Below are positions 1 to 64,000 of a stretch of DNA of 64,000 nucleotides, one piece after another (the first letter of the stretch is position 1; the number at the start of each line of letters is the position of its first letter). The stretch lies in the NCBI GenBank assembly GCA_027364875.1, contig DAHXON010000008.1, forward strand, positions 1-64,000, given 5' to 3'. The translations under genes and the position numbers were made by a program. Source of the DNA: Chloroflexota bacterium (GTDB lineage Bacteria; Chloroflexota; Limnocylindria; Limnocylindrales; CSP1-4). The notes below the pieces were generated by a model that did not search any database, was not told where the DNA came from, and worked only from the letters and a program-made list of their open reading frames with translations.

Positions 1-553
1 CTTCTATTCGCTGGCATTTCTGTACCAGACGCCCGGGCCGTTGCTGAACGCGATCAAGAAGGTTTCGGCCGACGACTCGATCTTCGTCTACGGAATATCG
101 GACCGTAAGGTCGGCGGCCTGGACCTCCAGAAACCGAGCACCAACGTGGCGCCGGTCTACCCGTCGGCGCTGGGAAAGGGCCTGCCGGAGCCGTTCAAGT
201 CCGAGCCGACAGGCGGCAGCGGCATCCGCATGCACCACAAGTTCATCGTCGTGGATTTCGACAATCCGTCGGCGCGCGGGTATCTGGGTTCGTACAACTT
301 CTCCTCGGCCGCCGACCTGAGCAACGGCGAGAACCTGGTCCTCGTGCGAGACCGGCGCGTGGCGGTCTCTTACATGATCGAGGCGTTGACGATCTTCGAT
401 CACTACCATTTCCGGGTATCTCAGCGCGAGGCGAACAAAGCGAAGACGAAGCTCCAGCTGGCGAAGCCGCCGCGGAAGGCCGGCGAGAAGCCCTGGTGGG
501 ACGAGGATTTCACGGACGCCCACAAGATCCGCGACCGCGAACTCTTCTCCTGA
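1..553 (+). CDS. Phospholipase D-like (HKD) domain protein, 5' truncated by window start
   Basis: Open frame continues to the window edge; HHKFIVVD...GYLGSYNFSSAAD matches the HxKxxxxD PLD motif with following GSxN. Confidence 0.75.
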   Translation, partial: FYSLAFLYQTPGPLLNAIKKVSADDSIFVYGISDRKVGGLDLQKPSTNVAPVYPSALGKGLPEPFKSEPTGGSGIRMHHKFIVVDFDNPSARGYLGSYNFSSAADLSNGENLVLVRDRRVAVSYMIEALTIFDHYHFRVSQREANKAKTKLQLAKPPRKAGEKPWWDEDFTDAHKIRDRELFS

Positions 554-571
554 CGCCGGAAGGGGTGTGTC

Positions 572-1090
572 GTGGCAATGAGGATCTCGTGCGAGGAACG
601 GATCGAAGCGGCGCCCGCGGCCGTGTTCGCCTGGATCGCCGAGCCGGAGAAGGCGATGCGCTGGCAGGGCGACGTCAAGGAGCAGGAGATCATCACGGCA
701 CCACCAGGAGTGGTGGGCACGACCTTCCGTGAGGTCGTCGAGGACGGCAGCGGCCGGCTCGAGATGCGCGGCAAGATCACCAGGTACGTCGAGAACGAGG
801 TCATGACGTTCCACCTCGTCAGCCGCGTCCACGAGCTCGACGTCACCTATGGAGTCGCGCCAACGGCCGAACTCCACGAGCCGGCGGCCGGCCCGACGCG
901 TGTCACCGTCGAGGCTGCCATCCGCTGGAAGTTCCCGATGAACCTCGTCAGCCTCGTCGTGGGCCGCAGGATGCGCGCGGGCCTGGCCGCTCAGATGCAG
1001 TCGGAGCTTGCGGTGCTCAAGTCACTCTGCGAGGCCGACGCGGCGGCCGAAACCGCGGAGGGTCGGGCGGCGATAGGAACGCTCAGCTAG
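572..1090 (+). CDS. SRPBCC/polyketide cyclase-like protein
   Basis: ISCEERIEAAPAAVFAWIAEPEKAMRW... typical SRPBCC N-terminus. Confidence 0.7.
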   Translation: MAMRISCEERIEAAPAAVFAWIAEPEKAMRWQGDVKEQEIITAPPGVVGTTFREVVEDGSGRLEMRGKITRYVENEVMTFHLVSRVHELDVTYGVAPTAELHEPAAGPTRVTVEAAIRWKFPMNLVSLVVGRRMRAGLAAQMQSELAVLKSLCEADAAAETAEGRAAIGTLS

Positions 1091-1202
1091 GCGGGGTAGG
1101 CGTCGGTCGAGTGGCTCGGGCAGTGGCGGGAATCGGCCCGGTTCCGGGCTGCGGCTCCGGCTAGGATGTCCGGGGGGCCACGGCGACTGGGAGAGCCTCG
1201 GG

Positions 1203-1712
1203 ATGAGACTGCACGGCAGCGTGACGTTCAACGGCCGCGCTTACAGCAGCGGCGACGAGATCTCGGGCCTCTTCATCTACCCGTTCTTCCTGATCCACAT
1301 GTTCGTCTTCGGTCTGTCGGGCTTCGTGCTGGCCTACAGCGGCGCGCCGGTTGAGTTCGTCTACATGCACGGCGGCATCGCGATCCTGGTCTACCTTGTT
1401 TTCTACCTCGCTATCTTCGGCCGCGACGACGTCAAGTGGATGTTCATCAACGCGGGCCTGGGCCTGTTCGGCATCGTCAGCCAGATCGACTGGATCCTCT
1501 CGCTCTTCGGCAAGCACGTTGCGGACTTCCCGCCGTACGTCCACGTGATCCCGTTCCTGTATTTCGTGCTCTACACGTTCCTCATCCGCCACGCCCTGCT
1601 GGATCTGCTCGGAGCCCGCGACGACGAGACCAGGCAGCGCCGGGTGCAGGCGGCTTACGTCGGTGCCTCGGTCGCGTTCTACCTGGCGGCGCACCTGCTG
1701 GAGGCGTGGTAG
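1203..1712 (+). CDS. Hypothetical integral membrane protein
   Basis: 169 aa ORF with several hydrophobic segments. Confidence 0.6.
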   Translation: MRLHGSVTFNGRAYSSGDEISGLFIYPFFLIHMFVFGLSGFVLAYSGAPVEFVYMHGGIAILVYLVFYLAIFGRDDVKWMFINAGLGLFGIVSQIDWILSLFGKHVADFPPYVHVIPFLYFVLYTFLIRHALLDLLGARDDETRQRRVQAAYVGASVAFYLAAHLLEAW

Positions 1713-1809
1713 CCCGACCCGTCTGGGGTTTACCGATTTGCCGGAAGTCGGCGCGCGGGCCGGACGTGCCCGCCGACCCAAGCCCGATCGATACGATGCT
1801 GGAGGACCG

Positions 1810-2310
1810 ATGATCATCAGGGAAGAGCTCGCCGCCGATGCCGAGGCAATCACCCGGGTAACCGTGCTTGCCTTCGAGACGCTCGAGGTCAGCGGCCACA
1901 CGGAGCAGTTCATCGTCCGGGCGCTGCGCGAGGCGGGCGCGCTGACGGTGTCGCTCGTGGCCGAGATGGACGGTCAGGTAGTGGGTCACGTCGCGTTCTC
2001 GCCCATCGCGATCTCGGACGGATCGTCCGGGTGGTACGGCCTCGGCCCGGTGTCGGTCCTGCCGGCGTATCAGAGGCAGGGCATCGGCAAGTCGCTGATC
2101 GCCACGGGCCTGTCGATGCTGAAGGACCTTGGCGGCAAGGGCTGCGCCCTCGTCGGCGATCCGGGGTATTACGAGCGGCTCGGATTCGGGCACTACCCGG
2201 AGCTGATCCTCGAGGGAGTGCCCCCGGAAGTCTTCCTCGCCATGCCGTTCGCCGACGCGGTTCCGCGCGGGACGGTCACCTTCCACGATGGTTTCTGGGC
2301 CACGCACTGA
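1810..2310 (+). CDS. GNAT family N-acetyltransferase (YhbS-like)
   Basis: VSVLPAYQRQGIGKSLIATGL acetyl-CoA binding motif, GDPGYYERLGF; internal ATG preceded by GGAGG. Confidence 0.85.
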   Translation: MIIREELAADAEAITRVTVLAFETLEVSGHTEQFIVRALREAGALTVSLVAEMDGQVVGHVAFSPIAISDGSSGWYGLGPVSVLPAYQRQGIGKSLIATGLSMLKDLGGKGCALVGDPGYYERLGFGHYPELILEGVPPEVFLAMPFADAVPRGTVTFHDGFWATH

Positions 2311-2364
2311 CGAGCCGGCTCGCTCCGACCTCCCCCGCACGCGACGGTCGCCCGGAAATTGAAC

Positions 2365-2537
2365 AACCTCCACCTCACGGAAGTTGTGCGACATCCCGGC
2401 GCCACGGCCATACGTTTTGGGTCGCGGCCGCGCTCGCTCGTGCGTGGGAAGCCGGCCCGAGAACCCTCCAAGGCCGCCAAGCCCGCGATTCGCGGCGCGG
2501 TTCCTCGCATAACCTCCGCCGCAGGGAAGTTGTTCAA
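2365..2537. repeat. Pair of imperfect 27-bp direct repeats (2365-2391, 2511-2537) with complementary TTGAACAAC/GTTGTTCAA ends
   Basis: AACCTCCACCTCACGGAAGTTGTGCGA vs AACCTCCGCCGCAGGGAAGTTGTTCAA, 22/27 identical. Confidence 0.6.
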
Positions 2538-2642
2538 GAATCGGCCTGGCCGCGCTCTCGGGCGGCCGCTTCGGGCCTGCCTCGAACTCGACTCCAGGGT
2601 CGGAAGCAGGCACGGCGGCACGGACCGGCGAGGACGCGAGAG

Positions 2643-3056
2643 CTAGCTGCTCAGCGCCGTGATCGCCCGGTCGCAGTCCTCCGGCCGCACGTAGAGCACC
2701 ACGCCGTAGCCGCCGTTGATGTGCGCGATCCCGTACGATTCCTCGACCGAGATGCCGGCCCGGGCCAGCCTCCCGTAGATGTCCGCCAGGGCTCCCGGCC
2801 GCTCGTCGCCGACGATGAGCACGGCAGGGTGGGGTCCGTCGACCTCCAGGCCTGCCCTCGCGGCCCCGTCCATGAGCCTGGAACCGTCGATAGGGAAGAG
2901 GGTGAAACGCGTCCGTGCGGCGCCGGCCGGAACGGCCTTGTAGGCGAGGAAATCGACGCCGGCACCTACGATCGTGCCGAGCATCGCGGAGCCTTCGGCG
3001 ACGTGCTCCTCGACGGTCAGGTTGTAGTAGTCGACTCGCCTGATTTCCAGCGACAT
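2643..3056 (-). CDS. ACT domain-containing protein
   Basis: MSLEIRRVDYYNLTVEEHVAEG... PGALADIYGRLARAGISVEESYGI; ACT-like repeat. Confidence 0.65.
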   Translation of the reverse strand: MSLEIRRVDYYNLTVEEHVAEGSAMLGTIVGAGVDFLAYKAVPAGAARTRFTLFPIDGSRLMDGAARAGLEVDGPHPAVLIVGDERPGALADIYGRLARAGISVEESYGIAHINGGYGVVLYVRPEDCDRAITALSS

Positions 3057-3306
3057 TGGCTTCCCCTTCTGGTGATTCGGCACGCACGCATCATGAGCCG
3101 ACCGGCGGACAGCCGTGCGAATGGCCGCGCGCCGGTTCAGGCAGCCCGGCCCGCTGCGGTCATCCATCGATATCGAAAAGGTGTTGAGGAGGTCCGCGAG
3201 TGGTTCGACGGCGGCGAGCGCGACGACTACTCCTGCCAGCTCCGAGAGCGGCCTTGTATCGTAGGTGCCGGGGGATGCAAGGCCGCCCGACTCAGCAAAG
3301 AGGACC

Positions 3307-3999
3307 ATGACCACAATCGTTGTCACCGGCGCAGCTCGAGGGCTGGGCGCCTGCCTCGCGGAGGAATACCTGAAGCAGGGTGCAACCGTCTTCGGGCTCG
3401 ATCGTGCTGAGCCGAAATCGGATTTGTCCGCATCCTACGGCGGTCGTTTCTGGGGGCTCCGGTGCGACATCACCGATGAGGATCAGGTGCGACGCGCCGC
3501 CGAGGAGGTCGGTCGCGCCGCCGGTTTCGTCGACCTCCTGATCAACAATGCCGCGATCTACCTCAAGAAGCCGTTCACCGAGGCGAACGAGTTCGACGCG
3601 GACATGGCACGCCGGACGTTCGACGTCAACGCCGTTGGACCGCTCCTCGTTACCAAGCACTTCCTGCCGCTCGTGCTCGCCGGATCGGGCAAGAAGATCA
3701 TCAACATCTCATCGGAGGCAGGGAGCATCTCGCAATGCTGGCGATCGCGCGAGTACGCCTACTGCATGTCCAAGGCGGCCCTGAACATGCAGTCGGTGAT
3801 CCTTCAGCACCGGGTCAAGGACGACGGCGTGAAGGTGCTGGCCATTCATCCGGGCTGGATGCGAACCGAGATGGGCGGTGCCGATGCGGACCTCGATCCG
3901 AGCGAATCGGCGAGCGGCATCGTCGAGACGATTGCCCGCAACTCCGCCATCGACGGCCCGATGTATCTGGATTACACCGGCAAGGCCTGGGAGTGGTGA
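3307..3999 (+). CDS. SDR family NAD(P)-dependent oxidoreductase
   Basis: TGAARGLG Rossmann motif, NNAA, YCMSKAALN catalytic YxxxK. Confidence 0.9.
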   Translation: MTTIVVTGAARGLGACLAEEYLKQGATVFGLDRAEPKSDLSASYGGRFWGLRCDITDEDQVRRAAEEVGRAAGFVDLLINNAAIYLKKPFTEANEFDADMARRTFDVNAVGPLLVTKHFLPLVLAGSGKKIINISSEAGSISQCWRSREYAYCMSKAALNMQSVILQHRVKDDGVKVLAIHPGWMRTEMGGADADLDPSESASGIVETIARNSAIDGPMYLDYTGKAWEW

Positions 4000-4000
4000 A

Positions 4001-4645
4001 TTGAGCGAGAAAAGGATCCTCGTCTTCGGCGGCGAAGAGAACCCGTACCACGACTTCTCGGTCCAGGGCCCGCTGCTGGCGCGACTGGCCGAGGAGGCGG
4101 GCTACGAGGCGGAGATCACGACCGATCCGGGAGCATTCGAGCCCGCGCGGATCGCCCCTTTCGACGTGATCGCGATCCTCGCTTCCGCCGGCAGCCTGGC
4201 GCCCGAGCATGAGGAAGCGCTGCTGAACGCCGTCATCGGAAGCCCCTGGGGCGATACCGGCGCGCCGAAGGGGCTCCTGGGCATCCACGGCGCGACGGTG
4301 GTGGGGTCCGCGTCGGGTGCATACCAGCGAATGCTCGGCGCGCGTTTCCTGGCACACCCGCCGCTCGGGCCCTTATCGGTCACGGTGGACGCGCCCGACC
4401 ATCCGGTGATGCGCGGCGTCGGCGACTTCGAGACCTCGGACGAGCTCTACCTGATGGAAACGCTCGCCCCGTTCGACGTACTGCTCGGCGCCGAGTTCGA
4501 CGGTTTCCGCCGCCCACTCGCGTGGGTGCGCCCGTACGGCCTCGGCCGGGTCTGCTACTGCGCCCTCGGCCACGGAACGGAGCAGCTCGAGCACGAAAGC
4601 GTGCGACGGATCCTGCGCAACGCGCTCGACTGGCTGGCGCGGTGA
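4001..4645 (+). CDS. ThuA-like domain protein (TTG start)
   Basis: RILVFGGEENPYHDF...; GLLGIHGA; HPVMRGV; ALGHG pattern of ThuA/trehalose-utilization family. Confidence 0.7.
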   Translation: MSEKRILVFGGEENPYHDFSVQGPLLARLAEEAGYEAEITTDPGAFEPARIAPFDVIAILASAGSLAPEHEEALLNAVIGSPWGDTGAPKGLLGIHGATVVGSASGAYQRMLGARFLAHPPLGPLSVTVDAPDHPVMRGVGDFETSDELYLMETLAPFDVLLGAEFDGFRRPLAWVRPYGLGRVCYCALGHGTEQLEHESVRRILRNALDWLAR

Positions 4646-4776
4646 GACACGGCCGCGTGGGTTCGGTGGCCATTTGACGCCTGGCAATGGGAGCGCCGCG
4701 AGATCGGGCAGCGCCCGGTTGCCATCTCATCAATTGCCGACAGTCGAACGGGAGGCTCTCGTGAGGGAGGGATAGT

Positions 4777-5289
4777 GTGGGCAAGGACGCATTGAAGGAG
4801 GGGATCGAGAAACAGATTGGCGACGCGTTCGTTTCTTGGTTCAACATCGCGCAAGGAACGTCCTATCGATTCGAGCGTCGCGGAGACGAGCCGCTCGACC
4901 TGCTGTACCGGAGCGAAGCAGGAAGCCTTCCGATCCAGGTAACGGTCGTGTATGAGAACCAGGCCTTCGCCGCCCTGACATGGCACACGATGCGGCCCAA
5001 GGCGAAGGCTCGGCGCTTCGCGTTCACACGGGACCCGGACAACGAGCTCGTTGAGAGCCTGACTCACCGGTTGCGAGCGAAGGCCCGAATGGTCTATCCC
5101 GTCGGGTCCATCCTCGTCGCCTACCTGGCAATGCCGATGACCCAACTCGAATTCGAGGGGCTCCTACCGCGAGTCAGAATCCCGTCTCCGATCACGCTTT
5201 CTGCGATCTATGTCGGCGGGACGACGTCAGCCCCGCACGAATCTGGCGATCTCGGCGATTGGTGGCTGAGGATTGCCGGAGCAGCTTGA
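4777..5289 (+). CDS. Hypothetical protein
   Basis: 170 aa ORF with GTG start; no family recognised. Confidence 0.5.
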   Translation: MGKDALKEGIEKQIGDAFVSWFNIAQGTSYRFERRGDEPLDLLYRSEAGSLPIQVTVVYENQAFAALTWHTMRPKAKARRFAFTRDPDNELVESLTHRLRAKARMVYPVGSILVAYLAMPMTQLEFEGLLPRVRIPSPITLSAIYVGGTTSAPHESGDLGDWWLRIAGAA

Positions 5290-5330
5290 CGTCTCGTTCA
5301 TTGCTTCCTGCTATCCTTCGCGAAGCCCTT

Positions 5331-5471
5331 GAGGCCGGGTCTGTGAGCCCGGTGGAAGTCAAAGATGCGGCTTGCCGGCGCTTTGACTCGCGGTCCTGAG
5401 AGGCCGGGGAGGAGAACGTTGAGCCCGTGCAAGCTGAACCACCGCGCCCGTGAGGCCGGTGGCTTTTTTGT
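5331..5471 (+). promoter_or_regulatory. Candidate structured leader/attenuator upstream of the HEAT-carB ORF
   Basis: Hairpins 5335-5339/5348-5352 and 5357-5364/5381-5388 (AGTCAAAG/CTTTGACT), plus terminator. Confidence 0.55.

Positions 5472-5475
<4 letters not shown>
5419..5475 (+). CDS. Candidate leader peptide (uORF) MSPCKLNHRAREAGGFFV, overlapping the next start as ATGA
   Basis: GGGGAGGAG SD-like sequence just upstream of a TTG; stop TGA 5473-5475 overlaps ATG 5472. Confidence 0.4.
5439..5469 (+). terminator. Intrinsic terminator-like hairpin abutting the carB-fusion ATG
   Basis: CCACCG (5439-5444) / CGGTGG (5457-5462) followed by C and T6. Confidence 0.65.
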
Positions 5476-9305
<3,830 letters not shown>

Positions 9306-9350
9306 CAGCCGCCGCGGGACGAGATCGCCAGCTGCTTCGTCAATCTGGTC

Positions 9351-9926
9351 ATGATGGAGTTGTTGACCGACGAGAGAGGGGCTCCACAGTTGCTCGAGCG
9401 AGTAGGGGCCGGCCGCGAGGAAAGGGACGACCTCGAGGACACCTTCGAGGCCATCTACCGGCGGCGCTATCGCGACGTGTTCCGATATGCGCTGCTCATG
9501 CTGCGCCATGAGGCGGAGGCCGAAGACGCGACGGCGGAGGCTTTCGACCGCGCGTATTCGGCCTGGCGCTCGGGGCATGGGCCGTCGGGCCAGGCGCTGC
9601 CCTGGCTCCTGCTGATCACCCGACGGATCGTCATCGACAAGATGAGGCGGCGCCGACTGTTTGCCTGGCTGCCGATGGGCGCGCTCCGGCCGGCCGACGA
9701 GCCGGCCTCCGCCGGCGACACGGACCGATCCGATTTCTGGCTCTGGTTCAACTCCTTCGCCCGCGACCTTCCGCCACGCCAGCGCGAGGTGCTGATCCTG
9801 CGCTACCAGCGGGACCTGGACGACCAATCGATCGGCGAGATCCTGGGGCTCTCGGCTTCGGGGGTTCGCTCGCTGGTGGCGCGGGCCTGCGAGGCGCTGC
9901 GCGGCAATCCGGAGATCTGGCGATGA
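9351..9926 (+). CDS. ECF-type RNA polymerase sigma factor
   Basis: AEDATAEAFDRAY region 2, LPPRQREVLILRYQRDLDDQSIGEILGLSASGVRSLVARA region 4. Confidence 0.9.
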   Translation: MMELLTDERGAPQLLERVGAGREERDDLEDTFEAIYRRRYRDVFRYALLMLRHEAEAEDATAEAFDRAYSAWRSGHGPSGQALPWLLLITRRIVIDKMRRRRLFAWLPMGALRPADEPASAGDTDRSDFWLWFNSFARDLPPRQREVLILRYQRDLDDQSIGEILGLSASGVRSLVARACEALRGNPEIWR

Positions 9927-11023
9927 AAGAGAACGACTCGATGCCGCGTGGCGGCGTGCCCGAAGCGACTGACGAGGAAATCCTGCGCGGCATCCGGCGG
10001 CGCATGGCCGCGATCGAGACGCTCATACCCATGCCTCCCGTATGGACCCGCGACGAGGGTAGGGCTGCGATGTCGCGGACCAGGGTGCGCACCGGCCTGC
10101 GCCTTGCTGCGGCGCCACTGGTTCTCGTTGCCGCGTTGGTCGTAATCGTCATTGGGGCCGGCCTCGGCGCCAGGACCGCGACACTGGGCGCTTCACCATC
10201 GCCGCGCTATACGACCCTGGTCTACGAATACGTGCTCGATGCGGGGCAGACCGTGACAGCGGCCGATCGCGAAGCCATTGCCACCATCCTGCGATCGAGG
10301 ATCGAAAGCGCGGGAGTCGTGGACTCGGTCGTGACGGCCGAGAACGACAGGGTCCAGGTCAAGGTCCCGGCAGATGCGAACGTCCAGAGCATCGAGTCAT
10401 TGGTCGGCCGGCAAGGCCTTCTCGAGTTCGTCCTGCTGCCCCCGGCGATCTACGGCACGAGTGACTCGCCGGGCTCGAAAGAGATCCCCGCCAACGGCTC
10501 AAAGCTCGACCCGTCGTTGCCGGCGCAGTTCACCAGTCGGGACCTCGATCGGAGCAAGACGGCAGCCAACCCGGGCGTGACCGGAGGCTGGCAGGTCGAC
10601 TTCGCCTTCAACGACAACAAGGCTGCCGAGTTCGCGACCTGGTCCGGTGAACACATCAACGACTACTTCGCGATCGCGCTGGATGGTGTCGTCCAGTCGG
10701 CGCCGTACATCCAGTCGAAGGTCGAGGGAGGGCACGGGATCATTTCCGGGGCCTTCACTGAGGAAGAGGCCAAATCGCTCGCCGCCCTGCTGAAGGCCGG
10801 CAGCCTTCCGTACCCTCTCAGGCTCGTCAGCGTGATGGGGCCGGATGCCTCAGCCCCGGTCGAGACGACGCTCACCCCCGCGGACTCGCCCGCTTCCGTG
10901 CCCTCGTCGGCTTGCTCGATCGTGCCGTCGTCCGGCGCACCTACCGGGCTCGCGTCGCCTTGCGGTGAGGAGCCGCTTCGCTCCGGCTCTGTACCCAGCG
11001 CCGCGGCCACCACGGGCGCGTAG
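9923..11023 (+). CDS. Single-TM protein with extracytoplasmic SecD P1-like domain; putative sigma-factor partner
   Basis: ATGA overlap with sigma gene; one TM (LVLVAALVVIVIGAGLGA); AIALDGVVQSAPYIQSKVEGGHGIISGAFTEEEAKSLAALLKAGSLPYPLRLV resembles SecD P1. Confidence 0.75.
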   Translation: MKENDSMPRGGVPEATDEEILRGIRRRMAAIETLIPMPPVWTRDEGRAAMSRTRVRTGLRLAAAPLVLVAALVVIVIGAGLGARTATLGASPSPRYTTLVYEYVLDAGQTVTAADREAIATILRSRIESAGVVDSVVTAENDRVQVKVPADANVQSIESLVGRQGLLEFVLLPPAIYGTSDSPGSKEIPANGSKLDPSLPAQFTSRDLDRSKTAANPGVTGGWQVDFAFNDNKAAEFATWSGEHINDYFAIALDGVVQSAPYIQSKVEGGHGIISGAFTEEEAKSLAALLKAGSLPYPLRLVSVMGPDASAPVETTLTPADSPASVPSSACSIVPSSGAPTGLASPCGEEPLRSGSVPSAAATTGA

Positions 11024-11026
11024 CGG

Positions 11027-12337
11027 CTAGGCGCTCTCGATGGCGGTGGGGCCCTCGAGGATGTGCTCCGGCGAGACGACCGGGGTTTCCGTCCGCACGC
11101 GATCGTCGCGATGGAACCAGATCCAGAGGAGGCTGGTCGAGAGCGTGTACAGGCAGATGATCGTGATGAAGTCCACGGTGTAGCCGGCCGTGAATCCCAG
11201 TGTCGCCTGCAGCGTGCTGTAGTACATCGGAGCGATCACCCAGCCGAGAGACCACAGCGTCGTCATTCCGGCGGCAACCGTGGCGCGCTCGTCGTCGCGG
11301 ACCCGATCCATCGCGAATGCGTCGAATATCGGGCTGCCGGCGTTCATGAGCGAGTTCCGGACCGTCAGGGCAACCACCACCGTCCACAACACCGGCGAGA
11401 AGCCCAGGACTACCAGGAACGGGATGCTCATGCCCTGGACGAGCACGATCGATCCGATCCGCCCGAACCTTCGCGCCACGGCCGGTTGGGCCAGGATGGC
11501 GATGGCCGTGCCCAGGCTCGCGATGGCGAAGAAGGCGTTCACTTGCGCGAGATTCAGGTGGAACTTGTTCTCGATGAAGACGTTGAGGAAGGGGATGAGC
11601 TGGCCCGCGCCGAGGGAGGTGAGGAAGCCCGGCAGCAGAAGCTTGAAGAAGAGGCGGCGATCGTGGATCACCAGCCCGAAACGACCGGGCCGTCTGTCCC
11701 GCTCCTCGGCCGTGAGAACCGGCCGGTCGCGCGAGAGCAGGAACATGCTGGCGAGCGCCAGGACCCCGAGGGTCGCCACGCCGAGCAGGAGAAGCAGATA
11801 CGGCGCCGACCTGGACGTCAGGCCCAGCTGGCCGGCGATCAGGGTCGCCGCCGCCCCGCCGACGAGCGTGGCCAGGAATCCGGTCGAGAACTGGATCGCC
11901 TGCCACATCGAGAAGTATTCGTTGCGCTGGTCCGGCGAGGTGTGCTCGGCCATGTAGGGGATCGAGACGACGCCGACGATCTGGCCGCCCGCTCCCATGG
12001 CCGCGACACCTACGAAGAGCAGGCTCAGCTGGCCGGGCAGGAAGGCGAACAGCGCAATGGCGACGAGCGCCACTCCGGCGATCATGACCGAGCGCCGGCC
12101 GATCCGATCCGAGAGGGCGCTGGCGGGCACGGCGACGGCAACCCCTGCCAGCTGCGAGACGGCGAGCAGCCAGCCGAGCGTGGACCCGCCGATCCCGATC
12201 GACTCCACGTACAGGTTGAAGTCGGTCCAGTACAAGCTCATCGACGAGCCGTAGATGACCGTGATCAGCAGGAACAGCCGGGCGTCGCGCGAGAAGCCGG
12301 CGACGCTGCGGGCGTAATGGGCGACCGGGTTTGGCAC
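11027..12337 (-). CDS. MFS transporter
   Basis: 12-TM pattern, SDRIGRRSVMIAG signature between TM2 and TM3; GTG start. Confidence 0.9.
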   Translation of the reverse strand: MPNPVAHYARSVAGFSRDARLFLLITVIYGSSMSLYWTDFNLYVESIGIGGSTLGWLLAVSQLAGVAVAVPASALSDRIGRRSVMIAGVALVAIALFAFLPGQLSLLFVGVAAMGAGGQIVGVVSIPYMAEHTSPDQRNEYFSMWQAIQFSTGFLATLVGGAAATLIAGQLGLTSRSAPYLLLLLGVATLGVLALASMFLLSRDRPVLTAEERDRRPGRFGLVIHDRRLFFKLLLPGFLTSLGAGQLIPFLNVFIENKFHLNLAQVNAFFAIASLGTAIAILAQPAVARRFGRIGSIVLVQGMSIPFLVVLGFSPVLWTVVVALTVRNSLMNAGSPIFDAFAMDRVRDDERATVAAGMTTLWSLGWVIAPMYYSTLQATLGFTAGYTVDFITIICLYTLSTSLLWIWFHRDDRVRTETPVVSPEHILEGPTAIESA

Positions 12338-12673
12338 TCGGGCTACCTTGCTGGGCTACCTTGCTGAGTGGCGCCGCCCCGTTTCGGAGCGGTCAGATTC
12401 TAGGGGTGGACTGCCCTGGCGCTGCGAGCGTCATCTTCGCGCAGAGTCCGCCCGAACACGATCACCAGCGATCCGAGGTGGAAGTGCCTGCCTGAGACGG
12501 CGATCTGGACTTCACCCGAATCTGCGGTCGACGACCGCGCGCGGCACTTAGCCGCTTCGGCGCGCATCTCGGCGCCCCTTGTCTTTGCTACCGTTAGCCG
12601 GTTCTCCGCCGTGTCAAGCCACCACATCCCTAGCTCCCCAGTTCTCCCTGCTGTTAGTCGGTTGCAGACTTTA

Positions 12674-12691
12674 GTTAGCTACTCGTCTAAC
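12674..12691 (-). promoter_or_regulatory. Putative ArsR-family operator upstream of MFS gene
   Basis: GTTAGACGAGTAGCTAAC (minus strand): GTTAG-8-CTAAC inverted repeat shared with 13853-13870. Confidence 0.55.
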
Positions 12692-12732
12692 AAAGCGCCA
12701 GACGACTTACTGGTAGGCGTTCCATCGGGTCA

Positions 12733-13830
12733 GTGCGCCAGGAAGGCGCTGAGCTCCGGACCGGCCTCGGAGACGCGGTCGCGGCGCAGCGAGTAGTAGG
12801 TGAGGTTGCCTTCTTCGGTGACCATGACCAGGCCCGCGCTGCGAAGCTGGGCCAGGTGGTGGCTCACCGTGGGTTTGCTGAGCTCGAGCTCGTTGGCGAG
12901 CTCGGTCAGGTAGCGGTCTTGATCGACGAGCAGCCGGAGGATGCGCAGGCGCGTTTCGTCGCCCAGCGCACGGTAGAGACGTACCGTCGTGGTCGGCGGC
13001 ACCGACCGGCTCTCGGGCCCCACGGACGAATCGGCGATGGGGTAACAGATCACCTGAGTGTCGCCGATACGGGTCAGCGAGTTGTAGGGCCGCCCAAAGT
13101 AGCTCGCGGCGAGGACTACTCGCCGCATCTGGCGCTCCGGCGTGAGGCGGATGCCGTTCGTGGCCCGCTCGACGAACCCGATGGGATCGCGTCCGGCTTC
13201 CTCCATCGAACGAGATGCCACGTCTCGCGCGAGCATCTTGACGACGCGGTCCTCGACCTGCTGGAAGGATGGGAGCCAGGCATGCACTACCTGGCGAGCT
13301 GCCGGTGCCAGATCGCGGACGCCGCCGGTCAGCACGGGCCGTCCTTTGTGGCCTTGAAGCTGGTCCTTGAGCTGCTCCCAGGCGCTCGAGTCACCGATGA
13401 GGGCTCGCTTCGTGACGTCGCCGAAGTCCGGGCTGGCGACCAGCTCCGCGAGGAGGACGTCCAGCAACTCCGAATCGCTCAGCTCATCCACCGCGGCCAC
13501 GAGGTCCGCCGCCGTCTCGAGTTGGGGGTTCAGGATTGCGATGCGGCCGAGCTCGGAGAGGAACTCCGCGCACTCGGCCGGGCAGGAGCCCTCGCCAAGC
13601 TGCGCGGTGACGTCGGCGCGCGCCTTCTCGACCCAGGAGCGGTCTTCCGGCAGGAGGTCCGACAGCTCGCCGCAACCCGGGCAGGCGCTGTTGAGGAAAT
13701 CGAAAATCGGACGCGAATCCATCTCGACCGTCGGCAGCGGTGCCGCGGTGATGCCGGGGCGCACGAGGCCGCCAGGCCGAACGAGGCCTGATGGTCGAGA
13801 CTGCCGGCCCGGATTCTGGATCGTCACCAC
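12733..13830 (-). CDS. ArsR-type winged-helix transcriptional regulator with long N-terminal domain
   Basis: C-terminal LGDETRLRILRLLVDQDRYLTELANELELSKPTVSHHLAQLRSAGLV; GTG start after AAAGG. Confidence 0.85.
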
Positions 13831-13852
13831 GTCACCTTTCCCTCTTTGCCAT

Positions 13853-13870
13853 GTTAGACGAAACACTAAC
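13853..13870 (+). promoter_or_regulatory. Putative ArsR-family autoregulatory operator
   Basis: GTTAGACGAAACACTAAC; followed by a further GTTAG half-site at 13875. Confidence 0.55.
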
Positions 13871-14084
13871 ACGAGTTAGATGAAAGTCAAGAGGTGTTGC
13901 GACGCGGGGGCCCATCCACCGGCTCCGGCGCGCACCACCTTGCAGGACGAAAGCTCCGAATGGTTGCGGCCCGTACAATGCCGCCAGGGCTTTGCCGAGG
14001 GATCAGGCGGCCCGAGGCGGCGATCTGGCCGGAGGCTGCTGCCGGCGAGCGCCGAGCTGGCGACCACGGAGGAATTGCGCCCGG

Positions 14085-15398
14085 ATGACCGCCCCAAACG
14101 TCACCTTCACCGACGAGCGCCTGGCGAACGGGCTTCGTCTGATCGTCTCCGAGGATCACCTGGCGCCCGTCGTGGCCGTGAACATCTGGTACAACGTCGG
14201 GTCCAAGCACGAAGTCCCCGGCAAGACCGGTTTCGCCCATCTCTTCGAGCACGTGATGTTCCAGGGCTCGCGCCACGTGGGCAAGGCCGAGCACATCGCC
14301 CTCGTCCAGGCCGCCGGTGGAACGGTCAACGGCACGACCTGGCTGGACAGAACCAACTACTTCGAGACGATGCCGAGCCACCAGCTCGAGCTGGCGCTCT
14401 GGCTCGAAGCCGATCGGATGGGCACGCTGCTCGACGCGCTCAGCCAGGAGAACCTGGACAACCAGCGCGACGTGGTCAAGAACGAGAAGCGATCCTCGTA
14501 CGACAACCGGCCCTACGGCGCCTGGTTCCACAAGATCCAGGAGCACGTCTTCCCGGAGAGTCATCCCTACCACCACCCGACGATCGGGTCCATGGACGAC
14601 CTGGACGCGGCCTCGCTGGAGGACGTGAGCGAGTTCTTCCGGACCTACTACGTGCCCAACAACGCGGTTCTTTCCGTGGTGGGCGACGTGGATCCGGCCC
14701 AGGCCCGCCGCTGGGTGGAGCGGCTCTTTGGCGAGATCCCGGCAAGGCCTGTGGTTCCGGGCCCGGACGGCACGGCCCTTGAGCCCACCATCGGCGGCGA
14801 GACGCGCGAAGTCGTAGAGGATCGCGTGCCGCTGCCGAGGCTCTACTTCGGCTTCCGGACGCCTCGCTTCGGCGACGCGCGCTTCGACGCGCTCGAAGTC
14901 GCCTCGCAGATACTCGCCGGCGGGAAGGGCAGCCGGCTGTACCGTCGACTCGTCCGCGAGGAGCGCATCGCCCAGGACGTGGCCTTCTTCACGCTCGGGC
15001 TCAAGGATGGCGGCTCGATCGCCGCGGGGCAGACGACCGTTCGGCCGGGCGTGGACACCGCCGTCCTCGAGACCGCCTACGAGGAGGAGCTCGATCGTCT
15101 GGGCCGTGAGCCCGTGACGGACGACGAGCTGGCCCGCGCCCGCGCGCTCATCGAGACCTACGAGCTCGAGGCGCTCCAGCGGGTCGACGAGCGGGCCGAT
15201 CGGCTGTCGATGTACGCCACGCTGCTCGACGACCCGGGGATGATCAACCGCCAGCTGGGCCGCTACCTGGCCGTGACCGCGGAGGACATCCGAGCCGCGG
15301 CGGCCGATTTCCTCGGGCCCGACAACAGGGCCGTAGTCACCTACGTCCCGGCCGCCCAGGCCGGCGGCGGCTCGCACGACGAGGAGAGCGCGGCATGA
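14085..15398 (+). CDS. M16 family zinc peptidase (insulinase-like)
   Basis: HLFEH (HxxEH) with downstream E; ATG internal to ORF. Confidence 0.9.
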   Translation: MTAPNVTFTDERLANGLRLIVSEDHLAPVVAVNIWYNVGSKHEVPGKTGFAHLFEHVMFQGSRHVGKAEHIALVQAAGGTVNGTTWLDRTNYFETMPSHQLELALWLEADRMGTLLDALSQENLDNQRDVVKNEKRSSYDNRPYGAWFHKIQEHVFPESHPYHHPTIGSMDDLDAASLEDVSEFFRTYYVPNNAVLSVVGDVDPAQARRWVERLFGEIPARPVVPGPDGTALEPTIGGETREVVEDRVPLPRLYFGFRTPRFGDARFDALEVASQILAGGKGSRLYRRLVREERIAQDVAFFTLGLKDGGSIAAGQTTVRPGVDTAVLETAYEEELDRLGREPVTDDELARARALIETYELEALQRVDERADRLSMYATLLDDPGMINRQLGRYLAVTAEDIRAAAADFLGPDNRAVVTYVPAAQAGGGSHDEESAA

Positions 15399-16925
15399 CG
15401 CTCGAGGACGTTCTGTCGGTTCGACCTTCTCCCGGCCAGCCGCGCGACTACAGGTTCCCGGCCTTCGAGCGCATCGTCCTCGATTCCGGCCTCCAGGTTC
15501 TGACGGTCAACCTGCCGGGCCGGCCGCTCGTTTCGGCGAACCTGATCATTCGCCGCGGCGCCGCCGACGAACCGCCGGACATCGGCGGAGTGACGGGCCT
15601 GGCCGCTCGGGCCGCGACCGAGGGCACGGAGCGTTACAAGGGAGTGGAGTTGATCGAGGCCGCCGAACGGCTCGGCGCCACGCTCCACGCCGACGCAAGC
15701 TGGGATTCGTTCATGGCGTCCGTCGACGTGGCCGCTTCCCGGCTGGGCGCGGCGCTCGAGCTGCTCGACGAGCTCGTGGAACGGCCCACGTTCCCGGAAG
15801 CGGACGTCGCCAGGCTCCGCGACGAGCGGCTCAACGACCTGCTCCAGGTCAAGGCCGATCCCCGGCGGAGGGTCGAGCGGGCCTTCACGAGCGTCATCTA
15901 CGCGCCGAACTCGCCGTACTCGCGGCCCGCGGCCGGCGACGAAACCACGGTGCCCGGGCTCGATTCCGACGCGGTCCGCCAGGTCCACCGCATGCTCCTG
16001 GATCCGAGTCAGGCCGCGCTCGTGGTCGGTGGCGACCTCACGGGCCTGGACGTTCCGGCACTGGCGCGGTCCGCGTTCGCCGGACTTGCCGGGAGAGTGG
16101 CGGGCGGCGCGGAGGGATCCGAGCGCGTGGCTCGGCCCGCGCAGGCCGCCCCGGCCGCCTCGACCGCGCCGGCCGTGCCGGCCGCGACCACAGCAGTGGA
16201 TCGGCCGATCGTCCGCTTCTATCACCATCCGGGCGCGGTTCAGACCGAGCTCCGGATAGGCCACGTCGGCGTCGCGCGCAAGGTCCCGGACTTCCACGCG
16301 ATCCAGCTGATGGCCGCCATCCTCGGCGGCTTGTTCAACTCCCGACTCCAGATGAACCTGCGCGAGGAGAAGGGCTATACGTACGGCATCGGGGCCGGGT
16401 TCGAGATGCGGCGGGCAGCGGGTCCGTTCGCCGTGCGCACGGCAGTCCAGACTGCCGCCACGATCCCGAGCATCTCCGAGTCGCTCATCGAGCTGAACCG
16501 GATGCGGGACACGGACGTCACGGACGCCGAATTGCGGGCCGCGCGGGACTACCTCGGGCGTCTTCCCGCTCCGGTTCGAGACGCCCGAGGCGGTCGTTGC
16601 GGCTATCGGAGGTCTGTACAGCCTGGATCTCCCCGACGACGAGCTCGCGCGCTACCGCGAGCGGATCGAGGCCGTGACGGTCGGCGACATCCGCCGGTCT
16701 GCCCGGGAGCGAATTCACACGGACAGGATCGCCATAGTGGCCGTCGGCGATGCCGACGTGCTCGGCAAGGATCTCGAGGCGGCCGGTTTCGGCGAGCTCG
16801 AGATCATCCGCGAGGAGCTGCCGGCGGCGGCAACGGCGGGATCGGCGGGCGGCTCGGGCGAAGTCGGCGACGAGGCGGGCGAGGCTGGCGATGAGTCCGG
16901 CGAGACCGGCGAGGCGGCCGAATGA
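15395..16925 (+). pseudogene. M16 family peptidase (inactive partner), apparently frameshifted near 16555-16560
   Basis: ATGA overlap with upstream M16; frame +2 reads to DYLG, then FPLRFETPEAVVAAIGGLYSLDLPDDELARYRERIEAVT continues in another frame to 16925. Confidence 0.7.
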
Positions 16926-17644
16926 TCGTCGTGGTGGGCCTGCCGGCCTATGTCGACGAGGCCGGAGGCGGCGTTTCCGCAGGTGGCCTGGCTGTAGAGG
17001 TGGCGGCGGAAGCTCGGCGGCGCGGCGCGGTCGTGGAGCTGGCCGGCAAGGTCGGCAGCGATGGCGCCGGGGATGCCGTGGTCGTGGCCCTCGGCCGGCT
17101 CGGCATCGGGCATGCCGCGCTGCTCCGCGATCCCGCACGCCCGACTCCACTCCTCGTCTCGGACCGGGAAGCCGCAAGCACGGCCGACCTCGCGGAGATG
17201 GCCGGCATGGACTCGGAATCGGCCGTCTCGCACCTCCTGCCTGATGACCCGAACCTCCGGCCGGCCCTCGAGGCGGGCGACGTCGAGATGGCTCTCCGCT
17301 ATCTCGCAGGCCCGTCGGTAGTGGTGGTCGCCGATCTGCTCTCTTCGACGGCCCTCGCCGCCGCAGTGGATGGGGCCGCATTCTCGTCGGCGAAGCTGGT
17401 GCTCGCCACGGCCCGCCAGGCGCCCGGGTCGCAACCCACCTCGGCTGCCTCGGAGATGCCCGAGCTGCCGGAGATGCCGGAGCTGCCTGAAGGCGCGACC
17501 GTTCTGGAGATGCCGCCGGACGACGACGGGGCGTTCGCCAGGCTCCTGGGCGCCTACGCCGCCTCGCTCGACGCGGGAACGGATCCGGCCAAGGCCTTCC
17601 GCGACGGCGTCCTGGCATCGGGCTGGGAGCCGAGCACCGAGTGA
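16922..17644 (+). CDS. Degenerate PfkB/ribokinase-like protein
   Basis: N-terminal VVVGLPAYVDEAGGGVSAGGLAVEVAAEARRRGAVVELAGKVGSDGAGDAV; GAGD catalytic motif not conserved near the C-terminus. Confidence 0.5.
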   Translation: MIVVVGLPAYVDEAGGGVSAGGLAVEVAAEARRRGAVVELAGKVGSDGAGDAVVVALGRLGIGHAALLRDPARPTPLLVSDREAASTADLAEMAGMDSESAVSHLLPDDPNLRPALEAGDVEMALRYLAGPSVVVVADLLSSTALAAAVDGAAFSSAKLVLATARQAPGSQPTSAASEMPELPEMPELPEGATVLEMPPDDDGAFARLLGAYAASLDAGTDPAKAFRDGVLASGWEPSTE

Positions 17645-17683
17645 CCGCTCGCAGCCCCGGCCTCTTCCTGTACAGTCGCAAAC

Positions 17684-19018
17684 ATGGATAGAGCCTCGCT
17701 CGGATTGTCTGGCAGCGGCCGGCCGGGTCCCCGCGACGCGCTCACGGCCGGCTGGTCCGGACCATTCGATCGTGACGGGGCGATCGCCGCCGTCCAGCAG
17801 GCCGACGCCCTCATGGAAGAGAGCGAACCGGAAAAGGCCCTGCCTCTCTATCAGATGGCCTCCGGCTTCTCGGATCGCGACGTGGCCGCCGCGGGTCTCT
17901 TCGGCATGGGAAACGCCCTCTACAGGCTCGATCGCGAGGTCGAAGCGCGGGAGTCGTGGCAGAAGGCCACGGAGCAGGGCGAGACGCCGGTCACGTACAG
18001 GGCCTGGCGCCAGGTGGCCGCGGCTCTGGTCCGCGAGGGCGACCTCCCGGGCGCGCTCCAGGCCTACCGCCAGTGCGAGCGGCGCGCCCCCCGCGAGGAT
18101 CGGCCCGAGATCGCGTCGCGGCTCGGCTGGCTCAACAAGGAAACCGGCAACACGAAAGCCGCGGGCCGCTACTTCGCCCGGAGCCGCGGCGACTCGCTCC
18201 CGGCGTTCATGACGTACCTCGTCATCGCCGTAACCGTCGTGGTCTCACTCGCGGCAATGAGCGGAGGCCACAACACCCAGTTCGGCTACGTGCCCGGCCA
18301 GCTACTGAATCAGCTCGAGCTGCAGAAGATCGACATCGCCCACGGGGACTGGTACCGGCTTCTGTCCGTCGTTCTGGTCCACGACCCACAGGACATCTTC
18401 CATCTGCTCTTCAACATGTACGCGCTCTGGTATGCCGGCCAGCTCGTGGAGCGCATGTACGGCTCCTGGGTGACGCTGCTTCTGTACTGCGTGTGCGGCA
18501 TCGGCGGTTCGATCGGGACGTACGTCTTCGGCGACGCTGTGGCAGGCGTCGGGGCTTCGGGTGCGATCTTCGGGCTTTTCGGAGTGATCCTTGTCGCCAC
18601 CCGATTCCACCATTCGATCCTGGATGCCCAGTCCCGCGCCATCGCCTCCCAAATCGGCTTCCTGATCGTGCTCAACCTCGTGCTGGGCTTCTCCGGGTTC
18701 TTCAACGTGGACAACTTCGCCCACATCGGCGGGCTGGCGACCGGACTGTGGCTGGGCTGGATCTTCCCGCCAAGTCAGGTCGCGACCCTGGGATCGATCT
18801 GGCAGTCGCCGCGCTGGGGCCGAACCGCGGGCGTCACGCTCGGCGCCCGGCTCCTCGGAGTCCTGGCGCTCATCGTGGTGCTGGGCATCGGGTTGATGAT
18901 CGGCAACGACAAGTGGGGGAAGTACCAGAACCCCCCGGGCCTCGGGTCGAGCTCCGCCGTGCCGCTCCCGCTGGTCGATTCGGCGAATCCGCCCGGGGTG
19001 GACCTGCGGCTCGGCTGA
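17684..19018 (+). CDS. TPR-containing rhomboid family intramembrane serine protease
   Basis: VGASGAIFGLFG (GxSG), His in the last TM (FAHIGGLATG), N-terminal TPR-like helices. Confidence 0.88.
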   Translation: MDRASLGLSGSGRPGPRDALTAGWSGPFDRDGAIAAVQQADALMEESEPEKALPLYQMASGFSDRDVAAAGLFGMGNALYRLDREVEARESWQKATEQGETPVTYRAWRQVAAALVREGDLPGALQAYRQCERRAPREDRPEIASRLGWLNKETGNTKAAGRYFARSRGDSLPAFMTYLVIAVTVVVSLAAMSGGHNTQFGYVPGQLLNQLELQKIDIAHGDWYRLLSVVLVHDPQDIFHLLFNMYALWYAGQLVERMYGSWVTLLLYCVCGIGGSIGTYVFGDAVAGVGASGAIFGLFGVILVATRFHHSILDAQSRAIASQIGFLIVLNLVLGFSGFFNVDNFAHIGGLATGLWLGWIFPPSQVATLGSIWQSPRWGRTAGVTLGARLLGVLALIVVLGIGLMIGNDKWGKYQNPPGLGSSSAVPLPLVDSANPPGVDLRLG

Positions 19019-19073
19019 TCCGGACTCGGCCGCCGGCGCGGCCGCGATATGGCGTCGGCGTTCAGCCGGGCGC

Positions 19074-20186
19074 TCAGCCCAGGTCGTCGCGCCAGCCGAA
19101 GGCGTCGAGCACCCGGTACATGTTCCGCCGGTTCAACCGGGTTCGCTCCAGAGGCCACACCGTTTCGTCGCGCACCAGGGGAAGTTCGAGCGAAAGGGCC
19201 CGCCTTGGTGCCGGCAGGTCGGCCGGCTCGGGCGCCCGAGCTTCTGCCTCGCGAGCACCGGCTGAGTCGGGCTCCGCACCCGTTTCGAAGCCCTCCACGC
19301 CGTCCCGCTCTTCGTCCTCCTCGCCGAAGCCATCGGAGCCGGCCCGGAGGCGGAGCGAGAGCCACACGTCCAGCCACGCGGGCGTGACGAAGTGCTCGTC
19401 GAGCGAGCCAAGCCAGCGCAGGTCGTCGCGGCGGAACGCCAGCCAGGCGCCTTCGAGGGCGGCGACGTCGCGCTGGGCAGTTGCCGCGTCCGTCTCGGTC
19501 CCTCCGAGACGGGCGAGCGAGCCGGGCTGGAAAGGTGCGTCCGCTTCTGTCGTCAGGCCATAGCCGCCCGCGATCGCCACGTCGGGATCCTGGAGGGCCT
19601 GTGCCAGCGGCGTCAGGGCATCGCCGGTCGGCACGGCCGTGCCGTCCGCGAGCAGCACCAGCTCTCCGATCGCACGGCGCAGTCCCACGTTTAGCGCCGC
19701 CGCATACCCGAGCCGCACGGACGTGCGGATGATTTCCGGCTCGCGGCCGGCGATCGGGGAGCGACTCTGGGCACCGTCCGCGAGAGCCTGGACCTGGGCG
19801 TCGCTCGGATCGTTCTCGACCACCACGACGTGGGTTCCGGCCGGGGCATGGGCTCGGAGCGCGGCGAGGAGCCGCGAGACCCGGGCCGGTTCCTCGGATG
19901 CGAGGAGGAGGACCGTCCAGGCCGCCGTTGCCGGCGCGTCCAGCGCCGAGGGGACGTCCGCCGCGGATCCATATCGCCGCTGGCCGTCTATCTCCACGGT
20001 CGGCGGAGCGGCAGGGTGGACGCTCGAGCGCCTGCCGCGATCCACGATCCGCCAGCCGGCGGCCTCGATGCGGGCCTTCAGCTCGTCGGCGCGGGCCCAG
20101 TCGCGGCTCGCCCGCGCCTCGGCGCGCTCTCGGACGAGTTGGGAGATCTCGGCCGGCGGGCCGGAGAGAGGGGATTGGTCGGTCAC
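19074..20186 (-). CDS. Family 2 glycosyltransferase with N-terminal CysRS-C-terminal-like helical segment
   Basis: VVVVENDPSDAQV, LGYAAALNVGLRRAIGELVLLADGTAV; N-term RASRDWARADELKARIEAAGWRIVDRGRR. Confidence 0.75.
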   Translation of the reverse strand: MTDQSPLSGPPAEISQLVRERAEARASRDWARADELKARIEAAGWRIVDRGRRSSVHPAAPPTVEIDGQRRYGSAADVPSALDAPATAAWTVLLLASEEPARVSRLLAALRAHAPAGTHVVVVENDPSDAQVQALADGAQSRSPIAGREPEIIRTSVRLGYAAALNVGLRRAIGELVLLADGTAVPTGDALTPLAQALQDPDVAIAGGYGLTTEADAPFQPGSLARLGGTETDAATAQRDVAALEGAWLAFRRDDLRWLGSLDEHFVTPAWLDVWLSLRLRAGSDGFGEEDEERDGVEGFETGAEPDSAGAREAEARAPEPADLPAPRRALSLELPLVRDETVWPLERTRLNRRNMYRVLDAFGWRDDLG

Positions 20187-20335
20187 TCGGGAAGGATAAC
20201 GGGCCGCGTGAGGTCGGGCCGGCGGGGTCAGACAGGCGGGTCGGGGCGGCCGGTGGTCGTCGGCGCGCGCCGAGGGTCACCCCGCGCGGTCAGGTCGGCC
20301 ACTCGCGGCGAGCCGCCGGCGTGCGGCGCCGGACG

Positions 20336-21745
20336 TCAGGCAGGGGCGGGCCCTTCGGTCGTGGCCGCCGCCACCGGCATGGCCGGGACGATCGGGAGCA
20401 GGACCGTCACCCGGGCGCCGTGAGGCGCGATGTTCTCCGCCCAGGCTTCGCCGCCGTGTGCCCGGGCCATGTCGCGGACGATCGCCAGACCCAGGCCCGA
20501 GCCCGCGCCGCTGCGCGACGGATCGGCCCGGTAGAAGCGTTCGAAGACCTTCTCGCTCGTGCCCGGCGGGAAGCCCGGCCCGTCGTCGGTCACGCTCATC
20601 GAGATGCCGGGCGCGTAGCCGGGCACCGTCAGGTGCGCGGCCCGGAGCCATACCGTCCCGCCGTTGGGAAGCACCGAGAGTGCGTTGTCGACGAGGTTCT
20701 GGAGTATCCGCTCCGCGGCCAGCCGGTCGCCCGTGAACGCCAGCGGATCGGTGCCGGGCGCCCGGCCGGCCACGTCCAGCTTGACGTTCTGAGTGGCGGC
20801 CCTCACCTCGAAGCGAGTCGCGGCCGCGGCGATCAGATCCTCGGCGTCGAGCGGCTCCGGCCGCAGTGCCGCGGGACCGCTGCGCAGCCGCTCCACCACG
20901 CCGAGCTCTCCGACGAGGCGCTCCAGACGTTGGGCCTCTTCGGCGATGGTCCGGGCGGCGGTTACGGCCGTCGGCCCCGACGCCGTTCCGTCGGCGATGG
21001 CCTCCGCGAACCCGCCGATGCTCGTGAGCGGCGTCCGCAAGTCGTGGCGCAGGTTGGCGAGCATCTGCGCCTCCTCGTGCCGGGTCGAGGCGAGTTCTTG
21101 GGCCATCGCGTTGAACCGCTCGGTAACCACCTGGACCTCGCTCGGGCCTTCGAGCGGAAGTGGTTCGTCCCCGTTGGAGCGCGGCAGATCCCGGGCCGCG
21201 TTGGCCAGGCGTCGCATTGGCGACGTGATCGACCGAGAGAGCAGCCACGCGGCCGGGATGCCGACGATGAGCAGAACCACGATGATGACCAGCAGGGCCC
21301 GGCCCAGATCGCCGACGGCCTGCCGCGTCGACGTGTCGGGCACGGCGAAGACGAAGGTCCAGTTGCGGGTGCTCGTGGGAGCGGGCTCGAAGTAGATGTA
21401 GTTGTCGCTCGTCTTGCCCGCGCCGGTGGCGGCCGGTATCTCCTGGCTGGGCGGATTGCCCACGGCGATCCGGACCGTCCCGCCCGGCCCGCGGACGAGG
21501 ATGTAGCCGCCGTCGGCGACGATCGGGGCTCCCAGCTCCTGGACGGTGGCATCCCATTGGCCTGTCGGCTCGAGGTTGACGGCATAGACGACGCTGACCG
21601 CCCGGATCCCGATGGCCTGCTTGATCGCATCCTCGTGGAGGTTGCGCAGGACGACGAAGAGCGTCGCGGAGACCGTGATGAGCAGCGCGGCAGACAACCC
21701 GAGTAGAACCAGGACGAGCCTGCCGGTGAGGCTGCGGGGCAGCAT
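20336..21745 (-). CDS. Sensor histidine kinase (HAMP-HisKA-HATPase)
   Basis: NLRHDLRTPLTSIGGFAEAI; DDGPGFPPG; GSGLGLAIVRDMARAHGG. Confidence 0.93.
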   Translation of the reverse strand: MLPRSLTGRLVLVLLGLSAALLITVSATLFVVLRNLHEDAIKQAIGIRAVSVVYAVNLEPTGQWDATVQELGAPIVADGGYILVRGPGGTVRIAVGNPPSQEIPAATGAGKTSDNYIYFEPAPTSTRNWTFVFAVPDTSTRQAVGDLGRALLVIIVVLLIVGIPAAWLLSRSITSPMRRLANAARDLPRSNGDEPLPLEGPSEVQVVTERFNAMAQELASTRHEEAQMLANLRHDLRTPLTSIGGFAEAIADGTASGPTAVTAARTIAEEAQRLERLVGELGVVERLRSGPAALRPEPLDAEDLIAAAATRFEVRAATQNVKLDVAGRAPGTDPLAFTGDRLAAERILQNLVDNALSVLPNGGTVWLRAAHLTVPGYAPGISMSVTDDGPGFPPGTSEKVFERFYRADPSRSGAGSGLGLAIVRDMARAHGGEAWAENIAPHGARVTVLLPIVPAMPVAAATTEGPAPA

Positions 21746-21748
21746 CGT

Positions 21749-22465
21749 CTACTCCGTTCCGTTCGCTGAAGCGGTCGCTCCCGCCGCGGATCGGGGTGGG
21801 GGAACGAGCCGGTAGCCGATGCCCCGGACGGTCTCCACCTGCGGACCGTCCTCGCCGAGCTTCTTGCGGACCTCGGCCACGTGCACGTCCACGGTCCGCG
21901 TCTCGCCCGGGAAGTCCGTGCCCCAGACGTCCTCGAGCAGGGCATCGCGGCTCAGGACGACGCCGGGATCGCGCGCGAGGGCGGCAAGGAGGTCGAATTC
22001 GCGGGCTCGCAGGTCGATTCGTCTGTCGCCGATGTACGCCTCGCGCCGCCTCGGATCGATGCGCAGGCTGCCGACCTCGATCGGCCGGCCGCCCTTCGCC
22101 GTGGCGCTGGTCCGCCGCAGGATCGCCTTCACCCGGGCGACCAGAGCGCGTGGATTGAAGGGCTTGGTGACGTAGTCGTCGGCGCCCAGCTCCAGGCCGA
22201 CTATCGCGTCGACGTCCTCGGAGCGGGCCGTCAGCATCAGGATCGGCACGTCGCCGCGCCGGCGCAGCTCGCGACAGACCTCGAAGCCGTCCATCCTGGG
22301 CAGCATCAGGTCCAGGACGACAAGGTCCGGGGCGGTCCGCTCGTATTGCGTCAGGGCCTGTTCTCCGTCCCCGGCGGCGACCACGGCGAAGCCCTCCTTC
22401 TCCAGGTACAGGCGCACGAGCTCCACGATGTTCCGCTCGTCGTCCACCACGAGGATGGTCTTCAT
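21749..22465 (-). CDS. OmpR-family response regulator
   Basis: MKTILVVDDERNIVELVRLYLEKEGF, DLMLPRMDG, winged-helix C-terminus. Confidence 0.93.
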   Translation of the reverse strand: MKTILVVDDERNIVELVRLYLEKEGFAVVAAGDGEQALTQYERTAPDLVVLDLMLPRMDGFEVCRELRRRGDVPILMLTARSEDVDAIVGLELGADDYVTKPFNPRALVARVKAILRRTSATAKGGRPIEVGSLRIDPRRREAYIGDRRIDLRAREFDLLAALARDPGVVLSRDALLEDVWGTDFPGETRTVDVHVAEVRKKLGEDGPQVETVRGIGYRLVPPPRSAAGATASANGTE

Positions 22466-22612
22466 TGGCGCAGGATACGATGCCCGTCCCGCGGCTCGTA
22501 CGCTCCGTGTAAGCGGCGTGTAAGAGCGATGCGTCCACGGCCGGCCCGGGCAACCGCTACGATGCTCGGCGATCCCGTTCGACCGGGGCGAAGGGCCCGC
22601 GCAGGAGGAACC

Positions 22613-23071
22613 ATGCATCTGTCCGGCGAAACCGAAATCGCTGCGAGTCGCCAGCGGGTATGGGAGGCGATCAGCGATCCATCCACGGCCGTGGCGAACG
22701 ACGACAGCGGGCAGGCACGGGTCGAGAAGATCGACGATCGCCACTATCGGGTCACCGTCACGCCGGCCGGCTCGCCGATCCCGATGAACGTGACCCTGGA
22801 CCTCGAGCTGACCGAGCTGTCCGAACCGTCGAGAGTGGCCGCGGCGATCTCGGGCGCGGTGATGGGTGGTCCGATCAACGGAACCGGATACATCGAGCTG
22901 TCCGAGCTGGCTCCGAAGCTGACGCGCGCCGAATGGGAGGCCGATGCCACGCTGGGCGGCCTGCTGGGCGGCTTCGAGCCGATGCTCGCCGGCCCGATCC
23001 AGGGCGGCGCCGAGCAGGGTTTCGAGTCGCTCAAGCTCCGCCTCGAGGCCGAGGAAGCGGCCGCGAGCTAA
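22613..23071 (+). CDS. CoxG-like SRPBCC protein
   Basis: MHLSGETEIAASRQRVWEAISDPSTAV...; AGGAGGAA SD. Confidence 0.75.
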   Translation: MHLSGETEIAASRQRVWEAISDPSTAVANDDSGQARVEKIDDRHYRVTVTPAGSPIPMNVTLDLELTELSEPSRVAAAISGAVMGGPINGTGYIELSELAPKLTRAEWEADATLGGLLGGFEPMLAGPIQGGAEQGFESLKLRLEAEEAAAS

Positions 23072-23679
23072 CGCTGCCGGGTGTACAGGCCCGTCAGCTG
23101 CGTCTGGCCCAGCAGTACGGCCTTTACCGCCGTGCGAATCTCCGCGGCAGTCGGAGTACCGCTGACAGTCAACGTCCTGGAGAGGGCGTACAGCGTGAAC
23201 TGGTAGTGGTGCGTGCCGCCGGGCGGACACGGGCCGCCCCATCCGGTCCGGCCAAAGTCGTTGCGACCCTGCGGCGGTTGGGCCGTCGCGGAGACGCCTT
23301 CGGGCAAACCGGTCTCGCTGCCGGGGATGTTGTAGACGACCCAATGGATGAACCCGCGGGCGTCCGGATCGTCGACGATCAGGGCGAACGCCGCTGTCCC
23401 GGCCGGAGCGCCTTGCCAGCTGAGGGCAGGTGAGACGTCGCGCCCGTCGCACGAGTGTTTGACGGGAATTGCGCCGCCGTCGGCGAAACTCGGACTTGTG
23501 AGCACGAATCCGGCCATGTCTGTCTCCCCGGGCAATGCAGCGGAATCCGAAGCGGCCCTCGCGGGCGGCGCAACCGGCGTACCGGCCGGCACCTGAGCCC
23601 CCGAACAGCCGGAACACAGCAAAGCAGCCGCCAGTGCTCCGGCGAGCCGCAAGTCGACCAATCGCCGACCGCCGTTCAC
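23068..23679 (-). CDS. YbhB/YbcL (PEBP) family protein, probable lipoprotein
   Basis: IPVKHSCDGRDVSPALSWQGAPAGTAAFALIVDDPDARGFIHWVVYNIP; signal peptide with CSGC. Confidence 0.9.
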   Translation of the reverse strand: MNGGRRLVDLRLAGALAAALLCSGCSGAQVPAGTPVAPPARAASDSAALPGETDMAGFVLTSPSFADGGAIPVKHSCDGRDVSPALSWQGAPAGTAAFALIVDDPDARGFIHWVVYNIPGSETGLPEGVSATAQPPQGRNDFGRTGWGGPCPPGGTHHYQFTLYALSRTLTVSGTPTAAEIRTAVKAVLLGQTQLTGLYTRQR

Positions 23680-23778
23680 CCGCGCAGCATCGGCCCGGAC
23701 CCGGAACAGGTCAAGCCGCCTGACGGCCTGACTCGGTTCCGCCCCGGACTCGATTGGCCCCGTCGGGCTCTCGCCCGG

Positions 23779-24855
23779 TCAGCCTCGATAGGTCTTGCGA
23801 GCCTGCGTGTCTTCGGAGACGTGCCGGACCATCTTCGAGAACTGTCGAGCCCTCTCGCGACGCAGCGCCGGAGGCGGCAGCTCGGCCAGCTCCGCCGTGA
23901 GCTTCTGGTAGCTGCGCAGGCGCCGACGGTCGATCCGCCCGTCTTCGATAGCTGCTCTCACCGCGCAACCCGGCTCGCGGTCGTGACGGCAGTCCGCGAA
24001 CCGGCATTCGGCGGCGATTTCGGCGATGTCCGTGAACGTCGCCTCCACTCCGTCGTCCGCGTCCCACAGGCCCAGCTCTCGCATGCCCGGGGTGTCGACC
24101 ATGAGCGCTCCGCCGGGCAGCCTGAACAGCTCCCGGTGGGTGGTGGTGTGGCGGCCTCGAGAGTCGTCCTCGCGGATCTCGCGCGTGAGCATCAATAGCT
24201 GGCCGGCGAGCCGATTGAGAAGCGTCGATTTGCCCACGCCCGACGAGCCGACGAGAGCCAGAGTCCGGCCCGGCCGGAACCAGCCTTCGACGGCCTCGAT
24301 GCCTTCGCCGGTGACCGCGCTGAGGGCGACCGCGGCAATGCCGAGCTCGGCGGCAAGACGAGCTGCCGTCTCCTCTCCGTCGGGGACCAGATCCGTCTTG
24401 GTCAGGAGCAGAACCGGCTCCACGCGGGCGTCGCGGCCCATGGCCACGTACCGTTCGAGCCGCTGGGGGTTGAGGTCGCCGTTGAGCGACGTGGCGATGA
24501 ACAGCGTGTCCACATTGGCGGCCAGGAGCTGCGAACCGAGCTGGGTGCCCGCCGCACGTCGCCGGAACACCGACTGGCGCGGCACGATCGCGTCGATGCG
24601 GACTTCGCCGCTGTGCTGCGACGCCACGCAGCCGACCCAATCGCCGACGGCCGGCAGCTCTCCCGGGCCCGCCTGATGGCGGAACCTGCCGGTAGGGCTT
24701 GCCGGCCGCTCGCCGCCTTGTGTGATGACCACCCAGGCTCCGCGATGCTGAGCTACGACCCGGCCTGGTTCCAGGCCCACGGCCGCGTGCGGCTCGAAGG
24801 CCCGGGACCAGGTCTCGTTCCAGCCCCAATCGTCGAGGTTCAGAAGAACGTCCAT
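23779..24855 (-). CDS. rsgA: Ribosome small-subunit-dependent GTPase A
   Basis: Circularly permuted GTPase: LLTKTDLV, VGSSGVGKSTLLNRL, DTPGMRELGLW, C-rich zinc site. Confidence 0.93.
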   Translation of the reverse strand: MDVLLNLDDWGWNETWSRAFEPHAAVGLEPGRVVAQHRGAWVVITQGGERPASPTGRFRHQAGPGELPAVGDWVGCVASQHSGEVRIDAIVPRQSVFRRRAAGTQLGSQLLAANVDTLFIATSLNGDLNPQRLERYVAMGRDARVEPVLLLTKTDLVPDGEETAARLAAELGIAAVALSAVTGEGIEAVEGWFRPGRTLALVGSSGVGKSTLLNRLAGQLLMLTREIREDDSRGRHTTTHRELFRLPGGALMVDTPGMRELGLWDADDGVEATFTDIAEIAAECRFADCRHDREPGCAVRAAIEDGRIDRRRLRSYQKLTAELAELPPPALRRERARQFSKMVRHVSEDTQARKTYRG

Positions 24856-24857
24856 CG

Positions 24858-25658
24858 TCAACCCACCCTCTTGAGCTTGCCGGTTCGCTTGGCGTACTTC
24901 TCGGCCTGGCCGAAGCCCCAGAGCCCCAGCGGGATGAAGGCGACGGCCGTGATCAGCAGGGGCCAGAGATCCGGAAGGAGATCCGGGATCGACGCCCCGT
25001 CGATCAACGCGCGGCGGACGGCGTCGAGGACGTAGGTCGCCGGCGAGATTCGTGAGATCAGCTGCATCCACTCCGGCAGCACCGTGGTGGGGTAGTAGAC
25101 CCCGCTCACGAGCAGCAGGCACGACTGCAGCACGAAAACCATCTGAGAGCCGCGCTCGACTGACATCATCGGCAGTATCGCCGCGAGCATGCCGATTCCG
25201 ATCAGGCTCAGAGAACCGACGGCCATGAAGACGGCGGCCGCCGGGAGGTTGGCCTTGCCGAGGTCGAGCGAGAAGAACAGAGCCAGCACGATCAACAGAA
25301 TGGTCGTGTGGATCAGCCCGTAGATGACGGCGTAGAGGGCCGATCCGAGCAGCTGCACGGACCGGCGAACCGGGGCCATCATCGTGTATTCGAGGGTGCC
25401 TTCCCAGCGCTCCCAGGTGATCGTGTCGCCGATCGACTGGAAGACCACCGAGAGGTAGTTCCAGAAGACGGCGCCCACGACCAGGAGCATGAGCAGGCGC
25501 CGGTCGCCGATCGATTGGCCGATCAGCGAGACCGACAGCGCGCCCGCGACGGCGTAGACGAGGAAGGCGGCTTCCCAGCCGATGTAGCGCTTGGTCAGGT
25601 TGAAGTTGCGCTCGACGAAGGCGTAGCTCGCCCGCGCCTCGCGCGTGAGAGAGGTCAA
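24858..25658 (-). CDS. ABC-2 type transporter permease
   Basis: 6-TM pattern, YYPTTVLPEWMQLISRISPATYVLDAVR; TTG start after AGGAG. Confidence 0.88.
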   Translation of the reverse strand: MTSLTREARASYAFVERNFNLTKRYIGWEAAFLVYAVAGALSVSLIGQSIGDRRLLMLLVVGAVFWNYLSVVFQSIGDTITWERWEGTLEYTMMAPVRRSVQLLGSALYAVIYGLIHTTILLIVLALFFSLDLGKANLPAAAVFMAVGSLSLIGIGMLAAILPMMSVERGSQMVFVLQSCLLLVSGVYYPTTVLPEWMQLISRISPATYVLDAVRRALIDGASIPDLLPDLWPLLITAVAFIPLGLWGFGQAEKYAKRTGKLKRVG

Positions 25659-25713
25659 CTGAGTACTCCTCGTGGAGTGGGGGAGTGGCCCGGCAGGGCC
25701 GCGGCCGCGAACG

Positions 25714-25959
25714 TCACCGCCGGGCCGCAAGTTCGCCGACGGAGCCGCACGGATCGCGAACGATCCGAGCGCCTCGAGCGTCGTCGGCCCCGATCGCGAC
25801 GCCGAGCTTCACGACCCCGCGACCGACTCGCTGGCGAATCGACCGCGGGGGCCGGGCCGATACGGATCGCTCGGCCAGGGCCGCTCGCCGCATGAGCCGC
25901 AGCTCGATCTCGCGCTGGCGCTCCTTGTGAATCATCTGGGCAATCTGGTACTGGAACAT
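25714..25959 (-). CDS. Small basic protein between ABC permease and ATPase genes
   Basis: MFQYQIAQMIHKERQREIELRLMRRAALAERS...; SD AAAGGA. Confidence 0.5.
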   Translation of the reverse strand: MFQYQIAQMIHKERQREIELRLMRRAALAERSVSARPPRSIRQRVGRGVVKLGVAIGADDARGARIVRDPCGSVGELAARR

Positions 25960-26042
25960 TGGGTTGTCCTTTCGGAGTTGATTTCGTTTGTCGTGGGAGC
26001 GGACGTAGCGCCCGTCTCCGGTGTCGATCACGGCCATCGCCA

Positions 26043-26939
26043 CTATTCCTCCTCGGCTTCGCCCTCTTCGATGTCGTCGTCGAGGGAGCGGCCGGTGTAC
26101 TGCATGAACACGCTTTCCAGCGTGGGTTGGAGTCCGTAGTCGGCGGCCACAGTGGCCTTGAGCCGGATCGGCGTGTCCTCGGCCGTCAGCTTCCCGCCGG
26201 CCAAGATTCCGATCCGCCCGCACAGCCGTTCCGCTTCGGCCAGGTCGTGCGTCGTGAGCACGATCGTGGCGTCGTGAGTGGCCTGGAGCTCTTCGATGAA
26301 CGACTGGACGTCGAGCTTGGAGCGCGGATCCAGTCCGGTGGTCGGCTCGTCGAGGAGCAGCAGCGTGGGGCTGGTCAACAGGGCTCGCGCTATGGCGACC
26401 TTCTGCTGCATGCCCCGGCTCATCTGCTCCACCGGCCGGCTCATCCGCTTCTCGCCGATGCCCAACCGGCCCATGATCCGGACCGCTTCCTTGCGGGCGG
26501 CCCGCGGGTCGAGGCCGTAAAGGCGGGCGGCGAACGAGAGGTTCTCCGCAGGCGAGAGCTTCTTGAAGAAGGCGGCGTCGACGCTGACCCGATTGATCAG
26601 CCGCTTGACCGCCATCTCCTCGCGGACGAGGTCGTGGCCGAAGACTTCGACCCGGCCCTCGTCGAGGGTCAGAAGACCGCTGACGAGGCGGATGAACGTG
26701 GACTTGCCGCTGCCGTTGGCTCCGAGGAGCCCGTAGATCTCGCCACGCTCCAACCGGATCGAGACGTCGTCCACCGCCACTACCGGCGGTTTGCGCCGGT
26801 CGACCTTGAAGCGCTTGGTGACGCGCTCGACGAGCAGCGCCGCCGGCGACGGCAGGGGTCGCACTACCGGCTGGTGAGACGGCGCGTCAGCGTTGTTGCT
26901 GACCGGCGATTGATTGTTGTCCAGGACCGCGATGCTCAT
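26043..26939 (-). CDS. ABC transporter ATP-binding protein
   Basis: GANGSGKST Walker A, LLLDEPTTGLD, SRGMQQKVAIARAL; GGAGGTGA SD. Confidence 0.92.
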   Translation of the reverse strand: MSIAVLDNNQSPVSNNADAPSHQPVVRPLPSPAALLVERVTKRFKVDRRKPPVVAVDDVSIRLERGEIYGLLGANGSGKSTFIRLVSGLLTLDEGRVEVFGHDLVREEMAVKRLINRVSVDAAFFKKLSPAENLSFAARLYGLDPRAARKEAVRIMGRLGIGEKRMSRPVEQMSRGMQQKVAIARALLTSPTLLLLDEPTTGLDPRSKLDVQSFIEELQATHDATIVLTTHDLAEAERLCGRIGILAGGKLTAEDTPIRLKATVAADYGLQPTLESVFMQYTGRSLDDDIEEGEAEEE

Positions 26940-27048
26940 CGGCTCACCTCCGTTTCGGAAGGTGGCTCGCGGCGAGGGAATGACCGCGAGCCGAGGTGGG
27001 AAGGGAACGGGGCTCGCGGCCGGCCCGGACACTCGGTCTACGGGCATC

Positions 27049-27081
27049 AAAAAAGCCGGGGCCCAGATCTGGCCCACGGCT
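27049..27081 (-). terminator. Intrinsic terminator-like hairpin upstream of ABC exporter operon
   Basis: Minus strand GCCGTGGGCCAGATCTGGGCCCCGGC followed by T6. Confidence 0.65.
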
Positions 27082-27245
27082 CAGAGGTTCGTCCTGGCGG
27101 TTCTACCGCCCCGGAACTACTCGGTGGGCACAGATCTCCCGCACACAGCGGGGCTGCCGTTCGCGAGAACGGTCCCTGCCGTGGCCTTGAGGCGAATGCA
27201 GTTCACCGAGCTACCTCACTAGCTGCTACCGGGCGGTAAGCCCGG
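27049..27245 (-). ncRNA. Candidate structured leader (riboswitch/attenuator-like)
   Basis: Long-range CTCGGTG/CACCGAG closing helix around two clean hairpins, plus flanking hairpins and terminator. Confidence 0.5.
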
Positions 27246-27381
27246 CGAAATGTACGGAAGTACGACGGACGTGTCAACCGTTAGTACGTCAGGTGACGTT
27301 TCTCGGATCACCCGGAGTTCAGATCGAGGCGGACAGACGGCTCCGGAGCTCCACCAGCCGGCTGCTGTCGCGGACGATCAG

Positions 27382-28395
27382 CTACGGCTCCACGACGATC
27401 TGCTCGGGGGCCGGCTCCAGGACGCGCCGGGCCTGCCTGCTCCGTTCGATCATCGCGTCGATAGTGTGCACGTCGAGCACGCCGGCATCGGCGAGCGGCT
27501 GGTTGACGGTCGTGAGCGGGGGCCAGAAGTGGGACGACTCGGCGATGTTGTCGACGCCGACCACGGCAATGTCCTCAGGGATCTGCCTGCCGACCGTGTG
27601 TGCCGCGTGCATGAGGCCCAGGGCCATCTGGTCGTTGCTGGCGAAGACGGCGTCGAGGTCGGGGCAGGTCTCGAGAAGCCGGTACAGTGCCTGCTCACCG
27701 CAGGCCACGGTCCAGTCACCCTCGACGATCAGGCAATCCTCGGCTTCGCGGCCGGTGGCCTCGATGGTTTCGCGCCAGCCGGCGAGACGCTGCCGCGCCT
27801 CCCACCAGCTCATCGGACCGGTGACTATGCCGATATGCCGCGCGCCTCCGTCGAGCAGGTGCTGGGTCGCGAGACGCCCCATCGCGGCGTTGTCGATGCT
27901 GACGGTTGGGAACTGGCTCCGGCCGTTCATCGGGCCGACCAGCAGCACGGGGCCGTTGCCGTCGATACCGCCGGATCGAGCCCAGCTCCGATTGTCGCCG
28001 ACCTCGGGCACGGCCCAGATGATGCCGTCCACCTGCCGGGCGCGCAGCCCCGTCAGGATCGAGTCGGCGTCGACCGTCTCGGGGTCGAGGATCAGCGTGA
28101 GGGAGATGCCGTAGCCCATTTCGGCCGCTGTCCGCTCGATTGCGCCGACTATGCGTGACGGGCCGAAGTACTCGAGTCCGTACGCCACGACCCCGAGCTG
28201 ATGGCTGCGGCCCTGGGTCAGCCCCCGCGCGAGCATGTTGGGGGCGTAGCCGGTCTCCCGGATCACCTCCTGGACGCGTTCGAGGGTCTCCGGCGCAACG
28301 TCAGGGCGGTTGTTGATGACGCGCGACACGGTCTGCGTCGAGACGCCGGCGGCCGCCGCGACGTCGCGGATGGTCGGACGCTTCGACTTGGCCAT
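27382..28395 (-). CDS. LacI family transcriptional regulator
   Basis: TIRDVAAAAGVSTQTVSRVINNRPDVAPETLERV HTH. Confidence 0.95.
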   Translation of the reverse strand: MAKSKRPTIRDVAAAAGVSTQTVSRVINNRPDVAPETLERVQEVIRETGYAPNMLARGLTQGRSHQLGVVAYGLEYFGPSRIVGAIERTAAEMGYGISLTLILDPETVDADSILTGLRARQVDGIIWAVPEVGDNRSWARSGGIDGNGPVLLVGPMNGRSQFPTVSIDNAAMGRLATQHLLDGGARHIGIVTGPMSWWEARQRLAGWRETIEATGREAEDCLIVEGDWTVACGEQALYRLLETCPDLDAVFASNDQMALGLMHAAHTVGRQIPEDIAVVGVDNIAESSHFWPPLTTVNQPLADAGVLDVHTIDAMIERSRQARRVLEPAPEQIVVEP

Positions 28396-28444
28396 GGCGC
28401 TGTGCTCCTCCCTGTGCGATCGGACGCGCTCAGATGATTCTGTC

Positions 28445-28463
28445 GCATCGACAGGTTCGATGC
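28445..28463. promoter_or_regulatory. Perfect 7-5-7 palindrome upstream of lacI-type gene
   Basis: GCATCGA-CAGGT-TCGATGC. Confidence 0.5.
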
Positions 28464-28598
28464 ATTCGTTTTCATGCGGCTGGTCGCACGGTCCGCGACT
28501 CGCCCGGGCCGGCGCCCCGGGGAGCGGGCGCGGTGGCCGGGCCCGTCTTTCGCCTATTGACTCGGCGTGCGGCCGCTGATAGCCTGTTACCGCTCCCG

Positions 28599-28620
28599 TT
28601 ACCGTTACCGGGAACGATAA
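28599..28620. promoter_or_regulatory. Candidate LacI-family operator
   Basis: TTACCGTTACCGGGAACGATAA, 18/22 positions agree with its own reverse complement; in the divergent lacI/ABC intergenic region. Confidence 0.5.
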
Positions 28621-29134
28621 CATCGGTTGGACCGTCTCGCAATGAGTAGTCCGGGGAACGGAGAAGCCCCAGGCAAAGGCTCTTATCTGCGAAGGCGGGG
28701 AAGCGGCGAACGCAACAGCAGCGGAGGCGGCTTCGAGGCGACTGCCGTGGGAGGCGGCGATCCTCGATGCGGCGGAGGACGGATAGCCGAGATCGGGTGA
28801 GGCCACCGGCCAGCCGGGAAGACAGCCAGGTGGCTGGCGGCTGATAGACCGGTCTTCGTCATACGGCACGTCCATGGCGGGTCGGAGTGCGAGTCCAGCC
28901 TTGTGGAGACCCTGGATTCGGGCCCCAGCCCTGACCGCGACCGCTTGCGAGCGTACGGCCCTGCCTGTCGCGACCGAGGAGGTGTGGATGACCCTAGGCG
29001 CCAGTTGACCCGCGATGGAGGCGAGATACCGCACGAGTCAGTGGAGAGACGGGCAGCGAGGCAGCACGGGTCTGCCTCAGCCAGATGAGTGCAGGACACC
29101 GCCACAACTGCCCCAGACACGGAGAGACCACCAG

Positions 29135-30139
29135 ATGACCAACTCTCGGACTATCCGGATCGCCGCGGCGATCGCAGTTACGGCCCTTCTGGCCGGCTGC
29201 TCGGCGAGTGCAGCCACCCCCCCAGCCACCGCCAAGACCTACACGTACAAGGACATGACGGTCGGGTTCATCCAGACCGGTTCTGAGTCCGGCTGGCGCG
29301 CGGCCAACACCTCGTCCTTCAACGAAGACGCCAAGTCCAAGGGCATCACCCTCAAGTTCTACGATTCGCAGAACAAGATCGAGAACCAGATCACGGCCTT
29401 CAACCAGTTCATCCAGGATCCCCAGGTCAACGTCATCGTTCTCGCCGCAGTCGGCACCACCGGCTACGACGACGTTCTCAAGCAGGCCAAGGCCGCCGGC
29501 AAGGTCGTCGTCCTTGAAGACCGCCGCATCGAGGCCGACTCGAGCCTGTACTACACGTACATCGGGTCCGACTTCAACGCCGAGGGCCAGAAGGGCGCCA
29601 AGGCGATGTGCGATCTCCTGAAGAACAGCACGGGCAAGAAGGTCGTCGAGATCGGTGGCGACCAGGCTGCCTCCGCGGCGATCGACCGCGCCAAGGGCTT
29701 CCGCGAGAAGATGGGTGACTGCGGCATCACCGTCACCGCCACCCAGTCTGCCCCGGGTTGGGATCCCGTCCAGGGCAAGGCGATCATGGAAGCCTATCTG
29801 AAGAACAGCAAGGACATCCAGGGCGTCTACGCGCACAACGACGAGCTGGCCATTGCTGCCATCCAGGCCATCGAGGCTGCCGGCCTGACGCCCGGCAAGG
29901 ACATCCAGGTCGTCGGCTTCGACGCCACGGCAAACGGCTTCAAGTACCTCATCAGCGGCAAGCTCGGTGCCGACATCGAGTGCAACCCGCTTCTGGCCCC
30001 CCAGGTCTACGAAGCGGCCCTCAAGGCCCTCAACGGCGACAACAGCGTTCCGAAGTGGGTTCCCTCCCAGGAAGGCGAGTTCTTCGCCGCCCAGGGCGCG
30101 GCGACCCTTCAGTCGATCCTCGACACCCGCAAGTACTAG
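29135..30139 (+). CDS. Sugar ABC transporter substrate-binding lipoprotein
   Basis: LLAGC lipobox; periplasmic-binding fold: VGFIQTGSESGWRAANTSSF, VYAHNDELAIAAIQAIEAAG. Confidence 0.92.
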   Translation: MTNSRTIRIAAAIAVTALLAGCSASAATPPATAKTYTYKDMTVGFIQTGSESGWRAANTSSFNEDAKSKGITLKFYDSQNKIENQITAFNQFIQDPQVNVIVLAAVGTTGYDDVLKQAKAAGKVVVLEDRRIEADSSLYYTYIGSDFNAEGQKGAKAMCDLLKNSTGKKVVEIGGDQAASAAIDRAKGFREKMGDCGITVTATQSAPGWDPVQGKAIMEAYLKNSKDIQGVYAHNDELAIAAIQAIEAAGLTPGKDIQVVGFDATANGFKYLISGKLGADIECNPLLAPQVYEAALKALNGDNSVPKWVPSQEGEFFAAQGAATLQSILDTRKY

Positions 30140-30316
30140 TCACGAATCGGGCGTCCGGCCCTCCGCCGGCGCCTGATTCCCAGGGCGATGAGGAGGAGTG
30201 GCACCAGCTTCTCCTCATCGCACCTCCAGGCGTCCTCGCCGCAGCCTCATCTACCAGACCCAGCCCTCGTTCCGGTCGCCCCCATGCCCGGGCCGACGGC
30301 TCCAGACGGTGACTTC

Positions 30317-31837
30317 ATGCCAGACTCGAGCCGCGACATCGTAGTAATGAAGGGCATAGACAAGTCCTTCCCGGGCGTGCACGCGCTCCAGAACGTGGAC
30401 TTCTCCCTGGCCACAGGCGAGATCCATGCGCTGGTAGGGGAAAACGGAGCCGGCAAGTCCACCCTGATCAAGATCCTGACCGGTGTGGATCGGGCAGACC
30501 GCGGGACGATCGAAGTCGATGGCAAGACCGTCTCGATTCGCAACCCGCTCCACGCGCAGGAGATGGGGATCAGCACGGTCTACCAGGAAGTCAACCTGTG
30601 CCCCAACCTGACGGTTGCGGAGAACATCCTGATCGGGCGCCAGCCTTCGCGCCTCGGCAGCGTGGACTGGAATTCCCTGAACAAGCGCGCGGCGGAATAC
30701 CTTCGCGAGCTGGACGTCGACATCGACGTGACTCGAACCCTCGGCTCGTACTCCGTCGCGATCCAGCAGATGGCGGCCATCGCACGGGCGCTCGTGATAT
30801 CGAACGCCAAGGTCCTGATCCTCGATGAGCCGACCTCGAGCCTGACTCAGCACGAGACCGATCAGCTGTTCAAGGTGATGCGGAAGCTCAAGAGCGAGGG
30901 CATCGCGATCGTCTTCATCACCCACTTCCTGGACCAGGTCTACGGGGTGACGGACCGGGTCACCGTTCTGCGGAACGGCACGCTGGTGGGAACGTACGAG
31001 ACGAACTCGCTGTCCCGGCTCGAGCTCATCCGGTTGATGCTGGGGCGGAGCATCACCGACCTCGACGACATGACGGCCCACAAGATCGAGTCGAGCCTGC
31101 ACATCTCCGCGGAGACGCTGATAGAGGCCAAAGAGCTCGGTCTGTCGAACTCAGTCGATCCGTTCGACCTGAAGCTGCACGCGGGCGAGGTGGTGGGGCT
31201 CGCCGGACTGCTCGGCTCGGGGCGGACGGAAGTCGCGAACCTGCTCTTCGGGGTCGATCGACCCGACTCGGGCCAGCTCGTGATGGACGGCAAGGTCGTG
31301 GACGACTTCTCGCCGGCCGCCTCCATCGAGCGTGGCGTGGCTCTGTGCCCGGAGGACCGCAAAGTCGAGGGCATCGTCGGCGACCTGACCGTCCGGGAGA
31401 ACATCGTCCTGGCGCTGCAGGCGAGGCAGGGCTGGTTCAGGCGGATCGGCAAGAAGCGGCAGATGGAGATCGCCGACCGCTACATCAAGCTGCTGAACAT
31501 CAGCACCCCCACCGCGGACCAGCAGGTCAAGAACCTGAGCGGCGGCAATCAGCAGAAGGTGATCCTGGCCCGCTGGCTGGCCGCCCACCCCAAGCTCCTG
31601 ATCCTCGACGAGCCCACCAGGGGCATCGACGTGGGCACCAAGGCGGACATACAGAAGCTCGTCCTTTCTCTGGCTGAAGAAGGGACCTCTTGCGTTTTCA
31701 TCTCGTCCGAGCTCGACGAGGTTCTCCGGACCAGCCATCGGATCGTCGTGATGCGTGACCGCGAGAAGGTCATGGAGTTCTCAGGGAAGGTCGACGAGAA
31801 GGAGATCATGCAGGCGATCGCGGGAAGTGAGTCATGA
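30317..31837 (+). CDS. Sugar ABC transporter ATP-binding protein (tandem domains)
   Basis: GENGAGKSTLIKILTG, LSGGNQQKVILARWL, LDEPTRGIDVGTKADI. Confidence 0.95.
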   Translation: MPDSSRDIVVMKGIDKSFPGVHALQNVDFSLATGEIHALVGENGAGKSTLIKILTGVDRADRGTIEVDGKTVSIRNPLHAQEMGISTVYQEVNLCPNLTVAENILIGRQPSRLGSVDWNSLNKRAAEYLRELDVDIDVTRTLGSYSVAIQQMAAIARALVISNAKVLILDEPTSSLTQHETDQLFKVMRKLKSEGIAIVFITHFLDQVYGVTDRVTVLRNGTLVGTYETNSLSRLELIRLMLGRSITDLDDMTAHKIESSLHISAETLIEAKELGLSNSVDPFDLKLHAGEVVGLAGLLGSGRTEVANLLFGVDRPDSGQLVMDGKVVDDFSPAASIERGVALCPEDRKVEGIVGDLTVRENIVLALQARQGWFRRIGKKRQMEIADRYIKLLNISTPTADQQVKNLSGGNQQKVILARWLAAHPKLLILDEPTRGIDVGTKADIQKLVLSLAEEGTSCVFISSELDEVLRTSHRIVVMRDREKVMEFSGKVDEKEIMQAIAGSES

Positions 31838-32949
31838 AAGGAAATCGGAGGATCTGGGCCCGGCTCACGGACAGCATGCTGTTCCTGCCGACTGTCGCGT
31901 TGCTCCTCATGTTGCTGGTCGACGCGATCTTCCGACCGGGCTTCTTCACGCTCGAGTTCAAGGACGGCCACCTCTACGGGAACCTGATCGACATCCTGGT
32001 CCACGGGTCGCCGACCATGATCCTGGCCATGGGCATGACTCTCGTCATCGCCACCGGCGGTGTCGACCTCTCAGTGGGCGCGGTCATGGCCATCAGCGCT
32101 TCGGTCGCCGCGATCATGATGAACCCGACGATCGTGGGGATGAACCTCGCCGACCCCAAGCTGTTCATCAACAACCCGCAGTACACGTGGATGCCCCTGC
32201 CCCTGGTCATCATCGTGCCGCTCATCGTCGCGACGCTCTGTGGTTTGTGGAACGGGGTGCTCGTCTCCTACGGCCGGATCCAGCCGATGGTCGCGACCCT
32301 CGTGCTGATGATCGCGGGCCGCGGCATCGCCCAGCTCATCACCAACGCCATCCAGATCATCATCTTCAACGACACGTACGCCTTCATCGGCAACGGCTAC
32401 ATCGTCTTTCCGTTCGCCCTGTACGTGGCCCTGGCGTTATTCGTCGTCGCGTGGCTCATAGCCTGGCGGACACCCATAGGTTTGTTCGTCCAATCGGTCG
32501 GCATCAACTTCCGTTCGAGCTACTACAGCGGTATCGACGAGAAGAAGGTCAAGCTTTTCGCCTACGCGTTCTGCGGCTTCTGCGCCGGGATCGCGGGGCT
32601 GATCGTGACCTCGAACATCAGAACGTCCGACGCGAACCAGATCGGGCTAAACAGTGAGCTCGACGCGATCCTCGCAGTCGTCATCGGCGGCACCCTGCTG
32701 GGCGCCGGCGGGCGCTTCTCACTGATGGGCAGCGCGATCGGCGCACTCGTCCTCCAGACCATGATCACGTCCACGCTGTCGTTCGGCGTGCCGGCGAGCG
32801 CGATCACGGCGGTCAAAGCCCTCGTTGTCATTGCCGTCGTCCTGCTCTACGCCGAACAGGTCAAGAACTTCACGCGCGGACTCGGGAACATCTCGATCCC
32901 AGGCTTCAGGGGCCGCGGTGGCTCCACCCTCGAGGAGGTCGCTCAATGA
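31834..32949 (+). CDS. Sugar ABC transporter permease
   Basis: GVDLSVGAVMAISA, LDAILAVVIGGTLLGAGGRFSLMGSAIGAL. Confidence 0.93.
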   Translation: MKGNRRIWARLTDSMLFLPTVALLLMLLVDAIFRPGFFTLEFKDGHLYGNLIDILVHGSPTMILAMGMTLVIATGGVDLSVGAVMAISASVAAIMMNPTIVGMNLADPKLFINNPQYTWMPLPLVIIVPLIVATLCGLWNGVLVSYGRIQPMVATLVLMIAGRGIAQLITNAIQIIIFNDTYAFIGNGYIVFPFALYVALALFVVAWLIAWRTPIGLFVQSVGINFRSSYYSGIDEKKVKLFAYAFCGFCAGIAGLIVTSNIRTSDANQIGLNSELDAILAVVIGGTLLGAGGRFSLMGSAIGALVLQTMITSTLSFGVPASAITAVKALVVIAVVLLYAEQVKNFTRGLGNISIPGFRGRGGSTLEEVAQ

Positions 32950-34589
32950 GCGCCATCGCCCCAAACCTCGAGGTGGCGCCCGCCGCCCGAGGCACGCGGC
33001 TGAGGGCCGTGCTGTCCAGGGCGGTCGACCGGAACCGCAAGTTCGTGCCGCTCGGCTCGACGATCGCGCTCTTCCTGATCGTCTACCTCTACGGCTACCT
33101 GTCCTATCCGGCGATGCAGGATGGCCAGGCCTTCTTCAATCTCTTCGACGCGGCTCCGTTCCTGATCGTCACCGTCGTCGGCGAGAGCTTCGTGATCCTC
33201 TCCGGCGGGATCGACCTTTCGGTCAGCGGCATCCTGGCCCTGTCCACCGTGGTCGCGGCCTCGCTGCTCTACATGGGCTGGAGCCCGTGGGTGGTATTTC
33301 CGATCGTGCTCCTGGTGGGGACCATTTTCGGCGTCGTGATGGGCTGGTTCATCACGTATCTCAAGGTTCAGCCCTTCATCGCCACTCTCGCCGGCATGTG
33401 GCTGGCGCGCGGCCTGTGCTATGTCATCAGCGACGCCGAGGTCCGCATCAACAACGCGACGTACACGACCCTTGGCCAGACCAAGATCCTGATCCCGGGG
33501 CTCGCGGATCCGGTCACCAAGCGCGGCGACTACATCACGTATCTGGTGGTTGTCGCGCTCCTCATCTTCGCCTTCGGCCTCTATCTGGCGCATTTCACGC
33601 GGTTCGGGCGCACCGTCTACGCAATGGGCGGTGGCAACGGCGCCAACGAGGTCTCGGCCCGGATGATGGGTCTGGCGGTGAACCGCACGAAGGTTCTCGT
33701 CTACACGTTCAGCGGTTTCTGCTCGGCGGTGGCCGGGATCCTGTACAGCATCTACGTAATGTCCGGCCGCGGGACGCACGGCACCGGCTTCGAGATGACG
33801 ACGATCGCCGCGGTGGTCATCGGCGGCATCGCCCTGACCGGCGGCGAGGGCTACCTGATAGGTGCGCTCGTCGGCGTGCTGATCACCTCGCTGATCCAGA
33901 GCATGATCCAGTACAACGGCCAGCTGAGCTCGTGGTGGGTCTACATCTTCATCGGCGGCCTCATGCTCATATTCATCGGCATCCAGAGCCTCGTCGCCTC
34001 CTGGAACGCCGCGGCGCTGGCCCGGGCCAAGGCCGGGGGCCACGGCCGGCCGCGACCACGAGCTGTCTGGTACAAGCGGAAGGGCACCCGGCGGGTTGCC
34101 GCCCTGGGCGCCATCGCAATCGCGGCAATGGCGACCGTGAACGTCGTCTTCCCGTTCGTCTTCCCCAAGCAAGCCACACTGACCTGCACTCTCCAGGACA
34201 TGCGGCCTCAGCAGGCAAAATCGCTGTCCGACGGCGGTGCGGTCATCGTTCTCGAGCGCAACGGCAGCACTTCCTGCGTGGATCAGCTTTACGCCATCTA
34301 CGCCGATGGCAAAGTCGTTTCCGACTTCGGCGGCGGCGACACCAAGGAGACCCAGATAGGGACGGCCAAGGTCGACACCTTGCTCAAGCAGATAAACGAC
34401 CTCGGCTTCTTCACGCCCAACTTCTACACCACCTCGCATACGCCCTGCCTGGCTTGTTATCGATACTCCACGACCGTCACGTACCAGGGGCAAACCAAGA
34501 CCGTAGACGCGGTAGACGGGGGGACAGACGCACCCGCGAACTACTGGATCATGAGCGGCGCCCTTACGGCAGCCGTGGCCAGGCCTTAG
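32946..34589 (+). CDS. Sugar ABC transporter permease with extra C-terminal TM plus extracytoplasmic domain
   Basis: GIDLSVSGILALS, MTTIAAVVIGGIALTGGEGYLIGALVGVL; about 140 aa C-terminal extension after KQATLTC. Confidence 0.9.
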   Translation: MSAIAPNLEVAPAARGTRLRAVLSRAVDRNRKFVPLGSTIALFLIVYLYGYLSYPAMQDGQAFFNLFDAAPFLIVTVVGESFVILSGGIDLSVSGILALSTVVAASLLYMGWSPWVVFPIVLLVGTIFGVVMGWFITYLKVQPFIATLAGMWLARGLCYVISDAEVRINNATYTTLGQTKILIPGLADPVTKRGDYITYLVVVALLIFAFGLYLAHFTRFGRTVYAMGGGNGANEVSARMMGLAVNRTKVLVYTFSGFCSAVAGILYSIYVMSGRGTHGTGFEMTTIAAVVIGGIALTGGEGYLIGALVGVLITSLIQSMIQYNGQLSSWWVYIFIGGLMLIFIGIQSLVASWNAAALARAKAGGHGRPRPRAVWYKRKGTRRVAALGAIAIAAMATVNVVFPFVFPKQATLTCTLQDMRPQQAKSLSDGGAVIVLERNGSTSCVDQLYAIYADGKVVSDFGGGDTKETQIGTAKVDTLLKQINDLGFFTPNFYTTSHTPCLACYRYSTTVTYQGQTKTVDAVDGGTDAPANYWIMSGALTAAVARP

Positions 34590-34595
34590 TCAGCC

Positions 34596-35546
34596 ATGAG
34601 AGACGTTGCCCTTATGAACCTCCGCAAGGTTGCCTTTCTGGTGGCCATCCTCGGGCTGGTCGGAACCGGCTGCGACTACATAGTCCCGCCCATCGATTTC
34701 TCGACGGCCACGCCCAACGTGGCCAACGAAGGCTGGGCGGGGATCGTGACGAACGTGTCCGAGGCCAGCGGGAGCCTCCACGTCGATCTGTCGATCGTCA
34801 ACAAGACCGGCGACTGGAGCGCCATGGACGTGGCCTCCAGCAAAGCCAGCGTGACGGACTCCGCGGGCAAGAGCACTACCTGCTCCAGGGTATTCGTCGG
34901 CACGGCGGTCTTCGTCAACGACGGCGGGTGGTACCTGCCGCCCGGGTTCGTCATGAAGGGCTACACCGGCGGGACCGTGGCCAAACCTGCGGTCCAGCCC
35001 ATCTACGTCGAATGCGACGGAGTTGCCAAATCCGCGGCATCCAAGCTACGGATCGACTACAGATACATCCAGGGCCCGTTCAACTACTACACCCCGTCCA
35101 AGTACATCGGCGACTCGATGACCCTGGACCTCGCCACGGTCGTGACCGACACCAAGTACCCGGTGGCGAGCACGGTAGACAAACTGATTACCAAGTCGGA
35201 TGCGGTTCTTGCCGGCATCAACAACTGCACCGTGCAGCTGACGGACGTCAAGAGGACCGACCAGGGGATCGAGCTCTCATGGCAGAGCACGAACCCGGGC
35301 GAATACCCGGCGTACGTCCACATCGGCCTGCCTCCCGTGATCGGCAGCGACGGGATCCTGTACGGGTTCTATCAGAGCCCGCACCTGGAGACCCCGCCGA
35401 TCACGCCCTCGGGCGGCGGTAAGGCAGACTGGACGACCAAGGTTGCCGTACCGGCGGACGTCAGCGGTCTCTACGTTCTGCTGCCGCTCGAGACGAAGCA
35501 GCAGAAGTACTTCGTCGATCACGTGATCGACATCACGGACAAGTAG
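34596..35546 (+). CDS. Hypothetical exported protein in the sugar operon
   Basis: N-terminal signal LRKVAFLVAILGLVGTGCDY; no family recognised. Confidence 0.65.
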   Translation: MRDVALMNLRKVAFLVAILGLVGTGCDYIVPPIDFSTATPNVANEGWAGIVTNVSEASGSLHVDLSIVNKTGDWSAMDVASSKASVTDSAGKSTTCSRVFVGTAVFVNDGGWYLPPGFVMKGYTGGTVAKPAVQPIYVECDGVAKSAASKLRIDYRYIQGPFNYYTPSKYIGDSMTLDLATVVTDTKYPVASTVDKLITKSDAVLAGINNCTVQLTDVKRTDQGIELSWQSTNPGEYPAYVHIGLPPVIGSDGILYGFYQSPHLETPPITPSGGGKADWTTKVAVPADVSGLYVLLPLETKQQKYFVDHVIDITDK

Positions 35547-35656
35547 CCAAGCCAGTCGCCAGGCGGCTCTGAGTCGCCCTGGCCCAGTAGCGCGTGGTCT
35601 CGTGGCGGACGTCGAGAGGCAGCCGCCACGAGGTGGAAGCGATCGGAGCAAGGCGA

Positions 35657-37159
35657 GTGAAATCGTTGGGCGCGTTCGAGGTCTGGTTCCTCACCGGCAG
35701 TCAGGATCTGTACGGCGAGGAGACGCTGCGCCAGGTTGCCGTGGATTCCGAGCGGGTCGCCGCCGCGCTCGACGCGGCCGAGGCGATGCCGGTTCGGGTC
35801 GTCTTCAAGCCTGTGGTGAAGTCCGCCGAGAGCATCCTGGCCACGTGCCGCGAGGCCAATTCCGCGGACGCCTGCGTGGGTGTCATCGCCTGGATGCACA
35901 CCTTCTCGCCGGCCAAGATGTGGATAGCCGGTCTCCAGGCACTTGCCAAGCCGCTGCTGCACCTTCACACGCAGTACAACCGCGATCTCCCCTGGGGCGA
36001 GATCGACATGGACTTCATGAACCTCAACCAGTCCGCGCACGGCGACCGTGAATTCGGGTTCATCGAGACCCGGCTGGGCGTGGCACGCAAGACCGTTGTG
36101 GGCCACTGGCAGGACCCGTACGTGGTCGATCGGATCGCCGGCTGGACGCGTGCGGCCTGTGCCCTGCGTGAAGCTCGACACCTGAAGGTTGCCCGCCTGG
36201 GCGACAACATGCGCGACGTCGCCGTGACCGAAGGAGACAAGGTCGAAGCCCAGGTTCGGCTCGGCGCATCGATAAACGGCTACGGAGTAGGGGAGCTGGC
36301 GGCGGCCATCGCGGCCGTGCCGGAGAAGGCCGTCACGGATCTCGTGGAAACCTACCGGGCCGAGTATTCGGTGGAGCCCAAGCTCCTGCCCGGCGGCGAG
36401 TACCACTCGAGCCTGCAGGATGCGGCGCGGATCGAGGCAGGTCTGCGGGCGTTCCTCGACGCCCGTGGAGCGGGCGCCTTCACGGACACCTTCGAGGATC
36501 TCGTCGGGATCCCGCACCTGCCGGGCCTGGCCGTCCAGCGGCTCATGTCCGAGGGCTACGGTTTCGGGGCCGAGGGGGACTGGAAGAGCGCGATCCTGGT
36601 CCGGCTGGTCAAGGTGATGACGGCCGGCCTTCCGGGCGGAACCTCCTTCATGGAGGACTACACGTACCACCTCAACCCGAGCGGGCAAAAGGTGCTTGGC
36701 GCTCACATGCTCGAGGTCTGCCCGAGCATTGCCGATGGCAAGCCGCGCTGCGAGATCCACCCGCTGTCCATTGGCGGCAAACCCGACCCAGTTCGCCTGG
36801 TCTTCGACGCCGGTACCGGTCCGGCCTGGGTGGCCTGCATGGTGGACCTCGGCGATCGCTTCCGGATCCTGGCCAACCAGATCGACCTCGTCGAAGGCGA
36901 GCCGCTCCCGCGCCTGCCCGTCGCCCGGGCCGTCTGGCAGCCCCGGCCGGATCTGCGAACATCGGCCGAAGCCTGGCTGACCGCCGGCGGGGCCCATCAC
37001 ACCGTGCTGACCCGGGCGATCGACGTGGAGGTCATGGCTGACTTCGCCGAGATGGCAAAGCTGGAGTTCGTCCTGATCGACTCGGACACTCGCATGCGCA
37101 CCTTCAAAAACGAGCTACGCTGGAACCAGGCGTATTACCGACTCGCGCGAGGCTTCTAG
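35657..37159 (+). CDS. araA: L-arabinose isomerase (GTG start)
   Basis: [53 protein letters not shown]. Confidence 0.96.
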
Positions 37160-37163
37160 CCAG

Positions 37164-37910
37164 GTGAGTCCCGCGCCGGTGCCCGAGGAATCCATGCCGT
37201 CGCAATCGTTGGCCGAGCTTCGCGAGCAGGTGCTCCTGGCCAATCTCGCCCTCGTCAAGTCCGGGCTCGTAACCCTTTCATGGGGCAACGCAAGCGGGGT
37301 GGATCGCGTCGCGGGGGTGATGGTCATCAAGCCGAGCGGCGTGCCATATGACCGCCTTCGCTCGGAGGATCTCGTCGTCGTGTCCATCGAGGACGGCCGC
37401 GTGGTGGCAGGAGACCTGCGGCCGTCCTCAGACACTCCGACCCATCTCCGCCTCTATCGAGCGTTCCCCGAGATCGGAGGGGTCGTTCACACTCATTCTC
37501 GCTGGGCAACCTCATGGGCCCAGGCAGGCCGTTCCATACCTCCCTTCGGCACGACACACGCTGACCATTTCCATGGGGCCGTGCCGGTGACTCGTCCACT
37601 CCTTCGGGATGAAGTCGAAGGCAGCTACGAAGCCGAGACCGGGGAAGTGATCCTGGAAACCATCACTTCCCTCGGCCTCGGTCCGGTCGAGATGCCGGGC
37701 ATACTCGTCGCTTCACATGGTCCTTTCACCTGGGGCCACGACGCGCCCGACGCCGCCGCCAACGCGGTCGCGCTCGAGGCCGTGGCGGCGATGGCCAGCG
37801 AGACGATCAGACTGAACCCGACCGCGAAGCCCGTGCCGGACTATCTGATCGATCGACATTACTTGCGCAAGCATGGGCCGAGCGCTTACTACGGACAGAA
37901 GGATCATTGA
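37164..37910 (+). CDS. araD: L-ribulose-5-phosphate 4-epimerase
   Basis: LVTLSWGNASGVDR, VIKPSGVPYDRL, GGVVHTHSRWATSWAQAG, FGTTHADHF. Confidence 0.95.
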   Translation: MSPAPVPEESMPSQSLAELREQVLLANLALVKSGLVTLSWGNASGVDRVAGVMVIKPSGVPYDRLRSEDLVVVSIEDGRVVAGDLRPSSDTPTHLRLYRAFPEIGGVVHTHSRWATSWAQAGRSIPPFGTTHADHFHGAVPVTRPLLRDEVEGSYEAETGEVILETITSLGLGPVEMPGILVASHGPFTWGHDAPDAAANAVALEAVAAMASETIRLNPTAKPVPDYLIDRHYLRKHGPSAYYGQKDH

Positions 37911-37982
37911 GGTGCGGCCGCCAGTCCCGCGCGGGAGATCGGCGACGGGCAGGCGCGGTCGGCAGACGCCGAGGAGGATGCG

Positions 37983-39587
37983 GTGAACCAGCAACAGGAC
38001 CGCGCGGCAGAGCTTGTGCGGTCAGGTAACGCCGTTCTCGGAATCGAGTTCGGCTCGACTCGCATCAAGGCCTCCCTCATCGCTCCCGACACGACGCCCC
38101 TGGCTGCCGGCTCTTATGCCTGGGAGAACCAGCTCGAGGACGGCGTCTGGACGTATCACCTGGACGACGTCTGGAAGGGCCTTGCGGACTGCTACGCGTC
38201 GCTCGTGAAGGACGTGCGGGCGCGCTATTCGGTGGAGCTGGCGACCGTTGCGGCCATCGGCTTCAGCGGCATGATGCACGGGTATGTGGCTCTGGACGCG
38301 GATGGGCAGTTGCTGGTGCCGTTCCGGACCTGGCGGAACAACATCACCGGCAGGGCCTGCGGCGAGCTGACCCCGCTCCTCGACTTTGCCGTGCCGCAGC
38401 GCTGGAGCATCGCCCACCTGTATCAGTCGATCCTCGACGAGCAGCCGCACGTGACGCAGATCGCTCACCTCACCACGCTGGCGGGCTATGTCCACTGGAG
38501 ACTGACGGGCGAGCACATGATGGGCATCGGCGAAGCCTCCGGAATGTTCCCCATCGACCCGCTCAGCCGTGACTGGGACGCCGGGCGCATGGCGAAGTTC
38601 GACGCCCTCATCGCCCCGCGCAAGCTCGGTTGGCGGCTCCGGGACATACTCCCCACCGTCCTGCCTGCCGGCCGCCCGGCCGGCAAGCTCACAGCGGAAG
38701 GGGCGAAGCTGCTCGACCCATCCGGCAGGCTCCCGGCGGGAATCCCGCTCTGCCCACCCGAGGGCGACGCGGGCACCGGAATGGTCGCGACCAATGCGGT
38801 TCGGCCGCGCTCGGGCAACGTCTCCGCCGGCACCTCGGTCTTCGCCATGATCGTGCTGGAGAAGAGCCTGTCGCGCGTCCACGAGGAGATCGACATCGTG
38901 GTCACGCCCGACGGGAAGCCCGTGGCCATGGCCCACTCCAACAACGGTTCCTCCGACCTCGACGCCTGGATCGCCCTATTCGGCCAGGTGGCCAGGGCCC
39001 TCGGCGTGGATCCGAGCGTCGACGATCTGTACGGCAAGCTCCTGCCGCTGGCGGCGAAGGCAGACCCGGACGCAGGCGGTCTTCTGGCCATCAACTACAT
39101 CTCCGGCGAGCATCTGACCGGCTTCACCGAGGGTCGGCCGCTCTTCGCGCGGGACCAGAGCGGCAAGTTCACCCTGGAGAACTTCATGCGGGCGATGTAC
39201 TTCGCCTCCCTCTGCGCTTTGCGAACCGGCCTGAACATCCTCACCGTCGAGGAGGGCGTGGTCGTCGAGGAGATCCGCGGCCACGGCGGCTTCTTCAAGG
39301 GCGGCGACACGGGCCAGCGGATGATGGCGGCCGCTCTCAACGTCCCCGTCAGCATCCCGGCCACCGCGGGCGAGGGCGGTGCCTGGGGGATGGCCGTGCT
39401 TGCCGCGTACATGCTTCGCGCCGACGCCGGACAGTCGCTGCCCGACTACCTGGACGGGCTCATCAACGAGAGCATCGGCAGACCCGTCCACCCCGAGCCA
39501 CGGGACGTCGCGGGATTTGCGGAGTTCTTCGCCCGCCACGCCAGGGGACTCGCCATCGAGCGTGAGGCCGTCAAGGCCCTGAGTTGA
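37983..39587 (+). CDS. FGGY family carbohydrate kinase, probable L-ribulokinase by context
   Basis: [44 protein letters not shown]; adjacent to araA/araD. Confidence 0.85.
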
Positions 39588-39854
39588 GGTAGACTGAGCC
39601 GGGAGCCGTCACAGGCTTCCGGCGGTGCTCGTCTCCAACCGCTCCATCGGTCCCCATGACCGTCCCGCGTCGTGTGCTTGTTCGTCCCGATGATGACAGG
39701 CCATCGCGGTCCTCCGGAGCGGGAGATGTGCTCCCTGCCATCCCCTGTCACCAAAAGACAACGTCGCGTTAATCGCACGACGAGGCCGGGGATCCTATCC
39801 TGCCCACTCGCTCAAGTCGCGGAAATCGGGGAGCCGCGACGATCAGGAGAAACC

Positions 39855-40250
39855 ATGCAAGCTCACAAGAACATGATCGCTCTGATTGCCCATGACGGTC
39901 GCAAGGCCGACATGGTCGCTTTTGCCACCTACAACCGCGACCGCCTCGCCACCTTCGATCTGGTCGCGACCGAAACCACCGGGACCCTGCTCATCGAGAA
40001 GGTCGGTCTCGAATGCGAGCGCGTCCGATCCGGACCCCACGGCGGCGACGCCCAGATCGCGGCGATGGTCGCCGAGGGTCGTGTGCGTGCCGTCATCTTT
40101 CTGGTCGATCCGCTGACGTCGCACCCGCACGATCCGGACATCCAGACGGTCATGCGGGTCTGCAACGTTCACAACGTGCCGATCGCGACCAACATCGCCG
40201 GTGCGGACCTGTTCGTTGCCTCGGAGCTGTTCGACGCGGTAGCCGCCTGA
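39855..40250 (+). CDS. mgsA: Methylglyoxal synthase
   Basis: IALIAHDGRKADMVAFA, SGPHGGDAQIAAMVAEG, FLVDPLTSHPHDPDI. Confidence 0.95.
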   Translation: MQAHKNMIALIAHDGRKADMVAFATYNRDRLATFDLVATETTGTLLIEKVGLECERVRSGPHGGDAQIAAMVAEGRVRAVIFLVDPLTSHPHDPDIQTVMRVCNVHNVPIATNIAGADLFVASELFDAVAA

Positions 40251-40415
40251 TCGGGCCGCCCCAATCGACCGGTGGGCCGCGGCAACGCGCGGCTCAATCT
40301 CCCCAACTTGAGGGATGAGGTGAGCGTCGGCCCGTTGCTACCATGGCCGGGAATCTCATCCCGAGGGCAGGCTACGCGAGGCTGATCAGGTGGCGCCCGA
40401 CCGCCGGCGGGATCC

Positions 40416-42824
40416 ATGGTCCTGAGCCGACGTCTCTACTTCGCGAGCATCGCGGTCATTGCCCTCAGCATGGCCGGCGGCACGTGGGGATTCCTTTCGT
40501 ACTCCCCAGCTGAGCGAACACCACTCCAGATAGTGTTCGGCGTCGTCGTGCCGCTCGTCATCCTCGTCGTCGTGACTGCGAGCCGCGGGCGCCGCGGCTA
40601 CCTGCTCGTAGCTGCCGTCGGCCTGATCGACCTCGAGTCCGCGCTGCTTGGAACGGGGCCTCTGATCACGCTCCCGTTCGTGATCGCCGTGCCGCTGATA
40701 GCCGTGAGTTTCGGGGCGCGCCTCGTACCTCCCAAGCAGCTGCCGATCGTCTATGCCGCGGCATGGCTCGCCGGCACGGTCGGCTTCGGCCTCGCGGTGG
40801 GTCGAATCCCGACCCAGGGATTCGGACAGACGGCCGCGGGCATGACGGCTTTCATGGTCGTAGACGCGTTTGCACTGGCGGCCCTATGGCATCTCGAAGC
40901 AGCCCGGATGAGTGCTCTCGAAGCTCTTGCGGTTGCCGAGTCCCAGGCTCGTGACCTCATCAAGGGAGTGGAGCTGTTCGGCGTCAATGTCGGCCGCGAT
41001 TCCCGGATCGACTTCATCAACGACTACGCGCTGCGGCTGACGGGCTGGACGCGAGACGAGATCATCGGCAAGGACTGGTGGGACACGTTCGCCACGCCCG
41101 AGAGGAGGGAGCAGGCCCGGGAGAACTTCCGGCACGTGGTGGCGGGCGAGCGCGAGATGGCCCATCGCCGCCAGAGCCCGATCCTCACGCGTTCGGGCGA
41201 GGTCCGGATCATGCGCTGGAGCCACGTGCATCGGCGCGGGCCGGACGGGGCATTCATCGGCCTGGCCAGCCTCGCGGAAGACATCACGGCGATGGAGGCC
41301 GCGGCGGAAGAAAGGCGGCGCAACCAGGAGCTGGTTTCCAACCTGGTCGTGGGCTCTCCGCTCGCGGCCGCGGTCCTGACGCTCGATCGCACCGTCCAGC
41401 TCTGGAACCCGGCGGCCGCGGAGCTGCTCGGCTGGACCGAGGAAGAGGTGCTCGGAAAACCCATCCCGCCGGTCTTCCTGGCTCGAGATCGCTGGACCAT
41501 CGGCCGGCTGTTCGTCCGGGCCGCTCGCGGGGAGCCGCCCGAGCACCGACTCGTTCAGCTGGTGCGCAAGGACGGTCAGACAGTCCTGGCACGGTTCTAC
41601 GTGGGCACGGTCCGGGACCGAGACGATCGGCCCATGGCTGTCTCCGTGCAGGCTCGCGACGTCACCGCAATCCACGCGATGGAAGAGAAGCTTCGCGAAG
41701 CCCAGCAGATGGAGGCGATCGGCCGGCTGGCGGGAGGCGTAGCCCACGACTTCAACAACAGCCTCACCGCGATCGGTGGCTTTGCTTCATTGATCGCCTC
41801 GAGCACAAGCGAGGAGGAGACGCGCGTCGGCGCGGAGACGATCCTGCAGGCTTCACGCCGCGCCGCCGACCTCACCCGGGAGCTGCTCGCGTACTCCCGC
41901 CGCTCGCTTCTCAAGCCGCAGACCATCGACGTCAACGAGCTGCTCGTTTCGGTCAAGCCGGTGGTCGTCAGCCTGCTCGGCCCCGCGGTCTCACTCGTGA
42001 TCGAGGCGGACACGCCTCAGGCTCTCGTACGCGTGGACCCGGGCGGCCTCGAGCGAGCGATCGTGAACCTGGCGACGAACGCGCGGGACGCGATGCCGGA
42101 CGGTGGGATCGTCACTATCTCGACTCGCGCCGAGCTCGCGGACGCCTCGGAGCCCGGGCAGCGATGGATCTGCATCAGCGTCGTCGACGCCGGATCGGGC
42201 ATCCCGGCCGAGGCCCAGTCGAAAGTATTCGACCCGTTCTACACCACCAAGCCGGTAGGCTCGGGCACGGGCCTGGGCCTGGCCATGGTCAAGGGGTTCG
42301 TGATCCAGTCCGGGGGCCAGGTCAGCCTCAGTTCAGAGCCCGGTCGCGGCACGGCGATCGAGATCAGGCTTCCGGAGGCGGTCGCCACCTCCGGAGTCGC
42401 CGCCCAGCCTCAGGTGCTGCCGCCACCCGGCGGGAACGAGACGATCCTTCTGGTCGAGGACGACCCGGCGGTCGCCGCCCTGGGCTTCCGCATCCTCAGT
42501 CTCAACGGCTATCGAGTTCTGCTCGCGGACTCCGCCGGCGCCGCGCTGAGCCTGCTGCGCGGGCATTTCGAGCGGATAGACCTTTTCCTCGTGGACGTCA
42601 TGCTGCCCGACAAGCGCGGCCCGGTGCTCGTCGATTCGGCCCGACCGATCCATCCGGAGGCAGCGGTGCTATATGCCTCCGGCTACTCGGGCGAAGCGAT
42701 GTCTCGAGCTGGTGAGCTACCCCCCGGCATCGACCTGATCGAGAAACCCTACGAGCCGGAGGAGCTGCTGACCCGAGTCAGGTCGATCCTGGACCGGGCG
42801 GAGGAGGATCGGCTGGCGGGGTAG
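40416..42824 (+). CDS. PAS-domain hybrid histidine kinase with C-terminal receiver
   Basis: VAHDFNNSLTAIGGFASLI, GTGLGLAMVKGFV, LLVEDDPAVAALGFRIL...LVDVMLPDKRGP. Confidence 0.92.
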   Translation: MVLSRRLYFASIAVIALSMAGGTWGFLSYSPAERTPLQIVFGVVVPLVILVVVTASRGRRGYLLVAAVGLIDLESALLGTGPLITLPFVIAVPLIAVSFGARLVPPKQLPIVYAAAWLAGTVGFGLAVGRIPTQGFGQTAAGMTAFMVVDAFALAALWHLEAARMSALEALAVAESQARDLIKGVELFGVNVGRDSRIDFINDYALRLTGWTRDEIIGKDWWDTFATPERREQARENFRHVVAGEREMAHRRQSPILTRSGEVRIMRWSHVHRRGPDGAFIGLASLAEDITAMEAAAEERRRNQELVSNLVVGSPLAAAVLTLDRTVQLWNPAAAELLGWTEEEVLGKPIPPVFLARDRWTIGRLFVRAARGEPPEHRLVQLVRKDGQTVLARFYVGTVRDRDDRPMAVSVQARDVTAIHAMEEKLREAQQMEAIGRLAGGVAHDFNNSLTAIGGFASLIASSTSEEETRVGAETILQASRRAADLTRELLAYSRRSLLKPQTIDVNELLVSVKPVVVSLLGPAVSLVIEADTPQALVRVDPGGLERAIVNLATNARDAMPDGGIVTISTRAELADASEPGQRWICISVVDAGSGIPAEAQSKVFDPFYTTKPVGSGTGLGLAMVKGFVIQSGGQVSLSSEPGRGTAIEIRLPEAVATSGVAAQPQVLPPPGGNETILLVEDDPAVAALGFRILSLNGYRVLLADSAGAALSLLRGHFERIDLFLVDVMLPDKRGPVLVDSARPIHPEAAVLYASGYSGEAMSRAGELPPGIDLIEKPYEPEELLTRVRSILDRAEEDRLAG

Positions 42825-43074
42825 CCCCGGCGGCCGCCATCGGGACGGCATCAACGGGGACGATCGTGCCGGCGGGCTGCGCCACGGCCGGTTCGTTCGG
42901 TCCGACGGGCCCGCCCCGGGGCGTCCGGTCGGCGTCGCTCGAAGGTCCATGCGGCACGGCAGCCGCCCCGGCCGGACGTGTACCATGCGAGAGCCATTCC
43001 ATGGACCCACTCCTGGCATCGGCCTGCGCCGCAAGGGCGAGTGTCGGAATGCCGGGCATTCAGGAGAGAATCGC

Positions 43075-44478
43075 ATGCCCCAGGTTGCCGGCTCCGTCAA
43101 GGAGCTCCTCGCCGCCCTCGACGGCATCGTCCGCGTCGACGGCGACAAGCTCGTCGTGGTCGACGAGAACGCGCTCCGCACTCGCGGCGCCTACGACCTT
43201 GCCTGGACCGCCACGTTCAGCGAGGACGAGGCCACCGTCGAGGCCGCCCGCTGGATCGTCTGGGAAGCCAGCCAGGCCGTCGGAGCCCGTTCGGCCAGCA
43301 TCCAGGAGCTCTACAAGGCACGCTCGCGCGGCGAGTACGAGGGAATGACCGTTCCGGCGATCAACCTTCGCGCCCAGACGTTCGACATGGCCCGCGTCAT
43401 CCTCGAGACGGCCAGGAAGAACGACAGCGCCGCGGTCATCTTCGAGCTCGCCCGGTCCGAGCAGACCTACACCTACCAGCGCGTCTTCGAATACGCCACG
43501 AGCGTTCTCGCGGGCGCCATCGCGGCCGGCTGGAAGGGACCCGTCTTCATCCAGGGCGACCACTACCAGTTCAACGCCAAGAAGTACGCGGCGGACGCGG
43601 AGAAGGTCACCGAAGAGATCCGCAAGGCCTGCCGCGACGCCATCGCCGCCGGGTACCGCAACATCGACATCGACAGCTCCACGCTCGTCGATCTCGGCCC
43701 GGAGACGCTCGACGCCCAGCAGCACCAGAACTACATGCGTGCCGCCGAGTTGACGGCCCTCATCCGCTCCCTCGAGGTCGACGGCGTGACCGTCAGCGTC
43801 GGCGGCGAGATCGGCGAAGTCGGCAAGAAGAACTCCACTCCCGCCGAGCTCAAGGCCTATCTCGACGGCTACCGACGCGAGCTCGATGCACGCGCGAAGG
43901 GCGCGATCGGCCTGTCGAAGGTCTCCGTCCAGACCGGCACCAGCCACGGCGGCACCCCCCTCGCCGATGGCGGCGTCGCCGAAGTCGCCCTCGACTTCAA
44001 CGTCCTGGCCGAGCTCTCCAAGGTAGCTCGCGAGTACGGACTCTCCGGCGCGGTCCAGCACGGCGCCAGCACCCTGCCGGAGGACATGTTCCACAAGTTC
44101 CCGCCCACCGGTTGCGCCGAGATCCATCTCGCCACCGGCTTCCAGAACGCCCTGTACGAGCACCCGGCCTTCCCGGCCGAGCTGCACAAGGCGATCGAGA
44201 CGTGGTGCTTCGAGAACGCCGCCGACGAGCGCAAGCCCGGCCAGACGGACATCCAGTTCGTCTACACCTCGCGCAAGAAGGCCATCGGCCCGTTCAAGCG
44301 CCAGCTCTGGGATCTGCCGACCAAGGATCAGATCCTCGCTTCGCAGGCCGTCAAGATCGACTTCCTCTTCAAGCAGCTCGGCACCCCGGGGAGCCGCGCG
44401 CTCGTCGAGAAGTACGTCAAGCCGGTTGAGTACCACAAGCCCATGCCGGAAGCCCTCAAGGCCGCCGTCGCCAAGTAG
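43075..44478 (+). CDS. Class II fructose-bisphosphate aldolase
   Basis: FIQGDHYQFN, VGGEIGEVG, GTSHGG, LSGAVQHGAST. Confidence 0.88.
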   Translation: MPQVAGSVKELLAALDGIVRVDGDKLVVVDENALRTRGAYDLAWTATFSEDEATVEAARWIVWEASQAVGARSASIQELYKARSRGEYEGMTVPAINLRAQTFDMARVILETARKNDSAAVIFELARSEQTYTYQRVFEYATSVLAGAIAAGWKGPVFIQGDHYQFNAKKYAADAEKVTEEIRKACRDAIAAGYRNIDIDSSTLVDLGPETLDAQQHQNYMRAAELTALIRSLEVDGVTVSVGGEIGEVGKKNSTPAELKAYLDGYRRELDARAKGAIGLSKVSVQTGTSHGGTPLADGGVAEVALDFNVLAELSKVAREYGLSGAVQHGASTLPEDMFHKFPPTGCAEIHLATGFQNALYEHPAFPAELHKAIETWCFENAADERKPGQTDIQFVYTSRKKAIGPFKRQLWDLPTKDQILASQAVKIDFLFKQLGTPGSRALVEKYVKPVEYHKPMPEALKAAVAK

Positions 44479-44503
44479 CTCGTTTCCTGGTAGAAGCACG
44501 AAG

Positions 44504-44524
44504 GGCGCCCTCCGGGGCGCCTTT
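44504..44524 (+). terminator. Intrinsic terminator-like hairpin after the aldolase gene
   Basis: GGCGCCCTCCGGGGCGCC followed by TTTC. Confidence 0.55.
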
Positions 44525-44537
44525 CGATTCGGCGCCG

Positions 44538-45746
44538 CTATGGAGCGGTCCCAGACGCTGCCTCCTGAGACTTGAGGGCCGCAACGAGCATCTGAAGGAA
44601 CTGCACGTCGGACCCTGACGGATGGCCGACGCTGGTTCGGACCAGGATCATCACGTTGTCGACGACCAGGCGCCGGTAATCCCAGCTGCCGAACGACCCG
44701 CCTTCGGTCCAGTCGACCGCTGATGGCTGCACTGCCCCGGCCACCCCTGGCTGGAGGGTCGGCAGGGCACGCGTCAGCGCTTCGGACGAAGGCAGGACAG
44801 CGGCGCCCGCGATGGGCGACGCGTATTGAACGCCGGGCGTCATCGGAGGACACATCATCAGACCGTCCGTGGCGGAGGCTCCGCACCCCCATACATCGGA
44901 CGCCGGGGCGCGAAGCCCGCTTGCGGGACTGGCCGCGCGCGTGGCGGCTATCACGTCCGCCACGGTCAGCGGGTGGGGAGCCGTAGCCGCGTCGCCGGTC
45001 CAGAGAACGTCGTCGACGACGATCATGTCGTCGCAGATCGATCTCTGATGACCGCACTCCGTGGCGCGAGGGTCGTGGATGTGGATGCGCATGATGGCCG
45101 GTCCGGTGGCCAGGTTGCCCTGGTAGAAGCGGAACGTGGTCACTCCGCTCTGAGGTGTGGGCGTCGCGCCGGCGTCGGCGCTCACGTAGTTGAACTGGCA
45201 GCCACCCCGTCGGACCCAGGAGTCAGGAGCGCTGGGGTCCGGACCGGGATCGTTCGGGCAGGAGAAGACGCCGACCGGGACGTTCAGCCAGGCGCCCACG
45301 AGGACCGGTGTCGCGTCCTTCGCGGTCGCGCGCATCGCGAGGGCTCTATCCCAGCGAATGACGGGCTGACCGTCCCAGACCTTCGGAATGCCGTCGTCGT
45401 ACCGCAGCGTCGCGTCGGCGGTGGTCGGCGTCGCGGTCGAGAGGCTGGGCGGCACGGTGGCGGTCGGGAGCACGGTCAGGCTCGCGGCGGCGGATTGAGT
45501 CGCTGAAGGCGACGGTCCGGAAACGGCCGCCTCGCGCGCCTGCGCCAGGACCAGCCCTGCCACCACCGCGGCGATCGCCACGACCCCGCCGAGAGGCGCC
45601 CAGAGGGCGCGACCAGCGTGACGGGGTGGCCGTGACCGCCGCGACTTGATCTCAAACGAGGCCGCGTCCGCACTCGCGAGGCTCAGCTCCTCCATGAAGA
45701 CGATCCGAATTCGACCCTCGAGCTTCGACTCGTCTCGTTCAGTCAT
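44538..45746 (-). CDS. Single-TM protein downstream of ECF sigma factor; putative anti-sigma-like partner
   Basis: 8-nt overlap with sigma gene; about 45 aa N-term then TM LWAPLGGVVAIAAVVAGLVLAQ. Confidence 0.6.
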   Translation of the reverse strand: MTERDESKLEGRIRIVFMEELSLASADAASFEIKSRRSRPPRHAGRALWAPLGGVVAIAAVVAGLVLAQAREAAVSGPSPSATQSAAASLTVLPTATVPPSLSTATPTTADATLRYDDGIPKVWDGQPVIRWDRALAMRATAKDATPVLVGAWLNVPVGVFSCPNDPGPDPSAPDSWVRRGGCQFNYVSADAGATPTPQSGVTTFRFYQGNLATGPAIMRIHIHDPRATECGHQRSICDDMIVVDDVLWTGDAATAPHPLTVADVIAATRAASPASGLRAPASDVWGCGASATDGLMMCPPMTPGVQYASPIAGAAVLPSSEALTRALPTLQPGVAGAVQPSAVDWTEGGSFGSWDYRRLVVDNVMILVRTSVGHPSGSDVQFLQMLVAALKSQEAASGTAP

Positions 45747-46245
45747 CTCCGAGCTCCTCGCGAAGGCGGGCCAATCCTGCCTTCAGGTGTCCCTTCGTGG
45801 TGCTATCGCTGATCCTCATGACCCGGGCGACCTCGCCGACCGGCAGGTCGGCCAGGTAGTGGAGGACGATCGCCGTCCTGGCCCTCGGCGGAAGCTTCGC
45901 CAGGGCAATCCGCAAAGCAAGCGCGTCCGCGCTCGGTCCAGGTCCCGTAAGGATTGCTGGGTCGACGACGCCGAAGTGGATCGCTCGGTTCAACCGGCGA
46001 CGAAGCCGGAACGCCTCGTGGACCTGAATCGTCAGGAGCCACGATCTGGCGGCGGTCCGGTCACGCAGGTCGCAATATCTGCGAGCGGCGATCTCGCACG
46101 TGGTCTGGACGAGGTCGCGAGCGTCCGACTCGTTGCGCATGAGCGCTCGTGCGGATGCCAGGAGCAGTGGGAGATGCTGTTCGAGCGCGACCGCGAGCTC
46201 GACGTCCGCCGAACCGACTTCCGGCCCGCAGGTATCCGTCGGCAT
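45739..46245 (-). CDS. ECF-type RNA polymerase sigma factor
   Basis: MRNESDARDLVQTTCEIAARR; LPPRARTAIVLHYLADLPVGEVARVMRISDSTTKGHLKAGLARLRE. Confidence 0.9.
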   Translation of the reverse strand: MPTDTCGPEVGSADVELAVALEQHLPLLLASARALMRNESDARDLVQTTCEIAARRYCDLRDRTAARSWLLTIQVHEAFRLRRRLNRAIHFGVVDPAILTGPGPSADALALRIALAKLPPRARTAIVLHYLADLPVGEVARVMRISDSTTKGHLKAGLARLREELGDD

Positions 46246-46428
46246 GCCCGCCCTCGTGTGCGATCCAAGTTCTAAGGCCACAACCATACAGAGGCGCTTC
46301 GAGGTCAAAACGGGTGGCTGCGTTGCCCGGGACGTCGATTTTCGTCGGGGCCACATGCCCGTTCCAAGGCAACGGGTTCGCTCGTCTCCATCGTGTCCAT
46401 CAACCAGCGTGGCAACTGGGGAGATCCG

Positions 46429-47694
46429 ATGAGGGCGGCTTTCGCGGCAGCAGGATTGCTAACGCTCGTTCTCGTGGGTTGCGGCGCACCGGTCACGTCT
46501 CAGGCGCCGAGTCCGGCGAGCCCCACCGGCTCGGGTGCGCCCTTGCCAACCCCTCCTCCGAGCGCAAATCCGAGTCCGAGTTCGCTCGCGACGCCGGCCC
46601 ACACCGCTGAGTCGTCCCCGACGTCGAACCCGCGGCCGTCGTTCGTGACGAGCGGCATCGAGCCCGGCAAGATATGGGCCTCGATCGCCTGGACAAAGCT
46701 GCCGGCGAATAGCCCCCTTTCGTCGATAAGAGGTCTGGTCCACTGGCGCGGCGGCTATGTGGCATACGGCGACGCCGGGCTGTGGACATCGACCGACGGC
46801 CGCCTCTGGAAGCCGTCGTCGGATGTGCCGGGCAACATGACCGCCGTGGCCGAAACCTCGATCGGGCTCGTCGCGCTCGTCTTCGGCTTTGCCGATTGCC
46901 CCGTCATCCCGCGGCCCTGCTACCCCTCCGCCGCGGGCACCGTCGAAGCGTGGACGACTACGGACGGCCTGAGCTGGGTCGATCGAGGTCTCGCCATCGG
47001 GGTTTCGGGATTGCAGCTGGCCGGCGTCGGCGGAAGTCCACTGGGCGCAGTCGCCTCCACGACTGACTCGAACAAACCGGGAGTTGCCTATTCGGCCGAC
47101 GGGGTGACCTGGAAAGCCGTGGTCGTTCCGTCGGTTTCATCGGCCTTCTGGTGCCAGGACCCCGAGTTCGGCATGGGCTTGTTCACGATGATCTGTCCAG
47201 CGGCCCAACCGACTGCGCTCGGCGATCTGCCTTCTCAGCCTGTGTTCTCGGCGGATGGCATCCACTGGGCCGCGGGAACAGCGCCTATGACGACGGACCG
47301 GCCGGCTGGAATGGACCGTGTCCTCGTGGGGCGCAGTGGGCTCATGGCGACCGGATACGTACCCGGGGAAGGCGGAGCGGCGCAATGGTGGCGCTCGGAT
47401 AACGGCATGACGTGGCAGATGCTGAATGGTTACTCTCCGGTCGGCAGCTTCACCAGCCGCGCGATCCCGGGTGGCACCTACCCGAACGGCACCCTCGCAG
47501 CGGACGGGACAAGGATCGTCGCACTCGGCTTGGACGCCCAGGTTGCGTCACTGAGCGGTGAGACGTGGAGTTCCTGGGACGGGAAGTCCTGGTCGAAGCT
47601 GGCGAGCCATGGCGCGCCGGTCGCTGGCCCAATGGACGAAATAGTCTTTCCGACGGGAATTCTCGCTGGCGATTGGTGGGGCACGGCCGGTTGA
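46429..47694 (+). CDS. Lipoprotein with Asp-box (BNR)-like repeats
   Basis: Lipobox LVGC; repeats TSTDGRLW, TTDGLSW, SADGVTW, SADGIHW, SDNGMTW. Confidence 0.65.
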   Translation: MRAAFAAAGLLTLVLVGCGAPVTSQAPSPASPTGSGAPLPTPPPSANPSPSSLATPAHTAESSPTSNPRPSFVTSGIEPGKIWASIAWTKLPANSPLSSIRGLVHWRGGYVAYGDAGLWTSTDGRLWKPSSDVPGNMTAVAETSIGLVALVFGFADCPVIPRPCYPSAAGTVEAWTTTDGLSWVDRGLAIGVSGLQLAGVGGSPLGAVASTTDSNKPGVAYSADGVTWKAVVVPSVSSAFWCQDPEFGMGLFTMICPAAQPTALGDLPSQPVFSADGIHWAAGTAPMTTDRPAGMDRVLVGRSGLMATGYVPGEGGAAQWWRSDNGMTWQMLNGYSPVGSFTSRAIPGGTYPNGTLAADGTRIVALGLDAQVASLSGETWSSWDGKSWSKLASHGAPVAGPMDEIVFPTGILAGDWWGTAG

Positions 47695-47741
47695 CCTGCC
47701 TCGGCGAGACAGGGCGTTCGCAGCCCCGCTACGATCCCCAC

Positions 47742-48560
47742 ATGAGTGAAGCGCAGGCATCAAAGGTCGAGCTTCTCCGCTGGCGCAGCGTGGCTCTGGC
47801 CATCGCCGACGAGGCCGACCGTCTCGCCATGGGTGGTTTTCGGCGGGACGTGAGGATCGAGACCAAGCGCGACAAGAGCCTGGTGACCGAGATAGACCAG
47901 GCGATCGAGCGTATGGCCCGCGAAACGCTCCGCGCGGAATTCCCCGGATGTGGCCTGGTCGGCGAGGAGGAAGGGACCGAGGCGGCCGACGCGAGCCTGT
48001 GCTGGTACGTCGATCCCATCGACGCGACCCACAACTTCGTCCGTGGCGTGCCCGTTTTCGCAACGCTCCTTGCCGCGTCAGTGGACGGCGAGATCCAGGT
48101 CGCGGTGGTCAGTGCCCCGGCTTTGCGCGGCCGCTGGATGGCGTGGCTCGGTGGGGGAGCCTGGCGTGCCGGAGAGGCCGGAATCCAGGATGCCACCCGG
48201 CTGCACGTGAGCGACGTGGCCACGATCGAGGAGTCGCAGCTCGTGTACGGGAGCCGTACCGCGGACATGGCCAGCGGCGAGATGCCCGGCCTGGACCGGA
48301 CCCTCGCCGAAGCGTGGCGCGAGCGCGGCTTCGGGGATTTCTGGGGCTACATGCTGGTCGCCGAAGGCGCCGCCGAGGCCATGGTGGAGACCGGCGCGCA
48401 TCCATGGGATTGGGCCGCGCCGCAGCTGATCGTGGAAGAGGCCGGCGGCCGCTTCACCACTGCCCGCGGAGAGCGGCGGATCGACGGCGCTTCGGCGGTG
48501 GCCACCAACGGCCGGATCCACGACGACCTTCTTCGGCGGCTCCGAGGCCGGGGCGCGTAG
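47742..48560 (+). CDS. Inositol monophosphatase family protein
   Basis: LVGEEEGTEA, WYVDPIDATHNFVRGVP, HPWDWAAPQLIVEEAGG. Confidence 0.92.
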   Translation: MSEAQASKVELLRWRSVALAIADEADRLAMGGFRRDVRIETKRDKSLVTEIDQAIERMARETLRAEFPGCGLVGEEEGTEAADASLCWYVDPIDATHNFVRGVPVFATLLAASVDGEIQVAVVSAPALRGRWMAWLGGGAWRAGEAGIQDATRLHVSDVATIEESQLVYGSRTADMASGEMPGLDRTLAEAWRERGFGDFWGYMLVAEGAAEAMVETGAHPWDWAAPQLIVEEAGGRFTTARGERRIDGASAVATNGRIHDDLLRRLRGRGA

Positions 48561-48565
48561 ACCCG

Positions 48566-48670
48566 CTGCCGAGGCGCCGCACGGCCGGGGCGCCGAGTGG
48601 CCGCGGTGCCGAGTGGGCGCGGCGCGCGTGGCGCCTAGTGGCCGCGGGGGCGCCGAGTGGCCCTCGGCCC
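48566..48670 (+). repeat. Degenerate GC-rich tandem repeat around CGCCGAGTGGCCGCGG
   Basis: Four variant units starting near 48591, 48607, 48632 and 48651. Confidence 0.6.
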
Positions 48671-48738
48671 TAGACTCATACCTGCAACCACACACAATGC
48701 CCAATCCTGCCGGCGAGAAGCCGGCCGACGGAGCGTAG

Positions 48739-48996
48739 ATGGTCAAGACACGGAGATCCGCGAAGCCGGGCCTGCACAGATTCAACCGTCACCAGATCGA
48801 GCTGCCGGACGGCAGAAAGCTCGAAATGCATGAGGACGGCACCATCGTGGAGACCGGCGAGGCCGCCGAGGCGCCGAAGACCTGGCCACTCGACGACCCG
48901 GAATGGGCACGACTCGCGCTCCGCTTCGGAGTGCTGCCTCCGTCGGAGACCACCGTCCCGGAGCGTCCCCGCCGATCCAGCCCGCGCCCGCGCTGA
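48739..48996 (+). CDS. Small hypothetical protein
   Basis: 85 aa, MVKTRRSAKPGLHRFNRHQIELPDGRKLEMHEDGT. Confidence 0.5.
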   Translation: MVKTRRSAKPGLHRFNRHQIELPDGRKLEMHEDGTIVETGEAAEAPKTWPLDDPEWARLALRFGVLPPSETTVPERPRRSSPRPR

Positions 48997-49081
48997 CGCC
49001 GGCATCCGAGACGGACCACGGCTCCTGCCCGGACGGGTCGGGTAGGATCTAGGGGTTACGCCCGTCTGCCTGGAGGACAAG

Positions 49082-50332
49082 ATGCCCGCACCGATTCGTC
49101 CCTCGGTTCTGGTGGGTGCGCGCTTGCTCGACGGTCGCTCTCCGGACGTCGCCATCGGCTCAGTGGCCATTGGCGCCGACGGCCGGATCGCCTCCGCGGG
49201 TCCCCAGGCGGCAGCCGACGCAGCCGAGGGCGCGCGGCGGGTCGATCTCACCGGCCTGACGCTCCTGCCCGGAATCATCGACTGCCACGTCCACTTGAGC
49301 CTCCGCCTGGAACCCGTGGCCGACCAGGTCCAGCGCTCCGCGACCGACCTCGTGGTTCGGGCCCTTCAGAGCGGCCGCGAATTCCTCGAAGCGGGCGTCA
49401 CGACCGTCCGCGACGCCGGCTACACACCCGCGGGCGTCAAGCGCGCCTTTGCCAGCGGCGCATTCCCTGGTCCACGCACGCAGGTAAGCTGCCGGCCGCT
49501 CTCCCAGACCGGCGGCCACGGCGACGGCTGGACCCCGTCCGGCGCGATCCTGGACACGGATGTCAGCGATCTGCCGCCGGGCGTCGCCGATGGCGTGGAC
49601 CAGGTCCGCAAGGCGACGCGGCTGCAGATACGCGCCGGCGCGGACTGGATCAAGGTCATGGCCAGCGGCGGTGTCCTCTCCGCCGCGGACTCGCCGGACG
49701 CGAGCCAGTTCACGGTCGAGGAGATCCGGGCGATCGTGGAAGAGGCGAAGGCGGCCGGCATCAAGGGAACGCTCGCTCACGCAGAAGGCACCACGGGGAT
49801 CAAGAATGCCCTGCGCGCGGGCATCACCAGCATCGAGCACGGCGACCTGATCGACGAGGAAGGCCTCGACCTGATGCTCGAACGCGACGTGCCGCTCGTT
49901 CCGACGTTCAACATCAACTTCGTCCTCATGGACGAGGAACGCGTCGCTCGCGGCGATGTCCCGCCCTGGGCGATCGAGAAGATGCGCTACCTCTTCGACA
50001 AGCAGCAGGCGAACTTCCGGCATGCCGTCGACCGCGGCGTCAGGGTCGTCATGGGCACGGACAGCTTCAACGGCCTCTATCCGCCGGCAGAGCTCGCCTA
50101 CATGTCTGAGTTCGGGCTGGGGCCTTTCCGGGCCATCCAGGCGGCCACGACCGAAGCAGCCAGGCTTCTGGGCATCGCCGACCAGGTCGGCACGCTCGAG
50201 CCCGGCAAGCAGGCCGACCTGATCGCGGTCTCCGGCGACCCGCTCGCGGAGCCGGGCCTGTGGCGCGATCCGGCGCGGATCGTCCTGGTCATCCAGGGCG
50301 GCCGAATCGTCGCGGATCGGCTGAGGGCGTAG
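49082..50332 (+). CDS. Amidohydrolase family protein
   Basis: LLPGIIDCHVHLSL, GTLAHAEGTTGIKNALRAGITSIEHGD, MGTDS, GTLEPGKQADLIAV. Confidence 0.93.
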   Translation: MPAPIRPSVLVGARLLDGRSPDVAIGSVAIGADGRIASAGPQAAADAAEGARRVDLTGLTLLPGIIDCHVHLSLRLEPVADQVQRSATDLVVRALQSGREFLEAGVTTVRDAGYTPAGVKRAFASGAFPGPRTQVSCRPLSQTGGHGDGWTPSGAILDTDVSDLPPGVADGVDQVRKATRLQIRAGADWIKVMASGGVLSAADSPDASQFTVEEIRAIVEEAKAAGIKGTLAHAEGTTGIKNALRAGITSIEHGDLIDEEGLDLMLERDVPLVPTFNINFVLMDEERVARGDVPPWAIEKMRYLFDKQQANFRHAVDRGVRVVMGTDSFNGLYPPAELAYMSEFGLGPFRAIQAATTEAARLLGIADQVGTLEPGKQADLIAVSGDPLAEPGLWRDPARIVLVIQGGRIVADRLRA

Positions 50333-50334
50333 CC

Positions 50335-50676
50335 ATGATCGCGAGGACGTGGCGCGGCACGGTCCGAACGGCGGACGGCGATCGCTATGTCCGCTACATC
50401 GAGGACACTGGGATCGCCGAGTACAAGGCCTGCGCCGGCAATCGGGGAGCGTGGCTGCTGAGCCGCGACCTGGGCGACGGCCGGACCGAGATCGTCACCC
50501 TGAGCTTCTGGGTCGATCGGGATTCGATCCGCGAGTTCGCCGGCGACGACATCGAACGCGCGGTCTTCTACCCCGACGACGACGCATATCTGCTCGAGCG
50601 CGACCTCACGGTCACGCACTACGAGATCGCCGATCCCGAAGCGCGCGGTCCGATCCCGACGGCAGACCGGGCGTGA
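50335..50676 (+). CDS. ABM-like small protein
   Basis: MIARTWRGTVRTADGDRYVRYIEDTG...EIVTLSFWVDRDSIREFAG. Confidence 0.65.
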   Translation: MIARTWRGTVRTADGDRYVRYIEDTGIAEYKACAGNRGAWLLSRDLGDGRTEIVTLSFWVDRDSIREFAGDDIERAVFYPDDDAYLLERDLTVTHYEIADPEARGPIPTADRA

Positions 50677-51191
50677 TATTCCGCGGGCCGGCTGCGCTCA
50701 TCGACGCCTGGCTCGCGATCGCCGCGCGGCTTCGATCGTGGGCGGCCCGGCCCACCAGGCCGCGTGACTGGTGGCGGGCTCTGCCGGGCGACCTGCTCGG
50801 TCGGACGGTGATGCTCGGCCTGGGCATCCGCGAGCACAACCGAGTGCACGACGCGGGCGACGTGCGTGCCTTCGTGGTCGAGGACGAGCGGATCGACCGC
50901 TACTTCCGCATCCACCTAATCCCGACGAGAGCCCAGACGCTCGGCCACTACGTCCTATGCCGCGGCCCCCTGGATGCCGAAACGATGGCCCACGAGTGCG
51001 AGCACATCCGCCAGTGGGAGTGGCTCGGGCCGCTGTATCTGCCCGCCTACTTCGTCTCGTCCGCGTTCGCCTTCCTTAGCGGCCGGCGACCTTACTGGGA
51101 CAACCACTTCGAAACGGCCGCTCGAGTCCGCGCCCGGCGCGAGGTGGCGTCAGGCCTCGATCATCCTGCCGCCGAACGCGACGCGACGTAG
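50673..51191 (+). CDS. Hypothetical protein with HExxH-type motif
   Basis: AHECEHIRQWEWLGPLYLPAYF; GTG start overlaps preceding stop. Confidence 0.6.
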   Translation: MIFRGPAALIDAWLAIAARLRSWAARPTRPRDWWRALPGDLLGRTVMLGLGIREHNRVHDAGDVRAFVVEDERIDRYFRIHLIPTRAQTLGHYVLCRGPLDAETMAHECEHIRQWEWLGPLYLPAYFVSSAFAFLSGRRPYWDNHFETAARVRARREVASGLDHPAAERDAT

Positions 51192-51265
51192 GGCCGGCGT
51201 GGTGGAGTGCGGCATAGTGGGATGCTCTAGGTAGATCCGTTCGTCTCGTCTTGAGGTCTCCAGCG

Positions 51266-51703
51266 ATGGCCACGTCGTTCCAGGTCACTTTCGACTGCCA
51301 TGACCCCGCCGGGCAGGCCGAGTTCTGGGCGGCCGCTCTGCACTACGTGGTCGAGCCTCCTCCGGACGGGTACTCGAGCTGGGACGACTGGGCGCGGGCG
51401 CAGGGGATACCGGAGGAGCACTGGAACGACGCCGCCTCGGCCCAGGACCCGGGCGGTCTGGGCCCGCGGCTCTTCTTTCAGAGAGTCCCGGAGGGCAAGG
51501 TCGCCAAGAACCGCGTCCACATGGATCTCAACGTCAGCGGCGGGCGGAACGTTTCAGTGGAGATGCGCAAGCAGCAGATCGTCGCCGAGGTGGAGCGTCT
51601 CAAGAAGCTCGGCGCCGACGACAGCCGCGGTCCCGTCGACCAGGGCGGCGAGTTCTGGGTCCGGATGAACGACCCGGAGGGTAACGAGTTCTGCGTCCAG
51701 TGA
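51266..51703 (+). CDS. VOC/glyoxalase-like domain protein
   Basis: VTFDCHDPAGQAEFWAAAL...NRVHMDLNV...VRMNDPEGNEFCVQ. Confidence 0.85.
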   Translation: MATSFQVTFDCHDPAGQAEFWAAALHYVVEPPPDGYSSWDDWARAQGIPEEHWNDAASAQDPGGLGPRLFFQRVPEGKVAKNRVHMDLNVSGGRNVSVEMRKQQIVAEVERLKKLGADDSRGPVDQGGEFWVRMNDPEGNEFCVQ

Positions 51704-51845
51704 GGGGCGAAGGCCGCGCGATCGATCGCTAGCGGCGCGTCGCGGCCCCCTCGACGCGTATCTCCGACCAATCTCGTAGGATATTGACGAACCGCCGCGC
51801 AACAGACCGCGAGCCTCTCTGCCGCAATCGAGGAACGAGCCCACG

Positions 51846-52916
51846 ATGCCGACCCTGACCCAAGATGCCGTCCTCAAGGCCCTGGCCACAGTTCAGGAGC
51901 CCGAGCTCGGGGGAAACCTCATCGCCCGGAACATGGTCAAGGACCTCGTTCTCGACGGCTCGAAGGTCTCCTTCACCATCGAGCTGACCACGCCCGCTTG
52001 CCCGCTCAAGGATGAGATCGAGGCGCGAGTGCAGGCCGCCCTCAAGCCGATCGGCGCGACCGAGATCGAGGTCGGCTGGGGCGCCACCGTCCGCCGCTCC
52101 ACGCCGGCCGGCCCCCAGATGCTGCCCGGCGTCAAGAACATCGTGGCCGTGGCATCCGGCAAGGGCGGCGTCGGCAAGACCACCATCAGCGTCAACCTGG
52201 CCGTGGCTCTGGCCAAAGCGGGCGCGTCGGTAGGACTTCTCGACGCGGACATCACGGGTCCCAACATTCCGATGATGATCGGCGCCGAGGGCGCGCCCGT
52301 CGCCAGCGCGAACGGCAAGATCACGCCGATCGAGGCCAACGGCGTGAAGGTAATCTCGATCCAGTTCTTCCTGCCGGAGGGCCAGCCGGTGGTCTGGCGC
52401 GGGCCTCTCGTAGGCGGCGCCATACAGCAGTTCCTGCGCGACGTGGAGTGGGGCGATCTCGACTACCTCGTGGTGGACCTGCCGCCCGGAACCTCCGACG
52501 CGCAGCTGACGCTCGCCCAATCCGTGCCACTGACCGGGGCCGTGCTGGTGACCACGCCTCAGGAAGTCGCCCTCTCCGACGTGGCCAAGGCAATGGCGAT
52601 GTTCAAGCGTGTCAGCGTGCCGATACTCGGCCTCGTGGAGAACATGTCCGGTTTCGTCTGCGCCCACTGTGGCGAAGTCACAGACATCTTCGGGCGCGGC
52701 GGCGGCGAACGCTACGCCGCAGAGAACGGCATCGACTTCCTCGGAGGCGTACCGCTCGACATCACGGTTCGCCAGGGTGCCGACGTGGGTGTTCCGGCGG
52801 TGGCCCAATCGCAGCCCGGCCCCGCGGCCGCGGCGTTGGAGCACGTGGCCCGCGCAATTGCGGGCAAGGTGAGCGTGCAGGCCGCCCGTCAGCAGCCGGT
52901 CCTGACCGTCAGCTGA
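51846..52916 (+). CDS. apbC: Mrp/NBP35 family P-loop ATPase
   Basis: N-terminal MIP18-like domain, ASGKGGVGKTTISVNLA, CAHC motif. Confidence 0.93.
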   Translation: MPTLTQDAVLKALATVQEPELGGNLIARNMVKDLVLDGSKVSFTIELTTPACPLKDEIEARVQAALKPIGATEIEVGWGATVRRSTPAGPQMLPGVKNIVAVASGKGGVGKTTISVNLAVALAKAGASVGLLDADITGPNIPMMIGAEGAPVASANGKITPIEANGVKVISIQFFLPEGQPVVWRGPLVGGAIQQFLRDVEWGDLDYLVVDLPPGTSDAQLTLAQSVPLTGAVLVTTPQEVALSDVAKAMAMFKRVSVPILGLVENMSGFVCAHCGEVTDIFGRGGGERYAAENGIDFLGGVPLDITVRQGADVGVPAVAQSQPGPAAAALEHVARAIAGKVSVQAARQQPVLTVS

Positions 52917-53031
52917 CCTCCGCTGGAGCCGCGCCGCCTGGACCGCGTCACACGCGGTGCGTCGCCTCGGAGTGTCGGGTCCAGTCGAATTTGACCGGCG
53001 CGACGTCGTACCATTCGGGCAGGAGGTTCCC

Positions 53032-55098
53032 GTGCCTTGTCCCGACTGTGGTACGACGCGGACCGCAGGTGCCCGCTTCTGCCACTACTGCGGCCGCCGC
53101 TTCGAAGGCCTGTCCGAGGGGCTTCGGATCGGTGATCGCCGCGTCGTCACCGCGCTCTTCGCCGACATGGTGGGCTACACCAGGCTGGTGGACGAGCTCG
53201 ACCCGGAGGAAGTCCGGGCGCGGGTAGACGGGGCGCTGGCACTCATTGGCGATGCCGTTCTCCGATTCGGCGGATCCCTGGAGAAGTTCATAGGCGACGC
53301 GGTGCTCGCGGTCTTCGGCACTCCCGTTGCCCACGACGACGACGCTCTCCGCGCCTGCCTGTGCGCGCTGGAGATGCAGTCGTGCCTGAGCAGGTATGTG
53401 ACCGCGGACTCGCAACCGCTGGTCCTCAGAATCGGGATCGCCACGGGTGAAGTCGTGGCCGCTCTCCGCGACGTGGCGGGGAATCGATCGGTGGCGCTCA
53501 CCGGCGAGCCGATGACAACGGCCGCGCGCCTCCAGCAGCTCGCCGAGCCCAACGAGATACTGCTCGACGACGCGACGGTCCTCGCCGCGGAGCCTCGCAT
53601 CGGAGTTGACCACCTGGGCGAGAAGATCCTCCGGGGCCAGCGCAGACCGGTCGTGACGCACAGGCTCCGGAGCGAGCGCCGGCTCGTGACCCAGGCCGGC
53701 CGGCGGATGGCGCCGCTCGTGGGCCGGGCTGGCGAGCAGGCCCGCCTGCGCGAGGTCCTCGATAGGGCCGCGGCGACGGGCAAAGGCGCGGCGGTCCTGG
53801 TTCGCGGCGAGGCGGGGGTCGGCAAGTCGCGATTGCTCAGCGAGATGGAGCAGGACGCTCGCAATGCCGGGTTCGGCTGGATGTGGCTCGACAACGCGCC
53901 TCACGGCATGAGCTCGCCCTACAGCGCCGTGCGCAACATGGCGGACTGGGTCGCCGACGAGCAGGGTGTGACCGCCGGGATAGCCGGCCGGCAGATGCTC
54001 TTCGGGCCGGACGTTCCCGCGATCGACGCCAATTCCGTCCGGCTGATGCTCGGCGCCGTCGCCGTCCTGGCTCGCGACTCGAACATGCTGCTCCTGCCCG
54101 AAGAGGGCTGGGGATCCGGGCTCCTGAACCTGGTTCAGCCCAATGAGATCCAGCTCGGCCTGCGGCTCGCCACAGAGGTCTGGGTGAACCAGCTAGTGGC
54201 CCGCCAGCCACGTTGCATCGTCGTGGACGACTACCACTGGATCGATCCTTCGAGCCGGCAACTCCTCGAGCTCATGATCCGGCTGGCCGCCGACCTGCCG
54301 CTCGTCGTTCTCACCGGTTCGCGCTACCCCGCGGAGCCCGAATGGCTCGGCCTGCCGCACGTCGAGGCGATCGATCTGGCCGGGCTTGATGCGGCCGCAA
54401 CGGAGGAACTGGGTTCGGCGGTGGCCGGCGCCGGCCTCGTGTCGGAGTCGGCGCGCTGGCTCTACCAGCGCACCTCGGGCAACGCGCTCTTCGTCGGGGA
54501 GATCATGCGCACGCTCCGCGACGCGGGCCACCTCGAGAAGAACGGGGACCAGCTCCGAATCGAGTCCGGCGCGGCTCGCCGAAGCGTGCCGCTCAGCCTT
54601 CGAGCCCTCCTCGGCGCGAGGATTGACGCCCTGCCCGGCGCGGAGAGAGCCATCCTCGAGGCTGCGTCGGTGGTCGGCCTGTCCTTCACGGTGGATCTTC
54701 TCTGCGTGCTGCAGGGCGAATGTCCGGAGGAGGGTCACCTGGAATCGCTGGCCGAGGCGGGCTTCATCTCAAGGGTCGAGGATCCCGCCAGGCCCGAGGA
54801 GGTTTGGCGGTTCCGCCACCAGCTTTTCCTCGACGCCGCATACGGCCGGCTGTTGAACGACAGGCGGCACCAGCTTCACGGCACGCTGGCGGATTGGTAC
54901 GAAAGAACCGGAACGCATATCGAACCGGCCGAGCTCGGGCGCCATAGAGCGGCCGCCGGCGACGCCGAGCGCGCCCTGCCGCTGCTCGAGCGCGCCCTCG
55001 GCGACGCGCTGGCCGTCGGCGCGGACGAAGAGGCCGACGGCCTGCGCAAGTTGATCGAGACCCTGACGAGCGCTCCGGGTCAGGCCGCCGCGCGCTGA
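53032..55098 (+). CDS. Class III nucleotidyl cyclase fused to AAA/LuxR-type ATPase, with N-terminal zinc ribbon
   Basis: CPDCGTTRTAGARFCHYCG; VTALFADMVGYTRLVDELD...FIGDAVLAVFG; VRGEAGVGKSRLL; SD AGGAGG before GTG 53032. Confidence 0.88.
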   Translation: MPCPDCGTTRTAGARFCHYCGRRFEGLSEGLRIGDRRVVTALFADMVGYTRLVDELDPEEVRARVDGALALIGDAVLRFGGSLEKFIGDAVLAVFGTPVAHDDDALRACLCALEMQSCLSRYVTADSQPLVLRIGIATGEVVAALRDVAGNRSVALTGEPMTTAARLQQLAEPNEILLDDATVLAAEPRIGVDHLGEKILRGQRRPVVTHRLRSERRLVTQAGRRMAPLVGRAGEQARLREVLDRAAATGKGAAVLVRGEAGVGKSRLLSEMEQDARNAGFGWMWLDNAPHGMSSPYSAVRNMADWVADEQGVTAGIAGRQMLFGPDVPAIDANSVRLMLGAVAVLARDSNMLLLPEEGWGSGLLNLVQPNEIQLGLRLATEVWVNQLVARQPRCIVVDDYHWIDPSSRQLLELMIRLAADLPLVVLTGSRYPAEPEWLGLPHVEAIDLAGLDAAATEELGSAVAGAGLVSESARWLYQRTSGNALFVGEIMRTLRDAGHLEKNGDQLRIESGAARRSVPLSLRALLGARIDALPGAERAILEAASVVGLSFTVDLLCVLQGECPEEGHLESLAEAGFISRVEDPARPEEVWRFRHQLFLDAAYGRLLNDRRHQLHGTLADWYERTGTHIEPAELGRHRAAAGDAERALPLLERALGDALAVGADEEADGLRKLIETLTSAPGQAAAR

Positions 55099-56315
55099 CG
55101 AGCCTGACGGGCGGGGCGCCGCCGCCGTCTCGCCAACACGGCCGGCAGCACGGCAACGGGACCCAGTGCGGCCGGGGCGAGTCCGCGAGGCCCTCTCTCG
55201 CCGGTACCGGCCAGCTGATCCGATCTGGCGGAGCTCGAAACGCCATTGGCCCACGCGTCCGCCTTCCAGGCGTCGGCGGCGAACTTGGCCTGCCCGGTGA
55301 GGGACGGGTGGAAGTAGTCGACGGTGCTCAGATCCTTGAGGACGAAGTCGCGACCGGACAGGAGGGCCTGGTTGTACGTGCAGTGCAGGTTCGCCAGCGC
55401 CCCGGTCACGGCGTTTTCCTCGTCGCAGATCGTCTCGAGGGCGGCGTTGTACGAGGCGAGGATGGCCTCCGCGTCCGGGATCGAGGCGGGGCTGTTCGAG
55501 CCCAGGAACGGCGCGCAGCGGGTCGAGTTCTTGGGCTGCAGCAGGGCGGTCCGGGCGGTTGGATCGGCCTGAGTGATTGCCCGGAAGTGGCTGAAGTCGG
55601 GCACCGGCATCATCAGCAGGCGGCTGCCCGGCGGCAGGTTGACGCGAAGAGTCTCGACCGCCGCTCGGGCCTGGGCGGTGAAGTCCGCCAACGGGGTCTT
55701 CGGGTCGTCGCACAGATCGTTGGTGCCGAGCATGAAGGTCACGTATGCCGTCTGGCCGTGCTGCAGGTTCGCCGCCGCCGCGACGACCTGTTCGACCTGG
55801 CGCTGGGCATCGATCATCTTGCGCCCGGAAGTGGCGGCGTCGACCACGCCGGGCGTCGCCCCCAGGGCCTTGAACCGCTCGAGCAAGCTGGTCACGCCGT
55901 CGTTCCTGGCCGTCCCCACGACCCACGAGTACTGAGGATGGTCGCGAAGGTTGGCCGGCGAAACGCTGTACGCCTGGCTGTAGGAATCGCCGATCGCGGC
56001 GAGCATCGCCGGCAGCGGCGGAGTGGCCGTCGGTAAAGGCTGCACGGTCGGAGTGGCGGTCGGAGTCGGCGAGGGGAGGTCCGACGCCGAGGCAGCCAGG
56101 GTCGGGCTCGGGGTGACGCCCGCGGTCGCCGAGGCCGTGGCTGTTGGCGTGGTGGCGGCAATCAAGGACGGCTTCGAGGGGCCGGCGGCGAGCGTGAGGG
56201 CGAGCCAGCCGACCCCGAACCCGCCGACGACTGCCGCAACAAGGATCGCGCCGACCAGAAGACCACCGCGGTGCGAGCGCGCCGACTCGGGCCGCCTCTC
56301 TGTCGTGTATGGCAT
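55080..56315 (-). CDS. SGNH/GDSL hydrolase with N-terminal TM and C-terminal LAGTG sorting-like signal
   Basis: AIGDSYSQ, LGTNDLC, DYFHPSLTG; C-term LAGTGERGPRG-hydrophobic-ARRRRR. Confidence 0.82.
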   Translation of the reverse strand: MPYTTERRPESARSHRGGLLVGAILVAAVVGGFGVGWLALTLAAGPSKPSLIAATTPTATASATAGVTPSPTLAASASDLPSPTPTATPTVQPLPTATPPLPAMLAAIGDSYSQAYSVSPANLRDHPQYSWVVGTARNDGVTSLLERFKALGATPGVVDAATSGRKMIDAQRQVEQVVAAAANLQHGQTAYVTFMLGTNDLCDDPKTPLADFTAQARAAVETLRVNLPPGSRLLMMPVPDFSHFRAITQADPTARTALLQPKNSTRCAPFLGSNSPASIPDAEAILASYNAALETICDEENAVTGALANLHCTYNQALLSGRDFVLKDLSTVDYFHPSLTGQAKFAADAWKADAWANGVSSSARSDQLAGTGERGPRGLAPAALGPVAVLPAVLARRRRRPARQARQRAAA

Positions 56316-56474
56316 TGGCCAATCCTAGAACGGCGAAGCCGGATCCCGCGCGGCGGCCCGGCCCCGCGCTCCATTCGGCTGCCAGTGCCCGGGCTCGGTG
56401 GATTCCGTCCGAGCAGTCCGCTCCGCTCGAATCACCGGCTCCGCCCGGTCGGGCTCGGCTACGATGGGGGCGTC

Positions 56475-57170
56475 ATGCAAGGCTCATTCGCAATCGACGC
56501 TCTCCGCCGCGGCCGGCTCTTCGCCGGCATGGCCCCCGCGTCGCTCGAGGCCATTTCCCGGACGCTTCGATCCCGCAAGTTCCGTCGCGGCGAGGTTCTC
56601 TTCCACGAAGGCGACCCCGGCGATTCCCTCTTCATCGTCGCGTCGGGCTCGGTCAAGGTCGTCGTGCCGTCCGACGACGGCGACGAAGCAATCCTCGCGA
56701 CGCTGGGTCGCGGCGACTCGCTCGGCGAGCTTTCCCTTCTCGACGGCGCGCCCCGTTCGGCCAGCGCGATCGCGATCGAACCGGTGGAAGCTCTGACGCT
56801 GCCGCGCGTTCAGTTCAAGTCCCTGCTGGCCACGGATGGCGACCTCCGCGACGCCTTGCTCGCTCAGCTGGCACGGGAATTGCGGCGCCTGACGACTCAC
56901 GTCTCGGATCTCCATTTCCTGGATCTCACGGGCCGATTGGCGGCGCGGCTTGCCCGCCTTGCGGAGGAGCGCGGCGAACGGCTCGCGGACGGTTCCTACC
57001 GTCTGGAGGCTCCGCCAACGCAGGGCGACCTCGCGTCGATGATCGGCGCCACCAGGCAGAGCGTGAACAAGCTCCTCGGCGAGTTTGCCGACGAGAAGCT
57101 CCTGCGTCTCGAGCCCGACGGGATAGTGATCCCGGACCTGGCGCTGCTGGCGGCTCGGGCGCGGCGTTAG
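56475..57170 (+). CDS. Crp/Fnr family transcriptional regulator
   Basis: Cyclic-nucleotide-binding fold and C-terminal HTH TQGDLASMIGATRQSVNKLLGEFADEKLL. Confidence 0.92.
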   Translation: MQGSFAIDALRRGRLFAGMAPASLEAISRTLRSRKFRRGEVLFHEGDPGDSLFIVASGSVKVVVPSDDGDEAILATLGRGDSLGELSLLDGAPRSASAIAIEPVEALTLPRVQFKSLLATDGDLRDALLAQLARELRRLTTHVSDLHFLDLTGRLAARLARLAEERGERLADGSYRLEAPPTQGDLASMIGATRQSVNKLLGEFADEKLLRLEPDGIVIPDLALLAARARR

Positions 57171-57225
57171 GCGGTCCGGCGCGGCGTCGGGGCTCGGCGC
57201 GGACGAGCGCGCGCGACGTCGAGGA

Positions 57226-57708
57226 TCAGCCCGCGGAGATGACGCCCTCGCGGCCGAGCTGGAGAACCTGCGCCCGGCTCTCGTCCAGATGCTGAGTGGC
57301 GAAACCGAACAACCTGCGAAGCAGCAGCTCCGAGCGGGCCGATCCGCCGGTGAGCAGGGTGAGCAGCTCACTCGCGGGCACGGAAACCAGGGTCGCCGGT
57401 CCGATGGCGCGAGCGGTGGACAGCGCCGTCGGCTCCTCTCGCAGCGCCGACCAGCCGAGCAGGTCGCCGGCGTGGAGCGTGGAGACGAGGACCCAGCGAT
57501 GGTCGTGCTGGACGCGCAGGCCCAGCTGCCCGTGTTCGAGCCAGTGGACCTCGGAGATAGGGGAGCCCATCTCGACGAGCGTCTCGCCGTCGGCAAGGTG
57601 GCGACGCACGGAGGCGGCCGCCAGCGAATCGAGGCCGGCGCGGTCCAGACCAGCGAACAGCGGCAGACGAGCCAGTTCGTCCGGGCTCACCTTCTCGGTC
57701 GTGGCCAT
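57226..57708 (-). CDS. Cyclic nucleotide-binding domain protein (no HTH)
   Basis: LPLFAGLDRAGLDSLAAASVRRHLADGETLVEMGSP...GDLLGWSALREEPTALSTARAI. Confidence 0.8.
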   Translation of the reverse strand: MATTEKVSPDELARLPLFAGLDRAGLDSLAAASVRRHLADGETLVEMGSPISEVHWLEHGQLGLRVQHDHRWVLVSTLHAGDLLGWSALREEPTALSTARAIGPATLVSVPASELLTLLTGGSARSELLLRRLFGFATQHLDESRAQVLQLGREGVISAG

Positions 57709-57771
57709 CAGCTGCTCCTCCGACACCGCTCTATGTGAGATCCCATTCTCCCCCCGCGCCCCGCGCCGTGC

Positions 57772-58995
57772 TCACCCTTTCGCCTTCGTCGCCTCGCCGG
57801 CGAGCCGAAACAGGAACGCGGCCGCGGAAATGCCCGCTCGCCGCCGGCCCTCCGCGCCGCCCTGAAACGTGGCTCGGCCCGCCTCGACCTGACCGAAGGG
57901 CCCAACCGCAGCCATCTCGACGATCGTGTCTTCGTTCGCGTCCGCGGCCCGGACGGCCAGCCCGACTTCGGCGCCCGACTCGCGGCGTTCAGCCTCGGCC
58001 AGCTCGACTAGCGCCTGTGCCGCGCTCGCTGTCAGGAGTCTGGCGGATCGGAGCCACGGGGCGTCTCCGAACAGCTGAGCCGCGGTTCCACCGGTGCCGA
58101 GCTCGACGATGGCCGCGCTCCATCCCAGCGCCTCGAGTTCACGACGGACGGCGACGGGCCAGGTGTCCTCATCGCGGCCCCAGACGTACCTTCCCACCGC
58201 CGCGAGCACGATCGCCTCGGCCTCCTCGACGAGGTCCCCCGGCGTCCGGCCGTCTTCCGCAACGGCGGAGATGCGAACGTCCACCGCATCGGCCCTGGCG
58301 TAGGTGGCCACCACGGGGTTTGTCTTGCGAAGTAGAGGCTCGCCGAGGGCGGCCGCCACCGCCGACTCTCCGATGCCGGTCAGCCGGTAGGTTCGGGTCA
58401 CGCGCTCCTGGCCCAGGCCCCGATCGCGGAGACGCGGCTGGACTTCCTGCTGCCACATCGCCGTCATCTCGCGCGGCGGCCCGGGCAGGGCCACGATGAG
58501 CCGCCCATCGGGCCGCTCGACCCACCACCCGGGTGCCGTCCCGCGCTCGTTCGGTATCGCCTGCGACGACGGGATGAGCCACGCCTGCTTGATGTTGGTT
58601 TCGTGGAATGGCCATCCGCGCCGTTCGAACAGGCGGTGGAGCCACCGCTCCAGGTCCGGGTCCACGGAGGTCTCCTCGCCGCACACCGCGGCGATCGATT
58701 CGCGGGTCAGGTCGTCCGGCGTCGGTCCGAGTCCACCTGTCGTGACCACCAGATCCGCGTCCTCGAGAGCGCGGCGCAGGGTTGCCACCACTGTTGCGAG
58801 CACGTCGGGCAAGGCCGCCGTCCAGGCGACGGTCACGCCGGCCTGGCTGAGAATTCGAGCCAGGTCGCCGCTGTTGGTGTCTCTGGTCTCGCCCGTCGTT
58901 AGCTCGGAGCCGACGGCGAGGAGCACGGCCGTCCGGATAGCGCGGGGCGCGGAGTCTTCCGCCTGTCGGGCGCCGGTGGATCGTGAGAGGCTCAT
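57772..58995 (-). CDS. cinA: CinA family protein with divergent C-terminal domain
   Basis: AVGSELTTGETRDTNSGDLARIL, VVTTGGLGPTPDDLTRESIAAV, LPGPPREMTAMW. Confidence 0.9.
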   Translation of the reverse strand: MSLSRSTGARQAEDSAPRAIRTAVLLAVGSELTTGETRDTNSGDLARILSQAGVTVAWTAALPDVLATVVATLRRALEDADLVVTTGGLGPTPDDLTRESIAAVCGEETSVDPDLERWLHRLFERRGWPFHETNIKQAWLIPSSQAIPNERGTAPGWWVERPDGRLIVALPGPPREMTAMWQQEVQPRLRDRGLGQERVTRTYRLTGIGESAVAAALGEPLLRKTNPVVATYARADAVDVRISAVAEDGRTPGDLVEEAEAIVLAAVGRYVWGRDEDTWPVAVRRELEALGWSAAIVELGTGGTAAQLFGDAPWLRSARLLTASAAQALVELAEAERRESGAEVGLAVRAADANEDTIVEMAAVGPFGQVEAGRATFQGGAEGRRRAGISAAAFLFRLAGEATKAKG

Positions 58996-59118
58996 TGACG
59001 GAGTGTAGGGGAAGCACCGCCGCCGGTCGTCGAGCGCCGTCTGGGAAGCTTCGTGTCACTACGGCGCTCGCCGCTGCTATCATCGCCGTGCTGTCAGACC
59101 CTACCCGAAGGAGGTCCC

Positions 59119-59958
59119 TTGGCTGACCGGTCCTCCTCTCTGCCGCCGTCCGAGCCCGGATCGGATGGCGCCGGCTCCAATCCTGGCGACGCCGCACCCG
59201 GTCTGGGAGAACAGATCGGCCGGACGCGCAAGGCTCTCTTCGGCCTGATCGGATCTCACATTGCCCTGGCCAGGGCCGAGTTCTCCGAGATTGCCGACGA
59301 AGTCAAGCGGATCGCCGGCCTCGTGGGAGCGGCCCTCTTCCTGCTCTTCATCACGGCAATCCTGATCTTCGTGGGCGTGTTGCTCTTCGCCGGAGAGGCG
59401 ATCTTCGGCTCGATGGGCTGGGGCGTGCTTCTCGGCTCGGAGCTGCTGATCGCGGTGTCGGTCATCTTGCTCCTCGGCGTCCTGGAGCTCGGCTTCAGCC
59501 GGACGAGCGGGTCGTTCCTGGTGGCACTAGGCGTGGCGCTCGTCATCGGCGGCCTCCTGGCCAACGATTGGGCCGCCGTCAGCCGGAACAACACGAGCCT
59601 GCCCGGTCAGCCGTGGCTGGCCGTCGCCTCGGGCGCGGTCCTGCTGGGCATCCTCTTCGCCCTGCTCGGGGCCAGCTTCGGTCGAGGCGCGGCGAGTGGC
59701 GCCGCGATCGGCGGGATCGTCGTCGGCGGCCTGCTCGGTTTGCTCGCCTCCGCCGGGCCGGGCCTACGGGTCGCTTCGGCGATCGGAGTGGCAGTCCTGC
59801 TGCTGATGTGGCCGATCACCGCCGCCGTGCTGCTCTTCCGGCACGGCATAGATACGGGCCGGCTCAAGGAGCGGTTCTACCCCAGCCAGACAATCGAGAC
59901 CACCAAGGAGACCATCGAGTGGGTGCGCGCGCAGTTGCCGCTCGGGCCGAAGTCGTAG
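59119..59958 (+). CDS. Phage-holin-family-like (DUF1469-like) membrane protein
   Basis: IALARAEFSEIADEVKRIAGLVGAALFLLFITAILIFVGVLL; SD GAAGGAGGT before TTG. Confidence 0.65.
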   Translation: MADRSSSLPPSEPGSDGAGSNPGDAAPGLGEQIGRTRKALFGLIGSHIALARAEFSEIADEVKRIAGLVGAALFLLFITAILIFVGVLLFAGEAIFGSMGWGVLLGSELLIAVSVILLLGVLELGFSRTSGSFLVALGVALVIGGLLANDWAAVSRNNTSLPGQPWLAVASGAVLLGILFALLGASFGRGAASGAAIGGIVVGGLLGLLASAGPGLRVASAIGVAVLLLMWPITAAVLLFRHGIDTGRLKERFYPSQTIETTKETIEWVRAQLPLGPKS

Positions 59959-60470
59959 CCAGCCGGCAGGCCCTCCTCGACGAGGTCACCCGCCTGGAGG
60001 CCGCCGGCCGTTCCGCCGTGGACATCAAAGCCAAGGTCAGGCGTTCGCCGGGCAAGACCGCGGCGCTCGCCGCCGGGACGGTCTTCCTCGCCGCGGGTGG
60101 GCCGAAGAGGACGTATCGAGCCGTTCGAAAGGCGATCTTCGGACCTCAGGCCGAGCTCCCCAAGTCCATGTTGCCCAACCAGATCGACAAGGCGCTTCGA
60201 GCCCTCGGATCCGACGGCGATCGAGTCCGGGGCGTGATCGAGCGCGAGTTTGCCGACTATCTGGAGAAGAGCAAGCCGGTCCGAGACGCCCGCGACCTGC
60301 GCGGGACGGTGTCCGAGCTGGGCGGCAACCTGCTCAAGCCCGTCACCGCCGAGGCCGGCAAGCGCCTGGCCAGGGAGCTCTTCAAGCCGGAAGGCAGCAG
60401 CTTCAACGAGGTGATGGTCAGGATCCAGAACCGGCGGGAAGCCCGCCGGAAGGGCGAGGCGAAGGGCTAG
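59919..60470 (+). CDS. Hypothetical protein, overlapping the preceding gene (GTG start)
   Basis: SD AAGGAG at 59905; DIKAKVRRSPGKTAALAAGTVFLAAGGPKRTYRAVRKAIFG. Confidence 0.65.
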   Translation: MGARAVAARAEVVASRQALLDEVTRLEAAGRSAVDIKAKVRRSPGKTAALAAGTVFLAAGGPKRTYRAVRKAIFGPQAELPKSMLPNQIDKALRALGSDGDRVRGVIEREFADYLEKSKPVRDARDLRGTVSELGGNLLKPVTAEAGKRLARELFKPEGSSFNEVMVRIQNRREARRKGEAKG

Positions 60471-60541
60471 CGAGACCCGAGCGGATGGTGCGTCGACGCA
60501 CCGGTCGCAGAGCCGCGAGCGCGGCTACACTCTTGGGCCGC

Positions 60542-60627
60542 GGGCGAGTGGCGGAATGGCAGACGCGCCAGCCTTAGGAGCTGGTGCCGGTCACGGCATG
60601 CGGGTTCGAGTCCCGCCTCGCCCACCA
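60542..60627 (+). tRNA. tRNA-Leu (anticodon TAG), CCA encoded
   Basis: Acceptor GGGCGAG/CTCGCCC, anticodon arm CCAGC-CTTAGGA-GCTGG, T-arm GCGGGTTCGAGTCCCGC, long variable arm. Confidence 0.95.
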
Positions 60628-60778
60628 ACATCGCGCTGGGGGCCGCGCCCGGGGGCTGGAGCTGCACCCGAGGAGCTGGCCCCGCGTTCCGGGCCGCGGG
60701 AGCCGCAGTCGGTAGCCCCGGCTCGCATCGCGCCGCTTACCGGCCCGGCGAGGCCTCGGCCCCTATAATCCACGGGCG

Positions 60779-62209
60779 ATGCAGACGACCAACACCCCCC
60801 TTCCCAAGTCACGCCTCCAGCTCGAGCTCGAGCTTCCCCCCGAACGCCTGACACGCGCGATCGACCAGGCGGTGAGCCGCCTGTCGCGCCAGACTCGAGT
60901 TCCCGGCTTCCGGCCCGGCAAGGCTCCCCGGTTCATGCTCGAGCGGATGCTCGGCCAGACGGCGATCCTGGACGACGCCGTGGATCACCTCGTCGAGGAC
61001 GCGTTCCGTGAGGCGATGAAGGAGCAGGACATCGTCCCGCTCACGACCCCCGAGGTCGAAGTCACCCAGTCCGAAGAAGGCAAGCCGGTCCTCTTCAAGG
61101 CGACGATCCAGGTTCGGCCGGAGGTCAAGCTCGGCGATTACGACCACTTCGGCTTCGCGCCTGAGGTCAAGCCCGTCGACGACGAGATGGTCGCCAAAGT
61201 CATCGAGGAGCTCCAGGACGCCCACTCGGAGCTCAAGCCCGTCGAGGGGCGCGCGGCCCAGAACGGCGACTACGCCGTCATCGGCTTTCGGGGCACGCGC
61301 GACGGCGTCGAGTTCCCGGGCGGATCGTCGGAGCGTATGCCGCTCATCATCGGCGAAGACCGCCTCATCCCCGGTTTCGAGGAGAACCTCGTCGGGGCGA
61401 TGAAGGGCGACGAGCGCGAGTTCGACATCACCTTCCCGGACGACTACCAGGAGGAGACGCTGCGCGGCCAGGTCGCGCACTTCTCGGTCACGGTCAAGGA
61501 GCTGCGGCACAAGCAGCTGCCCGAGGCCGACGACGACTTCGCCAGGCTCGTCGGAAAGTTCAACGACATGGCCGAGCTCCGGGCCGAGCTGCGCGAGCGG
61601 CTGGGCGCCAACGCCCTCGACCACGCCCGCCACGAATTCGCCGACAAGATCATCGAGTACGCCACGGCCAACGCCACGGTGGATCTGCCCGACGTGCTGA
61701 TCGACCAGGAAGTCGAGGTCATGCACGACGAGCTGCGCTCCGCGCTGGCCCGCCAGGGCATTACCGAAGACGCCTACCTCAATGTCGTCGGCAAGACGGA
61801 CGAGGACATCCACACCGAGTTCCGGCCGCAGGCCGAGAAGCGGGTCAAGACGCTTCTCGTCCTGACCGAGATCGCCAGGGCCAAGGGAGTGGAAGTTCCG
61901 GAGTCGGACGTCCAGGGCGAAATCGATCGAGCCCGGTCCCGCTACGCGGACAGCCCCAACCTGATCCGCTACTTCGAATCGGAGCGCGGCCGAAACTACA
62001 TCAGGAGCACCTTCCGGCGATCGCGGACCGTCGAGCAGCTCATCGACGAGTGGCTCGCCGCACACCCGGAGGCACCCCGGCTGCCGCATCTCGAGGAATC
62101 GGACGACCACTCGCCGGTGGCGAGCTCAACCGCGGAAGCCTCCGCTTCCATCGGCGCCACCGACGTCGAGGCTCTCACGCCGGAATCAGCTTCTGCCGGC
62201 GGCGCGTAA
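60779..62209 (+). CDS. tig: Trigger factor
   Basis: QTRVPGFRPGKAPRFMLERMLG; PPIase region; gene order tig-clpP-clpX. Confidence 0.95.
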   Translation: MQTTNTPLPKSRLQLELELPPERLTRAIDQAVSRLSRQTRVPGFRPGKAPRFMLERMLGQTAILDDAVDHLVEDAFREAMKEQDIVPLTTPEVEVTQSEEGKPVLFKATIQVRPEVKLGDYDHFGFAPEVKPVDDEMVAKVIEELQDAHSELKPVEGRAAQNGDYAVIGFRGTRDGVEFPGGSSERMPLIIGEDRLIPGFEENLVGAMKGDEREFDITFPDDYQEETLRGQVAHFSVTVKELRHKQLPEADDDFARLVGKFNDMAELRAELRERLGANALDHARHEFADKIIEYATANATVDLPDVLIDQEVEVMHDELRSALARQGITEDAYLNVVGKTDEDIHTEFRPQAEKRVKTLLVLTEIARAKGVEVPESDVQGEIDRARSRYADSPNLIRYFESERGRNYIRSTFRRSRTVEQLIDEWLAAHPEAPRLPHLEESDDHSPVASSTAEASASIGATDVEALTPESASAGGA

Positions 62210-62248
62210 CCGGCGCGTATCCAGGGTAAGTACAGAGGAGACGATCAG

Positions 62249-62932
62249 ATGCTCGTGCCAATGGTGATCGAGTCCTCGAGCCGTGGCGAGCGCGCCTACG
62301 ACATCTACTCGCGGCTTCTCCGCGAGCGGATCATCTTCCTTGGCGACGCCATCGAAGACAACGTCGCCAACCTCGTGATCGCCCAGCTGCTCTTCCTCGA
62401 CGCAGAGGATCCGGAGCGGGACATCAGCCTCTACATCAACTCCCCCGGTGGCGTGATCACCTCCGGGCTGGCCATCTACGACACCATGCAGTACGTCCGA
62501 GCGCCGGTCAGCACGATCTGCATCGGCATGGCGGCCAGTATGGCGGCCGTGCTGCTTGCGGCCGGGGCTCCGGGCAAGCGGTTCGCCCTGCCCCACAGCC
62601 GGATCATGATCCACCAGGGTTCGGGCGGCTTCCGGGGCAACACCCCCGACGTCTTCATCCAGGTCAAGGAGATGGAGACTCTTGTCAACACCAATCACGA
62701 GATCCTGAGCCGCCACTCGGGCCAGCCGATCGAGAAGATAGTCGCCGATACCTCTCGGGACTACTTTATGTCTCCAATCGAGGCGAAGGATTACGGCATA
62801 ATCGACTCGGTATACTCTGCGACCGGCCAGCCGCTCAGCGGCAAGAACGGGTCGGCCGGCGACGGTGAAACGGGCGGAAGCTCTGATGGGCAGTCGGCAG
62901 CAGCTGGCGAGCCAGCGGCAGCTGCCGAGTAA
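62249..62932 (+). CDS. clpP: ATP-dependent Clp protease proteolytic subunit
   Basis: [31 protein letters not shown] (catalytic Ser and His). Confidence 0.96.
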
Positions 62933-62971
62933 GCGGGTAGTGGCGCAGGCGCGAAGGATGGGTCAAGGCGC

Positions 62972-64000
62972 GTGACGACGACCAAGAGCGGCCCCAAGGT
63001 TCCATATCGCTGCAGCTTTTGCGGCAAGAGCCAGGAGCAGGTCCGCAAGCTCATTGCGGGCCAGGGCGTCTATATCTGCGACGAGTGCATCAACCTCTGC
63101 CAGGAAATCATCGAAGAGGAGATGCTCGAGGCGCCGCGGGCCAAGCCCCAGGTTGCGAAGCTGCCGAATCCTCGCGCCATCAAGCTGGCCCTCGATCAGT
63201 ACGTCATCAGCCAGGACAAGCCCAAGAAGGTTCTGTCCGTCGCCGTCCACAACCACTACAAGCGAGTGAACGCCGGCCACCAGATCGATGAGGTCGAGCT
63301 CCAGAAGTCCAACATCCTCCTGGTCGGGCCCACCGGGTCGGGCAAGACGCTTCTTGCCCAGACGCTGGCCAAGATCCTGGACGTGCCCTTCTGCATCGCC
63401 GATGCCACCTCGCTCACCGAGGCCGGCTACGTCGGCGAAGACGTCGAGAACATCCTTCTGCGCCTCATCCAGTCGGCCGATTTCGACGTCGCGAGGGCGC
63501 AGCGCGGCATCATCTACATCGACGAAATAGACAAGATCGCCCGCAAGGCGGACAACCCATCGATCACCCGCGACGTGTCCGGCGAGGGCGTCCAGCAGGC
63601 ACTCCTCAAGATCCTGGAGGGCACGCTGGCCAACGTGCCGCCACAGGGTGGCCGCAAGCACCCGCACCAGGACTTCATCCAGATAGACACGACGAACATC
63701 CTGTTCATCTGCGGCGGGGCGTTCGACGGGCTGGACAGGATCGTCGAGGAGCGGGTCGGCAAGCGCTCGATGGGCTTCGGAGCCGAGAACCACATGCCCA
63801 TCATGGACCGCGAGCGGATCCTGGAGCGGCTCATGCCGGAGGACCTGCTCAAGTACGGGCTCATCCCCGAGTTCGTCGGCCGGCTGCCGGTCGTCGTGAC
63901 GCTCCAGTCACTTACCGCGGACGACCTCGTCCGGGTCCTGACCGAGCCCAAGAACGCGATCACCCGCCAGTTCCAGAAGTTCCTCTCGCTGGACAAGGTG
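62972..64000 (+). CDS. clpX: ATP-dependent Clp protease ATP-binding subunit, truncated by window end
   Basis: Zinc finger [42 protein letters not shown]. Confidence 0.96.

Follow-up and report, generated by a model that had tools for sequence, protein, structure and literature searches.

An ECF sigma factor gene and the gene that overlaps its end, found in the genome of an uncultured Chloroflexota bacterium, encode a sigma factor and a membrane protein that carries the P1 domain of the export protein SecD on the outside of the membrane. The domain combination is real and conserved, and it is an unusual one among anti-sigma-like membrane regulators that carry swappable sensors. The window, the whole stretch of 64,000 nucleotides that was analysed, contains the pair at positions 9351 to 11023. 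The ECF sigma factor is probably paired with an anti-sigma-like regulator that is anchored in the membrane and takes interchangeable sensors, here a SecD-derived polypeptide-binding head.

The sigma factor gene (9351..9926, forward strand) encodes 191 amino acids, with region 2 at residues 35-102 and region 4 at residues 139-184 (Pfam Sigma70_r2, 2.5e-9, and r4, 1.1e-11). Both regions lie in a protein of ~190 residues, as in ECF (group 4) sigma factors, and the NCBIfam model sigma70-ECF (TIGR02937) scores 65.6 bits against a cut-off of 42.9. The top NCBIfam model, SigE-fam_strep (TIGR02983), reaches 88.4 bits, below its curated cut-off of 141.55, and membership in that family is rejected. A sequence-only reading of this DNA had described an ATGA overlap between the sigma gene and the next gene; it is present at 9923..9926 on the forward strand (TGG CGA TGA / ATG AAA), with the coordinates correct.

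The partner gene (9923..11023), on the forward strand like all its parts, encodes a putative membrane-anchored anti-sigma-like regulator of 366 amino acids. Its short cytoplasmic N-terminus (residues 1-60, 9923..10102) contains a conserved helix and a P-x-P-P-x-W motif at residues 16-41, and AlphaFold predicts a helix at residues 17-32 with a pLDDT of ~70-76. A single transmembrane helix follows at residues 61-79 (10103..10159, mean hydropathy 2.84). It is the sole hydrophobic segment of the protein and is preceded by a net charge of +4, placing the positive side inward, in agreement with the short cytoplasmic N-terminus and one transmembrane helix claimed earlier. The SecD P1 domain spans residues 96-305 (10208..10837), and its head subdomain occupies residues 204-296 (10532..10810). 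The protein ends in a Pro/Ser/Ala-rich low-complexity tail (10838..11020) that is predicted to be disordered, with a pLDDT below 50 at residues 310-366.

Sequence, structure prediction and phylogeny all identify the ectodomain as SecD P1. Pfam SecDF_P1_head (PF22599) matches residues 204-296 at 82.3 bits (3e-23), SecD_1st (PF21760) matches residues 120-171 at 27.0 bits, exactly at its cut-off, and the NCBIfam secD model (TIGR01129) matches residues 116-302 only (95.6 bits, 3.3e-27). The isolated SecDF P1 crystal structure, PDB 3aqo, is matched by sequence at 1.5e-16. AlphaFold modeling of the partner, with an alignment of nine window/locus proteins as input, gives a pLDDT of ~90-96 across residues 101-300, and a Foldseek search of the PDB with this model returns SecD and SecDF structures as the only strong matches, led by 3aqo_C (E 6.3e-17, TM-score 0.79 by target length). 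The SecD P1-like ectodomain proposed from sequence is thus borne out by the Pfam, NCBIfam and PDB sequence matches, and the structural comparison that had been suggested as a check gives the same answer.

The partner has the P1 domain that characterizes SecD and resembles the P1 of SecD/SecDF (PDB 3aqo, 3aqp and 5xam) in sequence, in fold, in its head and base subdomains and in its location outside the membrane behind an N-terminal transmembrane helix. In contrast to SecD/SecDF, it has no further transmembrane helices, a different N-terminus and a gene encoded together with a sigma factor. A role as SecD translocase subunit is rejected, since the TIGR01129 score lies below the cut-off of 244.4 bits and no membrane domain is present, as the sequence-only reading had noted; residues 306-366 form the predicted disordered tail. 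The genome's own SecD is encoded by a separate, intact, full-length gene (486 aa, contig C144), and its P1 is 50% identical to that of the partner.

The pair is conserved within the genus, a point on which the earlier interpretation had been made to depend. Of 21 genomes of the genus, 13 have the orthologous sigma gene, 11 of them as an intact copy that scores above 350 bits; the copy in G004 is broken by Ns and that in G005 runs off the end of its contig. Mean column identity is 81% (n = 11). All 12 readable orthologous partners start in an ATGA overlap with the sigma gene. The gene order carB, sigma, partner and convergent MFS is kept, with a longer carB-to-sigma spacing in some genomes; four genomes (G002, G003, G007 and G012) lack the pair, yet have the carB and MFS neighbourhood. 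Among the matches listed in a partner search of 177 genomes of the class, those running from the N-terminus through P1 occur only in this genus, and the other P1 matches start at or after the transmembrane region.

P1 is present in 11 of the 12 orthologous partners, two of which (L043 and L044) have strongly diverged copies under the Pfam cut-off. Several orthologs add further domains to P1: a thioredoxin/DsbA-like domain in four (L035, L036, L039 and L043), and a LysM domain in L040 and, by eye, in L041. The remaining partner, L045, has the same N-terminus and transmembrane helix and a DsbA-like plus a LysM domain instead of P1, so the module can do without P1. In G007, which is without the pair, a DsbA-like gene stands in the carB-to-MFS interval, and in G001 another lies beyond the partner gene, so the added DsbA-like domain may have come from a neighbouring gene.

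A further 29 members of the sigma subfamily, from this genus and from other genera of the same family, score ~140-246 bits, well clear of the remaining ECF sigma factors, which begin at 86 bits. Each of these 29 paralogous sigma genes has a partner with a short N-terminus and one transmembrane helix, and the two genes overlap by ATGA in 26 pairs and by TGATG in three. The paralogous ectodomains are Kelch, PD40/WD40-like, CAP, Big_5 or unknown domains, or a Ser/Pro-rich tail only, and the N-terminus and transmembrane helix are the only part kept across the 12 orthologous and 29 paralogous partners. P1 is one among many interchangeable ectodomains at this position. Because the relatives share the inner part and carry many different outer domains, the family looks like a swappable outside-sensor system. 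The partners consisting only of N-terminus, transmembrane helix and short Ser/Pro-rich tail (those of the paralogous ECFs L148, L151, L155-L158 and L161) may need a further sensor protein. Among the ECF sigma factors at ~75-86 bits, four (L164, L165, L167 and L168) have partners with a zinc-type HxxxCxxC anti-sigma motif, by eye.

Another ECF-like sigma gene in the window, recognized by eye (45739-46356, reverse strand), belongs to a different ECF type and is overlapped by a gene for a single-transmembrane partner (44538-45746, reverse strand). Over 204 aa, the ectodomain of this second partner shares 34% identity (E 9e-22) with that of the partner of L147, a paralog of the P1-linked sigma subfamily, and by this similarity different ECF groups seem to have ectodomains in common. 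Elsewhere in the window, an M16-type peptidase ORF recognized by eye (15395-16894, forward strand) has an apparent frameshift near 16555, after which homology continues in the next frame; this could be an assembly error.

Phylogenetic analysis of 37 P1 domains unites the sigma-linked P1s in one group (support 98/97), which lies inside a clade of the SecDs of this genus (support 100/99); the fork next to that clade is weakly supported. This nesting suggests, as the simplest account, a single capture of P1 from a SecD of the genus. In another genus, the partner gene of a sigma factor from a different ECF group (L194:678-2773, genome G081) overlaps the sigma gene by ATGA and encodes an N-terminus of its own, then an additional ectodomain without assignment and a SecD P1; a partner of the same kind with an 88% identical P1 is found at L192:1-1449 (G086). 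Phylogenetically, the L194 P1 falls within the window-type P1s (99/99, and 95/95 with the L040/L042 pair), which suggests that the domain was transferred between the anti-sigma scaffolds of two ECF groups; its branch is long (1.56), making the exact placement uncertain. In a further case from another genus, L193, a stand-alone gene for a transmembrane helix plus P1 (reverse-strand offsets 3170-3959) lies ~3.6 kb from a full secD (7600-9067) with no sigma gene beside it, and its P1 is 51% identical to that of the same-genome SecD.

The head and base of the captured domain have diverged to different extents. Between the window P1 and the genome's own SecD the head is 49% identical and the base 33%, whereas among the SecDs of the genus the two are equally conserved (0.53 and 0.54). 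SecD binds its substrate with the head (PMC7793623), and this pattern fits a head kept under continued selection and a base released from SecDF contacts, as well as retained ligand binding.

The designation of the partner as anti-sigma-like, made from sequence, stands in part. The short N-terminus and transmembrane helix are uniquely constant and co-vary with the sigma factor, which strengthens it; sigma and N-terminus distances among the paralogs are correlated (Mantel r 0.72, permutation p 0.0002), a result that a fixed module would give and that simple co-inheritance would give too. On the other side, Pfam, NCBIfam and PDB profile searches reveal no convincing known anti-sigma domain in the N-terminus of the window partner. 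The best PDB profile match covers 23 residues of chain SAKeCEref and was judged to be chance, and one paralogous partner has a weak NCBIfam anti-sigma match (NF052375, E 0.0036, below cut-off). Membership in the CU044_5270 family (NF038083) is rejected at 12.1 bits (E 0.13) against a curated cut-off of 100; in each of two sets of partners, of 24 and 10 members, a single one matches this model at E ~0.02, through the N-terminal/transmembrane part. Class I anti-sigma factors have a recognizable anti-sigma domain (ASDI) of more than 50 aa, with HxxxCxxC in many; assignment of the window partner to this class is rejected, as it has no Pfam, NCBIfam or PDB anti-sigma match and no HxxxCxxC in its N-terminus. 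At 60 residues, that N-terminus is also shorter than the class I average of ~101 aa (PMC7406223).

Among class II systems, CnrH/CnrY likewise combines an ECF sigma factor with a short cytoplasmic segment, the presumed binding part in the case of the partner (PMC7406223, PMC4598750). CnrY embraces its sigma factor with two short helices, whereas the partner has one, predicted with moderate confidence, and sensing in the Cnr system is done by a separate protein, CnrX (PMC7406223, PMC4598750). The profile search of PDB chains detects no similarity of the partner N-terminus to CnrY. SigI, the sigma factor of another comparable system, is to our knowledge not classed as ECF. The SigI/RsgI system of Clostridium thermocellum, in which one inner domain bears diverse sensor domains, is the closest working analogue (PMC12203970). 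Both families have multiple paralogous sigma/anti-sigma pairs per lineage, a constant inner domain with a transmembrane helix, and divergent C-terminal sensor domains that resemble other proteins (PMC12203970). Unlike the partner, RsgI has a periplasmic autocleavage domain, and its sensors are mostly carbohydrate-binding (PMC12203970), whereas the partner domain comes from the protein-export machinery. A literature search, with subscription papers mostly outside its reach, found no description of an anti-sigma factor with a SecD or SecDF domain.

A promoter-like element, GGGAC-N17-CGTCAA, lies directly 5' of the sigma start (9316..9343, forward strand; GGGAC at 9316-9320 and CGTCA at 9338-9342). 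The core GGGAC-N17-CGTCA precedes all 13 orthologous sigma genes ~35 nt ahead of the start; it usually reads CGGGACGNAAC...CTGCTTCGTCAAT, and the start codon follows within a few bases. The element holds 1.6 bits of information per column, as against 0.5 in the sequence upstream of it and 0.9 in that downstream. This -35/-10-like arrangement, which we take to be an ECF promoter layout, suggests a promoter role for the element and, with it, probable self-regulation of the operon. The core motif has 11 matches in the own genome against 7 for a reversed-pattern control, and a longer motif, allowing up to two mismatches in 21 genomes, finds the 13 sigma-gene sites and one other (G010:C14), so that no conserved second target is seen. 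Neither search detects a regulon beyond the sigma gene itself, and no promoter-like site was found upstream of secD.

These observations point to the following working model. One translationally coupled operon, probably self-regulated, would make both proteins, and the partner N-terminus would hold the sigma factor at the membrane. Outside, the P1 head would bind a ligand beyond the cytoplasm, most plausibly a secretory polypeptide that is unfolded or in translocation, the kind of ligand bound by SecD P1, or a translocon partner. Binding would alter the partner or expose it to proteolysis, and the freed sigma factor would raise its own operon and a further gene set. Two strong M50 (site-2-type) protease matches in the genome, at 157 and 151 bits, make regulated proteolysis of the partner possible. 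The ectodomains would then be interchangeable sensors on a constant sigma-binding stub. Monitoring of secretion by the partner is a plausible guess. The fuller proposal, that the substrate-binding head of SecDF became a stand-alone sensor of secretory load or misfolding for a dedicated ECF sigma factor and that such ectodomains are passed between the scaffolds of ECF groups, is put forward tentatively and may well not hold.

It is unlikely that the partner is instead a sigma-dependent envelope effector, with P1 as a tethered holdase or translocation helper and the N-terminus as a mere targeting or anchoring stub. The preserved head, the potential of the DsbA-like and LysM ectodomains to act enzymatically or on the wall, and the lack of an anti-sigma family match would all suit such an effector. 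In SecD, however, P1 is moved by a proton-driven membrane motor that is absent here, and the same slot beside the sister sigma factors holds unrelated Kelch, PD40 or CAP domains or a short tail, which suits a sensor better. It is also unlikely that the partner is anti-sigma-like with P1 as a neutral spacer or membrane-proximal fold, sensing being left to the transmembrane helix, the tail or a third protein. The orthologous P1s do diverge fast, with most terminal branches at 0.4-1.7, and the sub-threshold copies in L043 and L044, its absence from L045 and the tail-only paralogous partners point the same way; against this, P1 occurs on partners of two ECF groups and its head is preferentially conserved over its base, both of which speak for a function of the head.

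A chance neighbour, in the form of a truncated secD duplicate that landed behind a sigma gene, is highly improbable. The lone duplicate in L193 demonstrates that such copies exist, but eleven orthologous P1 partners with a constant overlap and a constant N-terminus unlike that of SecD, together with the single grouping of the sigma-linked P1s, already contradict it.

Secretion sensing by the partner is an attractive and testable idea, though an unproven one. The secretion monitors VemP and SecM, known from the literature, work by nascent-chain arrest. Coupling an ectodomain derived from SecD to an ECF sigma factor would, if true, give a transcriptional readout of the export machinery, with P1 working outside the motor. 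The family, at ~40 pairs, is a natural sensor-swap series on one scaffold, and would allow separate tests of anti-sigma signalling, of specificity between sigma and anti-sigma, and of ligand binding by SecD P1.
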